Source: Desulfobacterium sp. (GTDB lineage: Bacteria > Desulfobacterota > Desulfobacteria > Desulfobacterales > Desulfobacteraceae). From it: 64,000 nt of DNA. The notes beneath the pieces are model-generated. The model was given only the letters and a program-made list of their open reading frames with translations, did not search any database and was not told the origin of the DNA. Below, in pieces: positions 1 through 64,000 of this stretch (positions within the stretch are counted from its first letter, which is position 1; each line of letters starts with the position of its first letter). The stretch lies in the NCBI GenBank assembly GCA_030145245.1, contig JAQYWC010000017.1, positions 62,001 to 126,000 on the forward strand, read 5' to 3'. Both the position numbers and the translations under genes were made by a program.

Positions 1-139
1 ATATACTGATGAGATATAACAAGCAAAATCACCGGGTGGTAAGGGGGTTGCCCATTTATCGAATTAGCAAAAAACGACACCGTTGCTGAGTTCCTGGACA
101 ACTTTTATGGATACGTTTCGGCTAGGTAGGAGGAAAGCA

Positions 140-604
140 ATGCCCATGTCCCATCGAATTTGCGTACTTTTTATCAGCGCGTTGCTCGTGACGTGTAACC
201 ATGGGGAGCCCACGTCTTCCGCACCGTCCTGGGAGTGGCAGCCACTATTGCTCCGGCACCATGAGGGCGAATCTATCGCGCGGGTTGATCTTTCCGCCGA
301 TGGCAGGTGGCTGCTTGCGGCCAGCACACATCACCTGTTGCGGTTGTGGGAGATTGCACCCCGGGCTTTTACTGCCGCCACTATCAGTGCCGATGGTAAA
401 TACGTGATCGCCGGTGGTGAGGACGGGCGCGGTTACCAGTGTTCGTTTGCTGGCGGACCGGGTTATGTTGCCGCTGGTTCTTACAACGGCGATGTCGCTG
501 TCCTTCGGCTGAAAAGGCCTATGTTTACCATAATAATCTGCTTTTTTTTATGCCCGTGGTCGTCCTTGACCGATTCATTCAAAGCCCCTACAATACCTTT
601 ATAG
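140..604 (+). pseudogene. Decayed WD40-repeat lipoprotein-like gene
   Basis: A reading frame with WD40-type blades (segments such as VDLSADGRWLLAAS, LRLWE and ISADGKYVIAGGEDG) follows a short hydrophobic leader ending in LLVTC, an imperfect lipobox. The start at 140 is preceded by an AGGAGG-like site at 129-134. WD40 proteins normally need about seven blades; only two to three partial ones are visible here, and after about residue 130 the translation turns into low-complexity hydrophobic sequence unlike a beta-propeller. This points to a truncated or frameshifted remnant of a secreted WD40 protein. The original partner or function cannot be inferred. Confidence 0.45.
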
Positions 605-807
605 ATATTAAGACGCTGGAATTTTACACAAAAAAAACACTCACCTCTGTTGGGCCATTACAGCTCTGCTGATCCTGTCCGTAATTACTTAAATTTTCTG
701 GTGTCAATATCTGTTTCCGGAAATTTGTTAACCACGGCAATGGATAAAAAGGAAAAGCTGTCAAAAGATGACAGGTAGATAACACCACCCAAAAGAGGAA
801 AGATTCC

Positions 808-1033
808 ATGAAAGCAAGAAAAATTGAAGACGGCATCTACTGGATGGGAGCAATTGACCGGGAAGCAGGCCATTGCCCTTGTGGATATGCTGGTCGGTAT
901 GATTCCCAACCTCAAAGTTGAACTGATTGAACCTTACCTTGCCAAGGGAAGACCATCGGCAACTGATTATAAGGCCCTTGATGACCTGGCTGAAATCATT
1001 GCTTTAAAACATAAGGAAAACGGTTTTATATGA
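808..1033 (+). pseudogene. fprA: Internally deleted A-type flavoprotein (FprA) remnant
   Basis: From the ATG at 808 the frame reads as the N-terminus of an FprA/flavodiiron protein (MKARKIEDGIYWMGAID). After about codon 17 the match is lost. In the +1 frame from about 858 to the stop at 1033 the sequence resembles the C-terminal flavodoxin end of the same family (GKQAIALVDMLVGMIPNL, then KALDDLAEIIALKHKE). The full protein is about 400 residues, so roughly 300 codons, including the diiron lactamase-like domain, are gone and the ends are out of frame. Intact FprA proteins reduce O2 or NO. A ribosome site (AAGAGGAAAG) still precedes the start. Confidence 0.6.
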
Positions 1034-1117
1034 TATTGACCGGCCGGCATTCAGATCCATGGACGTTTCAAAATAAAATTGCTTTACTTAACTTTAGAGA
1101 AGAAAGGGGGTGACCCG

Positions 1118-2686
1118 ATGCAGAGGGAACAGCTGATAACCAAACTAAAAAAAAATCCTGACAAGATATGGGACATTATTGTGATCGGGGGAGGTGCAAC
1201 AGGACTTGGCGTTGCCGTGGATGCGGCGTCCAGGGGGTATTCGACGGTTCTGCTGGAACAATCGGATTTTGCCAAGGGGACATCCAGCAGGAGTACGAAA
1301 CTGGTTCATGGCGGTGTGCGATATCTTGCCCAGGGAGATATCTCACTTGTGCTGGAAGCGTTGCATGAAAGGGGGTTGTTACGCCAGAACGCGCCCCATC
1401 TGGTTAAGAATCAAGCGTTCATCATTCCGAGTTATGACTGGTGGCAAGGCCCTTTTTATAATATCGGGATGAAAGTGTATGACATGATGGCCGGTAAACT
1501 GGGGCTTGGCCCATCGGAAAAAATATCCAAGGAAAAAACCCTGACAGCCATTCCCAACTTGAGTGAAAAACAACTCAATGGCGGCGTGATGTACTATGAC
1601 GGTCAGTTTGATGACGCCCGCCTGGCTGTCAACCTGGCGCAAACTGCCGTAGAGAATGGGGGAATTACTCTCAATTACATGAAGGTGACGGGTTTACTCA
1701 AAGATGAACAGGCGCTGATATGCGGCGTCCATGTAACAGATGTGGAAACCCATGACCGGTATACCCTTAAATCCCGGGTTGTCATAAACGCCACGGGTGT
1801 GTTTGTCGATGATATCCTGCAGATGAATGACCCTGATGCCCCAAAAATAGTCCGGCCCAGTCAAGGGGTTCATATTGTCCTTGATAAGTCTTTCCTCCAA
1901 AGTAAAACCGCGATTATGATTCCTAAAACCTCGGACCAGAGGGTCCTGTTTGCGGTCCCCTGGCATGACAAAGTGGTTGTGGGTACCACCGATACGCCCC
2001 TTGAACAAACCGCCCTGGAACCCCGCGCCCTGGAAACGGAAATCGAGTTTATTTTATCAACCGCAGCACAATATCTGCAAAAGATCCCCCGGAGAAAAGA
2101 TGTTTTAAGTGTCTTTGCCGGACTGCGTCCCCTTGCGGCACAGCAGGATGGTGAACAAAAAACAAGAGAGATATCCCGTAATCACAAACTGATCGTTTCC
2201 TTATCCGGTCTTGTAACGATCACCGGAGGCAAGTGGACCACCTATCGTAAAATGGCGGAGGATACGGTCAACAAGGCGACGCTTGTGGGCGGCTTGCCCG
2301 AAAAGGACTGCGTTACCCGGAATATGCCGATCCACGGGTATGTCAAGAATACGGATTTTGACGCACCCGGGTATTTCTATGGTGCTGACCGTGCGTACAT
2401 CATGGATATTATGTATAAAGACCGTTCTTTGGGTGAAAGACTACACCCGGATTACGAATATACAAAGGCCCAGGTTCTCTGGGCCGTGAGAAACGAAATG
2501 GCCCGCACCATCGAGGATTTTCTCGCGCGCAGGGTCAGGGCGCTTTTGCTGGATGCCCGTGCCAGCATGAAAATGGCACCGGAAGTGGCATCGTTAATGG
2601 CCCGGGAGTTGGGGTATGATCAGGCTTGGGTGAACGCTCAAATCAAGGGGTATCTTGAACTGGCCGGGGGGTATATCCTGGATTAG
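1118..2686 (+). CDS. glpD: FAD-dependent glycerol-3-phosphate dehydrogenase
   Basis: Oxidises sn-glycerol 3-phosphate to dihydroxyacetone phosphate at the membrane, passing electrons to quinone. The N-terminal Rossmann motif (VIGGGATGLG, about residues 22-31) binds FAD. The family signature RSTKLVHGGVRYLAQG follows at about 58-73, the glycine-rich GGKWTTYRKMAED comes late, and a C-terminal helical domain covers about 395-515. The 522-residue length is normal for GlpD. The ATG at 1118 was chosen because AAAGGGGG at 1103-1110 precedes it; the open frame extends 13 codons upstream. It stands alone, without glpF or glpK, so it may serve lipid-derived glycerol phosphate as much as glycerol growth. 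Confidence 0.93.
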   Translation: MQREQLITKLKKNPDKIWDIIVIGGGATGLGVAVDAASRGYSTVLLEQSDFAKGTSSRSTKLVHGGVRYLAQGDISLVLEALHERGLLRQNAPHLVKNQAFIIPSYDWWQGPFYNIGMKVYDMMAGKLGLGPSEKISKEKTLTAIPNLSEKQLNGGVMYYDGQFDDARLAVNLAQTAVENGGITLNYMKVTGLLKDEQALICGVHVTDVETHDRYTLKSRVVINATGVFVDDILQMNDPDAPKIVRPSQGVHIVLDKSFLQSKTAIMIPKTSDQRVLFAVPWHDKVVVGTTDTPLEQTALEPRALETEIEFILSTAAQYLQKIPRRKDVLSVFAGLRPLAAQQDGEQKTREISRNHKLIVSLSGLVTITGGKWTTYRKMAEDTVNKATLVGGLPEKDCVTRNMPIHGYVKNTDFDAPGYFYGADRAYIMDIMYKDRSLGERLHPDYEYTKAQVLWAVRNEMARTIEDFLARRVRALLLDARASMKMAPEVASLMARELGYDQAWVNAQIKGYLELAGGYILD

Positions 2687-2755
2687 GCGTGCTCCTGCAC
2701 ATCAGCAATGGGTACCCATCCAAAAAGGAAAAAAGTCTTTCTGTGTTTTAATTCC

Positions 2756-3295
2756 TTAAAACCAGAATTCAGGGTATTTTCTTGTTTTGCAAAGATTGTT
2801 CACCAAAAGGGCGATAATCAACATGATAAAAGCACTCGCCCCAACAGGTGCCAAAGCATAGTAAAAGCCGAGGTTATGGATCTTTTGACTTCCGATCACT
2901 GCGATCAGGGCCGTTGCACCGCCCGGTGGGTGGAGTGTTTTTGTCGCGTGCATGACGGCGATGGCTGTGGCAACAGCAAAAGCAGATGCAAACCAGAGAT
3001 GGTTGTGAAACAGTTTAAATGCAATTACCCCGATAATGGCTGAAATAATATGACCCCCCATAAGATTCCTCGGTTGGGCCAGGGGACTTTTGACCGCCCC
3101 GTATATGAGCACGGCAGAGGCACCAAATGAACCGATGATAAAGACCAGATCCGTTTCTGCAAAAAGATTGTAATTCAGGAACGCCACGGGCATGATTCCG
3201 CAGAATGCACCCACCCAGGACCAGAATACCTCTGAAAATCCGACGGCCGGCGGGCTTTGCTGTCCGCCCTTCATTTTGTTGAAAAAATTAATCAA
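2756..3295 (-). CDS. HPP-family integral membrane protein
   Basis: A 179-residue membrane protein with about four transmembrane segments and the family signature LHPPGGATALIAVIG at about residues 121-135. HPP proteins are poorly characterised; a plant chloroplast member has been linked to nitrite transport. I place the start at a TTG at 3295 because GGAGAG lies five bases before it and the product begins like other HPP proteins (MINFFNKMKG); the ATG at 3274 is an alternative. The gene is divergent from a cytochrome pair likely to handle nitrite or hydroxylamine, which fits a nitrite-related role, but that is inference. Upstream lies a fragment copied from the start of hcp. Confidence 0.85.
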   Translation of the reverse strand: MINFFNKMKGGQQSPPAVGFSEVFWSWVGAFCGIMPVAFLNYNLFAETDLVFIIGSFGASAVLIYGAVKSPLAQPRNLMGGHIISAIIGVIAFKLFHNHLWFASAFAVATAIAVMHATKTLHPPGGATALIAVIGSQKIHNLGFYYALAPVGASAFIMLIIALLVNNLCKTRKYPEFWF

Positions 3296-3317
3296 AATCG
3301 CTCTCCGTTTGTTGTTG

Positions 3318-3410
3318 TTAAGGCCTTGCAAGGGGGCATGGATAAATGACGTTGTTTTGCCTGATTTGTCTTTTTTTCTTTGCGGTTTCCTGACATTGAA
3401 AACAAAACAT
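3318..3410 (-). pseudogene. Copy of the hcp start region fused to a 30-codon ORF
   Basis: On the minus strand the ATG at 3410 begins [11 protein letters not shown], the same first eleven residues as Hcp. Plus-strand bases 3378-3415 match 9893-9930 at 37 of 38 positions. After codon 11 the frame diverges into an unrelated basic tail and stops at 3318, 22 bases before the HPP start. The GGAGG site and an FNR-like box further upstream are also shared with hcp. It is either the debris of a second hcp copy or a promoter-plus-leader duplication that now drives the HPP gene, possibly by translational coupling. Confidence 0.75.
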
Positions 3411-3482
3411 ATTGACACCTCCCTTTCTTTGGGGGTATCGTTAATTACGAAAATCAATATATCACCATCCAAAGCATAATTT

Positions 3483-3500
3483 CCTTGACCTCTATCAAGG
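3483..3500. promoter_or_regulatory. FNR/HcpR-like operator in divergent HPP/cytochrome promoter
   Basis: CCTTGA-N6-TCAAGG is a perfect six-base inverted repeat. Its core TTGACCTCTATCAA matches the FNR-type half-site pattern (TTGAT-N4-ATCAA) at nine of ten positions, and HcpR sites in deltaproteobacteria are of this kind. It lies between the minus-strand HPP unit and the plus-strand cytochrome start at 3558, so it could control both. The same core occurs upstream of hcp at 10000-10013. Confidence 0.65.
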
Positions 3501-3557
3501 AAATTTATTTTAAAATGCCATCCTAGGGTGGCTTTTCTTAAAGATGGGGCCTTGTAA

Positions 3558-4082
3558 ATGAAAAAATATTTTATAGGCGTTCTACTTGTGGTGGCTGGTT
3601 TTATAATCGCTTTTCCCGTTTTCCTCATGACTAATTTTGCCATGCTCCAGACCTCCACTCCGGAATTCTGCTCCAGCTGTCACGAAATTCAACCGGCCTA
3701 TCGTGAGTGGCAAACATCCAGCCATGCACACAATAAACGTGGGGTTGTGGCCGTGTGCATGGATTGTCACCTTCCGCCGCCGGAGAAAGTCATTAAGTTT
3801 CTCTACGGCAAAACCTACCATGGGTTAAAGGATGTGGTGGGGCATTTTTTGGGCGGGGAATATGACCGGCTTGAGACCCGGAGGGCGGCATCCCAAGGCA
3901 TGGATAACAACAATTGCTTGAGCTGTCACCAGAATCTTCTTTATATCTCCAATCGGAGGGGGGGCATGCTGGCCCACCGGTCGGTTCTCTATCCACGGCC
4001 CGGATATGAGAAGCGGTGTACCGAATGTCACGAAAATCTGGTGCACAACCCCGCACCCCTGTATCAGTTCGCAACGTATTAA
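3558..4082 (+). CDS. NapC/NrfH-family tetraheme cytochrome c (quinol dehydrogenase)
   Basis: A membrane-anchored tetraheme cytochrome of 174 residues. One N-terminal transmembrane helix (about 5-25) is followed by four CxxCH heme sites at 38-42, 67-71, 120-124 and 154-158. Proteins of this family take electrons from menaquinol and hand them to a periplasmic multiheme reductase, here the octaheme protein 48 bases downstream. In NrfH of Desulfovibrio vulgaris the first heme is ligated by Met in a CxxCHxM motif; here the sequence is CSSCHEI, so that Met is Ile. The gene may be closer to the HaoC type that partners epsilon-HAO. The FNR-like box at 3483-3500 probably regulates it. Confidence 0.88.
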   Translation: MKKYFIGVLLVVAGFIIAFPVFLMTNFAMLQTSTPEFCSSCHEIQPAYREWQTSSHAHNKRGVVAVCMDCHLPPPEKVIKFLYGKTYHGLKDVVGHFLGGEYDRLETRRAASQGMDNNNCLSCHQNLLYISNRRGGMLAHRSVLYPRPGYEKRCTECHENLVHNPAPLYQFATY

Positions 4083-4130
4083 CGTAAAACCGTTAAAAAA
4101 TATAATCATCCAAGAAAAGGGGCATAAACC

Positions 4131-5540
4131 ATGAAAAAAATTCTGACGCTTGCATTCTTTTGTTGCGGCATAATGGCTTTATCGGTGTTATGGCTTACGG
4201 GGGGCGAATCGGTTGCCGAAGATCTTCTGAAAGAGAAAGAGTTCAGGATTGAAAGAAGCATGCCCAAGGCGGCGGAGGCCTGTATTCAGTGCCACAAACA
4301 GGAAAATCCCGGGCTGTTTGCGGATTGGGCCCACAGCCGTCATGCCAGCGCCAACATCACCTGTTTCGATTGCCACAGGGCTGACGAGCGGGATCCGGAT
4401 GTGAGTCAGGAGCATTTCAAGCAGTATGAACGCTCGGACAGGGGCGTCTACGGAACCAAAGAGTACCGGTTTCCCGTGACTGCCGCAGTGACTCCCAAGG
4501 ACTGCTCCCGCTGCCACCCGGATGAGGCAAAGCAGTACAGCCTCAGCAAGCACGCCAACACCCTGGAGATTATATGGAAGATCGATCCCTGGCTGAACTC
4601 GGGCATGAACAGCGAAATTGAAAGGAATTCAGGCTGCTACTACTGCCACGGCACCATTCTGGAAATGAAGGACGGCAACCTGGATCCAAACACATGGCCC
4701 AATACGGGCGTAGGGCGGGTTAACCTGGACGGAAGCAAGGGAAGCTGCACCAGTTGCCACACCCGGCATCGCTTTTCAGTTATGGAAGCCAGGAAACCGG
4801 AAGCCTGCGGCCAGTGCCACCTGGGGCCGGACCATCCCCAGATCGAGATCTATACCGAGTCCAAGCATGGTGACATCTACAACACCTTTGGCGATGAGTT
4901 TAATTTCAACGCGGCTGCTGGCACCTGGACTCCGGGGGTTGACTACCGTGCCCCCACCTGTGCCGCTTGCCACATGTCCGGATCGGGAACCGTAATGACC
5001 ACCCACGATGTCACCGAAAGAATCTCCTGGGAGACCCAGGCGCCGCTGACCGTGCGGCCGTCCGAGTTTGCGGCATTTCCCGCCAACAACAACTGGGAGG
5101 TGGAAAGGGACAAGATGAAGGCCGTGTGTATCCAGTGCCACGGCAACAAATGGGTGAACGACCACTACACCAAGCTGGACAAGGTTATTACGGAGTACAA
5201 CGACGTTTACTACAAACCTGCAAAGAAAATGCTGGATACGCTTTACGAAAAAGGCCTTATCACCAAGGAGAGGTATTTTGACGAAGATCCTGAGTTGGAA
5301 TTCTATGAACTCTGGCATTATCCGGGACGCCGGGCAAGGATGGGAACGGCCATGATGGCACCGGATTACGCATGGTGGCACGGGTTCTATGACTGCAAGA
5401 TTGTGTTCAATAAATTCATGCAAGAGGGCAACGAGATGATCAAGCACAACAAAAAAGCGTTCAAGCACACTGAATACCCCAACGCAACCGGGGCTACGAA
5501 ACAGCGTCCCCTGCCCATGCCAATGCCTGCATCCAAGTAA
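4131..5540 (+). CDS. hao: Octaheme hydroxylamine oxidoreductase-family cytochrome (epsilon-HAO-like)
   Basis: A periplasmic protein of 469 residues with a signal peptide (1-29) and eight CxxCH sites at about 51, 78, 125, 169, 206, 226, 277 and 333. Motifs typical of HAO-family proteins are present, including YTESKHG near 241, MTTHDVTERISWETQAP near 289-305, and a C-terminal GTAMMAPDYAWWHGFYDCK. In bacteria that do not oxidise ammonia, such enzymes paired with a NapC/NrfH-type cytochrome are thought to work reductively on nitrite or hydroxylamine. The upstream neighbour is exactly such a cytochrome. Whether the tyrosine that cross-links the P460 heme in oxidising HAO is present needs an alignment. 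A strong terminator follows. Confidence 0.88.
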   Translation: MKKILTLAFFCCGIMALSVLWLTGGESVAEDLLKEKEFRIERSMPKAAEACIQCHKQENPGLFADWAHSRHASANITCFDCHRADERDPDVSQEHFKQYERSDRGVYGTKEYRFPVTAAVTPKDCSRCHPDEAKQYSLSKHANTLEIIWKIDPWLNSGMNSEIERNSGCYYCHGTILEMKDGNLDPNTWPNTGVGRVNLDGSKGSCTSCHTRHRFSVMEARKPEACGQCHLGPDHPQIEIYTESKHGDIYNTFGDEFNFNAAAGTWTPGVDYRAPTCAACHMSGSGTVMTTHDVTERISWETQAPLTVRPSEFAAFPANNNWEVERDKMKAVCIQCHGNKWVNDHYTKLDKVITEYNDVYYKPAKKMLDTLYEKGLITKERYFDEDPELEFYELWHYPGRRARMGTAMMAPDYAWWHGFYDCKIVFNKFMQEGNEMIKHNKKAFKHTEYPNATGATKQRPLPMPMPASK

Positions 5541-5562
5541 TTCAATCGACAGATCCATAAGC

Positions 5563-5598
5563 AAAAAATCCCGTCCACCTGTGTGGGCGGGATTTTTT
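5563..5598 (+). terminator. Rho-independent terminator of the cytochrome operon
   Basis: A 12-pair GC-rich stem (AATCCCGTCCAC with GTGGGCGGGATT, one G-T pair) and four-base loop is followed by T6. The preceding A-run makes it usable from the other strand too. Confidence 0.88.
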
Positions 5599-5690
5599 AT
5601 GAATTTACACCCGTGTGCCAATTTAGTATGGTGGATGGCTGAAATGACTGTTAATACTTGCTTGGGAATTGGGAATTGGGAAAAACAGAG

Positions 5691-8168
5691 ATGGCTTCAA
5701 CACCGTTAGTCAACCATGAATTAGAGCTGGCCAGGGAATTTGTTCAATACACGGACAGCCATATTTTTTTAACCGGCAAAGCCGGCACCGGAAAGACCAC
5801 CTTTCTGCATAACCTTAAAGGGAATTCGGCAAAACGGATGATCATCACCGCTCCCACCGGGGTTGCGGCCATTAATGCCGGGGGGGTCACCCTTCATTCT
5901 TTTTTTCAGCTGCCCTTTGGCCCGTTCATACCCGGCAGCGAGGCCTATGAAAAGAACCGGCAGCGCATGTTCCGGTTCAGCAAGGAAAAAATACGGATCA
6001 TCAAGAGCCTTGATCTGCTGGTGATTGACGAGATCAGCATGGTGCGGGCCGATCTGCTGGATTCCGTGGATGCGGTCCTGCGGCGGCACCGGCGTAATGA
6101 TAAGCCGTTTGGCGGGGTGCAGCTGCTGCTGATCGGGGATCTGCACCAGCTCTCTCCCGTGGCAAAGCAGGAGGAATGGCAGCTTTTGCAGGAACACTAT
6201 GAGTCGGTTTATTTCTTCAGCAGCCATGCCCTTGCCCGGACAGAGCTGTTTACCATTGAACTGAACCATATTTACCGTCAGTCCGACACCCGGTTCATCG
6301 ATTTGCTGAACCGGGTCCGGGACAACCGGCTGGATTCCGTCTCCATCGGGGAGCTGAACCAGCGGTATATTGAAAATTATACGCCTGAAGAGGACCAGGG
6401 GTATATTACCCTGACCACCCACAACAACAGTGCCGACCGTATCAATATAACCCGGCTTGGGGATTTGGCGGGAAAAGAGTATGGGTTTGCCGCTGAGATC
6501 TCAGGGGATTTTCCTGAACACACCTATCCGACCCCGGGCACCCTTATGTTCAAGCTGGGGGCCCAGGTGATGTTTCTTCGCAATGACGCCTCGGGCGAAA
6601 AGCGCTATTACAACGGTAAAATCGGTAAAATAAAGAGCATTACCAGCAAGCAGATCCGTATTGTCTGCCCGGAAGAGACGGATGAGATTGTGGTGGAACC
6701 CGTGGACTGGGAAAACATCAAATATACGGTGAACGAAGAGACCAAGGAGATCCAGGAGGATATCATCGGCAAGTTCAGGCAATTTCCCCTGAAGCTGGCC
6801 TGGGCCATCACCATCCATAAAAGCCAGGGACTCACCTTTGACAAGGCTGTCATCGATGCCAAGGCCGCCTTTGCCCATGGCCAGACCTATGTGGCGTTGA
6901 GCCGGTGTAAAACCCTGGAGGGCATCGTGCTTCGTTCGCCCATCCCTTCCCATGGCATTGACACGGATGAGGCGGTCCTGTGCTTTGATGAAAGGGTGCG
7001 GGAAAATCCGCCATCTGAAACCCGGCTTGAGCGCGCCAAAATATCCTACCAGCAGCAATTGCTGCTGGCGTGCTTTGATTTTCAATTGCTGAACAACCGC
7101 CTTAACTATCTTGCCCGGCTGTTGCAGGGCAACCCCGGCCTGGTTCAGGTGTCGGGCATTGGCGATATGGGCCGGTTGCAGGAGATGGCCCGGGAAACCA
7201 TTTTTCCGGTCAGTGAGAAGTTCAAGCATCAGCTGACCACCCTTTTTTCTGGGACCACCCTGCCGGCATCCGATCACCATATTCTGGAGCGGATTGGCAA
7301 GGCATCCCCATGGTTTGAGGAGAAAATCGCCTCGATTTTTGATGATCTATTGCTGAAAATGCAGGTGGAGACGGACAATAAAGAGCTTGGCAAGAAGATT
7401 GGCAATGCCCTGAATAATCTCAAGCAGGAGATCCTTGTGAAGCGTGCCGGCATCCGATCCTGTGAAAAGGGATTCTCACCGTCCCATTATCTGCGCGCCG
7501 TATCAGAGGCCGAGATGGACTTTGTCCCTGAGAAAGGGAAAAAGCCCCAGTCTCCGGGGTACAGTGAATCAGACATTGAACATGCGGAATTGTTCCAGTC
7601 TCTTAAGGATTGGCGTTCCGCCAAGGCCAAGGAACAAGGCGTTGCTCTTTTTCTGGTCCTCCATCAACGGGTGTTGATTGAGATCGCCGTGGGCTTGCCC
7701 GCCAATGTCGCGGCCCTGAAGAAAATCAAAGGGGTGGGCAAGAAAACCCTGGAGAACTATGGGGACGACCTTTTGGAGATGGTTGTGAGCTATCGCAAGA
7801 AACACGGGATCGAGCAGGTGAAATTGCCGGAGCCCAAGACGGTGGCCGGGGAAAAAGAGGAGACCGGTTCAGACACCAAAACGGTTAGTTTTGATCTGTT
7901 CAACAAGGGGTTGACCATCGATGGGATCGCCGAAGAAAGGGGGCTTGTGGCATCCACCATCCAGAGCCATCTCTGCTTTTTTATCGAAAGCGGTGCCCTG
8001 GAGATCGACAGGCTGATCCCGGCTGATAAACAGGGCGCCATTGAAGCGGCACTTGGGGAGAAGAACTCCTTGAAAGCGGTAAAAAAAGAGCTGGGCGATG
8101 ATTTCTCCTATGGGGATATCAAACTGATGATGGCCCACCTGAAGCGCAAGGGCCTGGCATCAAAGTAG
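5691..8168 (+). CDS. PIF1-like SF1 helicase with HRDC and C-terminal HTH domains
   Basis: An 825-residue DNA helicase. Walker A is GKAGTGKTT at about 29-37 and Walker B is LLVIDEISM near 115. The UvrD_C-type motif HKSQGLTFDKAVID followed by GQTYVALSRCKTLEG near 380-415 is typical of PIF1/RecD2 helicases. A long linker leads to an HRDC domain near 640-710 (ALKKIKGVGKKTLENYGDDL). The last 90 residues contain a winged-helix-like segment (LTIDGIAEERGLVASTIQSH). The family probably unwinds structured or stalled DNA, and HRDC and HTH modules would help bind it. I chose the ATG at 5691; an in-frame TTG at 5658 lies within a repeated GGGAATT tract and is less likely. Confidence 0.85.
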   Translation: MASTPLVNHELELAREFVQYTDSHIFLTGKAGTGKTTFLHNLKGNSAKRMIITAPTGVAAINAGGVTLHSFFQLPFGPFIPGSEAYEKNRQRMFRFSKEKIRIIKSLDLLVIDEISMVRADLLDSVDAVLRRHRRNDKPFGGVQLLLIGDLHQLSPVAKQEEWQLLQEHYESVYFFSSHALARTELFTIELNHIYRQSDTRFIDLLNRVRDNRLDSVSIGELNQRYIENYTPEEDQGYITLTTHNNSADRINITRLGDLAGKEYGFAAEISGDFPEHTYPTPGTLMFKLGAQVMFLRNDASGEKRYYNGKIGKIKSITSKQIRIVCPEETDEIVVEPVDWENIKYTVNEETKEIQEDIIGKFRQFPLKLAWAITIHKSQGLTFDKAVIDAKAAFAHGQTYVALSRCKTLEGIVLRSPIPSHGIDTDEAVLCFDERVRENPPSETRLERAKISYQQQLLLACFDFQLLNNRLNYLARLLQGNPGLVQVSGIGDMGRLQEMARETIFPVSEKFKHQLTTLFSGTTLPASDHHILERIGKASPWFEEKIASIFDDLLLKMQVETDNKELGKKIGNALNNLKQEILVKRAGIRSCEKGFSPSHYLRAVSEAEMDFVPEKGKKPQSPGYSESDIEHAELFQSLKDWRSAKAKEQGVALFLVLHQRVLIEIAVGLPANVAALKKIKGVGKKTLENYGDDLLEMVVSYRKKHGIEQVKLPEPKTVAGEKEETGSDTKTVSFDLFNKGLTIDGIAEERGLVASTIQSHLCFFIESGALEIDRLIPADKQGAIEAALGEKNSLKAVKKELGDDFSYGDIKLMMAHLKRKGLASK

Positions 8169-8203
8169 ATCCGGATTGATCCAAGGACCAATCCGGATTC
8201 TTT
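8169..8203. terminator. Bidirectional hairpin between convergent helicase and hcp
   Basis: ATCCGGATTG (8169-8178) pairs perfectly with CAATCCGGAT (8189-8198) around a ten-base loop. It starts right after the helicase stop and faces hcp, so it can end both transcripts. The T-tract (TCTTTA) is weak. Confidence 0.6.
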
Positions 8204-8209
8204 ATGGAA

Positions 8210-9925
8210 TTACTTGCCCTGCATCATCGCTTCAATGTCTGCATCCACATCACCGATGGGTTTGATGTCAAACTTATCCACCAGCACGTTCAGCACTGTG
8301 GGGGAAACAAAGGCCGGCAGTGTGGGGCCAAGGCGGATGCCCTTGACGCCGAGGAAGAGAAGGGCCAGAAGAACGGCCACGGCCTTTTGCTCATACCATC
8401 CGATGTCAAAGGAGATGGGCAGTTCGTTGATATCATCAAGGCCGAACACCTCCTTGAGCTTTAGCGCGATCACGGCCAGGGAGTAGGAATCGTTGCACTG
8501 GCCCGCGTCCAGCACCCTGGGAATGCCGCCGATGTCGCCAAGGTTGAGCTTGTTGTATCGATATTTTGCACAGCCTGCGGTGAGGATGATGGTATCTTTG
8601 GGCAGCTTTTCCGCAACCTCCGTGAAATACCCCCTGTCTTTTTGCCTGCCGTCGCATCCGGCCATGACAATGAATCGTTTCACGGCACCGGATTTAACCG
8701 CATCCACCACCTTGTCCGCTAAAGCAAGAACCTGGTTGTGGGCAAACCCGCCAACGATGGTGCCGGTCTCGATCTCCTGGGGCGGGGCACACTCTTTGGC
8801 CCTGTCGATCACCTGGGAGAAATCCTTGGTCTTGCCGTCCTCCCTGTCTGCAACATGTTTTAACCCGGGAAAGCCAACCACGCCCGTGGTGAAGATGCGA
8901 TCCTGGTAGGTGTTTTTCTTTTTAATGGGAATGATGCAGTTGGTGGTCATGAGGATGGCGCCGTTAAAGGTTTCAAAATCTTCATTTTGTTTCCACCAGG
9001 AACTGCCGTAGTTGCCCTTGAGGTGGCTGAATTTCTTAAAGGCCGGATAGTAATTGGCCGGCAGCATCTCCCCATGGGTGTAGATGTCCACGCCCGTGCC
9101 TTCGGTCTGCTTCAGGAGCTCTTCCATATCCTTGAGGTCGTGGCCGCTGATGAGGATGCCGGGCTTGTCACCGACGCCGATGTTGACTTCGGAGATCTCA
9201 GGATTGCCGTATGCTTTGGTGTTGGCTTCGTCCAGGGTCGCCATGGTGGTCACGGCGCATTCCCCGGCTTTCATAACCAATCCCACCATCTCGTCCACGG
9301 AGAGATCTTCGGTGGTGGAAGCAAGTCCCCTGAGTATGAAATCGTAGATCTCATCTTTTTCCACACCGAGAACGGCCGCATGGTCGGCATAGGCTGCAAC
9401 CCCCTTGAGGCCGATGATCAGAAGTTCCCGCAGGGATCTGACATCTTCGTTCTCCGTGGCCAGTACGCCAACGGTTTTGGCCTTTTCCTGGTAATTCGGG
9501 GCATCACTGTCAAACCAGACGGCAGAATCATGGAGCTGATTTTCTCCGGCCGTTTCAGGCGCTGGGGCAAATATGGCCACGATCTTTTGCCACAGGGAGT
9601 CTTTTGCGGCACCGGGTGCCAATGCATCAAACTGCTCTTTCAGCTCCTTTTTCACCTCCAGTGATTGTTTAATCCAGGAGCCGAGGCTGCCATCGTCAAA
9701 ATTGGCATTGGTGATGGTGGTGAAAAGACCTTTGACTGCGAATCGGCCCACATCACGGCCCAGGTCTACCCCTTCTGCCTTGAGGCCTTCTGCGAGGACG
9801 GCAATCCCCTTGAGGTTGTAGATCAAAAGATCCTGAAGATTTGATGTGGTTTCCTCTTTCCCACACATCCCTTTGACTGTACAGCCTTTTCCCTTTGCGG
9901 TTTCCTGACACTGAAAACAAAACAT
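8210..9925 (-). CDS. hcp: Hybrid cluster protein (hydroxylamine reductase / NO reductase)
   Basis: A cytoplasmic iron-sulfur protein of 571 residues that reduces hydroxylamine in vitro and is linked to NO detoxification. The N-terminal cluster cysteines are at 3, 6, 15 and 21 (CxxC-x8-C-x5-C), the spacing of the Desulfovibrio-type proteins. Hybrid-cluster regions are recognisable as [11 protein letters not shown], a His-Gly segment [27 protein letters not shown], and [10 protein letters not shown] followed by [12 protein letters not shown]. The ATG at 9925 has GGAGG at 9933-9937. The promoter carries an FNR/HcpR-like palindrome at 9999-10014. No hcr-type reductase follows, so the electron donor must be elsewhere. 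Confidence 0.96.
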
Positions 9926-9998
9926 ATTGATGCCTCCGTTGGTTTGGGGTTTGCCTCTGATCGTTATAATGAACATATACGATGAGACCCAAGATTTC

Positions 9999-10014
9999 CT
10001 TGACCTGGATCAAG
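9999..10014. promoter_or_regulatory. FNR/HcpR-like operator upstream of hcp
   Basis: CTTGA-CCTGGA-TCAAG is a perfect five-base inverted repeat; the core TTGACCTGGATCAA differs from the 3483-3500 site only in the spacer. HcpR, a CRP/FNR-family regulator, controls hcp in many sulfate reducers, which makes it the likely ligand. No hcpR gene is present in the window. Confidence 0.7.
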
Positions 10015-10086
10015 TAAAAATCTTATTCTGTGAAATTTTTCCGGATATCCGTGGGTGCTGGTACAGGCACGTAAAGAGAAACAGAT

Positions 10087-10100
10087 TGACAAATTTGTCA
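10087..10100. promoter_or_regulatory. 14-base perfect palindrome in the hcp/GDPD divergent region
   Basis: TGACAAATTTGTCA is a perfect palindrome, flanked by a wider inverted repeat ACAGAT (10081-10086) and ATCTGT (10110-10115). It sits in the 316-base divergent gap between hcp and the GDPD-like gene and looks like a dimeric regulator site; the regulator is unknown. Confidence 0.4.
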
Positions 10101-10194
10101 GGTTGGTTGATCTGTCATGGCAATGTCGGTTGGGCCAGGAATCGTTGGGATATCTGACTTGAGTTTATATGTTTTTACAGCAATTACAATGAAA

Positions 10195-10211
10195 TTGACA
10201 GATGATGTCAA
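10195..10211. promoter_or_regulatory. TTGACA-N5-TGTCAA inverted repeat upstream of the GDPD-like gene
   Basis: A perfect six-base inverted repeat with a five-base spacer, about 30 bases upstream of the start at 10242. It shares the TGACA half-site with the palindrome at 10087-10100, so the two may bind the same protein. It could also be a -35 element that happens to be symmetrical. Confidence 0.35.
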
Positions 10212-10241
10212 AAAAAGAGCTTGTAGAAAGGATGGAAGCAG

Positions 10242-11072
10242 ATGGGCTTGAAAAACAGAGGAAAACAGAGAAAAACAAAGGGTCTTATTATACTGGGGCA
10301 TCGGGGCTGCAGGAACGATAGGGTTCCGGAAAATACCATGGCTGCCTTTCAGCGGGCGTTTGATGTGGGCGCCGAAGGCATTGAGATCGATGTGGAGTCG
10401 ACAAAGGACGGCCGGTTGCTCGTGGTCAACCGGTGGTTTTTGAAGAAGAACTTCGATTTTTTCCCCTGGGAGAGGAACTTGGATGACATTCAGTCCCAGG
10501 GCAGGGAGAGGGGGATCTTGTTTCCTCTCTTTGACGAGGTGTGTCAATTCATAAAGGAGAGGCCGGGGTGGATCTTCAATGTCGAGATCAAATCCAGCCA
10601 TCGTTTCCTGTGTCGAACAGCCCAAAAGGCCGCCCGCCGCATTGTGGACTTCGGGATAGGGGATCAGGTGATTGTCTCCTCATTTGATGTGAACACGCTT
10701 TTGACGGTGAAGGTCTTTCAGCCCCAGCTCGAAACCGCCTACCTGTTTCGGAAAGAGGACCGGGTGGTCAACCTGGATGATAAAAAGCGGTTTCGGTATA
10801 AGCTGAACGGGATGATCAACCGGTCCGGGATCAAGGCACTGATTGCCGGGGCCGACACCCTGCATCCGGAAATAACCCTGTTCCACAAAACCAAGAAAAT
10901 ATTCTGGCAGCGCAATCCCTTGCTGGCAAAGAAGCCGGTCAATACATGGAGTGTTGACACGGAAGATGATTTTGACAAGGCCCTGGTAAACGGGGTGGAT
11001 ATTATCATCTCTGACAATCCCGGGGCCATGGTGGCCTTTCGTTCCGGCCGGTCACAGCAACAGGAGACGTAA
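10242..11072 (+). CDS. Glycerophosphodiester phosphodiesterase-family protein lacking second catalytic His
   Basis: A 276-residue TIM-barrel protein of the GDPD family, which hydrolyses glycerophosphodiesters to glycerol 3-phosphate and an alcohol. The first catalytic motif HRG (20-22), ENT (30-32) and metal ligands in EIDV (48-51) are present, as is the late NTWSVDTEDDFDKAL segment. The second catalytic histidine, normally in an HD pair after the KDG turn, is replaced by Asn63-Arg64 (LLVVNRW). The protein may therefore be inactive or use different chemistry. No signal peptide is seen, so it is probably cytoplasmic. No clear partner lies nearby. Confidence 0.82.
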   Translation: MGLKNRGKQRKTKGLIILGHRGCRNDRVPENTMAAFQRAFDVGAEGIEIDVESTKDGRLLVVNRWFLKKNFDFFPWERNLDDIQSQGRERGILFPLFDEVCQFIKERPGWIFNVEIKSSHRFLCRTAQKAARRIVDFGIGDQVIVSSFDVNTLLTVKVFQPQLETAYLFRKEDRVVNLDDKKRFRYKLNGMINRSGIKALIAGADTLHPEITLFHKTKKIFWQRNPLLAKKPVNTWSVDTEDDFDKALVNGVDIIISDNPGAMVAFRSGRSQQQET

Positions 11073-11101
11073 GCGGGCTTGCCCAAGCCATCCATGAATG
11101 G

Positions 11102-11130
11102 GACAGGGCTTACCAAAAGCAAGCCCTGTC
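11102..11130 (+). terminator. Hairpin after the GDPD-like gene
   Basis: GACAGGGCTT pairs perfectly with AAGCCCTGTC around a nine-base loop. It lies between convergent genes and probably ends transcription, although no T-tract follows. Confidence 0.45.
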
Positions 11131-11176
11131 TCAATCGATGCTCAATTATCGCCCCTGAGCTTCAATTAACCCCTAA

Positions 11177-12385
11177 CTATTCATGGACATAAAACGGCCA
11201 TTTATGGAAAAACCACTCGTTAAATAACAGGGGAATGATCCACCAGAAGTTCCATACCAGGGACTCTCCATGGGGAAATCTGTGGGAAAGGTCTGTCATG
11301 TGGTGATTTCCAAGTGCCCAATGGCCAAAATTACCATAATAGAAAATCCAGTAACTGATGGCGGTCAGGACCAGAACACCCAGGGTGCGAAATGAAAAAG
11401 CGCTCCAGCTGTCCGGGTCAGCCATGGGAGACATATCATCAAAGTAGTGATGCCAGATAAGGAAAGGAATTAAGGTGAATCCTGCGATCTCAGCCGAGTG
11501 CAGCCATAGGAAACGTTGCACTTCGGCTGCGCCCTTTGTTGCTTCCAGGTGGATAAAGGTTTCCTGGGGAACCCAGAGGAAAACGATCTTTTTGCAGATG
11601 AGGGCAATCACGTAAGCTGCGATGAACGAGATTGCCACAGAGACAAACCCTTTCCAGGGCTGGGGCAGTTTGATGAGGCTCCAGGGTTTCATGCGCCATA
11701 CATTGGCTGTCATGAAAAGGATGATGATTGCCCATTCCCACCATCCAAACACCCAGTGAACATGGGGCGTTCCGCCGATGCTTGTCCACCAGGAAGAGTT
11801 GAGCACAGGCCCCTTGAAGAGGAAACCAAAAAAGGGAACAATGAGAACAACATAGCAAAAGAGGGTGAGCATAGCGCCCCAGGCGATCTCTGCAACCCCA
11901 CCGGCCGGCTGGGGGATATTGCTCGGCTGTATGGGCCATTTCCCAAAGAAAATGGTGGACACGGGAAAGGTGAAAAATCCGATCAGCACAAAACCGACAA
12001 TGGCCACCTGGGCATAGAGCCCTTTTTGACCGATGGCATCAAGGCCATAATAGCTGAGGAAATTCAACCCGACCCCAAGTACACGGTAAAAAACAACATC
12101 GATGATAAACCATACCAGGGTGATATTCACCAGGGTCTGTATGATTCCCCTGACTGGCTGGGGGAGATTTTGAAATGGCCAATCTCCCAGGAGCATGTGC
12201 TGAAACAGTCCAACCAGTATCATCATCGCAAGATACATTACAAATGGATAGGGAAACCATTGAACCGGTCCCCTGGGATCACTTAAAAGAAACCATGTTG
12301 CCAGGGCCACTCCCAGGAAAGAACAGAAAGAGATGATTCCGGTAAGGGGTTGCCCCCAACGAGGTTTTAATTCTCCTGTTGCCAT
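11177..12385 (-). CDS. Polytopic membrane protein with three internal LPQP-type repeats, function unknown
   Basis: A very hydrophobic 402-residue protein with about ten transmembrane segments and many Trp residues. Three related loop motifs recur: GDWPFQNLPQPVRG near 67-80, GKWPIQPSNIPQPAGG near 147-163 and KPWSLIKLPQPWKG near 234-247. Each precedes or follows a similar membrane segment, suggesting triplication of an ancestral unit. I do not recognise a characterised family. Conserved histidines and acidic residues in the last third (WHHYFDD and GNHHMTDLSHRFPHGE) could bind a metal or heme. The promoter region has two GAGCGCT palindromes shared with an acyl-CoA synthetase and a symporter, hinting at organic acid transport or metabolism. 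Confidence 0.8.
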   Translation of the reverse strand: MATGELKPRWGQPLTGIISFCSFLGVALATWFLLSDPRGPVQWFPYPFVMYLAMMILVGLFQHMLLGDWPFQNLPQPVRGIIQTLVNITLVWFIIDVVFYRVLGVGLNFLSYYGLDAIGQKGLYAQVAIVGFVLIGFFTFPVSTIFFGKWPIQPSNIPQPAGGVAEIAWGAMLTLFCYVVLIVPFFGFLFKGPVLNSSWWTSIGGTPHVHWVFGWWEWAIIILFMTANVWRMKPWSLIKLPQPWKGFVSVAISFIAAYVIALICKKIVFLWVPQETFIHLEATKGAAEVQRFLWLHSAEIAGFTLIPFLIWHHYFDDMSPMADPDSWSAFSFRTLGVLVLTAISYWIFYYGNFGHWALGNHHMTDLSHRFPHGESLVWNFWWIIPLLFNEWFFHKWPFYVHE

Positions 12386-12487
12386 ACACTACTCCTTTTC
12401 AAAACAATTATTAAATAATTCATTTTCAAACTGAGCCATAATGGTGCGTTGTGCGTCCCTCCAATTAAAACCCTATTTTCTTGTATC

Positions 12488-12497
12488 TGAGCGCTCA
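12488..12497. promoter_or_regulatory. GAGCGCTC-type operator, proximal copy
   Basis: TGAGCGCTCA is a perfect ten-base palindrome, in the context CTGAGCGCTCAGTCG. It lies about 100 bases upstream of the start at 12385 and recurs in altered form at 12572, 38879 and 49474. Palindromes of this shape are typical of TetR-family regulators. Confidence 0.6.
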
Positions 12498-12571
12498 GTC
12501 GCAAAGATAACCAAATAAATATCCACCATGATATCGGTGGGATAGTTACTTTTTTTTGACCCTCTTTTTTC

Positions 12572-12589
12572 CGATCAAGCGCTCAATCG
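12572..12589. promoter_or_regulatory. GAGCGCTC-type operator, distal copy
   Basis: CGATCAAGCGCTCAATCG is symmetrical except at two positions, with a central AGCGCT. It lies just downstream, in minus-strand sense, of the candidate promoter at 12599-12627, a position suited to repression. Confidence 0.6.
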
Positions 12590-12598
12590 TTTTATAGA

Positions 12599-12627
12599 GT
12601 CTTAAGATGTTCGTTTTTTTTTGTCAA
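12599..12627 (-). promoter_or_regulatory. Candidate sigma-70 promoter for the three-repeat membrane protein
   Basis: On the minus strand TTGACA (12627-12622) is followed after 17 bases by TAAGAC (12604-12599), a weak -10. A TATAAA at 12596-12591 is too distant to be the -10 of this -35. The operator at 12572-12589 follows immediately. Confidence 0.4.
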
Positions 12628-12734
12628 TGGTTTTTTTAAGGGGGCAGGGGGGGATTGGATCTGGAGGCGATAAAAATCGCAGGAAAAGATCCTGGAAGGG
12701 CTGATTTGACTATCTTACCTGGGCTGGCTTTTTG

Positions 12735-14189
12735 TCAGGAGGATTTCGCTCCTGCCGTAAGTGATACAAGGTCCTGGACAAAATCTCTCATCCGGCAGGC
12801 CTGCCTGTCCATCTCTTCTGAAGCCGATGCTGACCCCTTTGCATTTTCCGAATTCTCCCTGATGACGTTGTCCATCTCCATGGCTGCATTGTTAACTTTT
12901 TCAATGCCATTGTTCTGTTCGTTTGAGGTGAGGGCGATATCATCTACAATGGCGCCGACTTTGGTGGAGTTTTCAGCGACCATTGAAAACGCATGGTTTG
13001 TTTTTGACACAAGCTCTGAACCGTTGTTTATTTTCAGAACGGTTCCTTCAATGAGTTCTGATGTGTTTTGAGCAGCTTCGGCAGACCGCTTTGCGAGATT
13101 CCTGACCTCCTGGGCAACAACGGCAAACCCTGAACCTGCCTCGCCCGCCCTTGCCGCTTCTACGGCCGCGTTCAGGGCCAGCAGGTTGGTCTGGAAGGCT
13201 ATTTCGTCTATGGTTTTGAGGATCGTGAATGTTTCCTGGCTGGCCTTTGAGATCTCATCCATGGAGGATGTCAATTGATCCATGGAGTCATTGGCTGTTT
13301 CGATAATCTTGTCGCCTTGCTTTACCAGATCCTTTGCCTGCTTTGCATTTGCTGCTGTTTCCCCTGTCATTGAAGAGATCATTTCAAGGGATGAGGAGGT
13401 CTGTTCGATGGCGGTAGCCTGGTCAGAAGATCCTTTTGCAAGGCGCTTGCTTGATGATGAGATCTGATGGGATGCGGTGGCCACCTGCTCGGACCCCTCT
13501 GCAAGGCCGGTGATCACTTTTTCCAGGGGGACGGTGATGGACCTTGAGACCAGGATGGTTACAATCAGGGAGATCAAAAGCGCTCCCACAACCAGCCACA
13601 TGAACAGGTCCCGCCGGCTTCTGGCTGAAGCGTTGGAAGCGGAAAATGTCTCCTCGGCCATCCTGCTTTCCAGGGTGCAGAAATCGGTTGCAGCACGATC
13701 TAATTTTACCTGTCGGGATGAAACTTCCTCCATCATGGGTATGGCAATCATTCTGTCGATGGATGCCAGGTCCATTATTTCACCGGCGATTTTTTCAAAA
13801 CCGCTTAACGCCTCTTTTATCCTTTGGAGTATTTTTATCTCATTTTTGTCGAGGCTGGAAATCTTTTCAAAATCTGCAATCATTTTTCCGGAGCCGGCAA
13901 TGTTCAGCCATATCTTTTTGCGGATGATTTCAATCTTTTCATCCTCGATGCCAGAATCTGCAAGGGCGATGACGTGCATCAGGGCACTATTGGCATAATT
14001 GATGACTTGTCTGATATCGCTGCTTGTACTTGCTTTTTTAAATGCGACATTGACCACATGATCCAGTGCGGCCTCCTGCTTGAGCGACCCCACATATGAC
14101 ATCACAGCCGCACCAAGGAGGATCACCATGACAAGCACAGGAGAGAGAAAAACTTTTGTCGTAACCGAGAGTTTGCGAAATTTTTTCAT
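12735..14189 (-). CDS. Methyl-accepting chemotaxis protein
   Basis: A 484-residue chemoreceptor. Two transmembrane helices (about 13-33 and 197-217) bracket a helical periplasmic domain of roughly 165 residues that looks like a four-helix bundle rather than a Cache fold. A HAMP linker ([19 protein letters not shown]) follows. The cytoplasmic signalling coiled coil carries the conserved hairpin tip [21 protein letters not shown], which contacts CheA and CheW. There is no C-terminal CheR pentapeptide. The next gene upstream encodes a secreted single Cache-domain protein, which may act as its ligand-binding partner; the two are 130 bases apart on the same strand. Confidence 0.93.
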
Positions 14190-14319
14190 AGCGCTACAAT
14201 CCCCTGTTGATTTGTTTCTCTGGCGTGGTCATAACCCCTGCCGTGTTGAGAAGGCGGTGAACGGGATTGATCCAGGAGCTCTTCTGCCACGGGGGACAGG
14301 GGGTACGACCGTTCAATGC

Positions 14320-14790
14320 CTACTTGTATATACCTGAAGCTGCGAACATCTCCTGGCCCGGAACTTTTTTGACATATGATATCTTGTGCTGGATCTTTCC
14401 GGTCTCGGGATTTACCCACCTGTATTCGCTCCATCCTTCCTCTTTTTTTTGGGTAATGGAGATCATATCCTTTACAAGGTACTTTCCGTCAGGATCCTTT
14501 ACGTTGAGAACGTTTTTGCCAACCCCTGAAGGCCTTGGAGGATATGCCAGCCAGACACCGTTCCAGTCCACAACAAACACATACAGCTCTCCGTTTGCTC
14601 CTTGTCTGTAACCTCCATTCTTGTCGTGGAGTATCTCCCGGGCCTTTTCGATCCCCATTTTTTCTATGAGGTCAACGGCTCTCACCGTCAGGTTCTTTGC
14701 GTCCTCAGGTGTGAACTCTCCCGGGTAGGCCGGTATCCAGGAGAAAAGAATAACAAATATCGCACCTGTAAACAAAATGGCTCTCTTCAT
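14320..14790 (-). CDS. Secreted single Cache-domain protein
   Basis: A 156-residue protein with a signal peptide (MKRAILFTGAIFVILFSWIPAYPG) followed by one Cache-type sensor domain. Characteristic stretches are YVFVVDWNGVWLAYPPRPSGVGKNVLNVKDPDGKYLVKDMI, GWSEYRWVNPETGKIQHKISYVKKVPGQEMFAASGIY. Such domains usually sit in chemoreceptors or kinases and bind small organic acids; here it is free-standing. The ATG at 14790 follows GGAGGG at nine bases. Lying directly upstream of a chemoreceptor without a Cache domain, it may be a periplasmic binding partner for that receptor. Confidence 0.8.
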   Translation of the reverse strand: MKRAILFTGAIFVILFSWIPAYPGEFTPEDAKNLTVRAVDLIEKMGIEKAREILHDKNGGYRQGANGELYVFVVDWNGVWLAYPPRPSGVGKNVLNVKDPDGKYLVKDMISITQKKEEGWSEYRWVNPETGKIQHKISYVKKVPGQEMFAASGIYK

Positions 14791-15149
14791 AATAGGAGTC
14801 CCTCCTTTTGAAATTGCCAACTTATTGTCGGTTTGTGTATCCATCTCCCGGTTGTTACGGGAGCATGCATCGGGTTCAAAGGATGTTGAAAACTTTCAGG
14901 CGATGTTTTTTCTTTTAAAAAAAACGTTTTGATCCGGTCCATGGGGAAGGCCGAAGGATGGTAAGAGAGTGTCGCCGGAAGTTAAGAAAAAGATGGTTGG
15001 ATTGTAAAATAAGCGCTTGCTTTTTGTCAAGAAAAGGATGAAATTTATTGAAAATCCTGGAGTTGGCGAAGCCCTGCCTTTTGTTTTTAAAGGGTTCAAT
15101 TTTATTGCTCTCGGATTGTTCCGGGATGTAAAAATAGATATCAAGGTCA
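14791..15149. other. Intergenic region without recognisable gene
   Basis: The open frames here look random. The region separates the Cache/chemoreceptor pair from the lipid operon. I see no strong hairpin or operator; AT-rich tracts around 14915 and 14980-15020 may hold the promoter for the Cache gene. Confidence 0.4.
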
Positions 15150-15905
15150 TTACCCTGCATGCCATCCGGATCGTGCGCGGCATGCAAGGGTGCCGTCGTT
15201 TTTCACAACGGCATGGTCATATACGGAAGGGGTGCCGGCGGGGCAGCCCACGGACCGGACCAGGTCTCCATGGCGCAATTCGCTTTTGAACTCCAGTTCA
15301 AGGGAGGATAGGTGCTGGTTTAAAAGCACCTGGTCGGGAAGGGTTTCGAGGATCCATTCCGCGTATCGGACGTTGTTGACATGGCCGTTGCTGTCCAGGT
15401 CCCGGAAACCGGCCTGCCAGGAGATGCCGCTGGCGAGACCGTCCATTTTTCCCAGGCGTTCCGGGATCAGGGCTTCATGGGCCGGTCCCAGCTCAGACTC
15501 GGGAAGTGCAACAGGCAGGGCCGACGCGCGAACCATGCGCCGGGTCTCGACATTCACCAGGGCCCAGCTGCTCACCCCGGAGGCGAGAATCCGGCCATCT
15601 TCGCCCCTGGCCGTGTAGCCCCGGTAAAAAAGCAGACGATCCCCTCCGGCATGCCAGGTGGTGACCGAAACCTTTTCCCCGCGCAGGGGCAGCACCCCCA
15701 GGGTCATCCTTAATCCTGCCATCACCCAGAATAGTCCGTGGTCCAGAACCCGGTCAAAGACGCCGTCCTCGGCATCGGAGTGACGCACGGCTGATTCCTG
15801 GAAATATCGAAGCATGGCCACTGGAAACATGCGCCCCAAAGGCCCGCAATCCCAGGACGGGACCTGAAATGATGTTGTAAACCGGTTGTCTTTGTTAACC
15901 ATCAT
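15150..15905 (-). CDS. Acyl-ACP thioesterase-like double hot-dog protein
   Basis: A 251-residue protein resembling FatA/FatB-type acyl-ACP thioesterases, which release free fatty acids from acyl carrier protein. The first hot-dog half runs from about 5 to 140. The second carries the catalytic-type motif DLDSNGHVNNVRYAEWILE near 169-187. The gene is last in a TetR-led operon; its ATG overlaps the stop of the patatin gene (ATGA), so translation is probably coupled. With a patatin lipase and a PaaI-type thioesterase in the same operon, membrane lipid turnover or acyl chain salvage is likely. Confidence 0.85.
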   Translation of the reverse strand: MMVNKDNRFTTSFQVPSWDCGPLGRMFPVAMLRYFQESAVRHSDAEDGVFDRVLDHGLFWVMAGLRMTLGVLPLRGEKVSVTTWHAGGDRLLFYRGYTARGEDGRILASGVSSWALVNVETRRMVRASALPVALPESELGPAHEALIPERLGKMDGLASGISWQAGFRDLDSNGHVNNVRYAEWILETLPDQVLLNQHLSSLELEFKSELRHGDLVRSVGCPAGTPSVYDHAVVKNDGTLACRARSGWHAG

Positions 15906-16975
15906 GGGATTCTCCTTACCATTTTCCGAATCTGCCCGGATGCCACAGCTTCCAGGAACTGATCCCCCAGCCGGCGGCCCATGGCCACGCTCTTTTCCCA
16001 GAATGCCACCCGCTCTCCATCCCGGCCGGCAAGCCTTTCAAAATCACGGCGGTCCGGGATCCGCCCCAACGGCAGCTCTGCAACAAAAGAGGGGGACGGG
16101 GCCAGAAGCAGCACATCGGAAAGAAGTGCACCGTCTGCGATCCGTCCGGGCCGGTTCTTATCAAACCAGCCCAGGGTCACCTGGTTGTAAAAATGGGGAT
16201 ACAGCACAATCCCCTCCTCTCCATTCAGGAAATCAAAGGCGGGATGGTAATGGAAAAGCCCGCCGTCACGATAGACTCCCCCAGGCGCCCCGGGAATCTT
16301 GCGAATCCCTTCCATGACATAGGGAATGGACCCGCTGGCCAAGAGCGCCTGCCTCAGGTTTTCGCCTGTCAGGGGCACTGTGCCACCGGGGAATTCACCA
16401 TTGTCCGAGAAGAATGGAACATCCCTTGGGTCAGAAAACAGGGTGGGACGGCACTGGCGGCGGAGCAGATCCCGGGAAATCCGGTTGGTCCCCCAGGCCA
16501 TTGCAAGCCCTGCCATCATGGTCAGGGGATGGTCCGAGGCCAATGGCCCCCGGCATCGCACCGCTGAGAGATGAAGCCGGCAGTACGGATGGGCCAGAAT
16601 CTCCTCTGCCATTCCCGGTTTGAGGCAGGCGTCCATGATCCGGTGCGCTTCGTCCGCCACCTGCCGGGGGGTTGCCTTGCCTTTGTAATACTGATGGATA
16701 TAGGCATGGGCCAGGCGATCAAAGCCGGTCATTGGATTCACCTGGGCAGCCATTGCCGATTTCCACGACCCGATGGAGGTGCCGAACAGATGCAATGGTT
16801 TCTTTCGCCCCACAAACCATTGGCCGAAAAGCGCTGACTCCAATCCGTGAAGCACCAGCCACTTGGCTGCCCCGGAGGCCCCCACCACCATGGAGACATC
16901 ATCGGGGGACAGCCCCCCGGACCGAATTCTTTCATAAGCCCTGTGGCCTGCCAGAAATATCAAATCGCCTGCCAT
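15902..16975 (-). CDS. Patatin-like phospholipase
   Basis: A 357-residue patatin-family lipid acyl hydrolase with a Ser-Asp dyad. The nucleophile elbow is GTSIG at 65-69 (Ser67), and the Asp lies in YRDGGLFHY. An oxyanion-type glycine stretch VVGASGAAKW lies near 30-39. No signal peptide is evident, so it likely acts on the inner face of the cytoplasmic membrane. The ATG at 16975 is preceded by AAGGAG five bases away; the frame is open 23 codons further. It lies in an operon with two thioesterases and a TetR regulator. Confidence 0.85.
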   Translation of the reverse strand: MAGDLIFLAGHRAYERIRSGGLSPDDVSMVVGASGAAKWLVLHGLESALFGQWFVGRKKPLHLFGTSIGSWKSAMAAQVNPMTGFDRLAHAYIHQYYKGKATPRQVADEAHRIMDACLKPGMAEEILAHPYCRLHLSAVRCRGPLASDHPLTMMAGLAMAWGTNRISRDLLRRQCRPTLFSDPRDVPFFSDNGEFPGGTVPLTGENLRQALLASGSIPYVMEGIRKIPGAPGGVYRDGGLFHYHPAFDFLNGEEGIVLYPHFYNQVTLGWFDKNRPGRIADGALLSDVLLLAPSPSFVAELPLGRIPDRRDFERLAGRDGERVAFWEKSVAMGRRLGDQFLEAVASGQIRKMVRRIP

Positions 16976-17016
16976 GTTTTCTCCTTTGCGTACAAAACGA
17001 TTAAAATAAGGGTGTC

Positions 17017-17538
17017 CTATTGATTGTCCCATGGCTGCAGCCATCTTGTGAGTTCCTCTTCGGGAATGATGTCCATGGTGCTGAACTCTTCCATGGTGAA
17101 AAGCACGAATTCTCCTTCGGATGAAGCGCAGAGAGCCCCTTCCTCATCCCGGATTTCGGCCACCATCCGGGCTTTTCGCTCGCTGATCCTCTCTTTGATG
17201 CAACCGCGGATGGAAAGGCGCGTATTGATACGCACAGGTTTTATGAAGGCAACGTTCATCCCTTTGGTCAGAATAAGCCGCTTGGTGAGATGGATGGCGG
17301 TCCAACCCATGGTCTCGTCAAGGATGGTGGAGAGGATCCCCCCATGCACGAGGTTGCTCCATCCCCGGAACCGGGGGGAGACGGTCAACCTGGAGCGAAG
17401 CTGCTTCCCATTGGATTCAAAGGTCATCTGAAGGCCGAAGGGGTTTTCAGCCCCACAGGCAAAACACTCCTGATCCCGCCCCACAAGGGGGGTCCATTGT
17501 GTCTCTGTCATTGTCTCTTTTTCGTCACATTTTATCAT
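17017..17538 (-). CDS. PaaI/4HBT-type hot-dog thioesterase
   Basis: A 173-residue single hot-dog domain acyl-CoA thioesterase. The motif LVHGGILSTILDETMGWTAI near 63-82 is the classic 4HBT/PaaI active site. An N-terminal CFACGAENPFGLQM segment (25-38) with a Cys pair is typical of a subgroup that begins with a short Cys-containing extension. The start at 17538 has AGGGGAACAGG upstream; a second ATG at 17511 is possible. It is nine bases behind the TetR stop and belongs to the same operon. Confidence 0.82.
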   Translation of the reverse strand: MIKCDEKETMTETQWTPLVGRDQECFACGAENPFGLQMTFESNGKQLRSRLTVSPRFRGWSNLVHGGILSTILDETMGWTAIHLTKRLILTKGMNVAFIKPVRINTRLSIRGCIKERISERKARMVAEIRDEEGALCASSEGEFVLFTMEEFSTMDIIPEEELTRWLQPWDNQ

Positions 17539-17547
17539 CCTGTTCCC

Positions 17548-18153
17548 CTAACTTGCAGTTGCGTTCAAAATTGTTCTGGCAGCCCGGATCATGTGGCGGC
17601 AGTGGGCATCAAAGGTTCCGGGCTCGATGTGATAGCGGCAGAAGTAGTGGGACCCTTCGGACAGGGAGATCAGGGCTTCAGCTGATCCCTTTGGGTCATC
17701 CACCCGGATCACCCCGGCCTTGGAAAGAAGGACCATCTGTTCCAGGAGGTATCTTCGGTAGTGTCCGTATAGATTGCGCACCCGATCCATCACCGATGGA
17801 TCCCGCTGGCTCAGGGCCAGAAAGGAGAAAACCACGGAAAAGCTGGCAGCATTATGCCATTCCCGACTCCAGATCAGGGATAGAAGGCGCTCCAGGCGTT
17901 CCTGGGGTTCTCCGCCTTTGGGGAGCCTCGCAAACAGTGATGTATAGGTTTGAAGCACGTGGTCCACCAGGGCCATCACCATCTTCTCCTTGGAGCCGAA
18001 GTAGTGGATGATCAGGCTTGCATGGACCCCGGCCTGTTTTGCCACCTTGGCCATTGAGGCGTTTTCAAACCCCTCGGCCTCGATCACCTGGTAAAACGCC
18101 TTTAATATAGCGGGTTTTCTCGCTTCTGCATTCTGTCTTTTCCGGCCTGTCAT
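17548..18153 (-). CDS. TetR-family regulator of the lipid-hydrolase operon
   Basis: A 201-residue TetR protein. The N-terminal helix-turn-helix is clear (GFENASMAKVAKQAGVHASLIIHYFGSKEKMV). The C-terminal ligand domain is BetI/TetR_C-like. I chose the ATG at 18153, with AAAGGA five bases upstream; the frame extends 27 codons further without a ribosome site. It heads an operon with a 4HBT thioesterase, a patatin and an acyl-ACP thioesterase, and probably represses it through the TGAACGTTCA palindrome just upstream, with an acyl-CoA as a likely but unproven inducer. Confidence 0.87.
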   Translation of the reverse strand: MTGRKRQNAEARKPAILKAFYQVIEAEGFENASMAKVAKQAGVHASLIIHYFGSKEKMVMALVDHVLQTYTSLFARLPKGGEPQERLERLLSLIWSREWHNAASFSVVFSFLALSQRDPSVMDRVRNLYGHYRRYLLEQMVLLSKAGVIRVDDPKGSAEALISLSEGSHYFCRYHIEPGTFDAHCRHMIRAARTILNATAS

Positions 18154-18196
18154 ATCGATCCTTTGGGGTGGCGCTGCCACTCTTGCAAATAGACTA

Positions 18197-18216
18197 TTAA
18201 TTGAACGTTCATTTAA
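18197..18216. promoter_or_regulatory. TGAACGTTCA palindrome, likely TetR autoregulatory operator
   Basis: The ten-base palindrome TGAACGTTCA at 18202-18211 is flanked by TTAA on both sides, giving near-perfect symmetry over 20 bases. It lies about 45 bases upstream of the tetR start at 18153, the usual place for a self-regulating TetR protein. Confidence 0.6.
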
Positions 18217-18407
18217 TAAGGGATTCGAAATCATCTGTCAAGGCGAATCAGCAGAGTTCATGGCACTATTCAAAGTGTGCATTACAACTATTTAATGTGG
18301 GTGTCATCCTCCTGTCATCTTCATCATGTATAAACTGTTTATTCTAAACGGAAAAGAAAGCGTACCCAGCATCAATGATGTGGATCACAAAAAGGAAAAC
18401 TCAATCA

Positions 18408-20309
18408 ATGAGAATTACAGAACAATTAGTCAAATATTTTTTATCTGTGACCGGTCTGTTTTTTGTCGGCAGGCTGTCGCTGTTTGTTCTGTATTTTGAC
18501 CGGTTTCAGGACAGTGATGTCAATTACTGGTTAGCATTCTTCTACGGGCTGAGAATGGATACAATTGTTGTTTCCATATTACTTGTCATTCCCCTGATCC
18601 TGTTTACCCTGATGCCCCAAAAGGTTGAAAAACGGGTAACCTATTTTTTGAAGTTCTATTATCTGATAACCATATCGGCCATGCTTTTTATGGAGTTATC
18701 AACCTTTCCTTTTTTGAAACAGTATGATGTGCGACCCAATTATCTGTTTGTAGAATACCTTAAATATCCAAAAGAAGTGTTTGGGATGATCACCAGCGGT
18801 TTTAAGGTTGAGATCGCTGTCAGCTTTTCGATACTCTTTCTTTTTATTCATCTCTTTTTAAAATATGCAAAATTCAATTTCAGTAAAGTTTTTGAAACAG
18901 GTTATACTAAACGGGCCCTGTTGTTTATCCCATTGGCCCTTGTTCTCTTCATAGGGGTTCGGTCATCGTTTGGACACCGGCCGGCAAACATATCCGATGC
19001 CATGTATTCCTCAAACAGGATTGTGAACGAGATTACAAAAAATTCCCTTTACTCTGTTTGCTATGCTGTGTATGCAAACAAAAAATATAAAATAGATGCA
19101 TCTGGTGAATATGGAAAAATGGAACCGGCTGAGGCATTGCAAAGGGTTAAAAAATGCCTGAACATTCAATCGGATAATAAGCAGTCCCCCCTCAGCCGGG
19201 AAGCTAAAACCCACTTTAAAGCAGAACGGCCAAAAAACCTGGTGATTTTTTTACAGGAGAGCCTGGGGGCGCAATTTGTTGAAACCCTTGGCGGTGAAAA
19301 AGGGATCACTCCAAATCTGAACCGGTTGACCCGGGAGGGCATTTTATTTGATAATGTTTTCTCAAATGGTACAAGAAGCATTCGGGGAATCGCAGGATCG
19401 GTTGCAGGTAATTTCTCAATCCCCGGAAAAGGCGTGCTGAAAAGAAATAAAGCCCAGACAGACTATTTCACCCTCTCGTCATTGCTGGAGCCCTTTGGGT
19501 ATCAGACAATGTTTCTATATGGCGGTGAAAGCCGGTTTGATAATATGAGGGGCTGGTTCCTGGGGAACGGTTTTGACCGGATAATTGATGAGCCGGAATT
19601 CACAGATTATGCCTTTAAAGGCACCTGGGGGGTGTCCGACGGTGATCTGGTAAACATGGCAAACAAAGAATTTATAAATTTACATAAAAAAAATCAGCCG
19701 TTTGCCGCTGTGATGTTTTCCTCTTCCAACCATTCTCCGTTTGATTTCCCGGAAGGAAAAATAGATTTAATAGAGGGTGTGCCTGAAAAAAGCGTTAAAA
19801 ATGCTGTGAAATATGCTGACTTTGCCATTGGTGATTTTATTGAGAAGGCAAAAAAAGAAAGTTATTACAAGGACACTGTTTTTGTCATCGTGGCGGATCA
19901 CAATGTAAGGGTTTACGGGGATGACATGGTGCCGGTAAATATGTTTCATATCCCGGCATTGATTCTGGGCGGTGGGATTGAGCCGGTGACATACAGCGGG
20001 CTTGCCACCCAGCCGGATGTGCTGGCAACCGCCCTTGACCTGATCGGTCTTGATTTAACCTATCCGATCATGGGGCATTCGATCTTCAGTGATAAAAAAC
20101 AGGAACTGTCACTGATGCAGTTTAATGACAGTTATGCCTTAAGAGTAAAAGACAAGGTTGCGGTTATCAGACCCAAGAAAGAGCCCTTGACATTCATCTA
20201 TAAAAACGAACACCTGGAAGCCACCGGGCATGATGTTGAGCTGGAGAAAAACACCTTGGCGTTTGTCTTATCCCTGACACACCTTTACAGTGAAAAACTG
20301 TATCGATAA
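18408..20309 (+). CDS. LtaS/OpgB-like phosphoglycerol transferase (membrane sulfatase fold)
   Basis: A 633-residue protein with about five N-terminal transmembrane helices and a large extracytoplasmic sulfatase-like domain. Visible active-site elements are the metal Glu in VIFLQESLG near 284, the nucleophile Thr322 in SNGTRSIRG, and a C-terminal VADHN near 488. Homologs move glycerol phosphate from phosphatidylglycerol to glycans or lipoteichoic acid, leaving diacylglycerol. In a Gram-negative cell the acceptor is more likely a periplasmic glucan or lipid. The convergent dgkA gene could recycle the diacylglycerol. The gene looks more AT-rich than its neighbours, which may mean transfer. The ATG at 18408 has AAAGGA upstream. 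Confidence 0.85.
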   Translation: MRITEQLVKYFLSVTGLFFVGRLSLFVLYFDRFQDSDVNYWLAFFYGLRMDTIVVSILLVIPLILFTLMPQKVEKRVTYFLKFYYLITISAMLFMELSTFPFLKQYDVRPNYLFVEYLKYPKEVFGMITSGFKVEIAVSFSILFLFIHLFLKYAKFNFSKVFETGYTKRALLFIPLALVLFIGVRSSFGHRPANISDAMYSSNRIVNEITKNSLYSVCYAVYANKKYKIDASGEYGKMEPAEALQRVKKCLNIQSDNKQSPLSREAKTHFKAERPKNLVIFLQESLGAQFVETLGGEKGITPNLNRLTREGILFDNVFSNGTRSIRGIAGSVAGNFSIPGKGVLKRNKAQTDYFTLSSLLEPFGYQTMFLYGGESRFDNMRGWFLGNGFDRIIDEPEFTDYAFKGTWGVSDGDLVNMANKEFINLHKKNQPFAAVMFSSSNHSPFDFPEGKIDLIEGVPEKSVKNAVKYADFAIGDFIEKAKKESYYKDTVFVIVADHNVRVYGDDMVPVNMFHIPALILGGGIEPVTYSGLATQPDVLATALDLIGLDLTYPIMGHSIFSDKKQELSLMQFNDSYALRVKDKVAVIRPKKEPLTFIYKNEHLEATGHDVELEKNTLAFVLSLTHLYSEKLYR

Positions 20310-20328
20310 CCCTGGCACCCAGGGGGCA

Positions 20329-20352
20329 GGGGCACCACCATCAAGGTGCCCC
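20329..20352. terminator. Hairpin between convergent phosphoglycerol transferase and dgkA
   Basis: GGGGCACC pairs with GGTGCCCC around an eight-base loop, and the pairing can be extended into the flanking G and C runs. No T-tract is present, but the position between converging genes supports a shared terminator. Confidence 0.5.
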
Positions 20353-20373
20353 CTCCGAAAGAGCCCGCACAGA

Positions 20374-20748
20374 TCAGCCCATGAACCGCTCCCAGGCGAT
20401 CAGGCCCCACACGGTCATTGTCATGACCAGGCTGAGCAGGACTGCGGCGGATCCCATATCCTTTGCCTGTTTGGACAGCAGGTGATGTTCAAGTCCCACC
20501 CGGTCCACCACCGCCTCCACGGCGGAGTTAAGAAGCTCGGTGATAAGAACCATCAGGCAGGAGGCAACCAACAGCCCCCGTTCCACGCCCGTTGTCCCGA
20601 GCCAGAGTCCCGCCGGTATCATGACTGCCGTGAGCGCCATTTCCTGGCGGAACGCGGCCTCGTTTTTGAAAGCCGCCTTCAATCCCTCCACGGAGTACCC
20701 CGTGGCATTTATCAGGCGGCGAATTCCTTTTTTGTTCTGGTTTCCCAT
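20374..20748 (-). CDS. dgkA: Diacylglycerol kinase
   Basis: A small 124-residue integral membrane kinase that phosphorylates diacylglycerol to phosphatidic acid. Family motifs are visible: GIRRLINATGYSVEGLKAAFKNEAAFRQE, then the catalytic ITELLNSAVEAVVDRV and AKDMGSAAV. Three transmembrane helices follow the normal pattern. The ATG at 20748 was chosen; a TTG three codons upstream is possible. It converges on the LtaS-like gene, whose reaction produces diacylglycerol, so the two may form a lipid-recycling pair. Confidence 0.93.
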   Translation of the reverse strand: MGNQNKKGIRRLINATGYSVEGLKAAFKNEAAFRQEMALTAVMIPAGLWLGTTGVERGLLVASCLMVLITELLNSAVEAVVDRVGLEHHLLSKQAKDMGSAAVLLSLVMTMTVWGLIAWERFMG

Positions 20749-21038
20749 CTTTAACAATCCGTCATATCGAGTATCATCTGTTCATTAAAATAAGTTGATC
20801 CGGGCCTTTCCCGTCTGTTTTGGCCGCAGTATTCCATGGATAAAAACAGAATTCAACCCTGGTGGAAATTGTCAGGGAAAGGGCATACCTTTATGCAAAG
20901 AATGACTTCTTTTTTAAGGCCCCCATTGACACCTATTCTTACATGGAAATTCAGTTTGTCATGGTGCCTGATATGGATGCTCAGGGGCTGTTTCCGTATT
21001 TCATGTGGGGAGTCATCACTTTCGCCGGGGGGGGATTT
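20749..21038. other. Intergenic region with a possible orphan coding fragment
   Basis: A plus-strand frame from 20862 reads MEIVRERAYLYAKNDFFFKA and continues with a plausible protein-like stretch to about 21025 before running into the terminator hairpin of the opposite operon. It has no clear ribosome site and no family I recognise. It may be the tail of a lost gene. Confidence 0.25.
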
Positions 21039-21066
21039 AACCGGCCCGGGGGAATCCGGGCCGGTT
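21039..21066 (-). terminator. Terminator hairpin of the acyl-CoA ligase operon
   Basis: AACCGGCCCGG (21039-21049) pairs perfectly with CCGGGCCGGTT (21056-21066) around a six-base loop, nine bases after the ligase stop in the minus direction. The 11-pair stem is very stable; only a short AT stretch follows. Confidence 0.65.
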
Positions 21067-21074
21067 CTGTTTTG

Positions 21075-22724
21075 CTAGATAAACAGCTCCTTGTAGGTTT
21101 CCCTCATGCTCCGCTTCAGGATCTTGCCCGTGGGGGTCTTGGGAAGTTCGTCCACGATGATCACCTCCTTGGGAGTCTTGAACGCTGATAGATGCTCTTT
21201 GCAGTGGGCCATGAGCTCATCTTTGGAAACGGTTTTCCCGGCCTTGAGTTTTACCACGGCCGTGACCGCCTCCACCCATTTGGGATGATACACGCCCACA
21301 ACGGCCACCTCCTCCACATCCGGATGGAGATAGACCGCCTCCTCAACTTCCCGGGAGGCAACGTTTTCGCCGCCGGTCTTGATCATGTCCTTTTTCCGGT
21401 CCACCACGGTGATGTAGCGGTCCTGGTCCAGGACGCCGAGATCCCCGGAATGGAACCATCCGCCCTCCATGGCCTTTTCGGTCTTGTCCGGCTCCTTAAA
21501 GTACATGGTCATCACATGGGCGCCCCTGCCGCAGATTTCGCCGGGAAGATCGGTCTGGGTGATCTCTTTGCCGTCGAAATCCTCAATGCGGGTCTCCATG
21601 TGAAGCCCTGCCATGCCGGCGGACCCGATCTTCTCCATGGCGTCTTCAGCCTTGAGGATGGTGTGGTAGGGGGCAAGCTCGGTCTGGCCGTAGTAGTTGT
21701 ACACCCCGGCTTTGGGGAAGCGTTCCAGCATCTCCCGGAGGATCTCCTTGGGCATGATGGAGGCGCCGTAGTAGCATTTGACAAGGCTTGACAGGTCGTG
21801 CTTGTCAAAGTCCGGGTGCCGGAGCAGGCCGATCCATACGGTGGGGGGCGCAAAAAAGGTGGTGGCCTTTTGGGTGGCGATGGTCTCCAGGATTTTGGGA
21901 ATGTCCGGGCCCATGAGGATGTTTGTGCCGCCGATCCAGAAGATGGGGTTCAGGAATACGTCCCGTTGGGCGCAGTGGTAGATGGGAAGTGCGTTGATGT
22001 TGATGTCTGTTGCGTCGTAGCGGCCGTCGATGATGCAGCCCATGTACTGGGCGATGAGGGCCTGGTTGGAGATGATCACCCCCTTGGGCAGGGATTCGGT
22101 GCCGCTGGTGTAGGTCATCTGGACCGGGTCTTCGATTCTCAGGGTTGCGTCGGGTTCGGTGTCGTCCTCGGCCGTGTACCAGTTGTCAAAGTTGATGAAA
22201 TTCTGTGGGGCCGGACCTCCCTCTCCCTGGTCGGACCAGATCAGGGTTTTGACCGTGGGCAGCTTGTCCAGGACGTCTTTGACCTGGTCGTAGAGGCTGT
22301 CTTCCACGATGAAGACCGTGCTCTCGGAGTGGTTCACGCAGTAGGCGATGTCGTCGCCCTTGAGCAGGTAGTTGACGGCAAGGTAGATGGCGCCGATCTT
22401 GGCGCAGCCCATCCAGGTGAGCACGTGGTGATGGGTGTTGTGGGCCAGGATGGCAACCCTGTCATACTTTTTTACACCAAGGCTTGAGAGGGCGTTTGCC
22501 GTCTGGTTGCACTGCTGTTCAAGTTCGGTGTAACTAAGGCGCATATCATTGAAAACCAGGGCGGTCTTCTCAGGAAAGTGGTAGGCGGATCGTCTGATCA
22601 TGTCCGCGATCACCCAGCGGTTGATCCGGTTGTTCCGGTTCATGATGAACTCGATGTTCTCCTGATTGATCGTGTTGTACCTCTCTTTATCCGTTGGGGA
22701 GAGGGGTGCGGCTGATTGAATCAT
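21075..22724 (-). CDS. Fatty-acid/acyl-CoA ligase (AMP-binding)
   Basis: A 549-residue ANL-superfamily ligase that activates a carboxylic acid through an acyl-adenylate to acyl-CoA. The P-loop is YTSGTESLPKGV near 210, the A5 motif is YNYYGQTELAP, and the hinge/A8 region is DLGVLDQDRYITVVDRKKDMIKTGGENV. The C-terminal catalytic Lys is in PKTPTGKILKR. Chain length cannot be told from sequence alone. A strong AGGAGGAAG site precedes the ATG. It is last in a minus-strand operon after tetR, an acyl-CoA dehydrogenase and a thiolase. Confidence 0.9.
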   Translation of the reverse strand: MIQSAAPLSPTDKERYNTINQENIEFIMNRNNRINRWVIADMIRRSAYHFPEKTALVFNDMRLSYTELEQQCNQTANALSSLGVKKYDRVAILAHNTHHHVLTWMGCAKIGAIYLAVNYLLKGDDIAYCVNHSESTVFIVEDSLYDQVKDVLDKLPTVKTLIWSDQGEGGPAPQNFINFDNWYTAEDDTEPDATLRIEDPVQMTYTSGTESLPKGVIISNQALIAQYMGCIIDGRYDATDININALPIYHCAQRDVFLNPIFWIGGTNILMGPDIPKILETIATQKATTFFAPPTVWIGLLRHPDFDKHDLSSLVKCYYGASIMPKEILREMLERFPKAGVYNYYGQTELAPYHTILKAEDAMEKIGSAGMAGLHMETRIEDFDGKEITQTDLPGEICGRGAHVMTMYFKEPDKTEKAMEGGWFHSGDLGVLDQDRYITVVDRKKDMIKTGGENVASREVEEAVYLHPDVEEVAVVGVYHPKWVEAVTAVVKLKAGKTVSKDELMAHCKEHLSAFKTPKEVIIVDELPKTPTGKILKRSMRETYKELFI

Positions 22725-22757
22725 GATACTTCCTCCTGTATGACAGGGTTAATGGAA

Positions 22758-24008
22758 TTACATCATTTCAATGGCGCACGCCATGGAGACACCGCCGCCT
22801 CCGCAGAGCGTGGCCATGCCTAGTGTCTTGTTTTGTCGCTTCAGGGCGTGCATGAGGGTGACAACGATCCTTGCCCCTGTGGACCCCACAGGATGGCCAA
22901 GCCCGATGCCCGACCCGTTGACGTTGGTGATCTCCCGGTTGAGGCCAAGCTCTTTTTCACAACCCAGGTACTGGGCGGCAAAGGCTTCGTTCACCTCCAT
23001 GAGTTCAAAATCGTCAAGGGCGAGGTTGCTGTTCTTGATCAGGTTTTCAACGGCGGGCACAGGGGAGAGGCCCATGACCGAGGGGTGGCAGCCCCCACGG
23101 GAAACAGCCTTGATCCGGGCGATGGGTTTGAGGTCCAGCTCCTTTGCCCGGTCAAGGGACATGATGATCATGCCGGTGGAGCCGTCGTTGAGGCCCGAGG
23201 CGTTGCCTGCGGTGACCGTTCCGATCTTGGGCACAAAGGCCGGGGGCAGCTTGGCAAGTTTCTCCATGGTCATGCCCGGCCGGAAGTGCTCGTCCTTGTC
23301 AAATATGATGGGGTCTTTACGTCGCTGGGGCACCTCCACCGGTACGATCTCCTCGGCAAAGGAGCCGTCGTTGGTGGCCCGCTCCGCCTGGTTGTGGCTT
23401 CTCAAGGCCACCTCGTCCGCCTCTTCCCGGGTGATGCCCAGGTGCTGGGCAATGAACTCGGCCGTGTGGCCCATGATATAGGGTTTGCCAACAAACATGC
23501 TCAAGGGCGCTTTTGTCTCGTCAACCGGACCATCCTCGGGATGGGGAATCACATGGGAGCCGCAGTGGAGGGCGTGGATCATGCTGTCCACAAGGCCGCT
23601 GTCCTGGAGCCGGCAGCCCCAGCGGGCGCCGGGCGCGGTATAGGGGGCGCTTGACATGTGCTCGGTTCCCCCGGCAAGGATGACGTCTGCCATGCCGGCC
23701 TGGATCATGGCCATGCCCGAGATCATAGCTTCCATGCCTGAGATGCAGACCCGGTTGACGGTGGCTGCCGTGACCGTGTCGGGAATTCCGGCCAAAAGGG
23801 CGCCGACCCTGGCTGTGTTAAGGGTGTCGCAGGATTCTATGCACGATCCGTAGCGGACATCGTCGATGATGGACGGGTCGATGTTGGCCCGTTTAATAGC
23901 TTCTTTCATGGTGATACTGGCAAGGGCTGCTCCGCTCATATTTTTGAGGGTTCCGCCAAAGCCGCCGATGGCGGTTCTGCATCCTGAAACAATTACTACT
24001 TCCTTCAT
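22758..24008 (-). CDS. Thiolase (acetyl-CoA C-acyltransferase)
   Basis: A 416-residue thiolase that cleaves 3-ketoacyl-CoA with CoA, or runs in reverse. The nucleophile Cys lies in NRVCISGMEAMISG near 86-99. The C-terminal active-site segments are NVNGSGIGLGHPVGSTGARI, with the general-base His, and LCGGGGVSMACAI, with the second Cys. It is 33 bases upstream of the ligase and 55 bases downstream of the acyl-CoA dehydrogenase, with AAGGAGAG before its ATG. No hydratase or 3-hydroxyacyl-CoA dehydrogenase is present here, so those steps are encoded elsewhere. Confidence 0.93.
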   Translation of the reverse strand: MKEVVIVSGCRTAIGGFGGTLKNMSGAALASITMKEAIKRANIDPSIIDDVRYGSCIESCDTLNTARVGALLAGIPDTVTAATVNRVCISGMEAMISGMAMIQAGMADVILAGGTEHMSSAPYTAPGARWGCRLQDSGLVDSMIHALHCGSHVIPHPEDGPVDETKAPLSMFVGKPYIMGHTAEFIAQHLGITREEADEVALRSHNQAERATNDGSFAEEIVPVEVPQRRKDPIIFDKDEHFRPGMTMEKLAKLPPAFVPKIGTVTAGNASGLNDGSTGMIIMSLDRAKELDLKPIARIKAVSRGGCHPSVMGLSPVPAVENLIKNSNLALDDFELMEVNEAFAAQYLGCEKELGLNREITNVNGSGIGLGHPVGSTGARIVVTLMHALKRQNKTLGMATLCGGGGVSMACAIEMM

Positions 24009-24034
24009 TGATTTCTCTCCTTATGTTGTGATCT

Positions 24035-24055
24035 CCCCCGCCACTGCGGCGGGGG
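24035..24055. repeat. GC hairpin between acyl-CoA dehydrogenase and thiolase
   Basis: CCCCCGCC pairs with GGCGGGGG around a five-base loop inside the operon. With no T-tract it is more likely an mRNA-stabilising element or attenuating structure than a full terminator. Confidence 0.45.
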
Positions 24056-24063
24056 TGTAATGC

Positions 24064-25911
24064 TTAAAATGAGTTTTCATGGATGGTGACGCCAGGGTGC
24101 TTTCCCACCATGATGGCGTCGAGTTTTCCCATGGTAACGGGGAGGAGGGTGTGGATGAAAAATTCTGCCGTGGTGATCTTGCCGTGGTAAAAGGCGGCAT
24201 TTTTGTTGGATGAAAGGATCTTGTCCAGGGAGTTCTCCTTGGAGCTTTTCAACAGCTTTTCCAGGGCCGGGTGGGCTGCCTGGGCCCGCCACAGCAGCAT
24301 CCATGCCATGGCCACGTCGCCTGCGGCCTCCAACAGGGGATGGCTGAAGGCAAAGGCGGATTTGAAATCCGGGCTTTTGATGTTACCTGCCGTGGCCTTG
24401 CAGGTGCTGTCCAGGAACTGGGCTGCGGTCATCACCTTTTCCCCGAGTTCTTCGAGCCCGTCTGTTTCCATGGCCTTTTGGGCGGAGGCTCTGATCTCCC
24501 TGATCAATGAGTCAAGGAAGGCGCCCTTGTCCATGGTGAGCTTCCTGCCGAGGAAATCCATGGCCTGGATGCCGTTGGCGCCCTCGTAGATGGAGCAGAT
24601 TTTACAATCCCTCATGATCTGCTCCACCGGATACTCCCGGGTGTAGCCGTAGCCCCCTAACACCTGCATGGCATCCACGCAGACATCAAAGCCTTTTTCA
24701 CTGCAATAGGCCTTGACAATGGGGGTGAGGATCTCGGTGAGGTTTGAGTAGTGGGTCTTCTCCCCGGGGGTGTCGGCGCAGTGGGCCTTGTCGATGCAAA
24801 AGGCGGTATAGAAGGCAAGGCTCCGCATCCCTTCCACATAGGATTTCATCTTGATGAGCATGCGCCGCACGTCCGGATGCCGGACAATGGGCACCTGGGG
24901 GGCGGAAGCGTCCCGGCTGGTTTCAAGGGACCGTCCCTGGAGGCGCTCCCGGGCATAATCAAGGGCGTGGAGATAGGCGCAGGAGGCGTGGGTATAGGCC
25001 TGGGTGCCCACCTCCAGGCGCACCTCGTTCATCATGTGGAACATGATCTCCATGCCCTGGTTTTCCTGGCCCAGGAGAAGCCCCCGGCATTTGCCCTTGC
25101 CGCCCAGGGACAGGCTGCAGGTGGGGCTGCCGTGGAGACCCATCTTCTCTTCCACCCCGGTGCAGACGACGTCGTTGGGCTCGCCAAAGCTGCCGTCCCC
25201 GTTGACCCAGATCTTGGGCACCAGGAAGATGGAGATGCCCCGGGTGCCGGCGGGCGCCCCTTCGATCCGTGCCAGCACCGGATGGATGATGTTTTCGGTC
25301 AGGTTCTGCTCGCCGTTGGTGATGAAGATCTTGTTGCCGGTTATGGAATAGGTGCCGTCCTCGTTTTTTATGGCCGAGGTGGTCAGCGCCCCGAGATCAG
25401 ATCCTGCCCCGGGTTCGGTCAACAGCATGGACCCGCCCCACACCAGAGTGTAGAGCTTTTCAAGGAAGAGGGCTTTCTGGGCTTTGGTGCCGTAGAGGTC
25501 GATCATCTTTCCGGCGCCGTGGCCCAGGATCACGTAGACCATCATGGTGTAGTTGGCGCCGATGAGGTACTCCAGGGCGGCCTGTGCAACGGTGTGGGGG
25601 AGTCCCTGGCCGCCGAATTCAGGATCCGCAGTAAGGGCTCCCCATTCGCCTTCTTGCAGAAGATTGAGAACTTTTTTAAAGCATTCGGGCACGGTTACAT
25701 TGCCGTTTTCAAATTTCACTCCCTCCCGGTCGCTCTCGGTGTAGGTGGGAAGAAGCTCCTTGACGGCAAGGGTCCTTGCCTCCTTGACCACCATGTCAGC
25801 CATGGTCTTGTTGATGTCGCTGAATTGGGCTGAGGTAAGAATGCTTTCTGTGTCCAGCTGCTCGTAGAGTACAAACTCGATGTCCCGTCGATCTGCAATC
25901 TGTTCTGCCAT
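24064..25911 (-). CDS. Acyl-CoA dehydrogenase, long type with C-terminal extension
   Basis: A 615-residue FAD flavoprotein that introduces the 2,3-double bond into acyl-CoA and passes electrons to ETF. Family motifs include LLTEPGAGSDLGALTT and ITGNKIFITNG near 165-200, with EEKMGLHGSPTCSL in the middle domain. The catalytic Glu is in SIYEGANGIQAMDFLGRKL. The extra 150-residue C-terminal helical part places it in the DmdC-like/long-chain subgroup rather than the 380-residue type. A paralog with the same architecture is at 39113-40924. GGGAG five bases before the ATG supports the start. It follows a TetR gene by 26 bases. Confidence 0.92.
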   Translation of the reverse strand: MAEQIADRRDIEFVLYEQLDTESILTSAQFSDINKTMADMVVKEARTLAVKELLPTYTESDREGVKFENGNVTVPECFKKVLNLLQEGEWGALTADPEFGGQGLPHTVAQAALEYLIGANYTMMVYVILGHGAGKMIDLYGTKAQKALFLEKLYTLVWGGSMLLTEPGAGSDLGALTTSAIKNEDGTYSITGNKIFITNGEQNLTENIIHPVLARIEGAPAGTRGISIFLVPKIWVNGDGSFGEPNDVVCTGVEEKMGLHGSPTCSLSLGGKGKCRGLLLGQENQGMEIMFHMMNEVRLEVGTQAYTHASCAYLHALDYARERLQGRSLETSRDASAPQVPIVRHPDVRRMLIKMKSYVEGMRSLAFYTAFCIDKAHCADTPGEKTHYSNLTEILTPIVKAYCSEKGFDVCVDAMQVLGGYGYTREYPVEQIMRDCKICSIYEGANGIQAMDFLGRKLTMDKGAFLDSLIREIRASAQKAMETDGLEELGEKVMTAAQFLDSTCKATAGNIKSPDFKSAFAFSHPLLEAAGDVAMAWMLLWRAQAAHPALEKLLKSSKENSLDKILSSNKNAAFYHGKITTAEFFIHTLLPVTMGKLDAIMVGKHPGVTIHENSF

Positions 25912-25937
25912 GTTTTCTCCCTATCCCTAGTTTTGCG

Positions 25938-26531
25938 TTATCGTTTAATGCCGTTAAAAATGAGCTCCGTTATGTTCCTGGCCGTTTCGTCCGTGGATAC
26001 GGTTTCGTTGAAGATAGCCCTGTTCATGCACGAATGTTCGATGGTGCCGAAGATGGCGTTCCGGATATAGGCAACGGGAATTCCCTCCCTGATCTCCTTG
26101 TTCCGGATGCCCTCCTCTATGATGTCGATGATCACCCGGTTGAGAACCCGGACCAGGCGATAGGCTTCGCTCTGGAAGTATCCATCTGAGTTCCTCACCT
26201 CTAAAAGGATGATCCTGGCAAAGACCCGGTGGTTGGCATAGCGGTCGATGCAGGACCAGATCACCTTCTGGAGGCGGTTGATGGACCCGTCGATCCCCTT
26301 GAGATCCCGCTCAATCTGGACCAGGAACAGCTCGTAGTGCTCCTTGAGCACCTGGTGGAGGATGTCCCGCTTGTCCTTGAAGTACTTATAGATGAGCCCT
26401 TCGGTAACCCCGGCGGTTCCGGCGATCTCTGAGATGGTTATGGAGGCGAAGTTCCTGTCCTCCAGAAGCTGGCGCAGGGCGTTGATGATCTTTCGCTTTC
26501 CCGGTGGGGATGGATCTGCCTTCTTTGCCAT
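25938..26531 (-). CDS. TetR-family regulator of the acyl-CoA operon
   Basis: A 197-residue TetR protein with a canonical helix-turn-helix (FASITISEIAGTAGVTEGLIYKYFKDKRDIL, about 28-58) and a C-terminal ligand domain resembling fatty-acid-responsive members. It is first in the operon with acyl-CoA dehydrogenase, thiolase and ligase, so it probably represses that operon until an acyl-CoA is present. A candidate operator, AGTAAT-N8-ATTACT, lies 42 bases upstream. The ribosome site is weak. Confidence 0.87.
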   Translation of the reverse strand: MAKKADPSPPGKRKIINALRQLLEDRNFASITISEIAGTAGVTEGLIYKYFKDKRDILHQVLKEHYELFLVQIERDLKGIDGSINRLQKVIWSCIDRYANHRVFARIILLEVRNSDGYFQSEAYRLVRVLNRVIIDIIEEGIRNKEIREGIPVAYIRNAIFGTIEHSCMNRAIFNETVSTDETARNITELIFNGIKR

Positions 26532-26572
26532 GGCATGTTTCAGGTATGTAATATTTACCTGTCCTCTTCTTA

Positions 26573-26592
26573 AGTAATTATGCTTTATTACT
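26573..26592. promoter_or_regulatory. AGTAAT-N8-ATTACT inverted repeat upstream of tetR
   Basis: A perfect six-base inverted repeat lies 42 bases upstream of the tetR start. A related AGTAA-N3-TTACT palindrome at 26643-26655 suggests a repeated binding site for the encoded regulator. Confidence 0.4.
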
Positions 26593-26751
26593 GCATATTA
26601 TCGATAGAGATACATGATGTTGCCAAGTTTCTTGTTGTGGTGAGTAAGAATTACTTATGCCGCTGGCAGATGTCAAGAAAAAAAAATATTCCCCTGGGGA
26701 TCGGGCCGTGGCCTGGAATGTTTTCTTGTCTGGAAAATGGTTTTCATATAG

Positions 26752-26922
26752 CATGGATCTTATCCTAACCCGGACAAGCCAGAACCAAAGAGGTTTTTTG
26801 ATTCTCTTGCCAAAATAACACGAAAAGCAGAGCTATTGCTCTGGTCAGACCAATTGATACCGATACTTATAAAGAATGGTAAGGTCGGCATCATGTCATT
26901 TGACCGGTACGATAAAGCTTAA
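26752..26922 (+). pseudogene. Orphan C-terminal coding fragment, unknown family
   Basis: This 56-codon open stretch begins right after a stop codon and ends at TAA at 26920. Its translation is protein-like (ending LLLWSDQLIPILIKNGKVGI followed by MSFDRYDKA), yet it has no start codon or ribosome site. It looks like the 3' end of a deleted gene. It could also be chance. Confidence 0.3.
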
Positions 26923-26972
26923 AACAGGGAGTGGACCAACAGAATGTCAACGATTAACACGGGAACACACAG

Positions 26973-27479
26973 ATGAAAGTTACCATGGTCATGGCCATGA
27001 CCCTTGACGGGAAGATTGCAAGGGATGCCAACCACCCTGCCGACTGGACAGGGACAGAGGATAAAAAAAAGTTTGTTGAGATCACCCGGAGGGCAGGGGC
27101 GATGATCATGGGCTCCAGAACCTTTGACACCATCGGAAAGGTGCTGCCGGGCAGGAAAAACATTGTCATGACCCGGAACAAGGAGAGAAAGAGCTGCGGG
27201 GATCTCATTTTTACGGACAAGACACCGGCCCTTATTATAGAGGAACTTGCCCGCCAGGGATTTGAGGAGGTCGCCCTGATCGGCGGCACCGTCATCAACA
27301 CCCTTTTTGCCAAGGCCGGCCTCATTGACGAGATCTGCGTCACCGTGGTTCCCCTCCTGTTTGGCAGGGGACTCTCCCTGTTTGACCTGGAGATGGAGAC
27401 CCGGCTCGAGCTTGTGGATACCGAGATCATTGCGGACCACTCCCTTGTATTGCGGTACCGGGTCATAAAAAGATCCTGA
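26973..27479 (+). CDS. RibD C-terminal/dihydrofolate reductase-like protein
   Basis: A 168-residue single-domain protein of the DHFR/RibD_C fold. Motifs include VMAMTLDGKIARD at the start, MGSRTFDTIGKVLPGRKNIVMTR for NADPH binding, and VALIGGTVINTLFAKAGLIDEICVTVVPLLFGRG near 107-140. Such stand-alone proteins reduce pyrimidine-like or unknown substrates with NADPH; RibD itself has a deaminase domain, which is missing here. The gene is monocistronic and followed by a short interspersed repeat. Confidence 0.85.
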   Translation: MKVTMVMAMTLDGKIARDANHPADWTGTEDKKKFVEITRRAGAMIMGSRTFDTIGKVLPGRKNIVMTRNKERKSCGDLIFTDKTPALIIEELARQGFEEVALIGGTVINTLFAKAGLIDEICVTVVPLLFGRGLSLFDLEMETRLELVDTEIIADHSLVLRYRVIKRS

Positions 27480-27520
27480 TGAATGATAATTTTCCGCGCC
27501 AACGGGTGGAACAGATGGAC

Positions 27521-27575
27521 GGGGTCAGGATTGTTTTTAGAAAGGGCAATAAGCTAATAAGCTAAGCCTGACCCC
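27521..27575. repeat. Interspersed hairpin repeat ending in CCTGACCCC
   Basis: GGGGTCAGG (27521-27529) and CCTGACCCC (27567-27575) form perfect nine-base ends around an AT-rich interior containing AAGCTAATAAGCTAAG. The right half GCTAAGCCTGACCCC is identical to 61742-61756. This is a short non-coding mobile-type repeat (REP or MITE-like), and here may also act as a terminator. Confidence 0.65.
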
Positions 27576-27587
27576 ATTAAAAATGGA

Positions 27588-28283
27588 TCATCCGGTGGCC
27601 CCAAGGCGTCCATGGTGGGCTGTATTGATGAATTCGGAACGGACAAGCAGGGTTAATAATTCGCTGAATCCCCGGATCACCCGGTCCGGGTGCTGTTCCT
27701 GGAGCTGGGACAGGGGGTAGGCCCCGTAACCGGCGGCGCAGGTACGCATTCCCAGGGTTTTTCCCAGGGCCATGTCAAAGACGGAATCCCCAACCATCAG
27801 CGCCCTTTCGGGGGCAATGTCCAGTGTGCTGAGAATCCTGACACCCATGTCGGGAAAGGGTTTGGATCTTTCCACTTCATCTGCGCAGCAGGAGGCCTGG
27901 AAAAGGTGGGCGATGCCAAAGGCCGACAGGAGGGTGTCCAGGTTTTCCCGGCTCTCATTGGTTGCAATGGCCAGGGTGAATCCCCAGGAGCTGAGGGCCT
28001 GGAGGGTCGGCTCCACCCCGGGAAACAGGGCGGCGCACCGGGGGGCGGTGGTCCGGTATATATCCTTGTAACGGTCGCAGGCGTTGGCGACCCGGCCCTC
28101 TTCCAGTCCAACGCTTCTGAACATATCCTCCACGGACAGGGCGGTCATCTCTTCGCTCAAGAGGGTTTCATCAAGGGGCATTGAAAGTTCGTCCAGGGCC
28201 TGGATAAAGGTGGTCATGGTGGCTTTCTGGGTGTCTGCAAGGGTGCCGTCAAAATCAAAGATAACGGCATCGATGCCTGTCAT
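27588..28283 (-). CDS. HAD-family phosphatase (phosphoglycolate phosphatase-like)
   Basis: A 231-residue HAD hydrolase with all four motifs: nucleophile Asp in VIFDFDGTLADT near 6-17, Thr/Ser in LAIATNESRENL, Lys in ERSKPFPDMG, and the acidic pair in MVGDSVFDMALG. The alpha-helical cap between motifs I and II is that of the Gph/PGMB subgroup. It probably removes phosphate from a small metabolite; phosphoglycolate or a sugar phosphate are guesses. The start is uncertain: in-frame ATGs at 28322 and 28316 are alternatives, and none has a strong ribosome site. Confidence 0.85.
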   Translation of the reverse strand: MTGIDAVIFDFDGTLADTQKATMTTFIQALDELSMPLDETLLSEEMTALSVEDMFRSVGLEEGRVANACDRYKDIYRTTAPRCAALFPGVEPTLQALSSWGFTLAIATNESRENLDTLLSAFGIAHLFQASCCADEVERSKPFPDMGVRILSTLDIAPERALMVGDSVFDMALGKTLGMRTCAAGYGAYPLSQLQEQHPDRVIRGFSELLTLLVRSEFINTAHHGRLGATG

Positions 28284-28526
28284 AATTGAATAATGGTTCT
28301 TCAGGGGGGGAAGCATGCGCATCTCAACTGCAAATGGGTTTTACCTGATGTGATCACTAAACTATTTAGAAAAATCGGCAACAGGCGTTATGGTCTGATT
28401 AGACCGGGGTTAATACAGGATTCCATTTTCAGAGTCAATTAAAAAATCAACCCGGGTTTGAACGGGAATCTACCGGATATCTGTTACGGTTTGATCAGAG
28501 CGGTGTTGGGGGATGATGAGCGTGGG

Positions 28527-29345
28527 TTATTTTTGGTGCCAAAGGCCCCTGAGGGAGGAGCGCACCATGTGTTCAAAGCTGACGTTGCCAAGGGTGAACC
28601 ACCGCTCCAGCCGGTCGCATGAGGTCTTGAGTTCTTTTGTTATCCTGTGGGCGTCAACCCCCTTTTTGTGGAGGGCTTCAACCCTGCCGTGGAGCGCTTC
28701 CAGAAACGCGAGCTTTTTTTGGATCTTCTCTTTGCCCTTTTTCCAGGCCGGGCGGTGGGCGCAGAAGAGGGTGTCAAAGTCAAGGCCCATGACCCGTTTC
28801 AGGGACTCGATCTGGTCGATCATCTCTTCGTCCCGGCGAAAGTATTTGATCTGTTCCCCAAGAAAGAGATCCCCGGAAAACAGCCATCCCCTGTTCTTCT
28901 CCAGATATACGGTGTGATCCCGGGAGTGGCCCGGGGTGTGGATGGGGGTGAGTTCGAACCGCTCTGTCCGGATGGTTGCAGGATAGGGGAGGACGGTGCA
29001 GGGGGTGGAACGCCCCCACATGATATGCTGGTAGGGGCAGATGGGCGTTCGGGTACGCATCTTTTCCGCGGTAACGGGATGGCCCAGAACCGGGGCCCTG
29101 TGACGGGCTGCGATCAGGGCTGCGTTGCCGGAGTGGTCCTCGTGGTGGTGGGTGAGAACGATCCGGTTGACCGTCTTGTTTTCAAGAAAGGCCAGGGCAT
29201 ATTTTGCCATGTTGGATTGGCCAGTGTCCACCAGAAGCCCGTCAAAAAGGTACATGTGAACGCCCATGAAGGGTTTGCCAACCGGAGCGAATCCAAGATT
29301 AATAACCGCTATTTCTTGAAATTTCTCTATGGTTTTGGTATGCAA
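28527..29345 (-). CDS. MBL-fold metallo-hydrolase
   Basis: A 272-residue metallo-beta-lactamase-fold protein. The metal motif is THHHEDHSGN, followed by a His in HTPGHSRDHTVYL, an Asp in LFSGDLFLG and a late His in LFCAHRPAW. The C-terminal 90 residues form a helical region. It resembles glyoxalase II-like or LACTB2-like hydrolases acting on thioesters or nucleic acids; the substrate is unknown. I place the start at TTG 29345, which has GAGAGA close upstream, rather than at the TTG at 29387. It is divergent from nfnAB. Confidence 0.85.
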   Translation of the reverse strand: MHTKTIEKFQEIAVINLGFAPVGKPFMGVHMYLFDGLLVDTGQSNMAKYALAFLENKTVNRIVLTHHHEDHSGNAALIAARHRAPVLGHPVTAEKMRTRTPICPYQHIMWGRSTPCTVLPYPATIRTERFELTPIHTPGHSRDHTVYLEKNRGWLFSGDLFLGEQIKYFRRDEEMIDQIESLKRVMGLDFDTLFCAHRPAWKKGKEKIQKKLAFLEALHGRVEALHKKGVDAHRITKELKTSCDRLERWFTLGNVSFEHMVRSSLRGLWHQK

Positions 29346-29552
29346 GATTCTCTCTTTTGTTTTGTGTTGGTAACTGTTGTGGAACAATACACTTTTGGGG
29401 TAGGGTTATCAATATTTTGTCCTTGATTTTGTTAGTTTTTTCTGGTTATTGTCATTTACTAATAATGGTTCGTCCGAAAGGACAAGCTATTTTACCAGGA
29501 TGGGTATATAACGGGATATAGGGTATACAGGTATTTATATCAGGAGGTTAGA

Positions 29553-30380
29553 ATGTTTAAGATTGTAAATCGGGAAGAGATGGCGCAAGGTACCATCATC
29601 CTCAACGAGATTGAGGCGCCGCGTATTGCCCGAAAAGCCAAACCGGGTCAGTTTGTTATTCTTCAGTCCAATGAAAAGGGTGAGCGAATCCCCCTTACCA
29701 TGGCTGATGTCGATCCGGATAAAGGAACCATAACCATCATCTACATGGTGGTTGGTAAGTCCACAGCCTCTTTTGGAAAGATGGCAGTGGGTGAAGAATA
29801 TTTTGCAGTGATCGGTCCCCTTGGCAAGGCCACCCATATCGAGAAACGGGGAAAAGTTGTCTGTGTCGGCGGCGGAACCGGCATTGCCGTTCTCCATCCC
29901 ATCACCCGGGGCCTTAAAGAGGCGGGCAACCATGTGACCACCATCCTCGGGTCCAGGAACAAGGATCTTCTCATCCTGGAAGACAAGATGTCAAAGGCGT
30001 CTGATACCCTTCATATCTGTACAGATGACGGATCCAAGGGCCACCATGGCTTTGTTACGGATGTGCTCAAGGATGTTCTTGAAAAAGAGGATATCAGCCT
30101 GGTCGTTGCCATCGGTCCCGTACCCATGATGAAGTTTGTCTCTGCCATCACCAAGGAGAAGGGGGTTGAAACCCTGGTCAGCCTTAACCCCATTATGGTT
30201 GACGGAACCGGAATGTGCGGCGGCTGCCGTGTGTCCGTGGGCGGAGAGACAAAATTTGCCTGTGTTGACGGTCCTGAATTTGACGGCCACAAGGTTGATT
30301 ATGATGAGCTCTCCAATCGTCTCAGGGCCTACCTGGATGATGAGAAAAAGAGTGTTGATGATTCTGAGAAGAACGCCTAG
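29553..30380 (+). CDS. nfnA: NADH-dependent ferredoxin:NADP+ oxidoreductase, small subunit
   Basis: A 275-residue ferredoxin-NADP reductase-type flavoprotein with an FAD domain (about 1-95) and an NAD-binding domain beginning VVCVGGGTGIAVLHPI. A C-terminal [2Fe-2S] site is formed by DGTGMCGGCRVSVGGETKFACVDGPEFDGH. Together with NfnB it makes the electron-bifurcating transhydrogenase that couples NADPH, NADH and ferredoxin, common in anaerobes; the same pair is also known as sulfide dehydrogenase SudBA. The ATG has AGGAGG upstream. The large subunit follows after 21 bases. Confidence 0.93.
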   Translation: MFKIVNREEMAQGTIILNEIEAPRIARKAKPGQFVILQSNEKGERIPLTMADVDPDKGTITIIYMVVGKSTASFGKMAVGEEYFAVIGPLGKATHIEKRGKVVCVGGGTGIAVLHPITRGLKEAGNHVTTILGSRNKDLLILEDKMSKASDTLHICTDDGSKGHHGFVTDVLKDVLEKEDISLVVAIGPVPMMKFVSAITKEKGVETLVSLNPIMVDGTGMCGGCRVSVGGETKFACVDGPEFDGHKVDYDELSNRLRAYLDDEKKSVDDSEKNA

Positions 30381-30401
30381 TTCTGATATACGGAGGATGT
30401 A

Positions 30402-31811
30402 ATGGCTGGTAAAGATAAAAAGATAAAGGTGCCAAGAGCGACAATGCCTGAGCAGGCACCTGAGGTCAGACGACGTAATTTTATGGAAGTGCCCCTGGGG
30501 CTGACCGATGAGATGGCAATGACAGAAGCGGCACGCTGCCTTCAGTGCAAGAAACCCGCCTGTGTGGAGGGGTGTCCTGTTTCTGTTGATATACCCGGTT
30601 TTATTCAGAAGATCGCCGATGGTGACTTTTCCGGTGCCATCGAACGGCTCTGGGATAAGAACGCCCTTCCTGCCGTGTGCGGCAGGGTGTGCCCCCAGGA
30701 GATCCAGTGCGAAGGAAATTGTATCCTGGGCAAGAAGGGCTCTTCCGTTGCCATCGGCTACCTTGAGCGGTTTGCCGCGGACAAGGCGAGGGAGCTGGGG
30801 ACCGGCGCTCTTCCTAAGGTTGCAGAGAAGACCGGGAAAAAAGTGGCGGTCATCGGTTCCGGGCCCTCCGGCCTCACCGTGGCCGGCGACCTTGTGGTCA
30901 AGGGCCATGATGTGACGATCTTTGAGGCGTTTCATCAGACGGGCGGTGTTCTTGTCTACGGTATTCCTGAGTTCAGGCTTCCCAAGGATATTGTTGCTGC
31001 CGAGGTTGCCACCCTTGAGAAACTGGGTGTCAAGATTGAGCTCAACAGCGTCGTTGGAAGCACCGTCACCATTGACGAGCTTTTCGAGGAGGGATTTGAT
31101 GCGGCATATGTGGGTGTTGGCGCAGGACTGCCCCGTTTCATGAACCTTCCGGGCGAGAACCTCATTGGCGTGTTTTCCGCCAACGAGTACTTAACCCGTG
31201 CCAACCTCATGAAGGCCTACCTCTTTCCCGAGTATGACACCCCCATTGCAAGGGGCAAGAACGTGGTGGTCCTCGGTGCCGGTAACGTTGCCATGGATGC
31301 TGCACGAACCGCCATGCGCCTGGGTGCCGATTCGGTAAAAGTGGTTTACCGGCGCTCCAGGGAGGAGATGCCTGCAAGGGCTGAAGAGCTCCACCATGCG
31401 GAGCAGGAGGGGATCGAGTTTGTCCTGCTGACCAACCCGACCCAGTTCTTCGGCAATGACGAGGGACGTCTCACTGGCATGGAATGCCTGAAGATGGAGC
31501 TTGGCGAGCCGGATGAGTCCGGCAGAAGACGTCCGGTTGCCATCGAGGGATCCGAGTACCGGATCGACTGCGATCTGGTCGTTGTCTCTGTTGGTGCAAA
31601 GGCAAATCCCCTGCTCACCAACTCGACTCCGGATATCGACCTGAACCGCTGGGGCAACATTGTTGCTGACCCTGCGACGGGCAAGACATCCAAGAAGGCT
31701 GTCTGGGCCGGCGGTGATATCGCAACCGGCATGGCAACTGTAATTCTTGCCATGGGTGCAGGCCGGGACGCTGCCAATTCGATACACGACTACCTGACCA
31801 TCGGCTGGTAG
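30402..31811 (+). CDS. nfnB: NADH-dependent ferredoxin:NADP+ oxidoreductase, large subunit
   Basis: A 469-residue protein of the glutamate synthase small-subunit/NfnB family. N-terminal cysteine motifs CLQCKKPACVEGCP (about 46-59) and CGRVCPQEIQCEGNC (about 93-107) hold two [4Fe-4S] clusters. An FAD Rossmann motif VAVIGSGPSGLT lies near 149-160 and an NADPH motif VVVLGAGNVAMDAART near 284-299. It carries the bifurcating FAD of NfnAB. It could be mistaken for GltD, but pairing with NfnA and the absence of gltB settle it. GGAGG precedes the ATG. Confidence 0.93.
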   Translation: MAGKDKKIKVPRATMPEQAPEVRRRNFMEVPLGLTDEMAMTEAARCLQCKKPACVEGCPVSVDIPGFIQKIADGDFSGAIERLWDKNALPAVCGRVCPQEIQCEGNCILGKKGSSVAIGYLERFAADKARELGTGALPKVAEKTGKKVAVIGSGPSGLTVAGDLVVKGHDVTIFEAFHQTGGVLVYGIPEFRLPKDIVAAEVATLEKLGVKIELNSVVGSTVTIDELFEEGFDAAYVGVGAGLPRFMNLPGENLIGVFSANEYLTRANLMKAYLFPEYDTPIARGKNVVVLGAGNVAMDAARTAMRLGADSVKVVYRRSREEMPARAEELHHAEQEGIEFVLLTNPTQFFGNDEGRLTGMECLKMELGEPDESGRRRPVAIEGSEYRIDCDLVVVSVGAKANPLLTNSTPDIDLNRWGNIVADPATGKTSKKAVWAGGDIATGMATVILAMGAGRDAANSIHDYLTIGW

Positions 31812-32035
31812 TTTTAGATAGTTTTTAGTTTTTACAAGGGGAGTAAGGGTCGGATTTAATTTTAAGACTTGCCGTCTTCCGGCTCTTCCCCCTTCCTTCC
31901 TTTGCCTTGATACCCATAAAAATAGCAGGGTGCGAAAATACAGGTCTGATCCATGGCATGGAAAGGGCCGGAAGGCGGAGGGGCGTGCTGGCACCTGTCC
32001 CAAGCGTTCAGGACCGGTACCAACCGTTATGGGCG

Positions 32036-32224
32036 CTAATCTTCCTTGATGAAAATCTTGTGATCCACCAGGGAAAGCGCATGTATATGTCCTTTAATGA
32101 ATTTCTGGTCGCCAAAAATGCTGATGAGGCGGATGCCTCCCTCTTCGGGCTGTACCAGGTCAACTGATTCCATGATCAGGCTTTCTCTCTCTTCGTTTAG
32201 CATATAGGCATTTGCTTCACACAT
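32036..32224 (-). CDS. CooT-family nickel-binding protein
   Basis: A 62-residue protein starting Met-Cys, followed by a small beta-barrel sequence (VDLVQPEEGGIRLISIFGDQ, then FIKGHIHALSLVDHKIFI). CooT binds one Ni(II) per dimer through Cys2 and takes part in nickel delivery to CO dehydrogenase; the wider family occurs in many anaerobes. The start overlaps the end of the DUF3842 gene by eight bases, so translation is coupled. AGGAG lies seven bases before the ATG. Confidence 0.8.
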   Translation of the reverse strand: MCEANAYMLNEERESLIMESVDLVQPEEGGIRLISIFGDQKFIKGHIHALSLVDHKIFIKED

Positions 32225-32672
32225 TGTTTTGCTCCTTGTTCTCTGGTTGGAAATCCTTCAGGTGTGCGTCAATAAGTTCATCCACAAGCCGTGGCAGCGG
32301 CGTTGACGGGAGTCCCACGATTTCGAGGTTCTCCTGGGTCAGGGGAATCAGGATCTTTTTTGCCCCGGACAGTGAGATGGCTTCAGCCATTTCCAAGGTG
32401 AGTTCGCCCATCATGGAGTGGGGCATGATGATGCCCACCGTTCCGATGATCAGGTCCGCCGTTCTCACGGTCTGGACAATGGCGTTGGCGCCGGATGCGC
32501 CCCTGTTGGCCCTGGATTTCAGCATCTGGGCAGTTGCAATGGCATTGGTGCCAAGGGCCAGTACCTCGATGCTCTCTCCAAAACGCTCCTTCAGCTTTCT
32601 GATGACGGTTGAGCCTATTCCACCACCCTGGCCGTCTATTACGCATATTTTGCACATTCTCGTAGGTTTCAT
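32217..32672 (-). CDS. DUF3842 family protein
   Basis: A 151-residue protein with an N-terminal nucleotide-binding-like glycine stretch (ICVIDGQGGGIGSTVIRKLKERFG, about 9-32), then LALGTNAIATAQMLKSRANRGASGANAI and a C-terminal NLEIVGLPSTPLPRLVDELI. It matches DUF3842, a family of unknown function in anaerobes. The Rossmann-like start suggests a cofactor or nucleotide pocket. Overlap with the CooT-like gene suggests joint function, perhaps in nickel or C1 enzyme maturation, but this is inference. AAGGAA precedes the ATG. Confidence 0.8.
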   Translation of the reverse strand: MKPTRMCKICVIDGQGGGIGSTVIRKLKERFGESIEVLALGTNAIATAQMLKSRANRGASGANAIVQTVRTADLIIGTVGIIMPHSMMGELTLEMAEAISLSGAKKILIPLTQENLEIVGLPSTPLPRLVDELIDAHLKDFQPENKEQNNV

Positions 32673-32714
32673 GATGTTTCCTTAGCCGGGTTAAATGGTT
32701 TTGTCAAGACATGG

Positions 32715-33347
32715 CTAGGGCATAGGAAAAAAAATGTGGGTGCCCTGCTTTGCCTTAAGGTTTGAACACGGTGTTTCCCTGGCAAGGGAATGGGTAAAGC
32801 CCTGCATTCCCTTTGCCATGAGCTGGTTATGGTTTTTACTGAAGTATCCCTTTAAAAACGGTGACAAAAGCGTCATCCAGGGGGTGGCGGTTCGCACATC
32901 CAGGGCAAAAATCCCCCTGGTTCCCTGTCGGTTCGCCTGGATACGACAGGTGCAGGTCCCTTCGATATCTCCATGTATGTCAGCTGAGATGGAGGCATGG
33001 GGGGTTGTCTCCCGGATTACGGCGTGGATGTCAAGGTGGTAGGGCAGGTGACCCTTCCACCGTGTCTTATATCGTTTGCCCGCCATGACAACGGGAAGAT
33101 CATCAACAGAACCTTTGACCTCCAGCCCTTTCCACCATTGGGGCCACTCGTCCACATGGACCATTTTGTCCCACACCTGTTCCACAGGCGCTTCAACCAT
33201 CCACTCCTCTTTAAATCGGTAGCGCAGCCATTGATTCACCCAAGAAACCACCCGGTCTGTTTGCCCCATTACCACCTGTCCTGTAAAATGCCGTTCATTA
33301 TTAATGAATTTTTGTTCAAATATTTGCACATTAACACAAGCCCCCAT
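32715..33347 (-). CDS. SRPBCC-family (polyketide cyclase/START-like) protein
   Basis: A 210-residue protein whose central part starts YRFKEEWMVEAPVEQVWDKMVHVDEWPQWWKGLEV, a typical SRPBCC opening in which a hydrophobic ligand cavity forms. The rest shows alternating strands and a last helix (SKNHNQLMAKGMQGFTHSLA). Function is unknown; relatives bind lipids or aromatic compounds. The start at 33347 has AGGATGAA upstream; an ATG at 33269 would also keep the domain whole. Confidence 0.75.
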   Translation of the reverse strand: MGACVNVQIFEQKFINNERHFTGQVVMGQTDRVVSWVNQWLRYRFKEEWMVEAPVEQVWDKMVHVDEWPQWWKGLEVKGSVDDLPVVMAGKRYKTRWKGHLPYHLDIHAVIRETTPHASISADIHGDIEGTCTCRIQANRQGTRGIFALDVRTATPWMTLLSPFLKGYFSKNHNQLMAKGMQGFTHSLARETPCSNLKAKQGTHIFFPMP

Positions 33348-33513
33348 TTCATCCTAGGTTTTTATTAAAGGTCAGGATTCCTGGAATAGCACAACCCATG
33401 GAGATCGAGTCCGTTTTGATGGAAAAAGGCTTGCTTAAACTGGCCGATCGTGTATATCCTGAAGGGTTTGTAAAAAAAATACTATATATAAATGAAATCA
33501 CAGGTAATGTACT

Positions 33514-34893
33514 ATGGATTACGATGTCATTGTTGTTGGGGGAGGGCCTGCCGGGCTTTTTTCTGCATTCCACCTGGTAGAGAATTCCGACTTAAGGGTT
33601 CTCATGATCGAAGAGGGACGCAGCCCGCTGGCCCGCAAATGTCCCAACCACAACCTTCAGAAGTGCGTCAGTTGTGACCCGTGCAACATCCTCGCAGGGA
33701 TCGGCGGTGCCGGCCTTTATTCCGACGGAAAGCTCAACTTTATTCCCCGGCTCGGCAAGACCGATCTCACCCAGTTCATGTCCCTTACCCAGGCCCAGGA
33801 ACTCATTGATGAAACCGAGGGCATCTTTACCCGGTTCGGCATGGACGGTCCTGTATATCCCACCAACATGGCCGAGGCAAAGCAGATCCGAAAAGAGGCG
33901 AAACGCTACGGCATCGACCTGCTGCTGATCAAGCAGAAGCACCTGGGCAGCGACAATCTTCCCGGTTATATCGCGGGAATGGCCGAGTACATCGAGTCCA
34001 AGGGACTGACCATTAAAACCCGGGAGGCCGTGGAGGAGATCACCGAACAGGATGGACGGGTCACGGGCGTTATCACGGACAAGGGGAGCTACACCGCTCC
34101 CAACGTGATCCTGGCACCCGGCCGCATCGGCGCGAACTGGGTCTCGACCCTTGCCCAGAAGCATAAGATCAATGTCTCCCAAAGGGGGATCGAGGTGGGG
34201 GTTCGCGTGGAGGTCCACAACGACATCATGGACGATCTGTGCAATGTGATCTACGATCCCACTTTTTTTGTCCAGACTCCGACCTATGACGACCAGACCC
34301 GGACCTTCTGCACCAACCAGGGGGGATTTATATCTCTTGAAAATTACAAGGAGTTTGTCTGCGTAAACGGCCATGCCTACTCCGGTAAGAAATCCCGGAA
34401 TACCAATTTCGCCTTTCTTTCCAAGGTGGTCCTGACCGAGCCTGTCACGGACAACCAGGCCTATGGGGAGTCCATTGGCCGGCTGGCCACCATCATCGGC
34501 GGGGGCAAACCCATTCTCCAGCGTTTCGGCGACCTGAAGCGCGGCCGCCGGTCCACCTGGAACAGGATCAGCAAGGGCTATATTGAGCCCACCATGACTA
34601 ATGTGGTTTGCGGCGACATTGCCATGGCCCTTCCCGGGCGGATCATCTGCAACCTCATCGAGGGGCTTGAAGCACTGAACCAGGTGGTTCCCGGGGTCTC
34701 CAACGATGAAACCCTGCTCTACGCGCCGGAGATCAAGTTTTTTGCCACCCAGATCGAGACCGACAACGATCTTGAGACCTCTGTCAGGGGAATGTTTGTT
34801 GCCGGAGACGGACCCGGCGTTGCCGGAAATATCGTGTCCGCGGCGGCCACGGGGCTGATCCCTGCAAAGCGTATCCTGGCCGGGCTCCATTAA
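33514..34893 (+). CDS. FAD-dependent dehydrogenase (COG2509 type)
   Basis: A 459-residue flavoprotein with an N-terminal FAD motif (VIVVGGGPAGLFSAFHL, about 5-21) and a Cys-containing insert CPNHNLQKCVSCDPCNILAGIGGAG (about 43-67), a hallmark of the COG2509 family. The C-terminal MFVAGDGPGVAGNIVSAAATG completes the FAD site. These proteins often sit near thiol or anaerobic metabolism genes, but their substrate is unknown. The ribosome site is weak. It appears monocistronic. Confidence 0.85.
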   Translation: MDYDVIVVGGGPAGLFSAFHLVENSDLRVLMIEEGRSPLARKCPNHNLQKCVSCDPCNILAGIGGAGLYSDGKLNFIPRLGKTDLTQFMSLTQAQELIDETEGIFTRFGMDGPVYPTNMAEAKQIRKEAKRYGIDLLLIKQKHLGSDNLPGYIAGMAEYIESKGLTIKTREAVEEITEQDGRVTGVITDKGSYTAPNVILAPGRIGANWVSTLAQKHKINVSQRGIEVGVRVEVHNDIMDDLCNVIYDPTFFVQTPTYDDQTRTFCTNQGGFISLENYKEFVCVNGHAYSGKKSRNTNFAFLSKVVLTEPVTDNQAYGESIGRLATIIGGGKPILQRFGDLKRGRRSTWNRISKGYIEPTMTNVVCGDIAMALPGRIICNLIEGLEALNQVVPGVSNDETLLYAPEIKFFATQIETDNDLETSVRGMFVAGDGPGVAGNIVSAAATGLIPAKRILAGLH

Positions 34894-35017
34894 AGTTCTG
34901 TAACACAAATTTTTACTAGTTATTTGGGATGTCATGGGTATGCGTTCTGTGGTATGGTGGCGTAAAAAACGGAATTCTGGATCGGTTTCGGTGTCTCAAA
35001 CATACGGGAGATTGATT

Positions 35018-36904
35018 ATGAACCTTCAGGAGAGCTACCCTGATAAGCTCCTCTCTGCAGAAGCGGCGGTGAAAAAAATAGAGAATGGAAGCCGGGTGTT
35101 CATCGGCACCGGGTGCGGCGAGCCCCAGGCGCTGATACGGGCCATGGTGGAGGATCGTTCCATCCAGGACATTGTGGTTTACCAGATGCTCAGCTCCACC
35201 TTTGCCAAGTATATGAACCACGAGGATTTTCTCTACCGGTTCTCCCTCAAGCTCTTCTTCATCAGCGTGGACATGCGCCGGGCCGCCTTTGAGGGAAAGA
35301 TCGACTATATACCCGTCTATCTGTCCCAGATTCCCCAGATCTTTGCCAGCCAGGAGATCGGGCTGGATGTGGCCCTGGTTCAGGTGAGCCCCCCGGACAA
35401 GTTCGGATTCTGCAGCCTTGGCATATCCGTGGATATCACCCTTTCCGGCATGCATAACGCCGGCGTGGTGATTGCCCAGGTCAACCCCCATATGCCCAGA
35501 ACCTGGGGAGACAGCCTGGTGCACGTGGATGAGATCGACTACCTGGTGTTCCATGAGGAACCCCTGGTGGAGGCGGCTCCCACCTGCAAGAACACCAAAG
35601 TGGTCCAGCGGATAGGCCATTATGTGAACCAGCTTGTGGACGACGGCGCCACCATCCAGGTGGGGTTCGGCCACCTTCCCGATGCCGTTGTCTCCTATCT
35701 TGACCAGAAAAAGGATCTGGGCATCCATACCCAGGTGATCACGGACGGAATGCTTCCCCTGTTCAAGAAAAAGGTGGTCACCAACCGGAACAAGAGCTAT
35801 TTGCCGGGCCGGGTGGTGGCATCCCTGTGCATGGGATCCAAAGAGCTCTATGATTACGTGGACAACAATCCCATGTTTTATTTCCGGTCTTCGGAATTTG
35901 TCAATGATCCCAATGTGATCGCCAAGAACGATAACTTCATCTCCATCTCCTCCGCCCTTGAGGTGGATCTCACCGGCCAGATCTGCACCGATTCCAGGGG
36001 ATACCTCTTCTATTCCGGTATCGGCGATCAGGTGGACTTCATCCGTGGGTCCTGCATGTCCAAGGGCGGTTTTTCCATCATCGTTATCCCGTCCACGGCC
36101 CAGAACGGCGAGGTCTCAAGGATCGTTCCCCATTTGAGTGAAGGGGCGGGTGTGGCAACCACCCGTGGGGATATCGATATTGTGGTGACCGAATACGGCA
36201 TTGCCGAACTCAGACGGAAGAGCATCTACCAGCGGGTGATGGAGCTTGCCCAGATCGCCCATCCCAAGTTTCGCAAGGAATTGATCGATGAGGCCAAGAA
36301 GCGCAGGTACATCTTCCCGGACCAGCTGCCGCCCACCACCCAGGATCTGCTCTTCCTTGATAATTACCGTTACTCCATGGCGCTTCCCATGGGCAAGCAC
36401 GTGGATTTCCGCCCGGTCATGCCCTCGGACGAGTTTGAGTCCCGGCAGTTCTTCTACTCCCTCCAGGAGACCACCATCTATTACCGGTTTTTCAACAAGA
36501 GAAAGGTGTTTTCCAGGGATATGCTACAGCGCCAGTGGGCTGATGTGGATTACACCCGTAACATGACCATCATCGGTATGGTTCAGACGGGCAAGCGCAA
36601 GCAGATTGTGGCCATCGGCTCCTATGCCGAGGCCGGGGAGCATGAGGCGGAGGTGGCGTTTCTGGTCAAGGAAGATCTCCACGGCATGGGCATCGGCACC
36701 TATTTGCTGGAGGTGCTTGAAGCCATTGCCCGGGAGAACCGTTACGACACATTTGTGGCCACCGTTCTTGCCGAGAACCGAAAGATGATCCGGGTGTTCC
36801 AGAACCACTTTCCCAATGCAAAGCTGATTCGCACCGGCGGCGGGGAGCTTGAGATCCAGATGGCGTTTGATCAGGGGAGGGAGGACCCCTCCCCCTTGGG
36901 TTAA
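35018..36904 (+). CDS. Acetyl-CoA hydrolase/CoA-transferase fused to GNAT acetyltransferase
   Basis: A 628-residue fusion. Residues about 1-430 are an acetyl-CoA hydrolase/4-hydroxybutyrate CoA-transferase-type domain, with the active-site Glu probably in SSALEVDLTGQICTDSRG and a CoA-binding EGAGVATTRGDIDIVVTEYG. Residues about 460-610 are a GNAT domain with EAEVAFLVKEDLHGMGIGTYLLEVLEAIARE, whose GMGIG is the acetyl-CoA loop. The fused GNAT could acetylate a partner or a small molecule using the CoA pool. GGGAG before the ATG at 35018 supports this start over one 28 codons upstream. Confidence 0.88.
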   Translation: MNLQESYPDKLLSAEAAVKKIENGSRVFIGTGCGEPQALIRAMVEDRSIQDIVVYQMLSSTFAKYMNHEDFLYRFSLKLFFISVDMRRAAFEGKIDYIPVYLSQIPQIFASQEIGLDVALVQVSPPDKFGFCSLGISVDITLSGMHNAGVVIAQVNPHMPRTWGDSLVHVDEIDYLVFHEEPLVEAAPTCKNTKVVQRIGHYVNQLVDDGATIQVGFGHLPDAVVSYLDQKKDLGIHTQVITDGMLPLFKKKVVTNRNKSYLPGRVVASLCMGSKELYDYVDNNPMFYFRSSEFVNDPNVIAKNDNFISISSALEVDLTGQICTDSRGYLFYSGIGDQVDFIRGSCMSKGGFSIIVIPSTAQNGEVSRIVPHLSEGAGVATTRGDIDIVVTEYGIAELRRKSIYQRVMELAQIAHPKFRKELIDEAKKRRYIFPDQLPPTTQDLLFLDNYRYSMALPMGKHVDFRPVMPSDEFESRQFFYSLQETTIYYRFFNKRKVFSRDMLQRQWADVDYTRNMTIIGMVQTGKRKQIVAIGSYAEAGEHEAEVAFLVKEDLHGMGIGTYLLEVLEAIARENRYDTFVATVLAENRKMIRVFQNHFPNAKLIRTGGGELEIQMAFDQGREDPSPLG

Positions 36905-36918
36905 AGCGTCTCGCATAT

Positions 36919-36954
36919 GAATTGAGCCGGGGAGTTATCCGCCGGTCTCAATTC
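36919..36954. terminator. Bidirectional hairpin between convergent genes
   Basis: GAATTGAG (36919-36926) pairs with CTCAATTC (36947-36954), with an inner CCGG/CCGG pairing. It lies between the CoA-transferase fusion and the convergent acyl-CoA synthetase. No long T-tract is present. Confidence 0.55.
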
Positions 36955-36976
36955 GATTGCGAAGGTCTGTGGCTGC

Positions 36977-38743
36977 TTATTTCTTTTTGGAGCTCAGCTC
37001 CGGGAAATCCCAGTAAAAGAACTCGTTGGCCTTGGGGCCTGCACCGGTTTCCTGGCGTGCGACCTCATTTTCCCTGAGTTCGATTCGCCGGATCTTGCCG
37101 CTGATGGTCTTGGGAACCTCGGTGACAAATTCGATGATCCTGGGGATCTTGAACTTGGCAAGGATCTCGACGGTCTTCTGGAACAGTTCCAGGGCAAGCT
37201 CCCTGGAGGGGGTAAATCCCTGGTTCAGGATCACATAGGCCTTGACCAGCTGGTGGCGCTTGGGATCGGGAACGCCTACCACCGCAGCTTCTCCAACGGA
37301 CGGGTGCTCCACAAGGGCGCTTTCCACCTCAAATGGACCGATGCGAAAGTCCGAGGATTTGATCACGTCGTCGGCCCTTCCCACGAACCACCAGTAGCCG
37401 TCCTCGTCAATGGAGGCCCGGTCGCCGGTATAGTAGTAATCATCCACGAACACGCTCTTCATCTTTTCGGGACTTCCGATATATTCTGTAAAGAGGCCGA
37501 TGGCCCGCCATCTGTTCAGGCGAACAACGATGTGGCCGGGTTCGTCAGCCTTGGTCACCTCATTGCCTTCATCATCCGCCAGGGTGACGTCGTACATGAA
37601 CGAGGGGTAGCCAAAGGAACCGGACCGCATTTTGCCCGCCATCCACGGGGGATTGCCGATCATGGCCGTGGATTCGGTTTGTCCGTAGAAGTCCCGGATC
37701 TCGGTGCCGGTGTACTCCTTCCACTGGGTGATCACCTCGGGGTTGAGGGGCTCGCCGGCGCTGATGGACTGGCGCAGGCGCGACAGGTCGAACTCGTTCA
37801 TGTCAAGGTTGATGAACATGCGCCAGGCCGTGGGCGGGGCGCAGAAGGTGGTGACCTTGCAGGCTTCCACAGCCTTGAGGTACTTTCTGCCGTCCAGCAC
37901 GGCAAAGTTAAAGCCCGTGGCTGTGGCGCCCACGTTCAAGGGGGCGAAAAAACTGCTCCAGGCCCATTTGGCCCAGCCCGGGGCCGACAGGTTGTGGTGG
38001 GTGTCGTCCGGGCGGATGCCGATCATCACCGATGTGGACAGGTGGCCCAGGGGATAGGAGGTGGCCGTGTGGCCCACCCTTTTGGGGAGCCCGGTGGTGC
38101 CGGAGGTGAAGAAGCAGAAGAGCAGATCGTCTGACCGGGTTTTGGCCGCTTTTGCTTCAACCGCCTCCTTTGCCAGATCGCTGAAGCTGGTCCAGCCCTC
38201 TTTCTTCCCAAGGACCAGCTTGATCTTGGGCTTGGCGCCGGTCTCGGCAAGGGCTTCGTCCATCATGTCGGTAAAGGGTTCGGCTGCGACAATAATGTCA
38301 GGGGTATAGGCCTCGAACCTGAACTGCAGCTCCCGCATGGTCATGGAGGTGGCCGTGGGAACGTTGATGAGGCCGCCCTTGACGCAGGCATAGCTGGCAA
38401 ACCAGGTCTCGGGAACAATGGGAACCATCATGTACATGTTGTCCCCCTTCTCTACCCCTGAGCCCCTCAGAAGATTGAGGCACCGGTTGCCGTTGTCCGC
38501 AAATTCCGTGTAGGTGTATGAGCGCTTCTCTTCGGTGGCGATGTCGGTCCATACAAGGGCCGTCTTATCTCCCCTCTCCTTGACATGGAGTTGTTCAAAA
38601 ATTTCGTCAGCCCAGTTGAAGTATTCGGGAAGCGCCGTTGCGTTGAGCTTTTCAAAGAATGCCTTGGCAGCAGCTTCCTTCTGGTCATTGTCATCCATCC
38701 CATTCAGTTCCATGACTTCTTTGTATAGATTCTCCATGCCCAT
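36977..38743 (-). CDS. Acyl-CoA synthetase (AMP-binding, medium-chain/ACSM-like)
   Basis: A 588-residue ANL ligase. The P-loop is CFFTSGTTGLPKRVGH, the A5 motif is RDFYGQTESTAMIG, and the hinge region is TGDRASIDEDGYWWFVGRADDVIKSSDFRIGPFEVES. The C-terminal Lys is in PKTISGKIRRIELR. Overall it resembles medium-chain or aryl acyl-CoA synthetases rather than FadD. AAGGAG six bases before the ATG at 38743 fixes the start. Its promoter carries a GAGCGCTC-type operator shared with the membrane protein at 11177 and the symporter at 48974, so all three may be co-regulated for uptake and activation of an acid. Confidence 0.9.
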   Translation of the reverse strand: MGMENLYKEVMELNGMDDNDQKEAAAKAFFEKLNATALPEYFNWADEIFEQLHVKERGDKTALVWTDIATEEKRSYTYTEFADNGNRCLNLLRGSGVEKGDNMYMMVPIVPETWFASYACVKGGLINVPTATSMTMRELQFRFEAYTPDIIVAAEPFTDMMDEALAETGAKPKIKLVLGKKEGWTSFSDLAKEAVEAKAAKTRSDDLLFCFFTSGTTGLPKRVGHTATSYPLGHLSTSVMIGIRPDDTHHNLSAPGWAKWAWSSFFAPLNVGATATGFNFAVLDGRKYLKAVEACKVTTFCAPPTAWRMFINLDMNEFDLSRLRQSISAGEPLNPEVITQWKEYTGTEIRDFYGQTESTAMIGNPPWMAGKMRSGSFGYPSFMYDVTLADDEGNEVTKADEPGHIVVRLNRWRAIGLFTEYIGSPEKMKSVFVDDYYYTGDRASIDEDGYWWFVGRADDVIKSSDFRIGPFEVESALVEHPSVGEAAVVGVPDPKRHQLVKAYVILNQGFTPSRELALELFQKTVEILAKFKIPRIIEFVTEVPKTISGKIRRIELRENEVARQETGAGPKANEFFYWDFPELSSKKK

Positions 38744-38878
38744 AAATGACTCCTTGCAGTTCTGATTTGCGGTTAATGTCAAGGCCGTTATAAGCCCCGT
38801 TGTCTGCAACAGATGATCGCAACCGGCAGTGTTGGATCGGAAATATCGCAAACAATTTCACGGGTTCAGGTTTGCCTA

Positions 38879-38893
38879 ACGAGCGCTCAGTCT
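38879..38893. promoter_or_regulatory. GAGCGCTC-type operator upstream of acyl-CoA synthetase
   Basis: ACGAGCGCTCAGTCT has the same AGCGCT core and one perfect half-site (GCGCTCAGTC) as the site at 12488. It lies 12 bases downstream of the -10 element on the minus strand, a repressor position. Confidence 0.6.
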
Positions 38894-38905
38894 ACGATAG
38901 TTAGA

Positions 38906-38935
38906 GATATAGATTAATATAAATACAGTTGTCAA
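38906..38935 (-). promoter_or_regulatory. Sigma-70 promoter for acyl-CoA synthetase
   Basis: On the minus strand TTGACA (38935-38930) is a perfect -35, followed after 18 bases by TATATC (38911-38906). The region is strongly AT-rich. The operator at 38879-38893 follows directly. Confidence 0.55.
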
Positions 38936-39059
38936 AGACTTTCTTAAAATTTTTTTGGAATATAGTAACTGAAGGGGGTTCAGGGATTGCTGCTTACTTG
39001 GGATAAGGACAGGGGATAGCGGCGGACAGCTTCAGGACGTGCAGGCAGGGATTGGGGTA

Positions 39060-39096
39060 CTGCTTCTCCCTTGGGATAAGGAGAAGGGAGAAGCAG
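39060..39096. terminator. 13-pair hairpin after acyl-CoA dehydrogenase
   Basis: CTGCTTCTCCCTT (39060-39072) pairs perfectly with AAGGGAGAAGCAG (39084-39096). It lies 17 bases beyond the stop of the minus-strand gene ending at 39113, within the 369-base gap 38744-39112, which otherwise holds only the promoter region of the synthetase gene. No T-tract follows. Confidence 0.55.
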
Positions 39097-39112
39097 TGTA
39101 GAGATGCGGGGA

Positions 39113-40924
39113 TTAACTTGTGAATGCGTCGTCAGGCATCTCCATGATCGCGGTGATGTTGGACTGTATGGCCGCCATTTTGCCCATGGTTGCAGGCATG
39201 ACAAAGCTTAAGAAATACTCGGCCGTCTTGATCTGTCCCTGGTAAAAGGCAACATCCTTTTTCTTTGCCTTGGCAATTTTGGGGGCCGCTACAACCGCAC
39301 GCCATAGCTCCATCCAGGCCATGCAGACATCGCCGGTGGCATCCAGGAAGGGATGGGCCGATGCAAAGGCGTGGAGAACGTTTTCCGACATGGCAGTGGC
39401 GCCCATGTGCATGGCGACCTCACCGAGTTTGTTGACTGCGGTTTCCAGGATGACTGCCATGGCCTCGAGTCCCTCTATCTCTTTGGCTGCGGCAATGGTC
39501 TTGTTCATTTCACCGAGAAGGTCCATGAAGGGCTTGCCCTTTTTGAGGCCCAGTTTCCGGCCAAGGAGATCCATGGCCTGGATGCCGTTGGTACCCTCGT
39601 AGATGCTGGTGATCTTGCAGTCCCTGAGCAGCTGCTCCTGGGGATACTCCTGGATGAACCCGTAGCCGCCGTAGATCTGGACACCCTGGACGCAGACATC
39701 AAAGGAGCAGTCCGTGCAGTAGGATTTCACCACCGGGGTCAGAAGCTCGATGAGGCCGTCCCATTTTTCTTTCTCCTCATCGGTTTCAGCGGTTTGAACC
39801 CTGTCAAAGAGTAAACCCGTGTAGTAGAGCAGGGCGCGCATGCCGTCCACGTTGGCTTTCATGGAGAGGAGCTGACGCTTGACGTCGGGGTGGTTGATGA
39901 TGGTCACCGGTTTGGGATCGGCATCAAACATGTTCATCAGGTTGACGCCCTGGACCCGTTCCTTGGCGTAGTTGACGGCATTGATATAGGAGGTGGTGGC
40001 AAAGCCGAATCCCTGCATGCCCACGCCTAGCCTTGCCTCGTTCATCATGACGAACATGGCCTTCATGCCCTTGTTTGCTTCGCCGATGAGCTCGCCCACG
40101 CAGTCGCCCTTGGAGCCAAAGGCCAGGGAGGCGGTGGCGTTGCCGTGGATGCCCATCTTCTCTTCAAGGCCTGTGCAGACCACGTCGTTGAGCTCGCCCG
40201 GGCTGTCGTCGTCGTTGAACTTGTATTTGGGAACCAGGAAGAGAGAGATGCCCTTGGTGCCGGCAGGCGCCCCTTCGATCCGTGCAAGGACCGGATGGAT
40301 GATGTTCTCGCACAGGTCGTGGTCACCGCCGGAGATGAAGATCTTGTTGCCGGTGATGGTGTAGGTGCCGTCGCCGTTCAATTTGGCTGTGGTGGTGAGG
40401 GCCCCCACATCGGAACCGGCTTCCGGCTCGGTGAGGCACATGGTGCCGGCCCACTTACCGGTGTAGAGGTTCTTCAGGTATTTGGCCTTCTGGGCTTCCG
40501 AGCCGAACTCCTCAACGATCTTGCCTGCGCCGTGGGTGAGCCCCGGGTACATCATGAAGGCGCAGTTGGCGCCGGTGAACATTTCAACCGCTGCAATGTT
40601 CAGTACCTTGGGCATGCCCTGGCCGCCGTATTCAGGATCGTCGGACATGGCGATCCATTCGCCCTCACAGAACAGCTTAAAGGGTTTGCGAAAGCATTCG
40701 GGAATGGTTACGTGGCCGTCTTTGAGTGTGCATCCTTGTTCGTCTCCCTCCTTCTGGGTGGGAAGGACCTCTTTAATAGCAAGATTACGTGCCTCCGATA
40801 CCACCATGTCGACTGTCTTTTTGTTGAAATCCTCAAAAAGCTCGTGTTTGGACAGATCTGCAACGGAAAGCATCTCATGGAGTACGAAATCTTGATCTCT
40901 TCGGTCTGCTATCGATTGTGCCAT
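39113..40924 (-). CDS. Acyl-CoA dehydrogenase, long type (paralog of 24064-25911)
   Basis: A 603-residue acyl-CoA dehydrogenase that shares architecture and many blocks with the one at 24064-25911: both open MA-Q-IADRRD, share MCLTEPEAGSDVGALTT-like and HPVLARIEGAPAGT segments, and carry the catalytic Glu in SIYEGTNGIQAMDLLGRK. The C-terminal helical extension of about 150 residues is also present. It would oxidise an acyl-CoA and reduce ETF. AAGGAGAG precedes the ATG. A tetR gene lies 23 bases upstream in the same operon. Confidence 0.92.
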   Translation of the reverse strand: MAQSIADRRDQDFVLHEMLSVADLSKHELFEDFNKKTVDMVVSEARNLAIKEVLPTQKEGDEQGCTLKDGHVTIPECFRKPFKLFCEGEWIAMSDDPEYGGQGMPKVLNIAAVEMFTGANCAFMMYPGLTHGAGKIVEEFGSEAQKAKYLKNLYTGKWAGTMCLTEPEAGSDVGALTTTAKLNGDGTYTITGNKIFISGGDHDLCENIIHPVLARIEGAPAGTKGISLFLVPKYKFNDDDSPGELNDVVCTGLEEKMGIHGNATASLAFGSKGDCVGELIGEANKGMKAMFVMMNEARLGVGMQGFGFATTSYINAVNYAKERVQGVNLMNMFDADPKPVTIINHPDVKRQLLSMKANVDGMRALLYYTGLLFDRVQTAETDEEKEKWDGLIELLTPVVKSYCTDCSFDVCVQGVQIYGGYGFIQEYPQEQLLRDCKITSIYEGTNGIQAMDLLGRKLGLKKGKPFMDLLGEMNKTIAAAKEIEGLEAMAVILETAVNKLGEVAMHMGATAMSENVLHAFASAHPFLDATGDVCMAWMELWRAVVAAPKIAKAKKKDVAFYQGQIKTAEYFLSFVMPATMGKMAAIQSNITAIMEMPDDAFTS

Positions 40925-40947
40925 TCTTTTTCTCTCCTTGTGGTTAA

Positions 40948-41568
40948 TCAGTTTATGGAAACACCTTGGGTGAACATTTCAAAAATCATTTTCAGTCTCT
41001 GCTGTAAGGCCTCTTCATCCTCCTCCCTGAACAGGGTTGCCCAGGAGGCGGAGTGGGCGATGTCGCTGAAGACGATGGCTATCTCCTTAGCCGGATACGC
41101 TTTGAACTCTCCGTCCCTGATGCCCTGTTCAAAAATGGCCTGGAACAGATCCACCATCTTCTGGTGCATCTTGTTGACCTTCTGGTTAAGCTTGGGCATG
41201 AGCACGGCATCGATGTTGCTACGCTCTGAAATGTAGATGCGGATGACTTCGTCGTTGCTTTGGTAGAATCTTGCCTTGGCAAACAGGGAATCAAGGAGTT
41301 TTTGCCGGGCCGTGGTCTCCTTTTCCTTGCTGATCTCAAGAAAAATCAGTCCCAGTTCCTGGACTTTGTGAAGGACAAGATCGTGGTACATCTGCTGTTT
41401 GCCGGAAAAGTATTTATAGATGGTTCCCAGGGGATATTGGGACTCCTGGCTGATCTGGGCCATGGTGGTGCCGTGGAATCCCTTTGCGGCAAATATGGAC
41501 AGGGCCGTGTTCAGAATTTCCTGGCGTCGTCTCTGGTCGTCTCGCTCCTTGCGGGATATGGTAGCCAT
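40948..41568 (-). CDS. TetR-family regulator preceding acyl-CoA dehydrogenase
   Basis: A 206-residue TetR protein with a clear helix-turn-helix (FHGTTMAQISQESQYPLGTIYKYFSGKQQMY, about 31-61). The C-terminal domain resembles lipid- or acyl-CoA-responsive members. The ATG at 41568 is favoured because GGAGAG lies just upstream; an ATG at 41580 is an alternative. It leads the acyl-CoA dehydrogenase gene by 23 bases and probably self-regulates through the TAGAAT-N4-ATTCTA palindrome. Confidence 0.87.
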   Translation of the reverse strand: MATISRKERDDQRRRQEILNTALSIFAAKGFHGTTMAQISQESQYPLGTIYKYFSGKQQMYHDLVLHKVQELGLIFLEISKEKETTARQKLLDSLFAKARFYQSNDEVIRIYISERSNIDAVLMPKLNQKVNKMHQKMVDLFQAIFEQGIRDGEFKAYPAKEIAIVFSDIAHSASWATLFREEDEEALQQRLKMIFEMFTQGVSIN

Positions 41569-41594
41569 AATACTCTCCATCGTTGTTTCAATTT

Positions 41595-41610
41595 TAGAAT
41601 TGACATTCTA
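41595..41610. promoter_or_regulatory. TAGAAT-N4-ATTCTA palindrome between tetR and dus
   Basis: A perfect six-base inverted repeat with a four-base spacer, 27 bases upstream of the tetR start and 50 bases upstream of the divergent dus start. It is the obvious operator candidate for the encoded TetR protein and might affect dus as well. Confidence 0.6.
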
Positions 41611-41659
41611 GCAATAACGCTTAACTTGTCAAGTGATTTTTAATAAAATAGGAAAACCA

Positions 41660-42631
41660 ATGGAAAAAAAACTGATACTTGCACCCCTCCAGGGATTTAC
41701 CGACGCGCCCTTCAGGCAGGTGTATCCGCGACATTTCACCGGCTTTGACGAGGCCATGGCCCCGTTTATTTCAACCATGGGAGAAAAAAGGCTCAAGCCC
41801 TCCAGGATCAAGGATGTGCTGCCCGAGAACAATCCCATTATTCCGGTGGTTCCCCAGATCCTGGGGAACGTGGCCGAGGATTTCATTTTTCTTACCCACC
41901 ATCTGGCAGACATGGGCTACACAACGGTCAACTGGAACCTGGGGTGTCCCCACTCCAAGATTGCCAAGAAACGGCGGGGATCCGGACTGCTCTGCTGGCC
42001 CGACCATATCGACAGCTTTTTGGATAAGGTGGTTGGTGCCATCCCCTGCACCCTGTCGGTGAAGGTGAGGCTCGGCCGGAACACAGCCGGCGAGATCTAT
42101 GATCTTCTGCCCGTGTTCGACCGCTATCCCCTGGAGGAGATCATCGTCCATCCGAGAACCGGGGTGCAGCTCTACACCGGGGAGGCCGACGTTGACGCCT
42201 TTGGAAAAATTGTGGAAAAGACCCGCCACTCCCTTGTGTACAACGGGGATATCACGGGGGTGGAGAGTTATCAGCGGGTGGAACAGCGGTTCCCCATGGT
42301 TAATCGCTTCATGATCGGCAGGGGGGTGCTGGCAGATCCGTTTCTTCCGGCAGCCATCAAGGGGGAGGTGCGGGACCGGAGCCAGGATCTTTCCAGGATA
42401 AAACGGTTCCACGATGACCTGTTCGAGACCTATGACAGCAATTTCTACGGCCCCTCCCACATCGCGGGACGGATGAAGGGATTCTGGAAGTACCTGGGAC
42501 CGTCGTTCCAGGGCGGGAAAAAGGCGCTGAAACGAATTTTCAAGTCAAAGAACAGGGAGGATTACCTGGTCCAGGCCCAGAGATTTTTCAGCGAAGAGAT
42601 TCCCTTCTCTCCCGGGGAACAAGGAAATTAA
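41660..42631 (+). CDS. tRNA-dihydrouridine synthase family protein
   Basis: A 323-residue FMN enzyme that reduces uridine to dihydrouridine in tRNA. The TIM-barrel start LILAPLQGFTDAPFRQVY, the active-site Cys in NWNLGCPHSKIAKKRRGSGLL (about 95-115), an FMN-binding HPRTG and the YNGDITG and IGRGVLADPF segments are visible. It is not the DusB type seen at 63326. The start at 41660 has AGGAAAAC upstream. It is divergent from tetR and 162 bases before the SPFH gene. Confidence 0.88.
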   Translation: MEKKLILAPLQGFTDAPFRQVYPRHFTGFDEAMAPFISTMGEKRLKPSRIKDVLPENNPIIPVVPQILGNVAEDFIFLTHHLADMGYTTVNWNLGCPHSKIAKKRRGSGLLCWPDHIDSFLDKVVGAIPCTLSVKVRLGRNTAGEIYDLLPVFDRYPLEEIIVHPRTGVQLYTGEADVDAFGKIVEKTRHSLVYNGDITGVESYQRVEQRFPMVNRFMIGRGVLADPFLPAAIKGEVRDRSQDLSRIKRFHDDLFETYDSNFYGPSHIAGRMKGFWKYLGPSFQGGKKALKRIFKSKNREDYLVQAQRFFSEEIPFSPGEQGN

Positions 42632-42715
42632 GGTTGCCAAACCCTAGCGAAACGGCTTAGAATAATGGATAAACCTTTCAACGATCTCATTTACATATAA
42701 AAGTATGTCGATAAC

Positions 42716-42736
42716 AGCCTGCCCATCGTGCAGGCT
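42716..42736. terminator. Hairpin between dus and the SPFH gene
   Basis: AGCCTGC pairs perfectly with GCAGGCT around a seven-base loop. It could end dus transcription or lie in the 5' leader of the SPFH operon; no T-tract follows. Confidence 0.4.
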
Positions 42737-42793
42737 CGGCATGGATATCGGGTGTGTTGCCTTTGTCTGACCTTTTTAGCGTAAGGAGTCGCC

Positions 42794-43774
42794 ATGACCG
42801 AAAAAGCGTCACAGGTTTTCCTGCAAAGAGCCCAGGTAAATAACTTTATCCGAAGGGTCGGGTTTACCCTTTTTGCCATCGTCATCGTGTACACCCTCGC
42901 GGCCCTGGTCTATTCGACCCACATCATCTACAAGGTCAAGCTCAACTATGCCATGGTGATCGAACAGCTGGGGGGCACCCGGGAGGCGGTGACGGATGTG
43001 GGGTGGCATGCCAGGCTCCCCTTTTTTACACGGCTTGAGCAGGAGGTGCCCCTGATGAACCAGCGGCTGTTGCTCGGGGATACCCAGGAGCCCATGCGGA
43101 TCATCTCCAGGGAGAACGTCGCCCTCTGGACCTCTGCCATACTCACTTACCGGATCCATGACCTGAGGATCTGGGCCATTGAGAATCTTGCGCCCAAAGA
43201 TCTTCTCCAGGGGGATTTTGACGGCATCGTAAAGGATATCCTCCAGGCCCAGAAGGTGAACAGCCTCATCAGCGACCGGGAGGGGATCAAGGAGAAGATC
43301 TTCAAGGCCCTGAAGTCCCGGCCCATCAATGAGGCCGGTCCCACCCTGGAGGAGAAGTACGGGATCACCGTGGTCAGCTTTGTGCTCCGGGAGACCCGGT
43401 TCGGGGACGCCCTGGTTGCGGCCACAGAGGAGAAGAAGCGAAGGGAACTCATTGCGGAGGCTGAAAACTATGCCGCAGACCAGGAGGCCGACCGGATACG
43501 AAAGCTTTACAAGGCCTATCTCGAGAGCATCTCCTCCCTGCAGAACGCCCTTGGGACAGGGGAGAACGGTATCGAGCCCGACCTGCTCAATTTTCTCACC
43601 CAGCAGAAGTGGGCCACGGCATATGCCAACCAGACCGGGCAGAAGACCTTTGTGCTCCATGGTTCCAGGGCCTCCCCCTCCTTGACACTGCCTTCCCTGT
43701 CCGATCCCCGGGTGGTCCAGGGGAATCATGGAGCCAACACTGTGACAGGCTATTCGGATTATAAAAATCCTTAA
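42794..43774 (+). CDS. SPFH/Band 7 membrane protein (HflC-like)
   Basis: A 326-residue protein with one N-terminal transmembrane helix (about 22-45), an SPFH domain (about 47-205), and a charged coiled-coil helix (ATEEKKRRELIAEAENYAADQEADRIRKLYKAYLES, about 209-245). The tail is Pro/Ser-rich. HflK/HflC-type SPFH proteins form membrane rings around the FtsH protease. Here the partner 17 bases downstream is a giant AAA+/Lon-like protease, suggesting an analogous membrane-bound cage and protease. AAGGAG before the ATG supports the start. Confidence 0.88.
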   Translation: MTEKASQVFLQRAQVNNFIRRVGFTLFAIVIVYTLAALVYSTHIIYKVKLNYAMVIEQLGGTREAVTDVGWHARLPFFTRLEQEVPLMNQRLLLGDTQEPMRIISRENVALWTSAILTYRIHDLRIWAIENLAPKDLLQGDFDGIVKDILQAQKVNSLISDREGIKEKIFKALKSRPINEAGPTLEEKYGITVVSFVLRETRFGDALVAATEEKKRRELIAEAENYAADQEADRIRKLYKAYLESISSLQNALGTGENGIEPDLLNFLTQQKWATAYANQTGQKTFVLHGSRASPSLTLPSLSDPRVVQGNHGANTVTGYSDYKNP

Positions 43775-43791
43775 CTCCGGGAGAGATGGAT

Positions 43792-46700
43792 ATGCCCAAG
43801 CGATTCACAAGAGAGAAGACCCACATTCGTCTTCCTGAAGCCCAGATTAAGCGAATCGAGCGCCTTGTCGATTCCTGGTCCTATAATACAAAAGCTTTTA
43901 TCCGCTCCCGCCTCAACCAGTACACCCCCATTGCCCCCTTGTTTTCCTTCTTGAAATCCGCAGCAACCCTGATCTTTCTGTTCCGGGTCAGGGAGAAGCA
44001 GATGAACGTGCTCAACGATCCCGAGATCCTTACGGACTGGAAAAAGCGGTTTGAGTATTCCGGGGAAACCAATCCCGGCCGATCGTGGAACAGAATTCTG
44101 GAGGAGGAGCTGACCCGGCAGGAGAAGCAGTACCTGCTTGCCGTGCTTGACAGGGAACTCACCGATATCCATGTGCCGGTGGAGCTGGAGGAGATCATCT
44201 CCAAGATCTACAGGGCCCATATCCGAAAGGAGTATCTCACGGGCCAGGATGTGCCCAAGGCCCCCATCCTCCTGGTGGAGGGCGCAAGCGGCAGCGGCAA
44301 GAGCGCAACGGTCCAGGAGACCATTGAAAAAGTGATCTTCAGGGACGAGGTGATCCCCACCATTGACTGGCGGAGAAAGCGCAACGAGATCATGGCCGGG
44401 GAGGGGATCTTCACGAGCCTTGAAGAGGTGAACCCCGATTTTGCCATGGAGATCGCCCTGGGGCACCGCCGGACCTTTTACAACGCTCTGGCAAGAATCC
44501 CCATCATCAACCGGATCTTCAAGCAGCGGATCATGGAGAACCTGACCCATTTTGAGGAGCGGGGCATCTCGGTGGATTACTCCACCATCACCCCCAACGA
44601 CTACCAGACCGCCTATGCCGGGGAGCCGGGCAACTATTTCCGAAAGGCCATGGGATTTTTAAAGGTTACCTCCATCCGCCACATCGAAGAGGCCCACTCC
44701 GCCTTTGGAAAGGCCGATGCCAGGGAGTCCGGGGTGGAGGGGCAGCAGCGCTCCCTCATCGACACCTCAAACATCGTCCTGGACGAGATCATCAACGGCA
44801 AGAGGGACTGCTTTCTGGTGGCCACCACGGACCAGGCCGACCGGTTTGATTCGGCCATCTACCGCCGGTTCATCGAAAAGGGAAAGATCATCGATATGGC
44901 CGAGTTCTGGACCAATCCCGATAACTTAAAGCAGATCATCGTGTTGGAACTCAAGCGCCACAACCTCTCCATGGACGACCATTCCGACACCCTGAACGCA
45001 TCTGTGAAAAGGATCTACACGGTTTTCAGGGAGCGCAGCCTCAAGGTGACCCCGGCCTATGTGCGAAAACTTGTGGAGTCGGTGTACCGGATCAAGGGGG
45101 ATTTTATTCCGGAATATCTGGACGACGCCCCGCTGATCCGGAACGCGTTCCAGCTGGTTGCCAAGAATGTCTACGGAGAGCTCTACAAAAAGGTGGTGGA
45201 CAAGATAGACCGGAACACCCCCTGGGAGGAGTATGTGGGCAACATAAAGGACCGGTTTTCCGAGATGGTTAACAACTGCTTCAGCTATGGGGTTAGCGAG
45301 GATAAGGGGGTGGTGCTGACCGGTCCCCCCGGCAGCGGCAAGACCTTTCTGGTGCGAACCTGGCTCAGCGAGAGTCCCCGGGTCCACGACATTGCCACAA
45401 GCCCGTCCGCCCTCCAGGATCCGGCAAACCCGGTTCACGGGGCCGTGGCCAACCTGGAGCGGGTCTATGACATCGCCAAGATGATTGCTCCTGCCGTTGT
45501 GCTCTTTGACGAGGGAGACTCCCTTGCCCCCAGGAGAAGCGCTTCCGGGGGATTGCCCTCGGACGCCCTGACCAACAAGTTCCTCAACATCATCGACGGT
45601 GAGATCCCGTTGAACAAGGTGTTCACCGTGCTGACCACCAACCGCCTGGATATCCTTGATCCCGCCCTGATCCGGTCCAAGCGGCTTAAGGTGCTGGAGG
45701 TCACAGGCCATCTCCGGCAGAAGGATATCGCCGATATCATCATCAAACAGTTTGACACCATCTGCCACGGACGCCAGGTACCGGCCGAGCGGATCATCGA
45801 GACCGCCCAGGGCATCTGCAACACCCCGGCCGATTTTACCGCGTTTACGGAAAAGGCCATTGCCCTGTGCTCCACCGAGTACAAGGTCCTGGTGCGGCTC
45901 AGGGAGCTTGAGCATGCGCCCCAGGAGGATAAGGTGGGGTTCATCAAGTTTAACTTCAAGACCTTGCTTGGCATCCTGGATGCCATGAACGCCCCTCCCC
46001 TTCTCAAGGCGGACATCAAGGGCGATCCCGTGAACTTTGTGAGGCGCTACTCGGCCATCCTCGACCTTGTGAAAAAGGTGGAGAAGGAGGAGGAGTACCC
46101 CTTGAAGGAGTCCCACCTTGAATCGGCAAGACGGGAGATCTCCCAGAGTCCGGTGCGAAAGGGGGCTGTCCAGCTCAACGAGTTCCTGGAGGCCGAGCTC
46201 AGCCAGGAACCCCAGATCGGATTCATCATCGGGGTGGGGGCCAACGATGTGACAGGAATGCTGCTCCCCATCGCCACCAGCCTCACCGCCCGGCTGGACC
46301 AGTCCCAGGTGCTGGTCACAGGGGCTGTCTCCTCCACGGCGGACACGGCGGCCCAGATGGACATGGCGGTTCAGATGACCCGGCAGAGTGCCAGGGAAGC
46401 CTTTACCATGGTCAAGAACTATCTCCAGGAACTCACCCCGAAGATCAGCATTGCCGGGCTGTTTGAGGATTTTCTTGGCAGATACGCCATCCACCACCAG
46501 CTTCTCAGCGCCTCCTATAACGTGGGCGGGCCTTCCGCAGGCTATGCCCTTGCCCTCAATACCCTGTCCGCCCTTCTGAGGATCCCCTTGTGCAACGATT
46601 TCGGAATCACCGGTGCTCCATGGACCAAGGGGGTCAGAAAGGACGAGGTGGGGGGATCGGTGATCATCGGCGGCCATCGGAAAAAGACCGAAAAGGTGCT

Positions 46701-47094
46701 GCTCCATTTGAGGCGGATGTACATGCCGCTCCAGAACTATAAGGATCTTGAACCTGAGTTCCTCATGGGCTACTGGGAGCGGGGCAAGGATATCATGGGG
46801 GTGACCCATTTTGCCGATCTCATATCCGAGGTGGTCTCCCTGGATGACCTTTACGCCAAAGAGCTCCAGAAGCTTATCGATATGAGGATCAGGCGAAAGC
46901 TGGAAGATTACCACGGGGCAAAACGGTGCCCCCTCCTCAAGGACGACATTGTCCAGGGAAAAAGAGAGCTGAGAAAGCGGGTGGAGTCGGTGATTCTTGA
47001 CAGGATCGATGCCATACGCACCTATCTTCTGACTCCGGACAGGGACCGGTACATCTCCCACGCTCAGATCTTCAAGCGTTACGGAAGCCTGTAA
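43792..47094 (+). CDS. Double-AAA+ Lon-like protease
   Basis: A 1100-residue ATPase-protease. A basic N-terminus and a hydrophobic stretch (about 43-66) may attach it to the membrane. AAA+ module 1 has Walker A GASGSGKS (164-171). AAA+ module 2 has Walker A GPPGSGKT (511-518), Walker B VVLFDEGD (569-576) and a TTNR sensor near 615. The C-terminal 260 residues are a Lon-type peptidase with nucleophile Ser915 in GGPSAG and the likely Lys965 in GGHRKK. Classical Lon has one AAA+ module. In module 1 the Walker B equivalent is RHIEEAHS, so it may be weakly active. The ATG at 43792 fits the ribosome site GGGAGAG better than the one at 43786. Confidence 0.87.
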   Translation: MPKRFTREKTHIRLPEAQIKRIERLVDSWSYNTKAFIRSRLNQYTPIAPLFSFLKSAATLIFLFRVREKQMNVLNDPEILTDWKKRFEYSGETNPGRSWNRILEEELTRQEKQYLLAVLDRELTDIHVPVELEEIISKIYRAHIRKEYLTGQDVPKAPILLVEGASGSGKSATVQETIEKVIFRDEVIPTIDWRRKRNEIMAGEGIFTSLEEVNPDFAMEIALGHRRTFYNALARIPIINRIFKQRIMENLTHFEERGISVDYSTITPNDYQTAYAGEPGNYFRKAMGFLKVTSIRHIEEAHSAFGKADARESGVEGQQRSLIDTSNIVLDEIINGKRDCFLVATTDQADRFDSAIYRRFIEKGKIIDMAEFWTNPDNLKQIIVLELKRHNLSMDDHSDTLNASVKRIYTVFRERSLKVTPAYVRKLVESVYRIKGDFIPEYLDDAPLIRNAFQLVAKNVYGELYKKVVDKIDRNTPWEEYVGNIKDRFSEMVNNCFSYGVSEDKGVVLTGPPGSGKTFLVRTWLSESPRVHDIATSPSALQDPANPVHGAVANLERVYDIAKMIAPAVVLFDEGDSLAPRRSASGGLPSDALTNKFLNIIDGEIPLNKVFTVLTTNRLDILDPALIRSKRLKVLEVTGHLRQKDIADIIIKQFDTICHGRQVPAERIIETAQGICNTPADFTAFTEKAIALCSTEYKVLVRLRELEHAPQEDKVGFIKFNFKTLLGILDAMNAPPLLKADIKGDPVNFVRRYSAILDLVKKVEKEEEYPLKESHLESARREISQSPVRKGAVQLNEFLEAELSQEPQIGFIIGVGANDVTGMLLPIATSLTARLDQSQVLVTGAVSSTADTAAQMDMAVQMTRQSAREAFTMVKNYLQELTPKISIAGLFEDFLGRYAIHHQLLSASYNVGGPSAGYALALNTLSALLRIPLCNDFGITGAPWTKGVRKDEVGGSVIIGGHRKKTEKVLLHLRRMYMPLQNYKDLEPEFLMGYWERGKDIMGVTHFADLISEVVSLDDLYAKELQKLIDMRIRRKLEDYHGAKRCPLLKDDIVQGKRELRKRVESVILDRIDAIRTYLLTPDRDRYISHAQIFKRYGSL

Positions 47095-47100
47095 TCGTAT

Positions 47101-47274
47101 TCAGATGTACCCTTTTTCCAGAAGTATGGCGAACCTGTCTTCCGGAACCGGCGGGCTTAAATAGTATCCCTGGCCCTGGTCGCAGCCGTGGAGCCGTATC
47201 AGCTCGAACTGCTCCCGGGTTTCGATCCCCTCGGCCCGATCCGTTTCCCGCGATTGTGGTTGAAACGATCGGTT
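47101..47274 (-). pseudogene. 3' remnant of an EAL-domain (c-di-GMP phosphodiesterase) gene
   Basis: On the minus strand the frame ends with [20 protein letters not shown] followed by [14 protein letters not shown], the typical last motif and C-terminus of EAL domains, and stops at 47101. Going upstream, similarity stops after the AEGIET motif and two stop codons appear in frame at about 47275-47280. Only about 57 codons of a normally 240-residue domain survive. Confidence 0.6.
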
Positions 47275-47371
47275 CTATCAAAAGGGCAGACAACAGACCA
47301 ATGGCATCCGTTCGATGGGCAAAAGGCGGGCAGGGAGTGCCCGGCGACGGGGCCGCCGGGCAGGCAATTTA

Positions 47372-48970
47372 CTATTCAGGCTTTAGGTCCGTCACATATT
47401 TCTGGATCACTTCAGGTTTGCAGGGCTTTGTCACAAGGCTTACCAGGATGAAAAAGGCAAAGCCGATGAACACCCAGTAAAACTGATGGGGGGTGCTGAT
47501 TTTGTTGGAAGGATCGCTCAGAAAGAACCAGTGGGCGCTCTTGAGCACCTTGTTTGCATAGAGCCATGATCCTGCCGAGCAAAAGGTCATGATAAGGATG
47601 TTGGCACCGGCTGCAACCGGGGTTGCCCGCTCCCACCAGAGCCCCAGGATGAGGGGAGGACCTACCGAACAGAGGATGACGATGAACGCCGCTCCTGAAA
47701 TGTCGAGGACAAGGGCCGGGGGGTTGAAGGCGGCAAGACCGCAGACGGCGATGATGATGATGGTCATGATCCGGGTGCACTGGACCGGTTTTTCTTCCGG
47801 CCAGGAGCTGCCCATGACTTTGCCGATCAGGTCACGGCCCATGATGATGTTGAGAACCATTGTCCAGCCGGCGGCGGTTGCCATGGCAATGGCAAGTCCT
47901 CCTGCGGCCACAACGGCGAGGAGGGGACTGTTCTTAAGGCTTTCCATGGCTGCGATCATGGAGTAGTCCGTGACCGAGGCGCCTGCGACGCCCAGGGTTT
48001 TTTTCATGTGCACCAGCACCTTGACCGCGCTTGTGATGCCTTCAATCTGCATGAACGGGTGGAGGTTCTCGATGAGAACCCTGGCGCCGGTGCCGATGAT
48101 GATGAGGCCCATGTACATTGCCCCGCCGATGAGAACTGCCCAGAAAACGCTTCGCCGGGCCGACTTAATGTCCTGGGTGGTAAAGAAACGAACCACGGTA
48201 TAGGGCATTGCGGAAAACCCGAAGTGCCAGACAAAGAAGAAGCCGATGACGCCGGACCACATGGCCATATAGGGGTGTGAGACTCCTTCCGGTGAGGAGT
48301 AGGGCATGTTAAAGAACTTGGCATTGTTGGCAATCACCGCCTCGGTGAGGCCGTTGAGGCCACCGAAGTGGGAGATGACCACCATGGCTGCGACCAGGGA
48401 GGCCACGGTCATGGCAAAGCCCTGGAAGGCGGTGGAAAAGGTGGTGGCCACCATTCCGCCGTAGTAGATGTAGACAAAGACCACCAGGGAGGCGATGAAC
48501 ACCGACATGGTGAAGTTGACCTTGAGGATGCAGAGCAGAAAAAGTGCCGTGCCGACGATGGATAGGATCACGTAGCAGAAACCGCAGATGATGGTTGGGA
48601 TGGCGGTTATCAAACGCATCCACTTGGTGTCGTAGCGGTCGGCATAGTAGTCTGTGAACGAGGTGGGGGCGTATTTCCTCAGCGGGGCCGCCGTGAGCAG
48701 GGTGGCGATGGGCATGCCGCCGATGATCCCCACCAGGGCCCACCAGAACGGGTAGCCCAGAAGAAAGATAAAGGCCGGCAGACCCAGGAAACTCGCCGGG
48801 CTGAAGTAGGTGGCGGCCAAAGCAGAGCCGTTGACCACCGGGCCGATCTTTCTGCCGGCCACGTAGAAATCGCTGGCATCTGCTGAGGCTTTTCTGGTGT
48901 ACCATCCGATGCCGAAAATGATGAGAAAATAGATGACTGCTCCCATAATGACAATTGGATTCGCTTGCAT
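47372..48970 (-). CDS. Sodium:solute symporter (SSS family, acetate permease-like)
   Basis: A 532-residue transporter with about 13 transmembrane helices. It shows the SSS pattern near the start (YFLIIFGIGWYTRKASADASDFYVAGRKIG, then NGSALAATYFSPASFLGLPAFIF) and Na+-site residues in later helices (ATAAGWTMVLNIIMGRDL). It resembles ActP/MctC-type monocarboxylate carriers. The start has AGGAGGT. A small two-helix protein is encoded just upstream (3-base gap), matching the accessory subunit often found with such symporters. The shared GAGCGCTC operator ties it to acyl-CoA activation genes, which fits uptake of a short organic acid. Confidence 0.9.
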   Translation of the reverse strand: MQANPIVIMGAVIYFLIIFGIGWYTRKASADASDFYVAGRKIGPVVNGSALAATYFSPASFLGLPAFIFLLGYPFWWALVGIIGGMPIATLLTAAPLRKYAPTSFTDYYADRYDTKWMRLITAIPTIICGFCYVILSIVGTALFLLCILKVNFTMSVFIASLVVFVYIYYGGMVATTFSTAFQGFAMTVASLVAAMVVISHFGGLNGLTEAVIANNAKFFNMPYSSPEGVSHPYMAMWSGVIGFFFVWHFGFSAMPYTVVRFFTTQDIKSARRSVFWAVLIGGAMYMGLIIIGTGARVLIENLHPFMQIEGITSAVKVLVHMKKTLGVAGASVTDYSMIAAMESLKNSPLLAVVAAGGLAIAMATAAGWTMVLNIIMGRDLIGKVMGSSWPEEKPVQCTRIMTIIIIAVCGLAAFNPPALVLDISGAAFIVILCSVGPPLILGLWWERATPVAAGANILIMTFCSAGSWLYANKVLKSAHWFFLSDPSNKISTPHQFYWVFIGFAFFILVSLVTKPCKPEVIQKYVTDLKPE

Positions 48971-48973
48971 GGT

Positions 48974-49222
48974 TTAATTACCTCCTTTGGATTTCATGGC
49001 CAGTTCTTCCCGTTTCTCCTCAGAACTGTAGAAAATGTAGGAGACAATAATGGGGATAACCCACAGGGCTAACACCATGTTGTAGGTGTAGCAGGCAGGA
49101 ACACCGAGAAATAACTTCAGCGGCATTCCCGGAATGATCATTTCAAGGAACATGAAAAAAAAGCACCAGCCGTACATGAGTGCCATGCCAGCCCAGAACA
49201 CTTTTGGCATACCTTTGAACAT
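48974..49222 (-). CDS. Small two-helix membrane protein, symporter accessory subunit
   Basis: An 82-residue protein with two transmembrane segments (about 8-30 and 44-65) and a charged C-terminus (YSSEEKREELAMKSKGG). Small DUF485/DUF4212-like partners of this size precede many acetate- and solute-type SSS symporters. Its stop lies three bases before the symporter start. GGAGGTG before the ATG at 49222 defines the start. Confidence 0.75.
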   Translation of the reverse strand: MFKGMPKVFWAGMALMYGWCFFFMFLEMIIPGMPLKLFLGVPACYTYNMVLALWVIPIIVSYIFYSSEEKREELAMKSKGGN

Positions 49223-49383
49223 CGTTTCACCTCCATCATCGTTTGCGATTAATTGGAATTCTGCACCACCCAACCTTCCTGTTGATGACCTGCCGGCGGC
49301 ATTTCGCCGTGGCACCGGGATCTGCTTGTCTGAACACCACCTCCCTTCGTAAATGGTTGAACTTACAATGGTAATAAAATAAT

Positions 49384-49398
49384 AACTCGTGACGAGTT
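49384..49398. promoter_or_regulatory. AACTCG-N3-CGAGTT palindrome in the symporter leader
   Basis: A perfect six-base inverted repeat in the untranslated leader of the symporter operon, followed on the minus strand by an AT-rich tract (TTATTATTTTATTA). It could be a regulator site or a small attenuator hairpin. Confidence 0.35.
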
Positions 49399-49473
49399 TT
49401 ATAAACAGCAAGTATGGCGGGTCTGGTGAGCGCGGCGCAGGAAGAGGTCGGTAAATCCGTGGACAGTATTGAA

Positions 49474-49483
49474 TGGGCGCTCG
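49474..49483. promoter_or_regulatory. Degenerate GAGCGCTC-type operator at the symporter promoter
   Basis: TGGGCGCTCG keeps the GCGCTC half of the palindromes at 12488 and 38879. Its position, just downstream of the -10 on the minus strand, equals that at the acyl-CoA synthetase promoter. Confidence 0.4.
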
Positions 49484-49500
49484 CTCTGAATAGAATTTAC

Positions 49501-49528
49501 TTTATATCCATTATATTTATTTTGTCAA
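49501..49528 (-). promoter_or_regulatory. Sigma-70 promoter for the symporter operon
   Basis: On the minus strand TTGACA (49528-49523) is followed after 16 bases by TATAAA (49506-49501) within AT-rich DNA. Confidence 0.55.
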
Positions 49529-49714
49529 CTCTTTTAAAGTGTGAAATAGAGGGAGAATCCGCGAAATGCGAAAACCATAGATAAGAACCTAAAAAAAAGA
49601 TTGATTGTTTGGGGGATGACGGATAAGAAATGATGTACGGGTTTCAGAACGATGTGTACAAAATGTGATCCATGGATTTCAACCGTTTCATTCAGATAAA
49701 TCAGGAGATGATCA

Positions 49715-49951
49715 ATGGGTTCAAAAAAAACGAAGGATTCCAGGATTGATGCCTGGGAGAGGACAAAGCGGTTCTGGTACAACTTTTATCTTTTCGCCGG
49801 CGTTGGTATCAACTTTATCATCTATTTTACAAAGCCCTGGGGATTTGACCCGGGAACGAATGTCGCCCTTGGCGCCAGCCTGGGCCTGGGGATTCCCCTT
49901 GCTGCGATGTTTGTGGGAACCTACCTCCACCAGAAGGTGCTGGGTATATGA
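49715..49951 (+). CDS. Small membrane protein of unknown function
   Basis: A 78-residue protein with a charged N-terminus (MGSKKTKDSRIDAWERTKRF) and two predicted transmembrane helices (about 22-39 and 50-72). I do not recognise a family. Its stop overlaps the start of the next gene by ATGA, so the two are translationally coupled and probably work together at the membrane. AGGAG lies upstream of the ATG. Confidence 0.65.
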   Translation: MGSKKTKDSRIDAWERTKRFWYNFYLFAGVGINFIIYFTKPWGFDPGTNVALGASLGLGIPLAAMFVGTYLHQKVLGI

Positions 49952-50865
49952 GGGGGCGGGCAGGCTGGCTCGGATTCTTTATCGGGGTGCTCCTGGTCCT
50001 TGTCGCTGCTTCCCCCGGCTTTGGGGGGGTGCTTCATCTGTTTGACTACACCATAGACGAATTCGTGGTGGGAGAGAAGCAGGCTGAGCTTGCCGTGTGC
50101 TACGCCAACGGCAACAAGTACTCTGACAAGAGAACCACCTACACGGGCAGTTTCCTGAAGAAATGGTTCGGCGGCGAAAAAACGACCCGGGAGACCGCCA
50201 ATGTCCTGTTGGATCAGGATCTTATCCGGGAGATCGATTACCTCAAACACCGGGTGGTTGATTATCCCCTGGCCAGGATCGTCGATCCCGACTGGTATGA
50301 CAGGCATTCGCCCCTGGAGATTCCTTCCTCCGCCCAGACCATGATCGACACCAGGTACGAGGTGAAAACGCCCCAATTCTCGTTGACGATTTCACCTGAA
50401 TCCGTGGTGGTGGACAACCGGCCGTGCACCCACGTGATCGCAACCCTTCGCCTGGAAACCCTGGACAAGATCAAGAACGCCTCCAGCGTTACCCTGATTC
50501 GCCAGGCCATGTGGCTGACGGATCAGGTAAAGGGCATTGACGAGTTCAGGGCCTTTAACCGGGCCATGGAGGCGCGTCTCGGCATCGACGCGGCCAGGGT
50601 GGGCATCTTCGGCAATATCCTGGGATACTGGCAGGGGGGGCTTGATTCCATCGGGGCGTCGCTGAGCAGTGTCTCGGGCTATCCTGTAAAAAAGGAGGTG
50701 TCGGTTACGGCGGTTTACACGGCCGGGTTGGGCACCGATGAGGTCAAAAGGACCGAAGCCTCCATCTCAAAGATAGCCGTGAATCTGAGGAAGGTTATCG
50801 AAAATCCCCCTGGGATGGAGCGGTTCTATCCGCCCAAGGCGTTCAGGATGGTCATTGCCCGGTAA
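49948..50865 (+). CDS. Secreted protein of unknown function
   Basis: A 305-residue protein with a signal peptide (about 1-27, ending ASPGFGG) and a mature part predicted mixed alpha/beta. No catalytic motif or known domain is apparent. A stretch SSVTLIRQAMWLTDQVKGID near 187-206 is echoed by a paralog fragment at 52178. Coupling with the small membrane protein upstream suggests a periplasmic-membrane pair. Function unknown. Confidence 0.7.
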   Translation: MRGRAGWLGFFIGVLLVLVAASPGFGGVLHLFDYTIDEFVVGEKQAELAVCYANGNKYSDKRTTYTGSFLKKWFGGEKTTRETANVLLDQDLIREIDYLKHRVVDYPLARIVDPDWYDRHSPLEIPSSAQTMIDTRYEVKTPQFSLTISPESVVVDNRPCTHVIATLRLETLDKIKNASSVTLIRQAMWLTDQVKGIDEFRAFNRAMEARLGIDAARVGIFGNILGYWQGGLDSIGASLSSVSGYPVKKEVSVTAVYTAGLGTDEVKRTEASISKIAVNLRKVIENPPGMERFYPPKAFRMVIAR

Positions 50866-51393
50866 CACTACCAGGAGAATTCCTCTATTGGTTTCATCCC
50901 TCATCAATCGTGTGAAAGTAAAAAAACCGAATCTAACTTTGATGGACCTGGATTTCATCCCGCTGTTCCCAGAGTGTTTGGCTCTTTTCTATCCAGATTG
51001 TACGGTACAGTAAAAAATGTAATACTTACCAGTAAAAAAATGTAATAAAAAATAATTTACAAATAGTGTAACGCCTTGTTATCGTGGGGCGTTCCCCCTC
51101 TTTGAGGGGGGTGAATGCTTAGGTCTATATTTTGCATAATTAAAAATTAAATACATTTTAAAATCTCGGATGTTCCTTACAGCTCTAATAGTGTTTTCAT
51201 GAGACGCCTACTCCATCGCAATTCCTAAAATTAAACTGTTTTTGGTCATACGTCCGTCATTATTTTATTTGATGTGCTTATGATGTTTTTTAACAATCCA
51301 TGCGAAAGCCAAACCTATCGTAAGGCCAGGCCGGAAAGCCAGCGGGTTCTATATAAAAGATATTCGATGGGCATGGAAAAAAAGGAGGTTTGT
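50866..51393. other. AT-rich intergenic region with a short direct repeat
   Basis: No gene is visible in these 528 bases. Around 51008-51048 the motif CAGTAAAAAATGTAATA occurs twice with small changes. A small hairpin CCCCTC-TTT-GAGGGG is at about 51099-51114. The right end is the promoter region of the PEP-CTERM gene. Confidence 0.4.
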
Positions 51394-51963
51394 ATGAAAA
51401 GGTTTTTAGGAATTATGGTTGGCTTTTTTTTATTGTTTTGCAATACGGGTATTGGGAATGCGGCGCCTTTTGAGATCGGTTCAAATGGGACGCTGGAACT
51501 CAATGGACTTGCATTAGCCGCGGCAGATTATGATGCCAATTCATTCCCGCAATTTGACCTTGCCGAGGGGGCAAGCACAGATTGGTTAAATTTATTTACT
51601 ATCAACTCTTTAACAGGTCTTTCCATTGGTGGTAGTTTAAACGCGGAGATAGAATTTATACAACCTGGATTGAACTATGGAGACATCGCAACGGCAAGCT
51701 TCATTGCAGGATTTGGCATTGTCGTAGGTAATGTACAGTGGGGCGGAGAGACCATTGTGAATTATGGCTTAGGTGGTCAGTTTGCCATAGACATGAAGGA
51801 TATCGATGGATCATTCTTCGGCAATGCTATACTTCCCACTCCATTTTACCTTCAGGGTAAAATTAGAAATATTTCAGACCCTGTCCCGGAACCTGCAACA
51901 ATGGTGCTCTTAAGCTTTGGTCTTTTCGGTCTCGCAGACATTGTTAGGAGAAAAACGAAATAG
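51394..51963 (+). CDS. PEP-CTERM sorting-domain protein
   Basis: A 189-residue exported protein with a signal peptide (about 1-23), a beta-rich Gly/Asn body and a C-terminal sorting tag: VPEPATMVLLSFGLFGLADI followed by a basic end VRRKTK. PEP-CTERM tags are processed by exosortase and direct proteins to the cell surface or extracellular matrix. AGGAGG before the ATG at 51394 gives the start; the frame is open 40 codons further upstream. The gene is more AT-rich than its surroundings. No exosortase is in the window. Confidence 0.88.
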   Translation: MKRFLGIMVGFFLLFCNTGIGNAAPFEIGSNGTLELNGLALAAADYDANSFPQFDLAEGASTDWLNLFTINSLTGLSIGGSLNAEIEFIQPGLNYGDIATASFIAGFGIVVGNVQWGGETIVNYGLGGQFAIDMKDIDGSFFGNAILPTPFYLQGKIRNISDPVPEPATMVLLSFGLFGLADIVRRKTK

Positions 51964-52106
51964 CAATACTCGATCCTCCAGTTTTTAATGTTGCAAAAAA
52001 TATGAGATCATATACCTCTCGTTATTGTCAATTTTCCTCATCCTTCATTTTCTGTATGGTTTTGAAAGAAAATTTTTATTAACCATATTAAGGCATAGGC
52101 TTCAAA

Positions 52107-52128
52107 TGGGGCGATGCAAATCACCCCA
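52107..52128. terminator. Hairpin after the PEP-CTERM gene
   Basis: TGGGG and CCCCA flank an inner GAT-GCAA-ATC stem, giving an eight-pair hairpin with one internal mismatch. It may end the PEP-CTERM transcript; no T-tract follows. Confidence 0.4.
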
Positions 52129-52177
52129 CTTGAGCCACAACCGCTTGGTTCTGTTTTTGCTCCCCTTATTTTAATCC

Positions 52178-52225
52178 ATGGTCACCCTGATTAGCCAGGT
52201 CATGTACCTGACGGACCATGTGAGG
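52178..52225 (+). pseudogene. Fragment of a paralog of the secreted protein at 49948
   Basis: The plus-strand frame reads VTLISQVMYLTDHVRA, closely matching VTLIRQAMWLTDQVKG inside the 49948-50865 product, and the nucleotides agree as well. Only about 16 codons remain before the match ends near the convergent hydrolase gene. It appears to be debris from a tandem duplication of that gene. Confidence 0.55.
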
Positions 52226-52234
52226 GCAAGATGG

Positions 52235-53038
52235 TCACTGCCCTTCGGCAGAAAGACCCAGCAGGGTCTTGATCGCTTCCATGTAGGGTTTCATTCCCCG
52301 GTAAAAGATGTCGTTGTGGTTGGCGTTGGGGATCTTCAACAGGGTTTTCTCCGTTGCTCCGCAGGCGTCGTACAGGGCCTGGCCGTCGCTGAAGGGGATG
52401 ATGTGGTCGAACTCCGCATGGATGATCAGGGTGGGGCCACTCCATTGGCTGATCTTGTCCCCATTGCCAAACCCCTTTGCTTCAGCAAAGCCGATGCCCG
52501 CGGTATCTATGCCCAGGGTCGTGAGCAGGGGCTCTGCGTGGGCAAACCCGCTCTCGATGATCAGGGCATTGATGCTGCCGGGGTTTGATGCGGTAAGCTC
52601 CAGGGCCGGTGCGCTGCCAAGGGACCGGCCCATGACGGTGAGGGGGCCTGTGAATCCCAGCGCTTCAAGGTGCTTTTGAACGGCATCAAATATCCGGTGG
52701 CAGTCGGTCATCATGGTGGATACCGAGGGACTGCCCGTGGAGCGGCCGTATCCCCGGTAGTCCGCCACGATGAAGTTGATGCCCATGCCGTTGTAAAGTC
52801 CGCCAAGATCGTCGTAATCTGAAACGATTTCACCGTTGCCATGGAAAAAGAGGATGGAGGGGGCGCCCTTTGCTGACAGATGAAAACAGGCGCCAACGGT
52901 CACCCCGGTATCCACTGGAATCATGAGGTCCTTTTCCGTCAGTTTTCTGTGAGCCTCCTCCTTTCTTGGGTGGAACAGGCGTTCCACCACCTGGGGCTGG
53001 TCAAGGGCCTTGTAGTCGGGCATCTGCTGTTTCTCCAT
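52235..53038 (-). CDS. Alpha/beta hydrolase
   Basis: A 267-residue alpha/beta-hydrolase fold protein. The oxyanion start is ILFFHGNGEIVSDYDDL, the nucleophile elbow is VMGRSLGSAPAL (GxSxG), the acid is in IIHAEFDHIIPFSDG, and the late His is in PNANHNDIF. It resembles BAAT/Bem46-like peptidases or thioesterases. It has no signal peptide, so it is cytoplasmic. The ATG at 53038 follows AGGAGACGCC. It is 26 bases downstream of the TonB receptor and is last in the YcaO-TonB-hydrolase operon; it may release or process an imported compound. Confidence 0.85.
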   Translation of the reverse strand: MEKQQMPDYKALDQPQVVERLFHPRKEEAHRKLTEKDLMIPVDTGVTVGACFHLSAKGAPSILFFHGNGEIVSDYDDLGGLYNGMGINFIVADYRGYGRSTGSPSVSTMMTDCHRIFDAVQKHLEALGFTGPLTVMGRSLGSAPALELTASNPGSINALIIESGFAHAEPLLTTLGIDTAGIGFAEAKGFGNGDKISQWSGPTLIIHAEFDHIIPFSDGQALYDACGATEKTLLKIPNANHNDIFYRGMKPYMEAIKTLLGLSAEGQ

Positions 53039-53064
53039 GGCGTCTCCTGGCGTTCTCTTATCGG

Positions 53065-55149
53065 TTAAAGTTTTATCTTCCACATACAAAGGTAGTTGAT
53101 TCCAGGCTCCATCAATTCCATGCCCCGGGAGGTGGAGAGATGGTTGGTGATCTCCTGGTCAAAGAAGTTGTCTATGCCGACCGTCAGCTCCTGGCGTTTT
53201 CCCCAGAGGATGAACCTGTGGCCCATGCGGAAATTGAGCCGGTCCCAGCCATCGCTTTCCAGAGCGCCCTGGGGGGTTCTGTCCTGGTCTGCGGCCCACT
53301 CAAGTTCCAGGCTGGTCCAGAAGCCCGTGGTGGTGTCGTAACGGATGCCAAACAGGCCGTTCAGGGGGGAGATAAAGGGCAGGGGCTCGTCAATTTTGGT
53401 GTTGTCGCCGTGGGTGTAGGCAACATAGGCCAGGGCGGACAGCCGGGGGGTGATAAAATACTCAGCTTCGATCTCTCCTCCATAGATCCGGGCCTCGTCC
53501 ACATTCATCATCCGGTGCTCGGTGCTGCTTACAATGGTTTCCGTGATGAGGTCGTCCAGGCAGTTGAGATAGGCGCTGGCGGAAAACTTCAGGGCAGCGT
53601 CGGTGTAGTGGAAGCCGTATTCAAAAAACAGGGAGCGCTCGGGATCAAGATCTGGATTGCCGAACAGCTCGATGCCGCCGCCAAGGTTGATGTATTTGAA
53701 CCGGTCCATGAGGTCTGGGGCCCTGTAACTGGAGGCCGTGATAAAGGTCATGGTCCAGTCGGGCATGAAACCCCAGGTGACGCCGGCATGGGCATTCCAG
53801 CTGGTGTCGCTGTAGTCTTCTCCCGCCTGCTTGAGGGTAACGGGAATACTGGGAGAGGGCGGGGAGATCCAGTTGTAGAGATCGTCGCTTTCCGCCTGGA
53901 TGGTGTCCAACCGCCCGCCCAGGTTGAGGCTGACGGCGTTGGAAAGGCGCCATTCATCTTCGGCAAACACGCCGCCTGAAAATTGCTCCACATTGCCAAG
54001 GGAGGCGTCCACCCCCACACGGCCGTTTGCGAACTCCTTGTAGCGGTGGGAGTTTGAGATCTCCCAGTTCCAGAGGTCCACGCCTGCAACGATCCTGTGG
54101 TCCTGGGGCTGGAAGATGGTCTGCCACTTCAGCCCCCAGGTTTCATGGTCGGCCTGGGGCCGGATCTCGGTGACAGGGCCGCCGGGAAAATTGTCCAGGC
54201 GCACCCGGCGCTCGATCTTCTGGTAAAAAAGGTTGATTTTGGATTCCGGGATCAGAGGGCTGTCCGGGGTCAGGGTATGGGTGAGGTTCACCAGGGTGCG
54301 GGAGGTTTCGGGATAGGTCACATCCGGTCCGGTGGGAAGGGACAGGCCTTTGCCGGGGATGCCGATCTCGTCCCCCTCAAAGTGCTGGACCTGTACCTGG
54401 GTGGTGTTGATGGGGTTTATCTTTGCCCCCAGGGCGGTGTTGAAACTGTAATCCCTGTACTGGCTGTTATGGATATCCTTGTCGCCTCCGGCCTCATAGC
54501 TGTTGTGATCCCGGTAACCGGCGGATGCGGATATCCAGAAATCCTGGCTGTTGTAGGTGGCCCGGCCATGGGTGTCGATACCCTTGGGGTTGGAGGCAAA
54601 CCCGGTGGTGAGCTCTCCCTCCCAGATGGGGCTTGGGGTGAACCTGCCTTTTTGGGTGATCACGTTGACCACGCCGCCCATGGAGCCCGAACCATGGAGT
54701 GCGGAGATGGGTCCCTTGAGCACCTCGATCTGCCGGATGTCCAGGGGATTTACCGTGCCGAACTGGGCGTTGATGTCGGTGGCCGTGTTCACCCGGCATC
54801 CGTCAACCAGGAACACCACGCTGTTCCTGCCCAGGCCCCGGATGTTGATGGCCGATCCCCACAGGGAATCGGAGGATTTGTTCACACCGGGGATGCGGGT
54901 GGCCGCGTTGGTGATGCTGACGGGATTCATGGCGGAAATTTCCCCTTCGTCCACAATCCCTACGCCGCCGGGGGTCTGGGAGATAAGGCTCTCCCTGCCC
55001 CGGGCTGTCACCACCATGGGGTCGAGCTTGTTCAGGCCATTGTCGCCTGTCTGGTTCTCTGTTTCCGTTGAATTTGCTGTTACTGCTGTTAATAATGCCA
55101 ACACAATGATCCCTGTCATGCAGGGCCAGGAATGTTTAAAATGATGCAT
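53065..55149 (-). CDS. TonB-dependent outer-membrane receptor
   Basis: A 694-residue outer-membrane transporter with a signal peptide (about 1-26), a TonB-box-like NKLDPMVVTARGRE near 39-52, a plug domain (about 55-160: PGGVGIVDEGEI, INIRGLGRNSVVFLVDG and IEVLKGPISALHGSGSMGGVVNVI), and a 22-strand barrel. The C-terminus ends in an amphipathic strand (YLCMWKIKL). It resembles cobalamin, heme or siderophore receptors; the ligand is unknown. No ABC transporter or TonB/ExbBD genes are adjacent. It is 63 bases downstream of the ycaO-like gene, an unusual association. Confidence 0.9.
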   Translation of the reverse strand: MHHFKHSWPCMTGIIVLALLTAVTANSTETENQTGDNGLNKLDPMVVTARGRESLISQTPGGVGIVDEGEISAMNPVSITNAATRIPGVNKSSDSLWGSAINIRGLGRNSVVFLVDGCRVNTATDINAQFGTVNPLDIRQIEVLKGPISALHGSGSMGGVVNVITQKGRFTPSPIWEGELTTGFASNPKGIDTHGRATYNSQDFWISASAGYRDHNSYEAGGDKDIHNSQYRDYSFNTALGAKINPINTTQVQVQHFEGDEIGIPGKGLSLPTGPDVTYPETSRTLVNLTHTLTPDSPLIPESKINLFYQKIERRVRLDNFPGGPVTEIRPQADHETWGLKWQTIFQPQDHRIVAGVDLWNWEISNSHRYKEFANGRVGVDASLGNVEQFSGGVFAEDEWRLSNAVSLNLGGRLDTIQAESDDLYNWISPPSPSIPVTLKQAGEDYSDTSWNAHAGVTWGFMPDWTMTFITASSYRAPDLMDRFKYINLGGGIELFGNPDLDPERSLFFEYGFHYTDAALKFSASAYLNCLDDLITETIVSSTEHRMMNVDEARIYGGEIEAEYFITPRLSALAYVAYTHGDNTKIDEPLPFISPLNGLFGIRYDTTTGFWTSLELEWAADQDRTPQGALESDGWDRLNFRMGHRFILWGKRQELTVGIDNFFDQEITNHLSTSRGMELMEPGINYLCMWKIKL

Positions 55150-55212
55150 CGCTCCTCGCTTCAGGGTGTCAATCTCCGGATTGTTCCAGGTTCGGCATCC
55201 TTGTGTCAATGG

Positions 55213-56919
55213 TTAATCGTTTTGGCTGAACTGGTTGATGTAGTTTCTGAACAGTTCAGGGTGAACCCTGGAAAACCGGTCAAAGTCTCCAAGGATATCC
55301 ATGCCCGGGATAATGGCCTTGACAACTGGGAGGCCGATATCCTTGCGGGTCAGATCTACGTAATAGGGCTGCTGGCCGTTGGCCGTGAGCAGGCGTTCCA
55401 GCAGGGCCAGGTCTGCGCCGTGATCAGGGGTCGAATAATCCGGCAGGTTGCTGTAACCCACCGGGACCAGACCCTCCATGGCAGGTGCCGACGGTGGGCC
55501 CGAGGGAAAGGGGTAGGTGGTCTCGGTCATGGCTGAGACCAGGGCCCGCCTTGCATCGAGATGGGCGGCCGCTCCCTTGTGGATGGTGCCGTCCTGTCCC
55601 CTGACAAAGCATTTGCAGCAGGGAATGCCGGACCCAGGTGTGATGTCCTGGAACTGGACCTGGATCCCGAGTTCGGCATAGGTTTGGAGCAGGGGGGTGA
55701 TCTTGCTGTTGTCCGGCACGAGTTGGAAGCAACTCCGGGTATCAAAGGGAACCGTTGCCTCCTGGTGGCGCTCGATCACCTCCAGCAGGGCCGACACCTT
55801 TGCCTGGGCCATGGTGTTGCCCGATGCAAGTCCGGTTGAGCCAAGACCTGAAAACAAGGCGGTCTCATCCAGGTTGCAGAAGAGAAACAGGGGCTGGACA
55901 GGCACCATGGCCGGTTCCGGGCCGTTGGTGCCGGGGGTGGTGCCTTCGATCCAGTGCAGGGGCTCGTTGCCATAGCTCACCTCAAGGGCGAGTTCGGCCG
56001 GGTTGAGGGCGTTTCTGCCCTGTTGGATCAGCTCCGTGTAGGTGGCGCGCACCAGGGGATAGTCATTTACATATCCTTCCACCCGGGTGGCTGAGATGGA
56101 AGCAAATGAGGAGCAGCGCTCCACGATCTCCATTAAAAGGGACGCCCGGGCGTTTTCCAGGGAAAGCCCCTTACCGTAGCTGGTCTGGGGCCCGGACAGG
56201 GTAAACCTGTTCCGGTGGTTGTCCGTGTGTGTGGTGAACCGCCACCGCCGTAGCAGGGCAAAGGGGCTGAGGCTTGATTCATGCCGCATCTCCTCCTCCA
56301 CTTCGATTCCTGCCTGCATAAGCCGCTCCATGGCGGTCCGGGCTGTTTGTTCTGGGCTGAAATCGCCCTTGGTGTCCGGGATATTGTCATCCCGGGAGAC
56401 GAGGTCGTCGATCTTGGTCAGGGTCTCCTGGCGAACCATGCATTCCCCGGCGCAGATGGGGGGAAGCCCTGTCTCGTCCACTGGTTTCAGGGGCTTGTTC
56501 TCCACAATGTTTGACCGGAAAAGGTCGATCCACTGGGTGTGGAGCCGGGTGTTCGGCAACAGGGCCGACCGGATGTCCACCAGGGGCGTATGGTTACAAA
56601 GTTCGGTGATGGTCTCTTTGGAAAAGAACTGTTCGGCCTTGGTCATGCTGTGGGACAACAGGATCTGCTCACAGGCCAGGGCCTGGAGCACCCGGTCCTC
56701 CGAAGCGTTCGCCTGTTGGATGAGCCGGCCGACCTCATCTTCATCAAGCCGGGCCATCATATCCAGAACATACCGGTGGAGGAACTGGTCCATGGGCCGT
56801 TTTTTCAACAGCGCCAGGCCCTGCTCCAGGGACAGGGGGGGAGAGGGGACCGTGGTGAAAAATCCCGTGGCAAGTTGTGTGTCGGATAATTCCAATTTAT
56901 ATTCCAGTGTCTCTGTCAA
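55213..56919 (-). CDS. YcaO-domain protein with N-terminal extension
   Basis: A 568-residue protein. Residues from about 225 match the YcaO ATP-dependent cyclodehydratase fold: SYGKGLSLENARASLLMEIVERCSSF and, in the second half, GLASGNTMAQAKVSALLEVIERHQEA, both with the EXXER-type ATP/Mg residues, then DARRALVSAMTETTYPF. The first 200 residues are helical and of unknown function, with Cys residues in PPICAGECM. YcaO enzymes activate peptide backbone amides in RiPPs, on ribosomal proteins, or in cofactor proteins. No TfuA, dehydrogenase or clear precursor peptide is seen. The TTG at 56919 is chosen because AGGAG lies seven bases upstream. Confidence 0.83.
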   Translation of the reverse strand: MTETLEYKLELSDTQLATGFFTTVPSPPLSLEQGLALLKKRPMDQFLHRYVLDMMARLDEDEVGRLIQQANASEDRVLQALACEQILLSHSMTKAEQFFSKETITELCNHTPLVDIRSALLPNTRLHTQWIDLFRSNIVENKPLKPVDETGLPPICAGECMVRQETLTKIDDLVSRDDNIPDTKGDFSPEQTARTAMERLMQAGIEVEEEMRHESSLSPFALLRRWRFTTHTDNHRNRFTLSGPQTSYGKGLSLENARASLLMEIVERCSSFASISATRVEGYVNDYPLVRATYTELIQQGRNALNPAELALEVSYGNEPLHWIEGTTPGTNGPEPAMVPVQPLFLFCNLDETALFSGLGSTGLASGNTMAQAKVSALLEVIERHQEATVPFDTRSCFQLVPDNSKITPLLQTYAELGIQVQFQDITPGSGIPCCKCFVRGQDGTIHKGAAAHLDARRALVSAMTETTYPFPSGPPSAPAMEGLVPVGYSNLPDYSTPDHGADLALLERLLTANGQQPYYVDLTRKDIGLPVVKAIIPGMDILGDFDRFSRVHPELFRNYINQFSQND

Positions 56920-57216
56920 ACCCAATCTCCTAATTGTTTGTTATGATCCCAAGACCCATGTGGACTTCAATGAAGGCGGCATACTACCATGTGGCAGGCC
57001 ACAAGTGAATAGTATTCTCTTCTGTCATGGCATCTGAGGTTGCCGACGGTCCTATTCCCCCTTGCTGGTTCAGTATTGCGAATTGTGTGCCACCTGAAAA
57101 CAAGCCCGGAACGTCAGGGCCGTATGTACTTCATGGTGAACAGGATCGTCTTTCCAAGGTTTAAGCTGTCAGCATCAATTACACTTTGTAAACGTTTTTG
57201 TTGAAGGGGGCTGGGG
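56920..57216. other. Leader region upstream of the ycaO operon
   Basis: The 297 bases between the MFS stop and the YcaO start probably contain the promoter of the YcaO-TonB-hydrolase operon. No convincing precursor-peptide ORF or known riboswitch was recognised. A minus-strand 14-codon ORF beginning at about 57028 (MTEENTIHLWPATW) exists but lacks support. Confidence 0.4.
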
Positions 57217-58677
57217 CTAATTTATGCGGGGACGGTCATCCCCCCGGAGAAAGGCGAGAACGGTTCCCAGGGCGGCCAGTACGCCGCCGGCTTTCATGGC
57301 GTTGTGAAACCCTGCCATGAAAAACGGCTCCACGGCCAGGGAGTAAGTCTTAAAGGGGGTGCCCTGGCTGAGGTCGGTAAAGGTGGTGCTGAAGATCAAT
57401 CCGGCAATGGCCACCCCGATGACCATGCCCAGATTCCGGGCCGTTGCCACCGTTGCCGAGGCAATGCCCCGCCGGTTGGCCGGGATCGCCCCCATGGCTG
57501 CCGTGCTGTTGGGGGAGATGAAGATGGCCGTGCCCGTGCCGGCCAAGGCCAGGCGCCAGAGACTCGATACCAGGGAGCAGGAGGGGTCAATCCGGGTGAA
57601 GGAGAAGAGGGCGCAGGCAAGAAGCCCCATCCCCAGGGTGCAGGGGATCCTGGAGCCTGTTTTATTGTAAAGGGCGCCCGACACCGGGCTGATGAAGAAG
57701 AGCATGAGAAATGGGGTGATCATCACAAGCCCTGTGGCCGAGGCCGACAGACCGCAGGGGTGGACAAGGAAAAAGGGCATCATGAAGACGATGATGAAGA
57801 GGGCGGCAAACATGACGGCCGAGGTGATCACCGGCAGTACAAACAGCCGAATCCCCAGGAGGCCTGGATCAAACAAGGGGTAGAGGGCCTTGGCCTCGTT
57901 CCGGATGAATCCCAGGCATGCCAGGGCACAGGCCAGGGTGAATCCCATGGTCTTGGCGGAGAAGAGGTGCCACTGGTTCAAATGGGTCAGCACCACCAAT
58001 AGGCATATCAGGGAAATGGCAAGCAGGATGCTGCCGGTCTTGTCCAGGGGTTCAAGGTTTCCCTGGTCTGCCCGGGTGCCCTTGAGGATGCGGGTGCCTG
58101 CCAGGGCCGAGGCAATGCCGATGGGGATGTTGATGTAGAAGATGAATCGCCAGGAAAAGAGATCCAGGAGTATGCCGCCGAGCACCGGGCCTGCGGTAAG
58201 GCCCGCCGCCACCACCGCCCCCACCATGCCCAGGGCCTTGCCCCGCTCTTTGGCAGGAAAGGTGTCCACGATGAGGGCCGGGGAGCAGGCCATGAGCATG
58301 GACGCGCCGCATCCCTGTATGGCCCGGGAGAGCACAAGGAACATGGGCGTCTCGGCCATGGCGCAGCAGAGGGAGCCCAGGGAAAATACGAGGAAACCGG
58401 TGGTGTAAATGGTCCGCTTTCCCCGGGTGTCGCTCAGCCTGCCAAAGGTGAGGAGCAGGGAGGAGATGGTGAGCAGATAGATGAGGACCACCCACTGGAT
58501 GGTTACAAGCCGTGTCTCCATGTCCTGCATGATATAGGGCAGGGCGATGTTGACGATGCTCGAATCCAGGGTCGACATGAAGACCCCCAGGGCCACACAA
58601 ACAAATATCAGCCACTTTTTCTTCTGCTCTTCTGCCATCTCTTGTCCGCTCCCGTCTCTTTCCGTTTCGGCATTCAT
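57217..58677 (-). CDS. MFS drug/metabolite exporter (DHA2, EmrB-like)
   Basis: A 486-residue transporter of the 14-helix DHA2 family. Conserved motifs are LDSSIVNIALPYIMQDM in helix 1, GRLSDTRGKRTIYTTGF (motif A) and motif C in helix 5 (GAVVAAGLTAGPVLGGILLDLFSWRF). It probably exports drugs or a secondary metabolite by proton antiport. It follows uvrA by 53 bases on the same strand and precedes the ycaO gene by about 300. The start is uncertain: ATG 58677 or 58638. Confidence 0.88.
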   Translation of the reverse strand: MNAETERDGSGQEMAEEQKKKWLIFVCVALGVFMSTLDSSIVNIALPYIMQDMETRLVTIQWVVLIYLLTISSLLLTFGRLSDTRGKRTIYTTGFLVFSLGSLCCAMAETPMFLVLSRAIQGCGASMLMACSPALIVDTFPAKERGKALGMVGAVVAAGLTAGPVLGGILLDLFSWRFIFYINIPIGIASALAGTRILKGTRADQGNLEPLDKTGSILLAISLICLLVVLTHLNQWHLFSAKTMGFTLACALACLGFIRNEAKALYPLFDPGLLGIRLFVLPVITSAVMFAALFIIVFMMPFFLVHPCGLSASATGLVMITPFLMLFFISPVSGALYNKTGSRIPCTLGMGLLACALFSFTRIDPSCSLVSSLWRLALAGTGTAIFISPNSTAAMGAIPANRRGIASATVATARNLGMVIGVAIAGLIFSTTFTDLSQGTPFKTYSLAVEPFFMAGFHNAMKAGGVLAALGTVLAFLRGDDRPRIN

Positions 58678-58730
58678 CTGTTTTCTCAAACAAGAAAAAG
58701 TTTAGGATATCGGCATTAAGTTGGCAAGGG

Positions 58731-61643
58731 TTATTGTGACGTTCGCTGGTTGGCGAGCACCTCCTTGAGAAAATACCCGGTGTGGCTTTTTGTTGAGCGG
58801 GCGATCTTTTCCGGGGAGCCTGTGGCAACAACCTCTCCGCCCTTGTACCCCCCTTCCGGGCCAATGTCCATCACCCAGTCCGCCGTCTTGATCACATCCA
58901 GGTTGTGCTCGATGATGATCACCGTGTTACCGGCATTCGAGAGGCGCTTGAGTACCTTTAACAGGAGTCTTACGTCTTGGAAGTGGAGGCCTGTGGTGGG
59001 CTCGTCCAGGATATAGAGGGTCTTGCCCGTGTCCCTTTTTGCAAGCTCCCTTGCAAGCTTTATCCGCTGGGCCTCGCCCCCGGAAAGGGTGGTGGCTGCC
59101 TGGCCGAGCTTGATATAGGTGAGCCCCACATCCATGAGGGTGGTGAGGATGGTGCGGATCTTGGGGTGGCTTTCAAACAGTTCCATGGCCTGGAGAACCG
59201 AGAGGTCAAGGACGTCGGCGATGGAGTGGTCCTTGTATTTGATCTCCAGGGTGGCGTTGTTGAACCGTTTGCCGTGGCACACCTCGCAGGGGACAAACAC
59301 ATCTGCGAGAAAGTGCATCTCCACCTTTATATACCCGTCACCGTGGCAGGCTTCGCACCGGCCTCCCTTGACATTAAAGGAGAACCGTCCCTTCTGGTAG
59401 CCCCTGGCCCTTGCCTCGGGAAGGTTTGCAAACAGGTCCCGGATGGGGTCGAACACCTTTGTATAGGTGGCAGGGTTGCTCCGCGGGGTGCGGCCGATGG
59501 GTTTCTGGTCGATGTTGATGATCTTGTCCAGGTTTGAAAGGCCGGTGATGGTCTTGTGCCTGCCAACGTCCAGGGTGGCGTTGTTGAGCTTCACGGCCAG
59601 GGCCGGATAGAGGATCTGGTTGATGAGGGTGGATTTCCCGGCCCCGGAAACCCCGGTGACCGCTACCACCAGGCCCAGGGGAATCTTGGCCGTGAGATTC
59701 TTGAGATTGTTCTCTTTGGCGCCTTTGATGGTGATCCATTTGTTTCCCATCTCTTTGGGTGTCCGTCTTTCCGCCGGAATCTCAATGGTTTCCGTCATGT
59801 TGAGGAATTTTCCGGTGATGGAAGCCGGATCCGCCTTGATCTGTTCCGGGGTGCCCTGGGCCACGATCTGGCCGCCCAGATGGCCTGCCCCGGGACCGAT
59901 GTCCACGATCCAGTCGCTTTTGGACATGGTCTCCTCATCATGCTCCACCACGATGAGGGTGTTGCCGATGTCCCTGAGGTGGTGGAGGGTGTTGATCAGC
60001 TTTCCATTGTCCCGCTGGTGGAGGCCGATGGAGGGCTCGTCCAGGATGTAGAGCACCCCGGTGAGCTCCGACCCGATCTGGGAGGCAAGGCGGATCCGCT
60101 GGGATTCGCCACCGGAAAGGGTGGGGCCGTTTCGGTCAAGGGAAAGGTAGTCCAGTCCCACGTTGACGAGGAAGCCCAACCGGTTCGAGATCTCCTTCAA
60201 CAGCTCTTCGGCGATGAGGCGCTGGTTGCCCTCAAGGGTGAGGCTGTTGATGAAGTCATGGGCCTCCTGGATGGTCATCTCGGTGAGATCAATGATGGAC
60301 CGTCCGTTGATCAGCACGTGGAGGACCTCGTCCTTGAGCCGTCTGCCCCGGCAGGCGGGGCAGGGCTTGGAGGTCATGAAGCCGGAGTAGTACTTTTTCG
60401 ATCCCTCGGACTGGGTGGACCGGTAGCGGCGCATGAGGGTGTTGACCACTCCCTCGTGGGACATGGTCACCTCCCCCTGGATCTTGGCCGAGTTCCAGGT
60501 GACGGTGAGCTCCTTTCCGTTGGAGCCGTAGAGGATGAGATCCCTCTGTTTTTTTGGAAGATCCTTCCAGGGGGTGTCATAGTCAAGGCCCCACTGTTCC
60601 TCCATGGCCAGCAACTGGCCCTTGCCCCAGGAGCTGTTATTATTGTACCGGGGATTCTTCAGGAAGTAGTTCTTCCAGGGGATCACCGCACCCTCCCGGA
60701 TGGTGAGGGTCTTGTCTGCAACGATCTTGTCAATATCCATGGACAGCAGGGTGCCGATGCCGTTGCATTCCGGGCACATGCCAATGGGGGAGTTGAACGA
60801 GAAGAGCTGGGGGACGAGCTCGGGATAGGCAATGCCGCAGCAGGAGCGCGCCTCGCTCATCTTCAGGTCCTCCCGGCCCAGGATGTGCACCAGAAGCTGG
60901 CCGTTGCCAAGGCGAAGGGCCGTCTCCACCGAGTCGGTGAGCCGCTTGGAGAATTTGGGATCGTCCTTGATCACAAGCCGGTCCACCACCACCTCGATGT
61001 TATGCTTTTTGTTCTTTGACAAGGCCTGGACATCGGCAAGATCCTGGACCACGCCGTTGATCCTTACCCGGGCAAACCCCTCTTTTTTCAGCTCCTCCAG
61101 CCGGTCCCGGTGCTCCCCCTTCCGGTTCTCCACAATGGGGGCCATCACAAGGATTTTGGAAGCGGCCGGCAGGGAGAGGATCTGGGAAACCATGCCCTGG
61201 GCGTTGCCCTGGCCCACCTTTTTGTTGCATTTAAAGCAGTGCTGGGTGCCGATCCTGGCAAAGAGTACCCTGAGATAATCGTAGATCTCGGTGATGGTGC
61301 CCACCGTGGACCTGGGGTTTTTGCTGGCCGCCTTCTGCTCGATGGCAATGGTGGGGGAGAGCCCACGGATGGTGTCGTACTTGGGTTTTTCCATCTGGCC
61401 GATGAACTGCCGGGCATAGGAGGAGAGGGACTCCACATAGCGCCGCTGGCCCTCGGCAAAGATGGTGTCAAAGGCAAGGCTGGATTTGCCCGATCCCGAA
61501 ACCCCGGTAAAGACGATTAATTGTTTCTTGGGCAGCTCGACTTCGATGTTCTTGAGGTTGTGCTCCCTTGCTCCCTTGACGATGATGGTGTCAAGCTCCA
61601 CTGTCTTGATAATGGATTCCATTGCTGAATCGCCGTCCTTCAT
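58731..61643 (-). CDS. uvrA: Excinuclease ABC subunit A
   Basis: A 970-residue damage-recognition ATPase of nucleotide excision repair. Two ABC modules each have a Walker A (VFTGVSGSGKSSLAFDT near 40 and VTGVSGAGKSTL near 656) and a signature LSGGE. The second zinc finger CEACHGDGYIKVEMHFLADVF...CEVCHG is complete. The first module reads SCCGIAYPEL and CPEC, so its first Cys pair is CC rather than CxxC. The frame starts at 61643 (MKDGDSAMESII); ATG 61622 is an alternative. A terminator-like repeat lies upstream. Confidence 0.96.
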   Translation of the reverse strand: MKDGDSAMESIIKTVELDTIIVKGAREHNLKNIEVELPKKQLIVFTGVSGSGKSSLAFDTIFAEGQRRYVESLSSYARQFIGQMEKPKYDTIRGLSPTIAIEQKAASKNPRSTVGTITEIYDYLRVLFARIGTQHCFKCNKKVGQGNAQGMVSQILSLPAASKILVMAPIVENRKGEHRDRLEELKKEGFARVRINGVVQDLADVQALSKNKKHNIEVVVDRLVIKDDPKFSKRLTDSVETALRLGNGQLLVHILGREDLKMSEARSCCGIAYPELVPQLFSFNSPIGMCPECNGIGTLLSMDIDKIVADKTLTIREGAVIPWKNYFLKNPRYNNNSSWGKGQLLAMEEQWGLDYDTPWKDLPKKQRDLILYGSNGKELTVTWNSAKIQGEVTMSHEGVVNTLMRRYRSTQSEGSKKYYSGFMTSKPCPACRGRRLKDEVLHVLINGRSIIDLTEMTIQEAHDFINSLTLEGNQRLIAEELLKEISNRLGFLVNVGLDYLSLDRNGPTLSGGESQRIRLASQIGSELTGVLYILDEPSIGLHQRDNGKLINTLHHLRDIGNTLIVVEHDEETMSKSDWIVDIGPGAGHLGGQIVAQGTPEQIKADPASITGKFLNMTETIEIPAERRTPKEMGNKWITIKGAKENNLKNLTAKIPLGLVVAVTGVSGAGKSTLINQILYPALAVKLNNATLDVGRHKTITGLSNLDKIINIDQKPIGRTPRSNPATYTKVFDPIRDLFANLPEARARGYQKGRFSFNVKGGRCEACHGDGYIKVEMHFLADVFVPCEVCHGKRFNNATLEIKYKDHSIADVLDLSVLQAMELFESHPKIRTILTTLMDVGLTYIKLGQAATTLSGGEAQRIKLARELAKRDTGKTLYILDEPTTGLHFQDVRLLLKVLKRLSNAGNTVIIIEHNLDVIKTADWVMDIGPEGGYKGGEVVATGSPEKIARSTKSHTGYFLKEVLANQRTSQ

Positions 61644-61683
61644 GATGAAAAATCCCGCCGTTCTTATATGTTTGAGCCCCTTA

Positions 61684-61756
61684 GGTGTCAGGCTTAGCTT
61701 ATTGCGACTAAACTTAAATAAATGAGCAATTGCACCAATACGCTAAGCCTGACCCC
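61684..61756. repeat. Inverted repeat of the GCTAAGCCTGACCCC family
   Basis: Bases 61684-61698 and 61742-61756 are inverted copies matching at 14 of 15 positions around a 43-base AT-rich interior. The right arm is identical to the repeat end at 27561-27575. The element sits just upstream of uvrA and looks like a short non-autonomous mobile or REP-type sequence. Confidence 0.65.
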
Positions 61757-61855
61757 AATATATTACACTCCATGGTGTTGAGCTTTGGTCAAGAAAAAGA
61801 TAATAAGCATGGCCCGGGCAATGTAAAGGGCAGGGGGCGGGGGCAGCTTTCCCTT

Positions 61856-61994
61856 TAAGGGGACATAATTGTGTGCTATAAATAGGTTTTTTTGAACATG
61901 GGGACAGATAAGCATGGGGACAGATTTGAAATCTGTCCCCTTTGGTATGTCCCCTTTAATAAGCATGGGGACACTAAATCTGTCCCCTTTGGTA
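61856..61994. repeat. Cluster of GGGGACAGA REP-type palindromes
   Basis: The motif GGGGACA occurs repeatedly in both orientations. GGGGACAGATTT (61916-61927) faces AAATCTGTCCCC (61929-61940) as a nearly loop-free 12-base palindrome, and a second pair is at 61967-61973 and 61981-61987. Such GGGGACAG repeats are common around REP-associated Y1 transposases in deltaproteobacteria, but no transposase is in the window. The open frame of the downstream gene runs back through the cluster. Confidence 0.7.
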
Positions 61995-62005
61995 AAGAGG
62001 AAACT

Positions 62006-62392
62006 ATGGCCAGGGAAAACGATGTTGTTATAATATATTTAGAGGATAGCCCTGTTTCGTTTGCCAGGGTGGAGTCCATTGTACCGGATGCCAAAAAAGA
62101 CTGGTATCAGATAAAGCTGCTCATGCTCCAGATTCCGGTCCAGGTGGTGACCTGGATACTCAAGGATCTCTATATCAATGGTGAGGAGTTCTTCATGGGG
62201 GGAAAGCAGATGCGGCTTGAGGTTGTCGAGTGCCCCGAGGAGGAAGCGCTTGCTGACCCGGATGCTCCGGAACCGGATGATGATCCCGTGGAGCCGGCCC
62301 CGGAAAAAGAAGCCCCCAAGGGCGGCGGAAAAATCATCTCCCTGGCAGAGGTGAAACGCTTGAAACAGGAAAATGGGCCAGAAACGGCTTAA
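62006..62392 (+). CDS. Conserved hypothetical protein
   Basis: A 128-residue protein. Residues 1-75 are a compact beta-rich domain (DVVIIYLEDSPVSFARVESI, then DWYQIKLLMLQIPVQVVTWILKDLYINGEEF), followed by an acidic Pro/Asp/Glu linker and a basic C-terminal helix (KIISLAEVKRLKQ). I believe similar proteins exist in other deltaproteobacteria but know no function. The ATG at 62006 has AGAGGAAAC upstream; the frame extends into the repeat cluster but that part is repeat translation. It overlaps the DUF1848 gene by 20 bases and forms an operon with it and dusB. Confidence 0.7.
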   Translation: MARENDVVIIYLEDSPVSFARVESIVPDAKKDWYQIKLLMLQIPVQVVTWILKDLYINGEEFFMGGKQMRLEVVECPEEEALADPDAPEPDDDPVEPAPEKEAPKGGGKIISLAEVKRLKQENGPETA

Positions 62393-63269
62393 GGTGATAT
62401 CCGCCTCCAGGCGGACCGACATCCCGGCATTTTACATGGAGTGGTTCATGGCCGGCATTGATGCCGGATCGTTTGAGGTGACCAATCCCTATAATGGTGT
62501 CAAGCGACGGGTGGATGCCACCCCTGATAGGGTTCACACCATCGTGTTCTGGTCCAAGAACTACCGGCCCTTTCTCGAGGCCGGTGCGGGCCGGGTGCTG
62601 AAAAAGCTGGGATTTAACCTTTTTTTCAACTTTACCGTCAACTCCGGCTCAATCCTGCTGGAACCCGGGGTGCCATCCCTTGACGACCGGCTGGACCAGA
62701 TGGAACGTCTCAGCCAGGAGTTCGGTTCTGAAACCATCTCCTGGCGGTTTGATCCCATCTGCTTTTTCCGGACCGGCCAGGGCAGGGTTGAAAACAATCT
62801 TGGGGATTTTACACGGATTGCCCAAGGGGCCGGACAATGGGGCATCAAACGATGCATCACAAGTTTTGTGGATGACTATTCAAAGATCCGGACACGGCTT
62901 GACAGGCTCAGGAAGGGCGGACAACCGTCCATGGCGCTGGTGGATCCCGGCATGGAAAAGAAAAGGGAGATTCTCCTTCGCATGGAAAAAGTGCTGGGCA
63001 AGTCCGGTATCCGGCTCTACACCTGCTGCGAACGGTTGCTCTTTGACACCCTGCCCGAAACATCGGGCATAGGGGAGAGCGCCTGCATTCCAGGAAAGCT
63101 TCTGGCTGAGCTGTTCGGCGGCAACCCGGTCCGGGCCCGGGATTTTGGCCAGCGGTCCAAACAGGGGTGCAACTGCACCCAAAGCGTTGATATCGGTTCC
63201 TATGGGATTCATCCCTGCTTCCACAACTGCCTATTCTGCTATGCAAATCCCGCAATGGATAGTGTATAG
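62373..63269 (+). CDS. DUF1848 family protein
   Basis: A 298-residue protein opening VISASRRTDIPAFYMEWFM, with GVKRRVDATPDRVHTIVFWSKN and a C-terminal cluster-type motif CNCTQSVDIGSYGIHPCFHNCLFCYANP. This matches DUF1848, whose Cys pattern suggests a [4Fe-4S] cluster and a distant relation to radical SAM or spore photoproduct lyase-like enzymes. Substrate unknown. AGGAAA precedes the ATG, which overlaps the previous gene. The 3' end is duplicated just after the stop. Confidence 0.82.
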   Translation: MGQKRLKVISASRRTDIPAFYMEWFMAGIDAGSFEVTNPYNGVKRRVDATPDRVHTIVFWSKNYRPFLEAGAGRVLKKLGFNLFFNFTVNSGSILLEPGVPSLDDRLDQMERLSQEFGSETISWRFDPICFFRTGQGRVENNLGDFTRIAQGAGQWGIKRCITSFVDDYSKIRTRLDRLRKGGQPSMALVDPGMEKKREILLRMEKVLGKSGIRLYTCCERLLFDTLPETSGIGESACIPGKLLAELFGGNPVRARDFGQRSKQGCNCTQSVDIGSYGIHPCFHNCLFCYANPAMDSV

Positions 63270-63300
63270 TAGAAAGCTATGCAAATCCCGCCATGGACAG
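63239..63300 (+). repeat. 24-base direct repeat at the end of the DUF1848 gene
   Basis: 63239-63262 and 63277-63300 match at 22 of 24 positions; both encode the YANPAMD end of the DUF1848 protein. The second copy lies outside the gene. A small tandem duplication added a new stop and left the old end behind. Confidence 0.7.
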
Positions 63301-63325
63301 ATAGTTACAAAGGAAATAAATTTTT

Positions 63326-64000
63326 ATGAAAATAGGCGATCTTGAGATCAAGGGGAGAACTGTTCTTGCTCCCCTTGCAGGCATTACCAACCTTCCGTTC
63401 CGGCTCATTGCCAAGGAGTGCGGCTGCTCTCTTGTCTGCTCGGAGATGGTGAGCGCCAAGGGACTTCAGTACAATTCACAAAAAACCAAAAAGCTTCTGG
63501 AGACCGCTCCCGGGGAACGCCCGGTCTCGGTTCAGATATTTGGTGCGGAAGCCGACTGCATGGCAAGGGCGGCGAGTTATATCGAGGCCGAACAAGGGGC
63601 CGACATCATTGACATCAACTTTGGCTGCAGCGTCAAGAAGGTGGCAAAGACCGGTGCCGGGGTGGCTTTGATGAAAGACTTCCATAACGCCCGGGAGATC
63701 ATCCGGGCGGTGCGGGCCGCCATATCCATCCCCTTTACCATTAAGATCCGGTCGGGCTGGGACAGCTCCGCCACCCAGGCCTTTGAGATCGCCCGCATGG
63801 CGGAAGACAACGGGGTGGATGCCATTGCCATACATCCCAGGACCGCAGCCCAGGCCTTCAGGGGCCGGGCCGACTGGAGCGTTATCAAACAGCTGAAACA
63901 GATGCTCTCCATCCCTGTGATCGGCAACGGGGACATCACAACCCCGGAAGAGGGCATTGCCATGGTGGAAGAGACCGGGTGCGACGGTGTCATGGTGGGC
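63326..64000 (+). CDS. dusB: tRNA-dihydrouridine synthase B, truncated by the window edge
   Basis: The first 225 codons of a DusB-type FMN enzyme that makes dihydrouridine in tRNA. MKIGDLEIKGRTVLAPLAGITNLPFRLIAKE, VSVQIFGAE, the active-site Cys in DIDINFGCSVKKVAKTGAG, HPRTAAQAF and IPVIGNGDI are visible. In most DusB proteins the motif is GCPxKK; here it is GCSVKK, keeping the catalytic Cys. No stop is reached. AAAGGA lies ten bases before the ATG. It is the third gene of a run with the 128-residue protein and DUF1848. Confidence 0.9.
   Translation, partial: MKIGDLEIKGRTVLAPLAGITNLPFRLIAKECGCSLVCSEMVSAKGLQYNSQKTKKLLETAPGERPVSVQIFGAEADCMARAASYIEAEQGADIIDINFGCSVKKVAKTGAGVALMKDFHNAREIIRAVRAAISIPFTIKIRSGWDSSATQAFEIARMAEDNGVDAIAIHPRTAAQAFRGRADWSVIKQLKQMLSIPVIGNGDITTPEEGIAMVEETGCDGVMVG

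Follow-up and report, generated by a model that had tools for sequence, protein, structure and literature searches.

To our knowledge, most work on the pairing of SPFH proteins with proteases concerns FtsH-type enzymes. FtsH is a zinc protease that is anchored by a transmembrane segment and has one AAA+ module. Prohibitin associates with the m-AAA membrane protease, and both m-AAA and the plant enzyme FTSH4 are FtsH-type metalloproteases. In the stomatin-NfeD operons (PH1511-PH1510 and QmcA-YbbJ), an SPFH gene adjoins a partner gene; the partner PH1510 is also a protease, which is not known to have an AAA+ or Lon domain or to be ATP-driven. The E. coli SPFH proteins HflK and HflC are paired with FtsH, an ATP-dependent AAA+ protease (PDB 7wi3, 9cz2), the plant SLP1-FTSH4 megacomplex is an SPFH assembly with an AAA+ membrane protease (PMC13365137), and PH1510, which cleaves the stomatin PH1511 in Pyrococcus, is described as a long homologue of NfeD whose protease domain is of ClpP type (PMC13086221). 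A pairing that follows the same principle with a changed SPFH subfamily, motor and peptidase would reveal what is essential to the arrangement.

The window, i.e., the whole stretch of 64,000 nucleotides that was analyzed, contains a two-gene unit (Table 1) that recurs in fixed form in a number of sulfate-reducing bacteria and organisms related to them. It couples a membrane protein of scaffold type to an unusual protease driven by ATP, which suggests a machine for protein disposal of another design than the known one. An earlier note on this DNA had read it as an SPFH gene followed, after a gap of 17 bases, by the gene of a double-AAA+ Lon-type protease of 1100 residues, and both domain sets were matched in Pfam. 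The protease frame is open from a first ATG (43786-47094, + strand, 1102 aa), and the next in-frame ATG, at 43792 (Met3 of the longer reading), is invariant in 16 of the 16 rows of alignment A1; a start at this conserved ATG gives the gap, the length and the numbering of S915 and K965 as the note had them. Elsewhere in the phylum, genomes carry homologues of both proteins, at 50% identity or above, with the gene order unchanged, and thus neither frame is open by chance. The note had also known of no description of such a system, and the open full-text literature gave no account of the pair among the matches listed.

Table 1. Features of the two-gene unit, in positions of the window.
Feature	Position	Strand	Remarks and basis
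SPFH/Band_7 protein	42794..43774	+	326 aa; ORF list, Pfam, model, alignment
Tandem AAA+ / Lon-type protease	43792..47094	+	1100 aa from conserved ATG; also open from ATG 43786
Protease N-terminal strand-helix-helix region of about 46 residues, ribbon-helix-helix-like (tentative)	43792..43929	+	Model secondary structure, hhalign
AAA+ module 1, divergent	44119..45201	+	Residues about 110-470; PF00004
AAA+ module 2 with the helical region behind it	45202..46095	+	Residues about 471-768; most similar to the AAA domains of Cdc48/p97
Lon-type (S16) peptidase domain; contains Ser915 and Lys965	46099..46851	+	Pfam, profile, alignment

The protease is a single polypeptide that combines a tandem AAA+ motor with a Lon peptidase. 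Lon_C scored 24.5 bits on the whole protein and 30.1 bits on the peptidase piece (cut-off 21.1), and S915 and K965 are each present in 47 of 47 aligned rows, the window protein included, so that a score over the gathering score together with the Ser/Lys dyad places the protein in peptidase family S16. The dyad had been pointed out in the earlier note, with its loss on alignment as an argument against the whole reading; every row keeps both residues. In a profile search of the PDB, the peptidase domain matches 1xhk and 1z0b best, two archaeal entries titled 'putative protease La homolog'. The S16 domain, its GPSAG and GGxxKK motifs and the dyad are shared with the LonA and LonB types, from which the protease differs in having two AAA+ modules and another N-terminus. 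As a whole it stays below the Lon equivalog cut-offs, with 41.6 bits against 608.05 for TIGR00763 (lon), 29.4 against 516.6 for TIGR00764 (lon_rel), 37.4 against 723.3 for TIGR02902 (spore_lonB) and 25.9 against 678.8 for TIGR02903 (spore_lon_C), and none of the Pfam and NCBIfam matches listed is a curated whole-protein family that covers it at cut-off. BrxL of BREX systems resembles it in the fusion of AAA+ to a Lon-type domain; however, BrxL is described as having an MCM-type AAA+, a Lon-type domain lacking the dyad and DNA-binding N-terminal domains (PMC12839542), whereas the window protease keeps the dyad and has a Cdc48-like module 2, which sets it outside BrxL.

How far can the motor be read as double? 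The whole protease matches AAA (PF00004) in two stretches, the best at 509-636 in the longer numbering, and the ATPase-type motif positions of both modules are conserved in the 47-row alignment. Module 2 alone reaches 67.8 bits (cut-off 21.2) and is clearly Cdc48/p97-like, as Cdc48/p97 AAA domains rank first by sequence, although it has no aromatic residues at the place aligned with those of p97 D2. Module 1 alone is marginal at 21.8 bits (cut-off 21.2), its match starting at profile position 29; its profile finds UvrA P-loops first in the PDB (E 0.0018), with Cdc48 at no better than E 0.031, and it was met in no other protein at E 1e-4 among 395 genomes with five candidates scored per genome. 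Module 1 is divergent, with ATPase-type motifs retained. Since both modules exceed the Pfam AAA cut-off, the double AAA+ reading of the earlier note holds, plainly for module 2 and weakly for module 1. Fold comparison of the whole-protease model ranks p97/Cdc48 chains first, with 531-740 aligned columns, long enough to imply that both modules take part. AF2 confidence is modest for the models of the two proteins (pLDDT 61.6 and 68.2), and a large part of the Lon domain scores under 50. Nevertheless, the protein is not a member of the CDC48 family (TIGR01243, 71.6 bits against a whole-protein cut-off of 802.65); it has a fused Lon peptidase, and a Cdc48 N-domain is absent among the 25 Pfam matches listed.

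The upstream protein belongs to the SPFH/Band_7 superfamily (Band_7 E 3.4e-15, 57 bits against a gathering cut-off of 23.6). It consists of a basic N-tail of about 22 residues, one predicted transmembrane segment (about residues 23-42), the SPFH domain, a coiled coil and a C-tail that is modeled with low confidence and is less conserved, and the fold matches of its model are stomatin, HflK/C and prohibitin. It had been called HflC-like, a label that has to be dropped: it scores 18.1 bits against the HflC model TIGR01932 (cut-off 134.4) and 16.3 bits against the HflK model TIGR01933 (cut-off 159.4), and in the tree it falls in a clade separate from E. coli HflC and HflK with support of 99/97, to which a long-branch warning applies. 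The protein thus represents a subfamily of its own, not HflC. True HflK, HflC and FtsH are also encoded in the same genome, their models scoring above curated cut-offs. The unit in the window therefore differs from HflK/HflC-FtsH in both halves, having a single SPFH protein of another clade and, as its protease, a Lon-type enzyme with a pair of AAA+ modules; the protease also separates it from the FtsH-type partners of prohibitin and SLP1.

A pattern-based scan of 84,980 genomes returned 364 stretches at a tblastn E of 1e-3 or better, possibly including plain AAA proteins, and the best 80 of the 364 were taken. In 74 of these 80 loci, the gene immediately before the protease gene, in the same orientation, encodes an SPFH protein, and the remaining six are cut by contig ends. 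The same was found in 26 of 28 protease loci among 58 relatives, the other two being cut by contig ends (26 of 26 uncut), and in 12 of 12 loci of a phylum sample (395 genomes, two candidates scored per genome); the three sets overlap. Conservation of the pair across genomes, which the earlier note had proposed to look for, is seen in each set, and protease homologues usually standing alone, which it had named as the contrary case, are not what the scan gave, as 74 of 74 loci with readable upstream DNA have the partner. The two genes are a real unit, present in these sets wherever the upstream DNA can be read. Their spacing is at most 50 nt in 69 of the 74 loci, 23 of which overlap. No third conserved neighbor was found with a crude ORF caller in flanks that reached 8 kb at most and were often shorter; the next cluster occurs in 17 of 80 loci, and this clustering caught the SPFH gene itself in 67 loci versus 74 by tblastn. 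The unit is dispensable in the group, since 30 of the 58 relatives lack a full-length or long partial copy. A strong SPFH homologue occurs in 26 of the 58, never without the protease, and a single-contig genome (G027) has protease fragments only and no SPFH match. Distances of the two proteins co-vary over 45 genomes (r 0.84; 0 of 2000 permutations as high), as shared ancestry alone would also produce. Homologues were found neither in viral contigs nor in plasmids, one phage matched at protease residues 500-655 only, and the PADLOC matches of the protease (mad8 at 1.9e-9, TRIP13, IetA and MkoA) are all partial, on AAA regions; a viral, plasmid or defense origin has no support from these searches.

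We consider it on balance probable that an SPFH oligomer anchors or organizes the Cdc48-Lon protease at the membrane, the two genes making one functional unit. The SPFH protein would insert in the inner membrane via its single N-terminal helix and oligomerize into a ring or dome, as other SPFH proteins do. The protease would be a hexameric Cdc48-like double-ring unfoldase with its own Lon-type proteolytic chamber; recruited or confined by the SPFH assembly, it may extract, unfold and degrade membrane or membrane-associated proteins, alongside HflK/HflC-FtsH and not in its place. The membrane quality-control cage built from different parts that the earlier note had in mind is possible. It is rather doubtful that the unit goes as far as an ERAD-like bacterial machine, a second, independently assembled SPFH-protease cage in which an SPFH dome would enclose or dock a single-polypeptide Cdc48 plus proteolytic chamber, the tandem AAA+ motor drawing proteins from the membrane and the Lon chamber degrading them. 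The hydrophobic N-terminal stretch noted earlier in the protease does exist in the window protein (KD19 1.65); it is not conserved as an anchor, as 1.6 is reached in only 2 of 47 members, which rules out a conserved transmembrane anchor. Charges flanking the SPFH transmembrane segment do not decide topology: the N-tail is richer in K/R in 21 of 46 rows, equal in 16 and poorer in 9 (20, 12 and 9 when the count is confined to the 41 rows whose N-tail is complete). With a periplasmic SPFH domain, this short tail, whose mean conservation is 38% over residues 1-8 and 61% over residues 9-22, would be the only part to face a cytosolic protease that has no conserved transmembrane segment.

The SPFH protein might instead be the substrate or regulated target, its C-terminal tail or whole ring being trimmed or degraded by the protease so as to control a membrane scaffold. 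The cleavage of PH1511 by PH1510 in Pyrococcus is a precedent from a stomatin-protease operon (PMC13086221); strict pairing suits an enzyme with a dedicated target, and the SPFH protein does have a low-confidence, less conserved tail. We nevertheless judge it unlikely, as PH1510, a long homologue of NfeD with a domain of ClpP type, is not known to be ATP-driven, and a double-ring unfoldase exceeds what a single cleavage requires.

The protease N-terminus, tentatively ribbon-helix-helix-like, opens another reading, in which it would bind DNA, or proteins that themselves bind DNA, with the SPFH protein tethering enzyme and target to the membrane for regulated proteolysis or defense, not quality control. 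The region is strand-helix-helix in the model, one profile-profile comparison aligned it with RHH_1 at an hhalign prob of 50.8 over 35 columns (0.6 for the control comparison), and BrxL sets a precedent for AAA+ and a Lon-type domain with DNA-binding N-terminal domains. However, direct HMM search for RHH_1 (PF01402) gave no match in sets of 5 and 23 N-termini, the 23 matching Ilar_coat in two members, HicB_lk_antitox in one and ASF1 in one, all at E 0.1-0.15, and a PDB profile search with the N-terminus gave none. With the dyad intact, unlike in BrxL, and with the partial PADLOC matches, the restricted phage match and the lack of viral-contig and plasmid homologues described above, such a protease seems decidedly improbable.

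Finally, although the SPFH-protease contact is one that we infer and flanking charges leave topology undecided, it is very improbable that two membrane-stress genes are cotranscribed for joint expression only, as the pair is kept in every locus with readable upstream DNA while other neighbors vary, and a strong SPFH homologue is missing from the 58 relatives wherever the protease is missing.

The two genes of the feature lie head to tail on the same strand in the ORF reading of the window. The protease ORF is open from an ATG at 43786; the next ATG, at 43792, is the invariant start in a 16-row alignment of the protease family (A1). With this start, the gap of 17 bases, the length of 1100 residues and the positions of the Lon dyad, S915/K965, all agree with those given by the earlier note.

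Features of the window
Feature	Position	Strand	Remarks
Inverted repeat AGCCTGC...GCAGGCT	42716-42736		perfect, 7 bases, leader of SPFH gene; found by eye; possible operator or chance occurrence
SPFH protein gene	42794-43774	+	326 residues; Band_7/SPFH, Pfam E 3.4e-15
Protease gene	43792-47094	+	tandem AAA+ and Lon-type peptidase
ORF	49948-50865		305 aa, no Pfam match; upstream of PEP-CTERM-signal protein
PEP-CTERM-signal protein	51274-51963
TonB-dependent receptor, YcaO-domain protein, MFS transporter	53068-58689	-	consecutive

Is the protease found without an SPFH partner, as had been suggested as a refutation of the pairing? A full or long partial protease was found in 28 of 58 related genomes, with SPFH directly upstream in 26; the two exceptions (L022 and L029) start at a contig end. 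A strong SPFH homologue (E < 1e-120) is present in exactly the same 26 genomes. Of 395 genomes sampled from the phylum, in each of which two candidates were scored, 12 including the window's own have the protease at E 1e-30, with identity to the window protein as low as 50%, and SPFH adjoins it in all 12. When 84,980 species genomes were scanned, 364 stretches proved to encode a relative at E 1e-3 or better; in the best 80 of these 364, SPFH is upstream at 74 loci, and the other six (L067, L099, L108, L110, L121 and L123) start at a contig end or no more than about 100 bases from one. The three sets overlap in genomes, so their counts are not additive. At the 74 loci the spacing ranges from -29 to +202 bases, being 50 bases or less in 69, with overlap in 23, and the start codon is always ATG. 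No third conserved neighbour emerged when the ORFs at the 80 loci were crudely clustered (protease in 79, SPFH in 67, next cluster in 17). The SPFH and protease distance matrices of 45 genomes correlate at 0.84, a value reached in none of 2000 permutations, which could be explained by common descent alone. One single-contig genome (G027, locus L030) has C-terminal protease fragments only and no SPFH match, an apparent joint loss. One metagenome-assembled genome (JAAEKY) has two protease copies, L059 and L069, on separate contigs and each with SPFH upstream, reflecting either duplication or a mixed bin.

In Pfam, the whole protease matches AAA in two stretches and Lon_C. Every NCBIfam match listed, for the SPFH protein as for the protease, is far under its cut-off. 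Scored as separate pieces, module 1 (about residues 110-470) barely exceeds the AAA cut-off (21.8 vs 21.2 bits), module 2 (about 471-768) reaches 67.8 bits, and the peptidase scores 30.1 bits against Lon_C (cut-off 21.1), with 1xhk and 1z0b as its best profile matches. Cdc48/p97 chains rank first in PDB sequence searches with the protease, via module 2; module 1 alone has its best match in UvrA P-loops (E 0.0018), ahead of Cdc48 (E 0.031). A search of the 395 genomes for module 1 at E 1e-4, with five candidates scored per genome, detected it in no further protein. A modest structure model of the whole protease (pLDDT 68.2) also has p97/Cdc48 chains first in Foldseek, with low TM-scores; the matches listed span 531-740 columns, a length implying that both modules are covered. 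In an alignment (A4) of the window protein with 46 of the 80 loci, chosen by us and leaving out L059, the Walker A lysines of both modules, the acidic pairs EE of module 1 and DE of module 2, the RR of module 1, and N617, R628 and R631 of module 2 are invariant across all 47 rows, and D347 of module 1 is present in 46. From their positions we take the acidic pairs and the further residues to be Walker B, sensor and arginine-finger residues. A TA(L/Y)AGEP stretch retained in module 1 resembles SKLAGES of p97 D1; the corresponding site of module 2 reads LxDPxNP against MWFGES in p97 D2. The site corresponds to a pore loop.

Residues 1-46 of the protease are predicted in the model to form strand-helix-helix and match an RHH_1 alignment with 50.8% probability over 35 columns (control 0.6%); HMM scans gave no RHH_1 match. 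The subsequent stretch is hydrophobic in the window protein, as had been noticed, but this is not a family trait, a KD19 value of 1.6 being reached by 2 of 47 members. The own genome has eight Lon_C matches (L131-L138): four strong (>250 bits), a partial LonB-like one (L135), RadA/Sms (L137), an unassigned one (L136) and the window's protease.

The SPFH protein consists of a basic tail, a single hydrophobic helix (residues about 23-42) and the SPFH domain, followed by a coiled coil. Its flanking charges favour no single topology: of 46 rows, 21 carry more K/R ahead of the helix than behind it, 16 equally many and 9 fewer (20, 12 and 9 of 41 without five rows missing first residues). The nearest PDB sequences by profile are QmcA (E 0.0094) and stomatin, and a weak model (pLDDT 61.6) gives its best fold matches with chains of stomatin, HflK/C and prohibitin. 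A tree was built from eight family members, the own genome's six other Band_7 proteins and, from E. coli, HflK, HflC, QmcA and YqiK. The family members group together in it (support 99/97), separate from HflC and HflK, which speaks against the initial label of HflC-like; the tool warns of long branches. HflK (TIGR01933), HflC (TIGR01932) and FtsH (TIGR01241) are also encoded by the own genome, all above curated cut-offs. Another contig of this genome (C79) carries a second pair of adjoining SPFH genes (L126/L127; 368 and 340 aa), neither product matching an NCBIfam model at 1e-10.

As a membrane SPFH protein is strictly kept with a complete-looking ATP-driven protease, the pair is most simply regarded as a membrane-linked degradation machine. 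Observed are the linkage of the genes, the domain make-up of their products and the conservation of residues; an oligomer, SPFH-protease contact, enclosure, topology and substrates are inferred. No description of this pairing appeared in the titles and abstract starts of top-ranked matches in an open full-text library, or in passages of PMC2636767, PMC13086221, PMC12839542 and PMC7159879. Elsewhere in the window, the row with the YcaO-domain protein is possibly a peptide-modification and uptake/export cluster.
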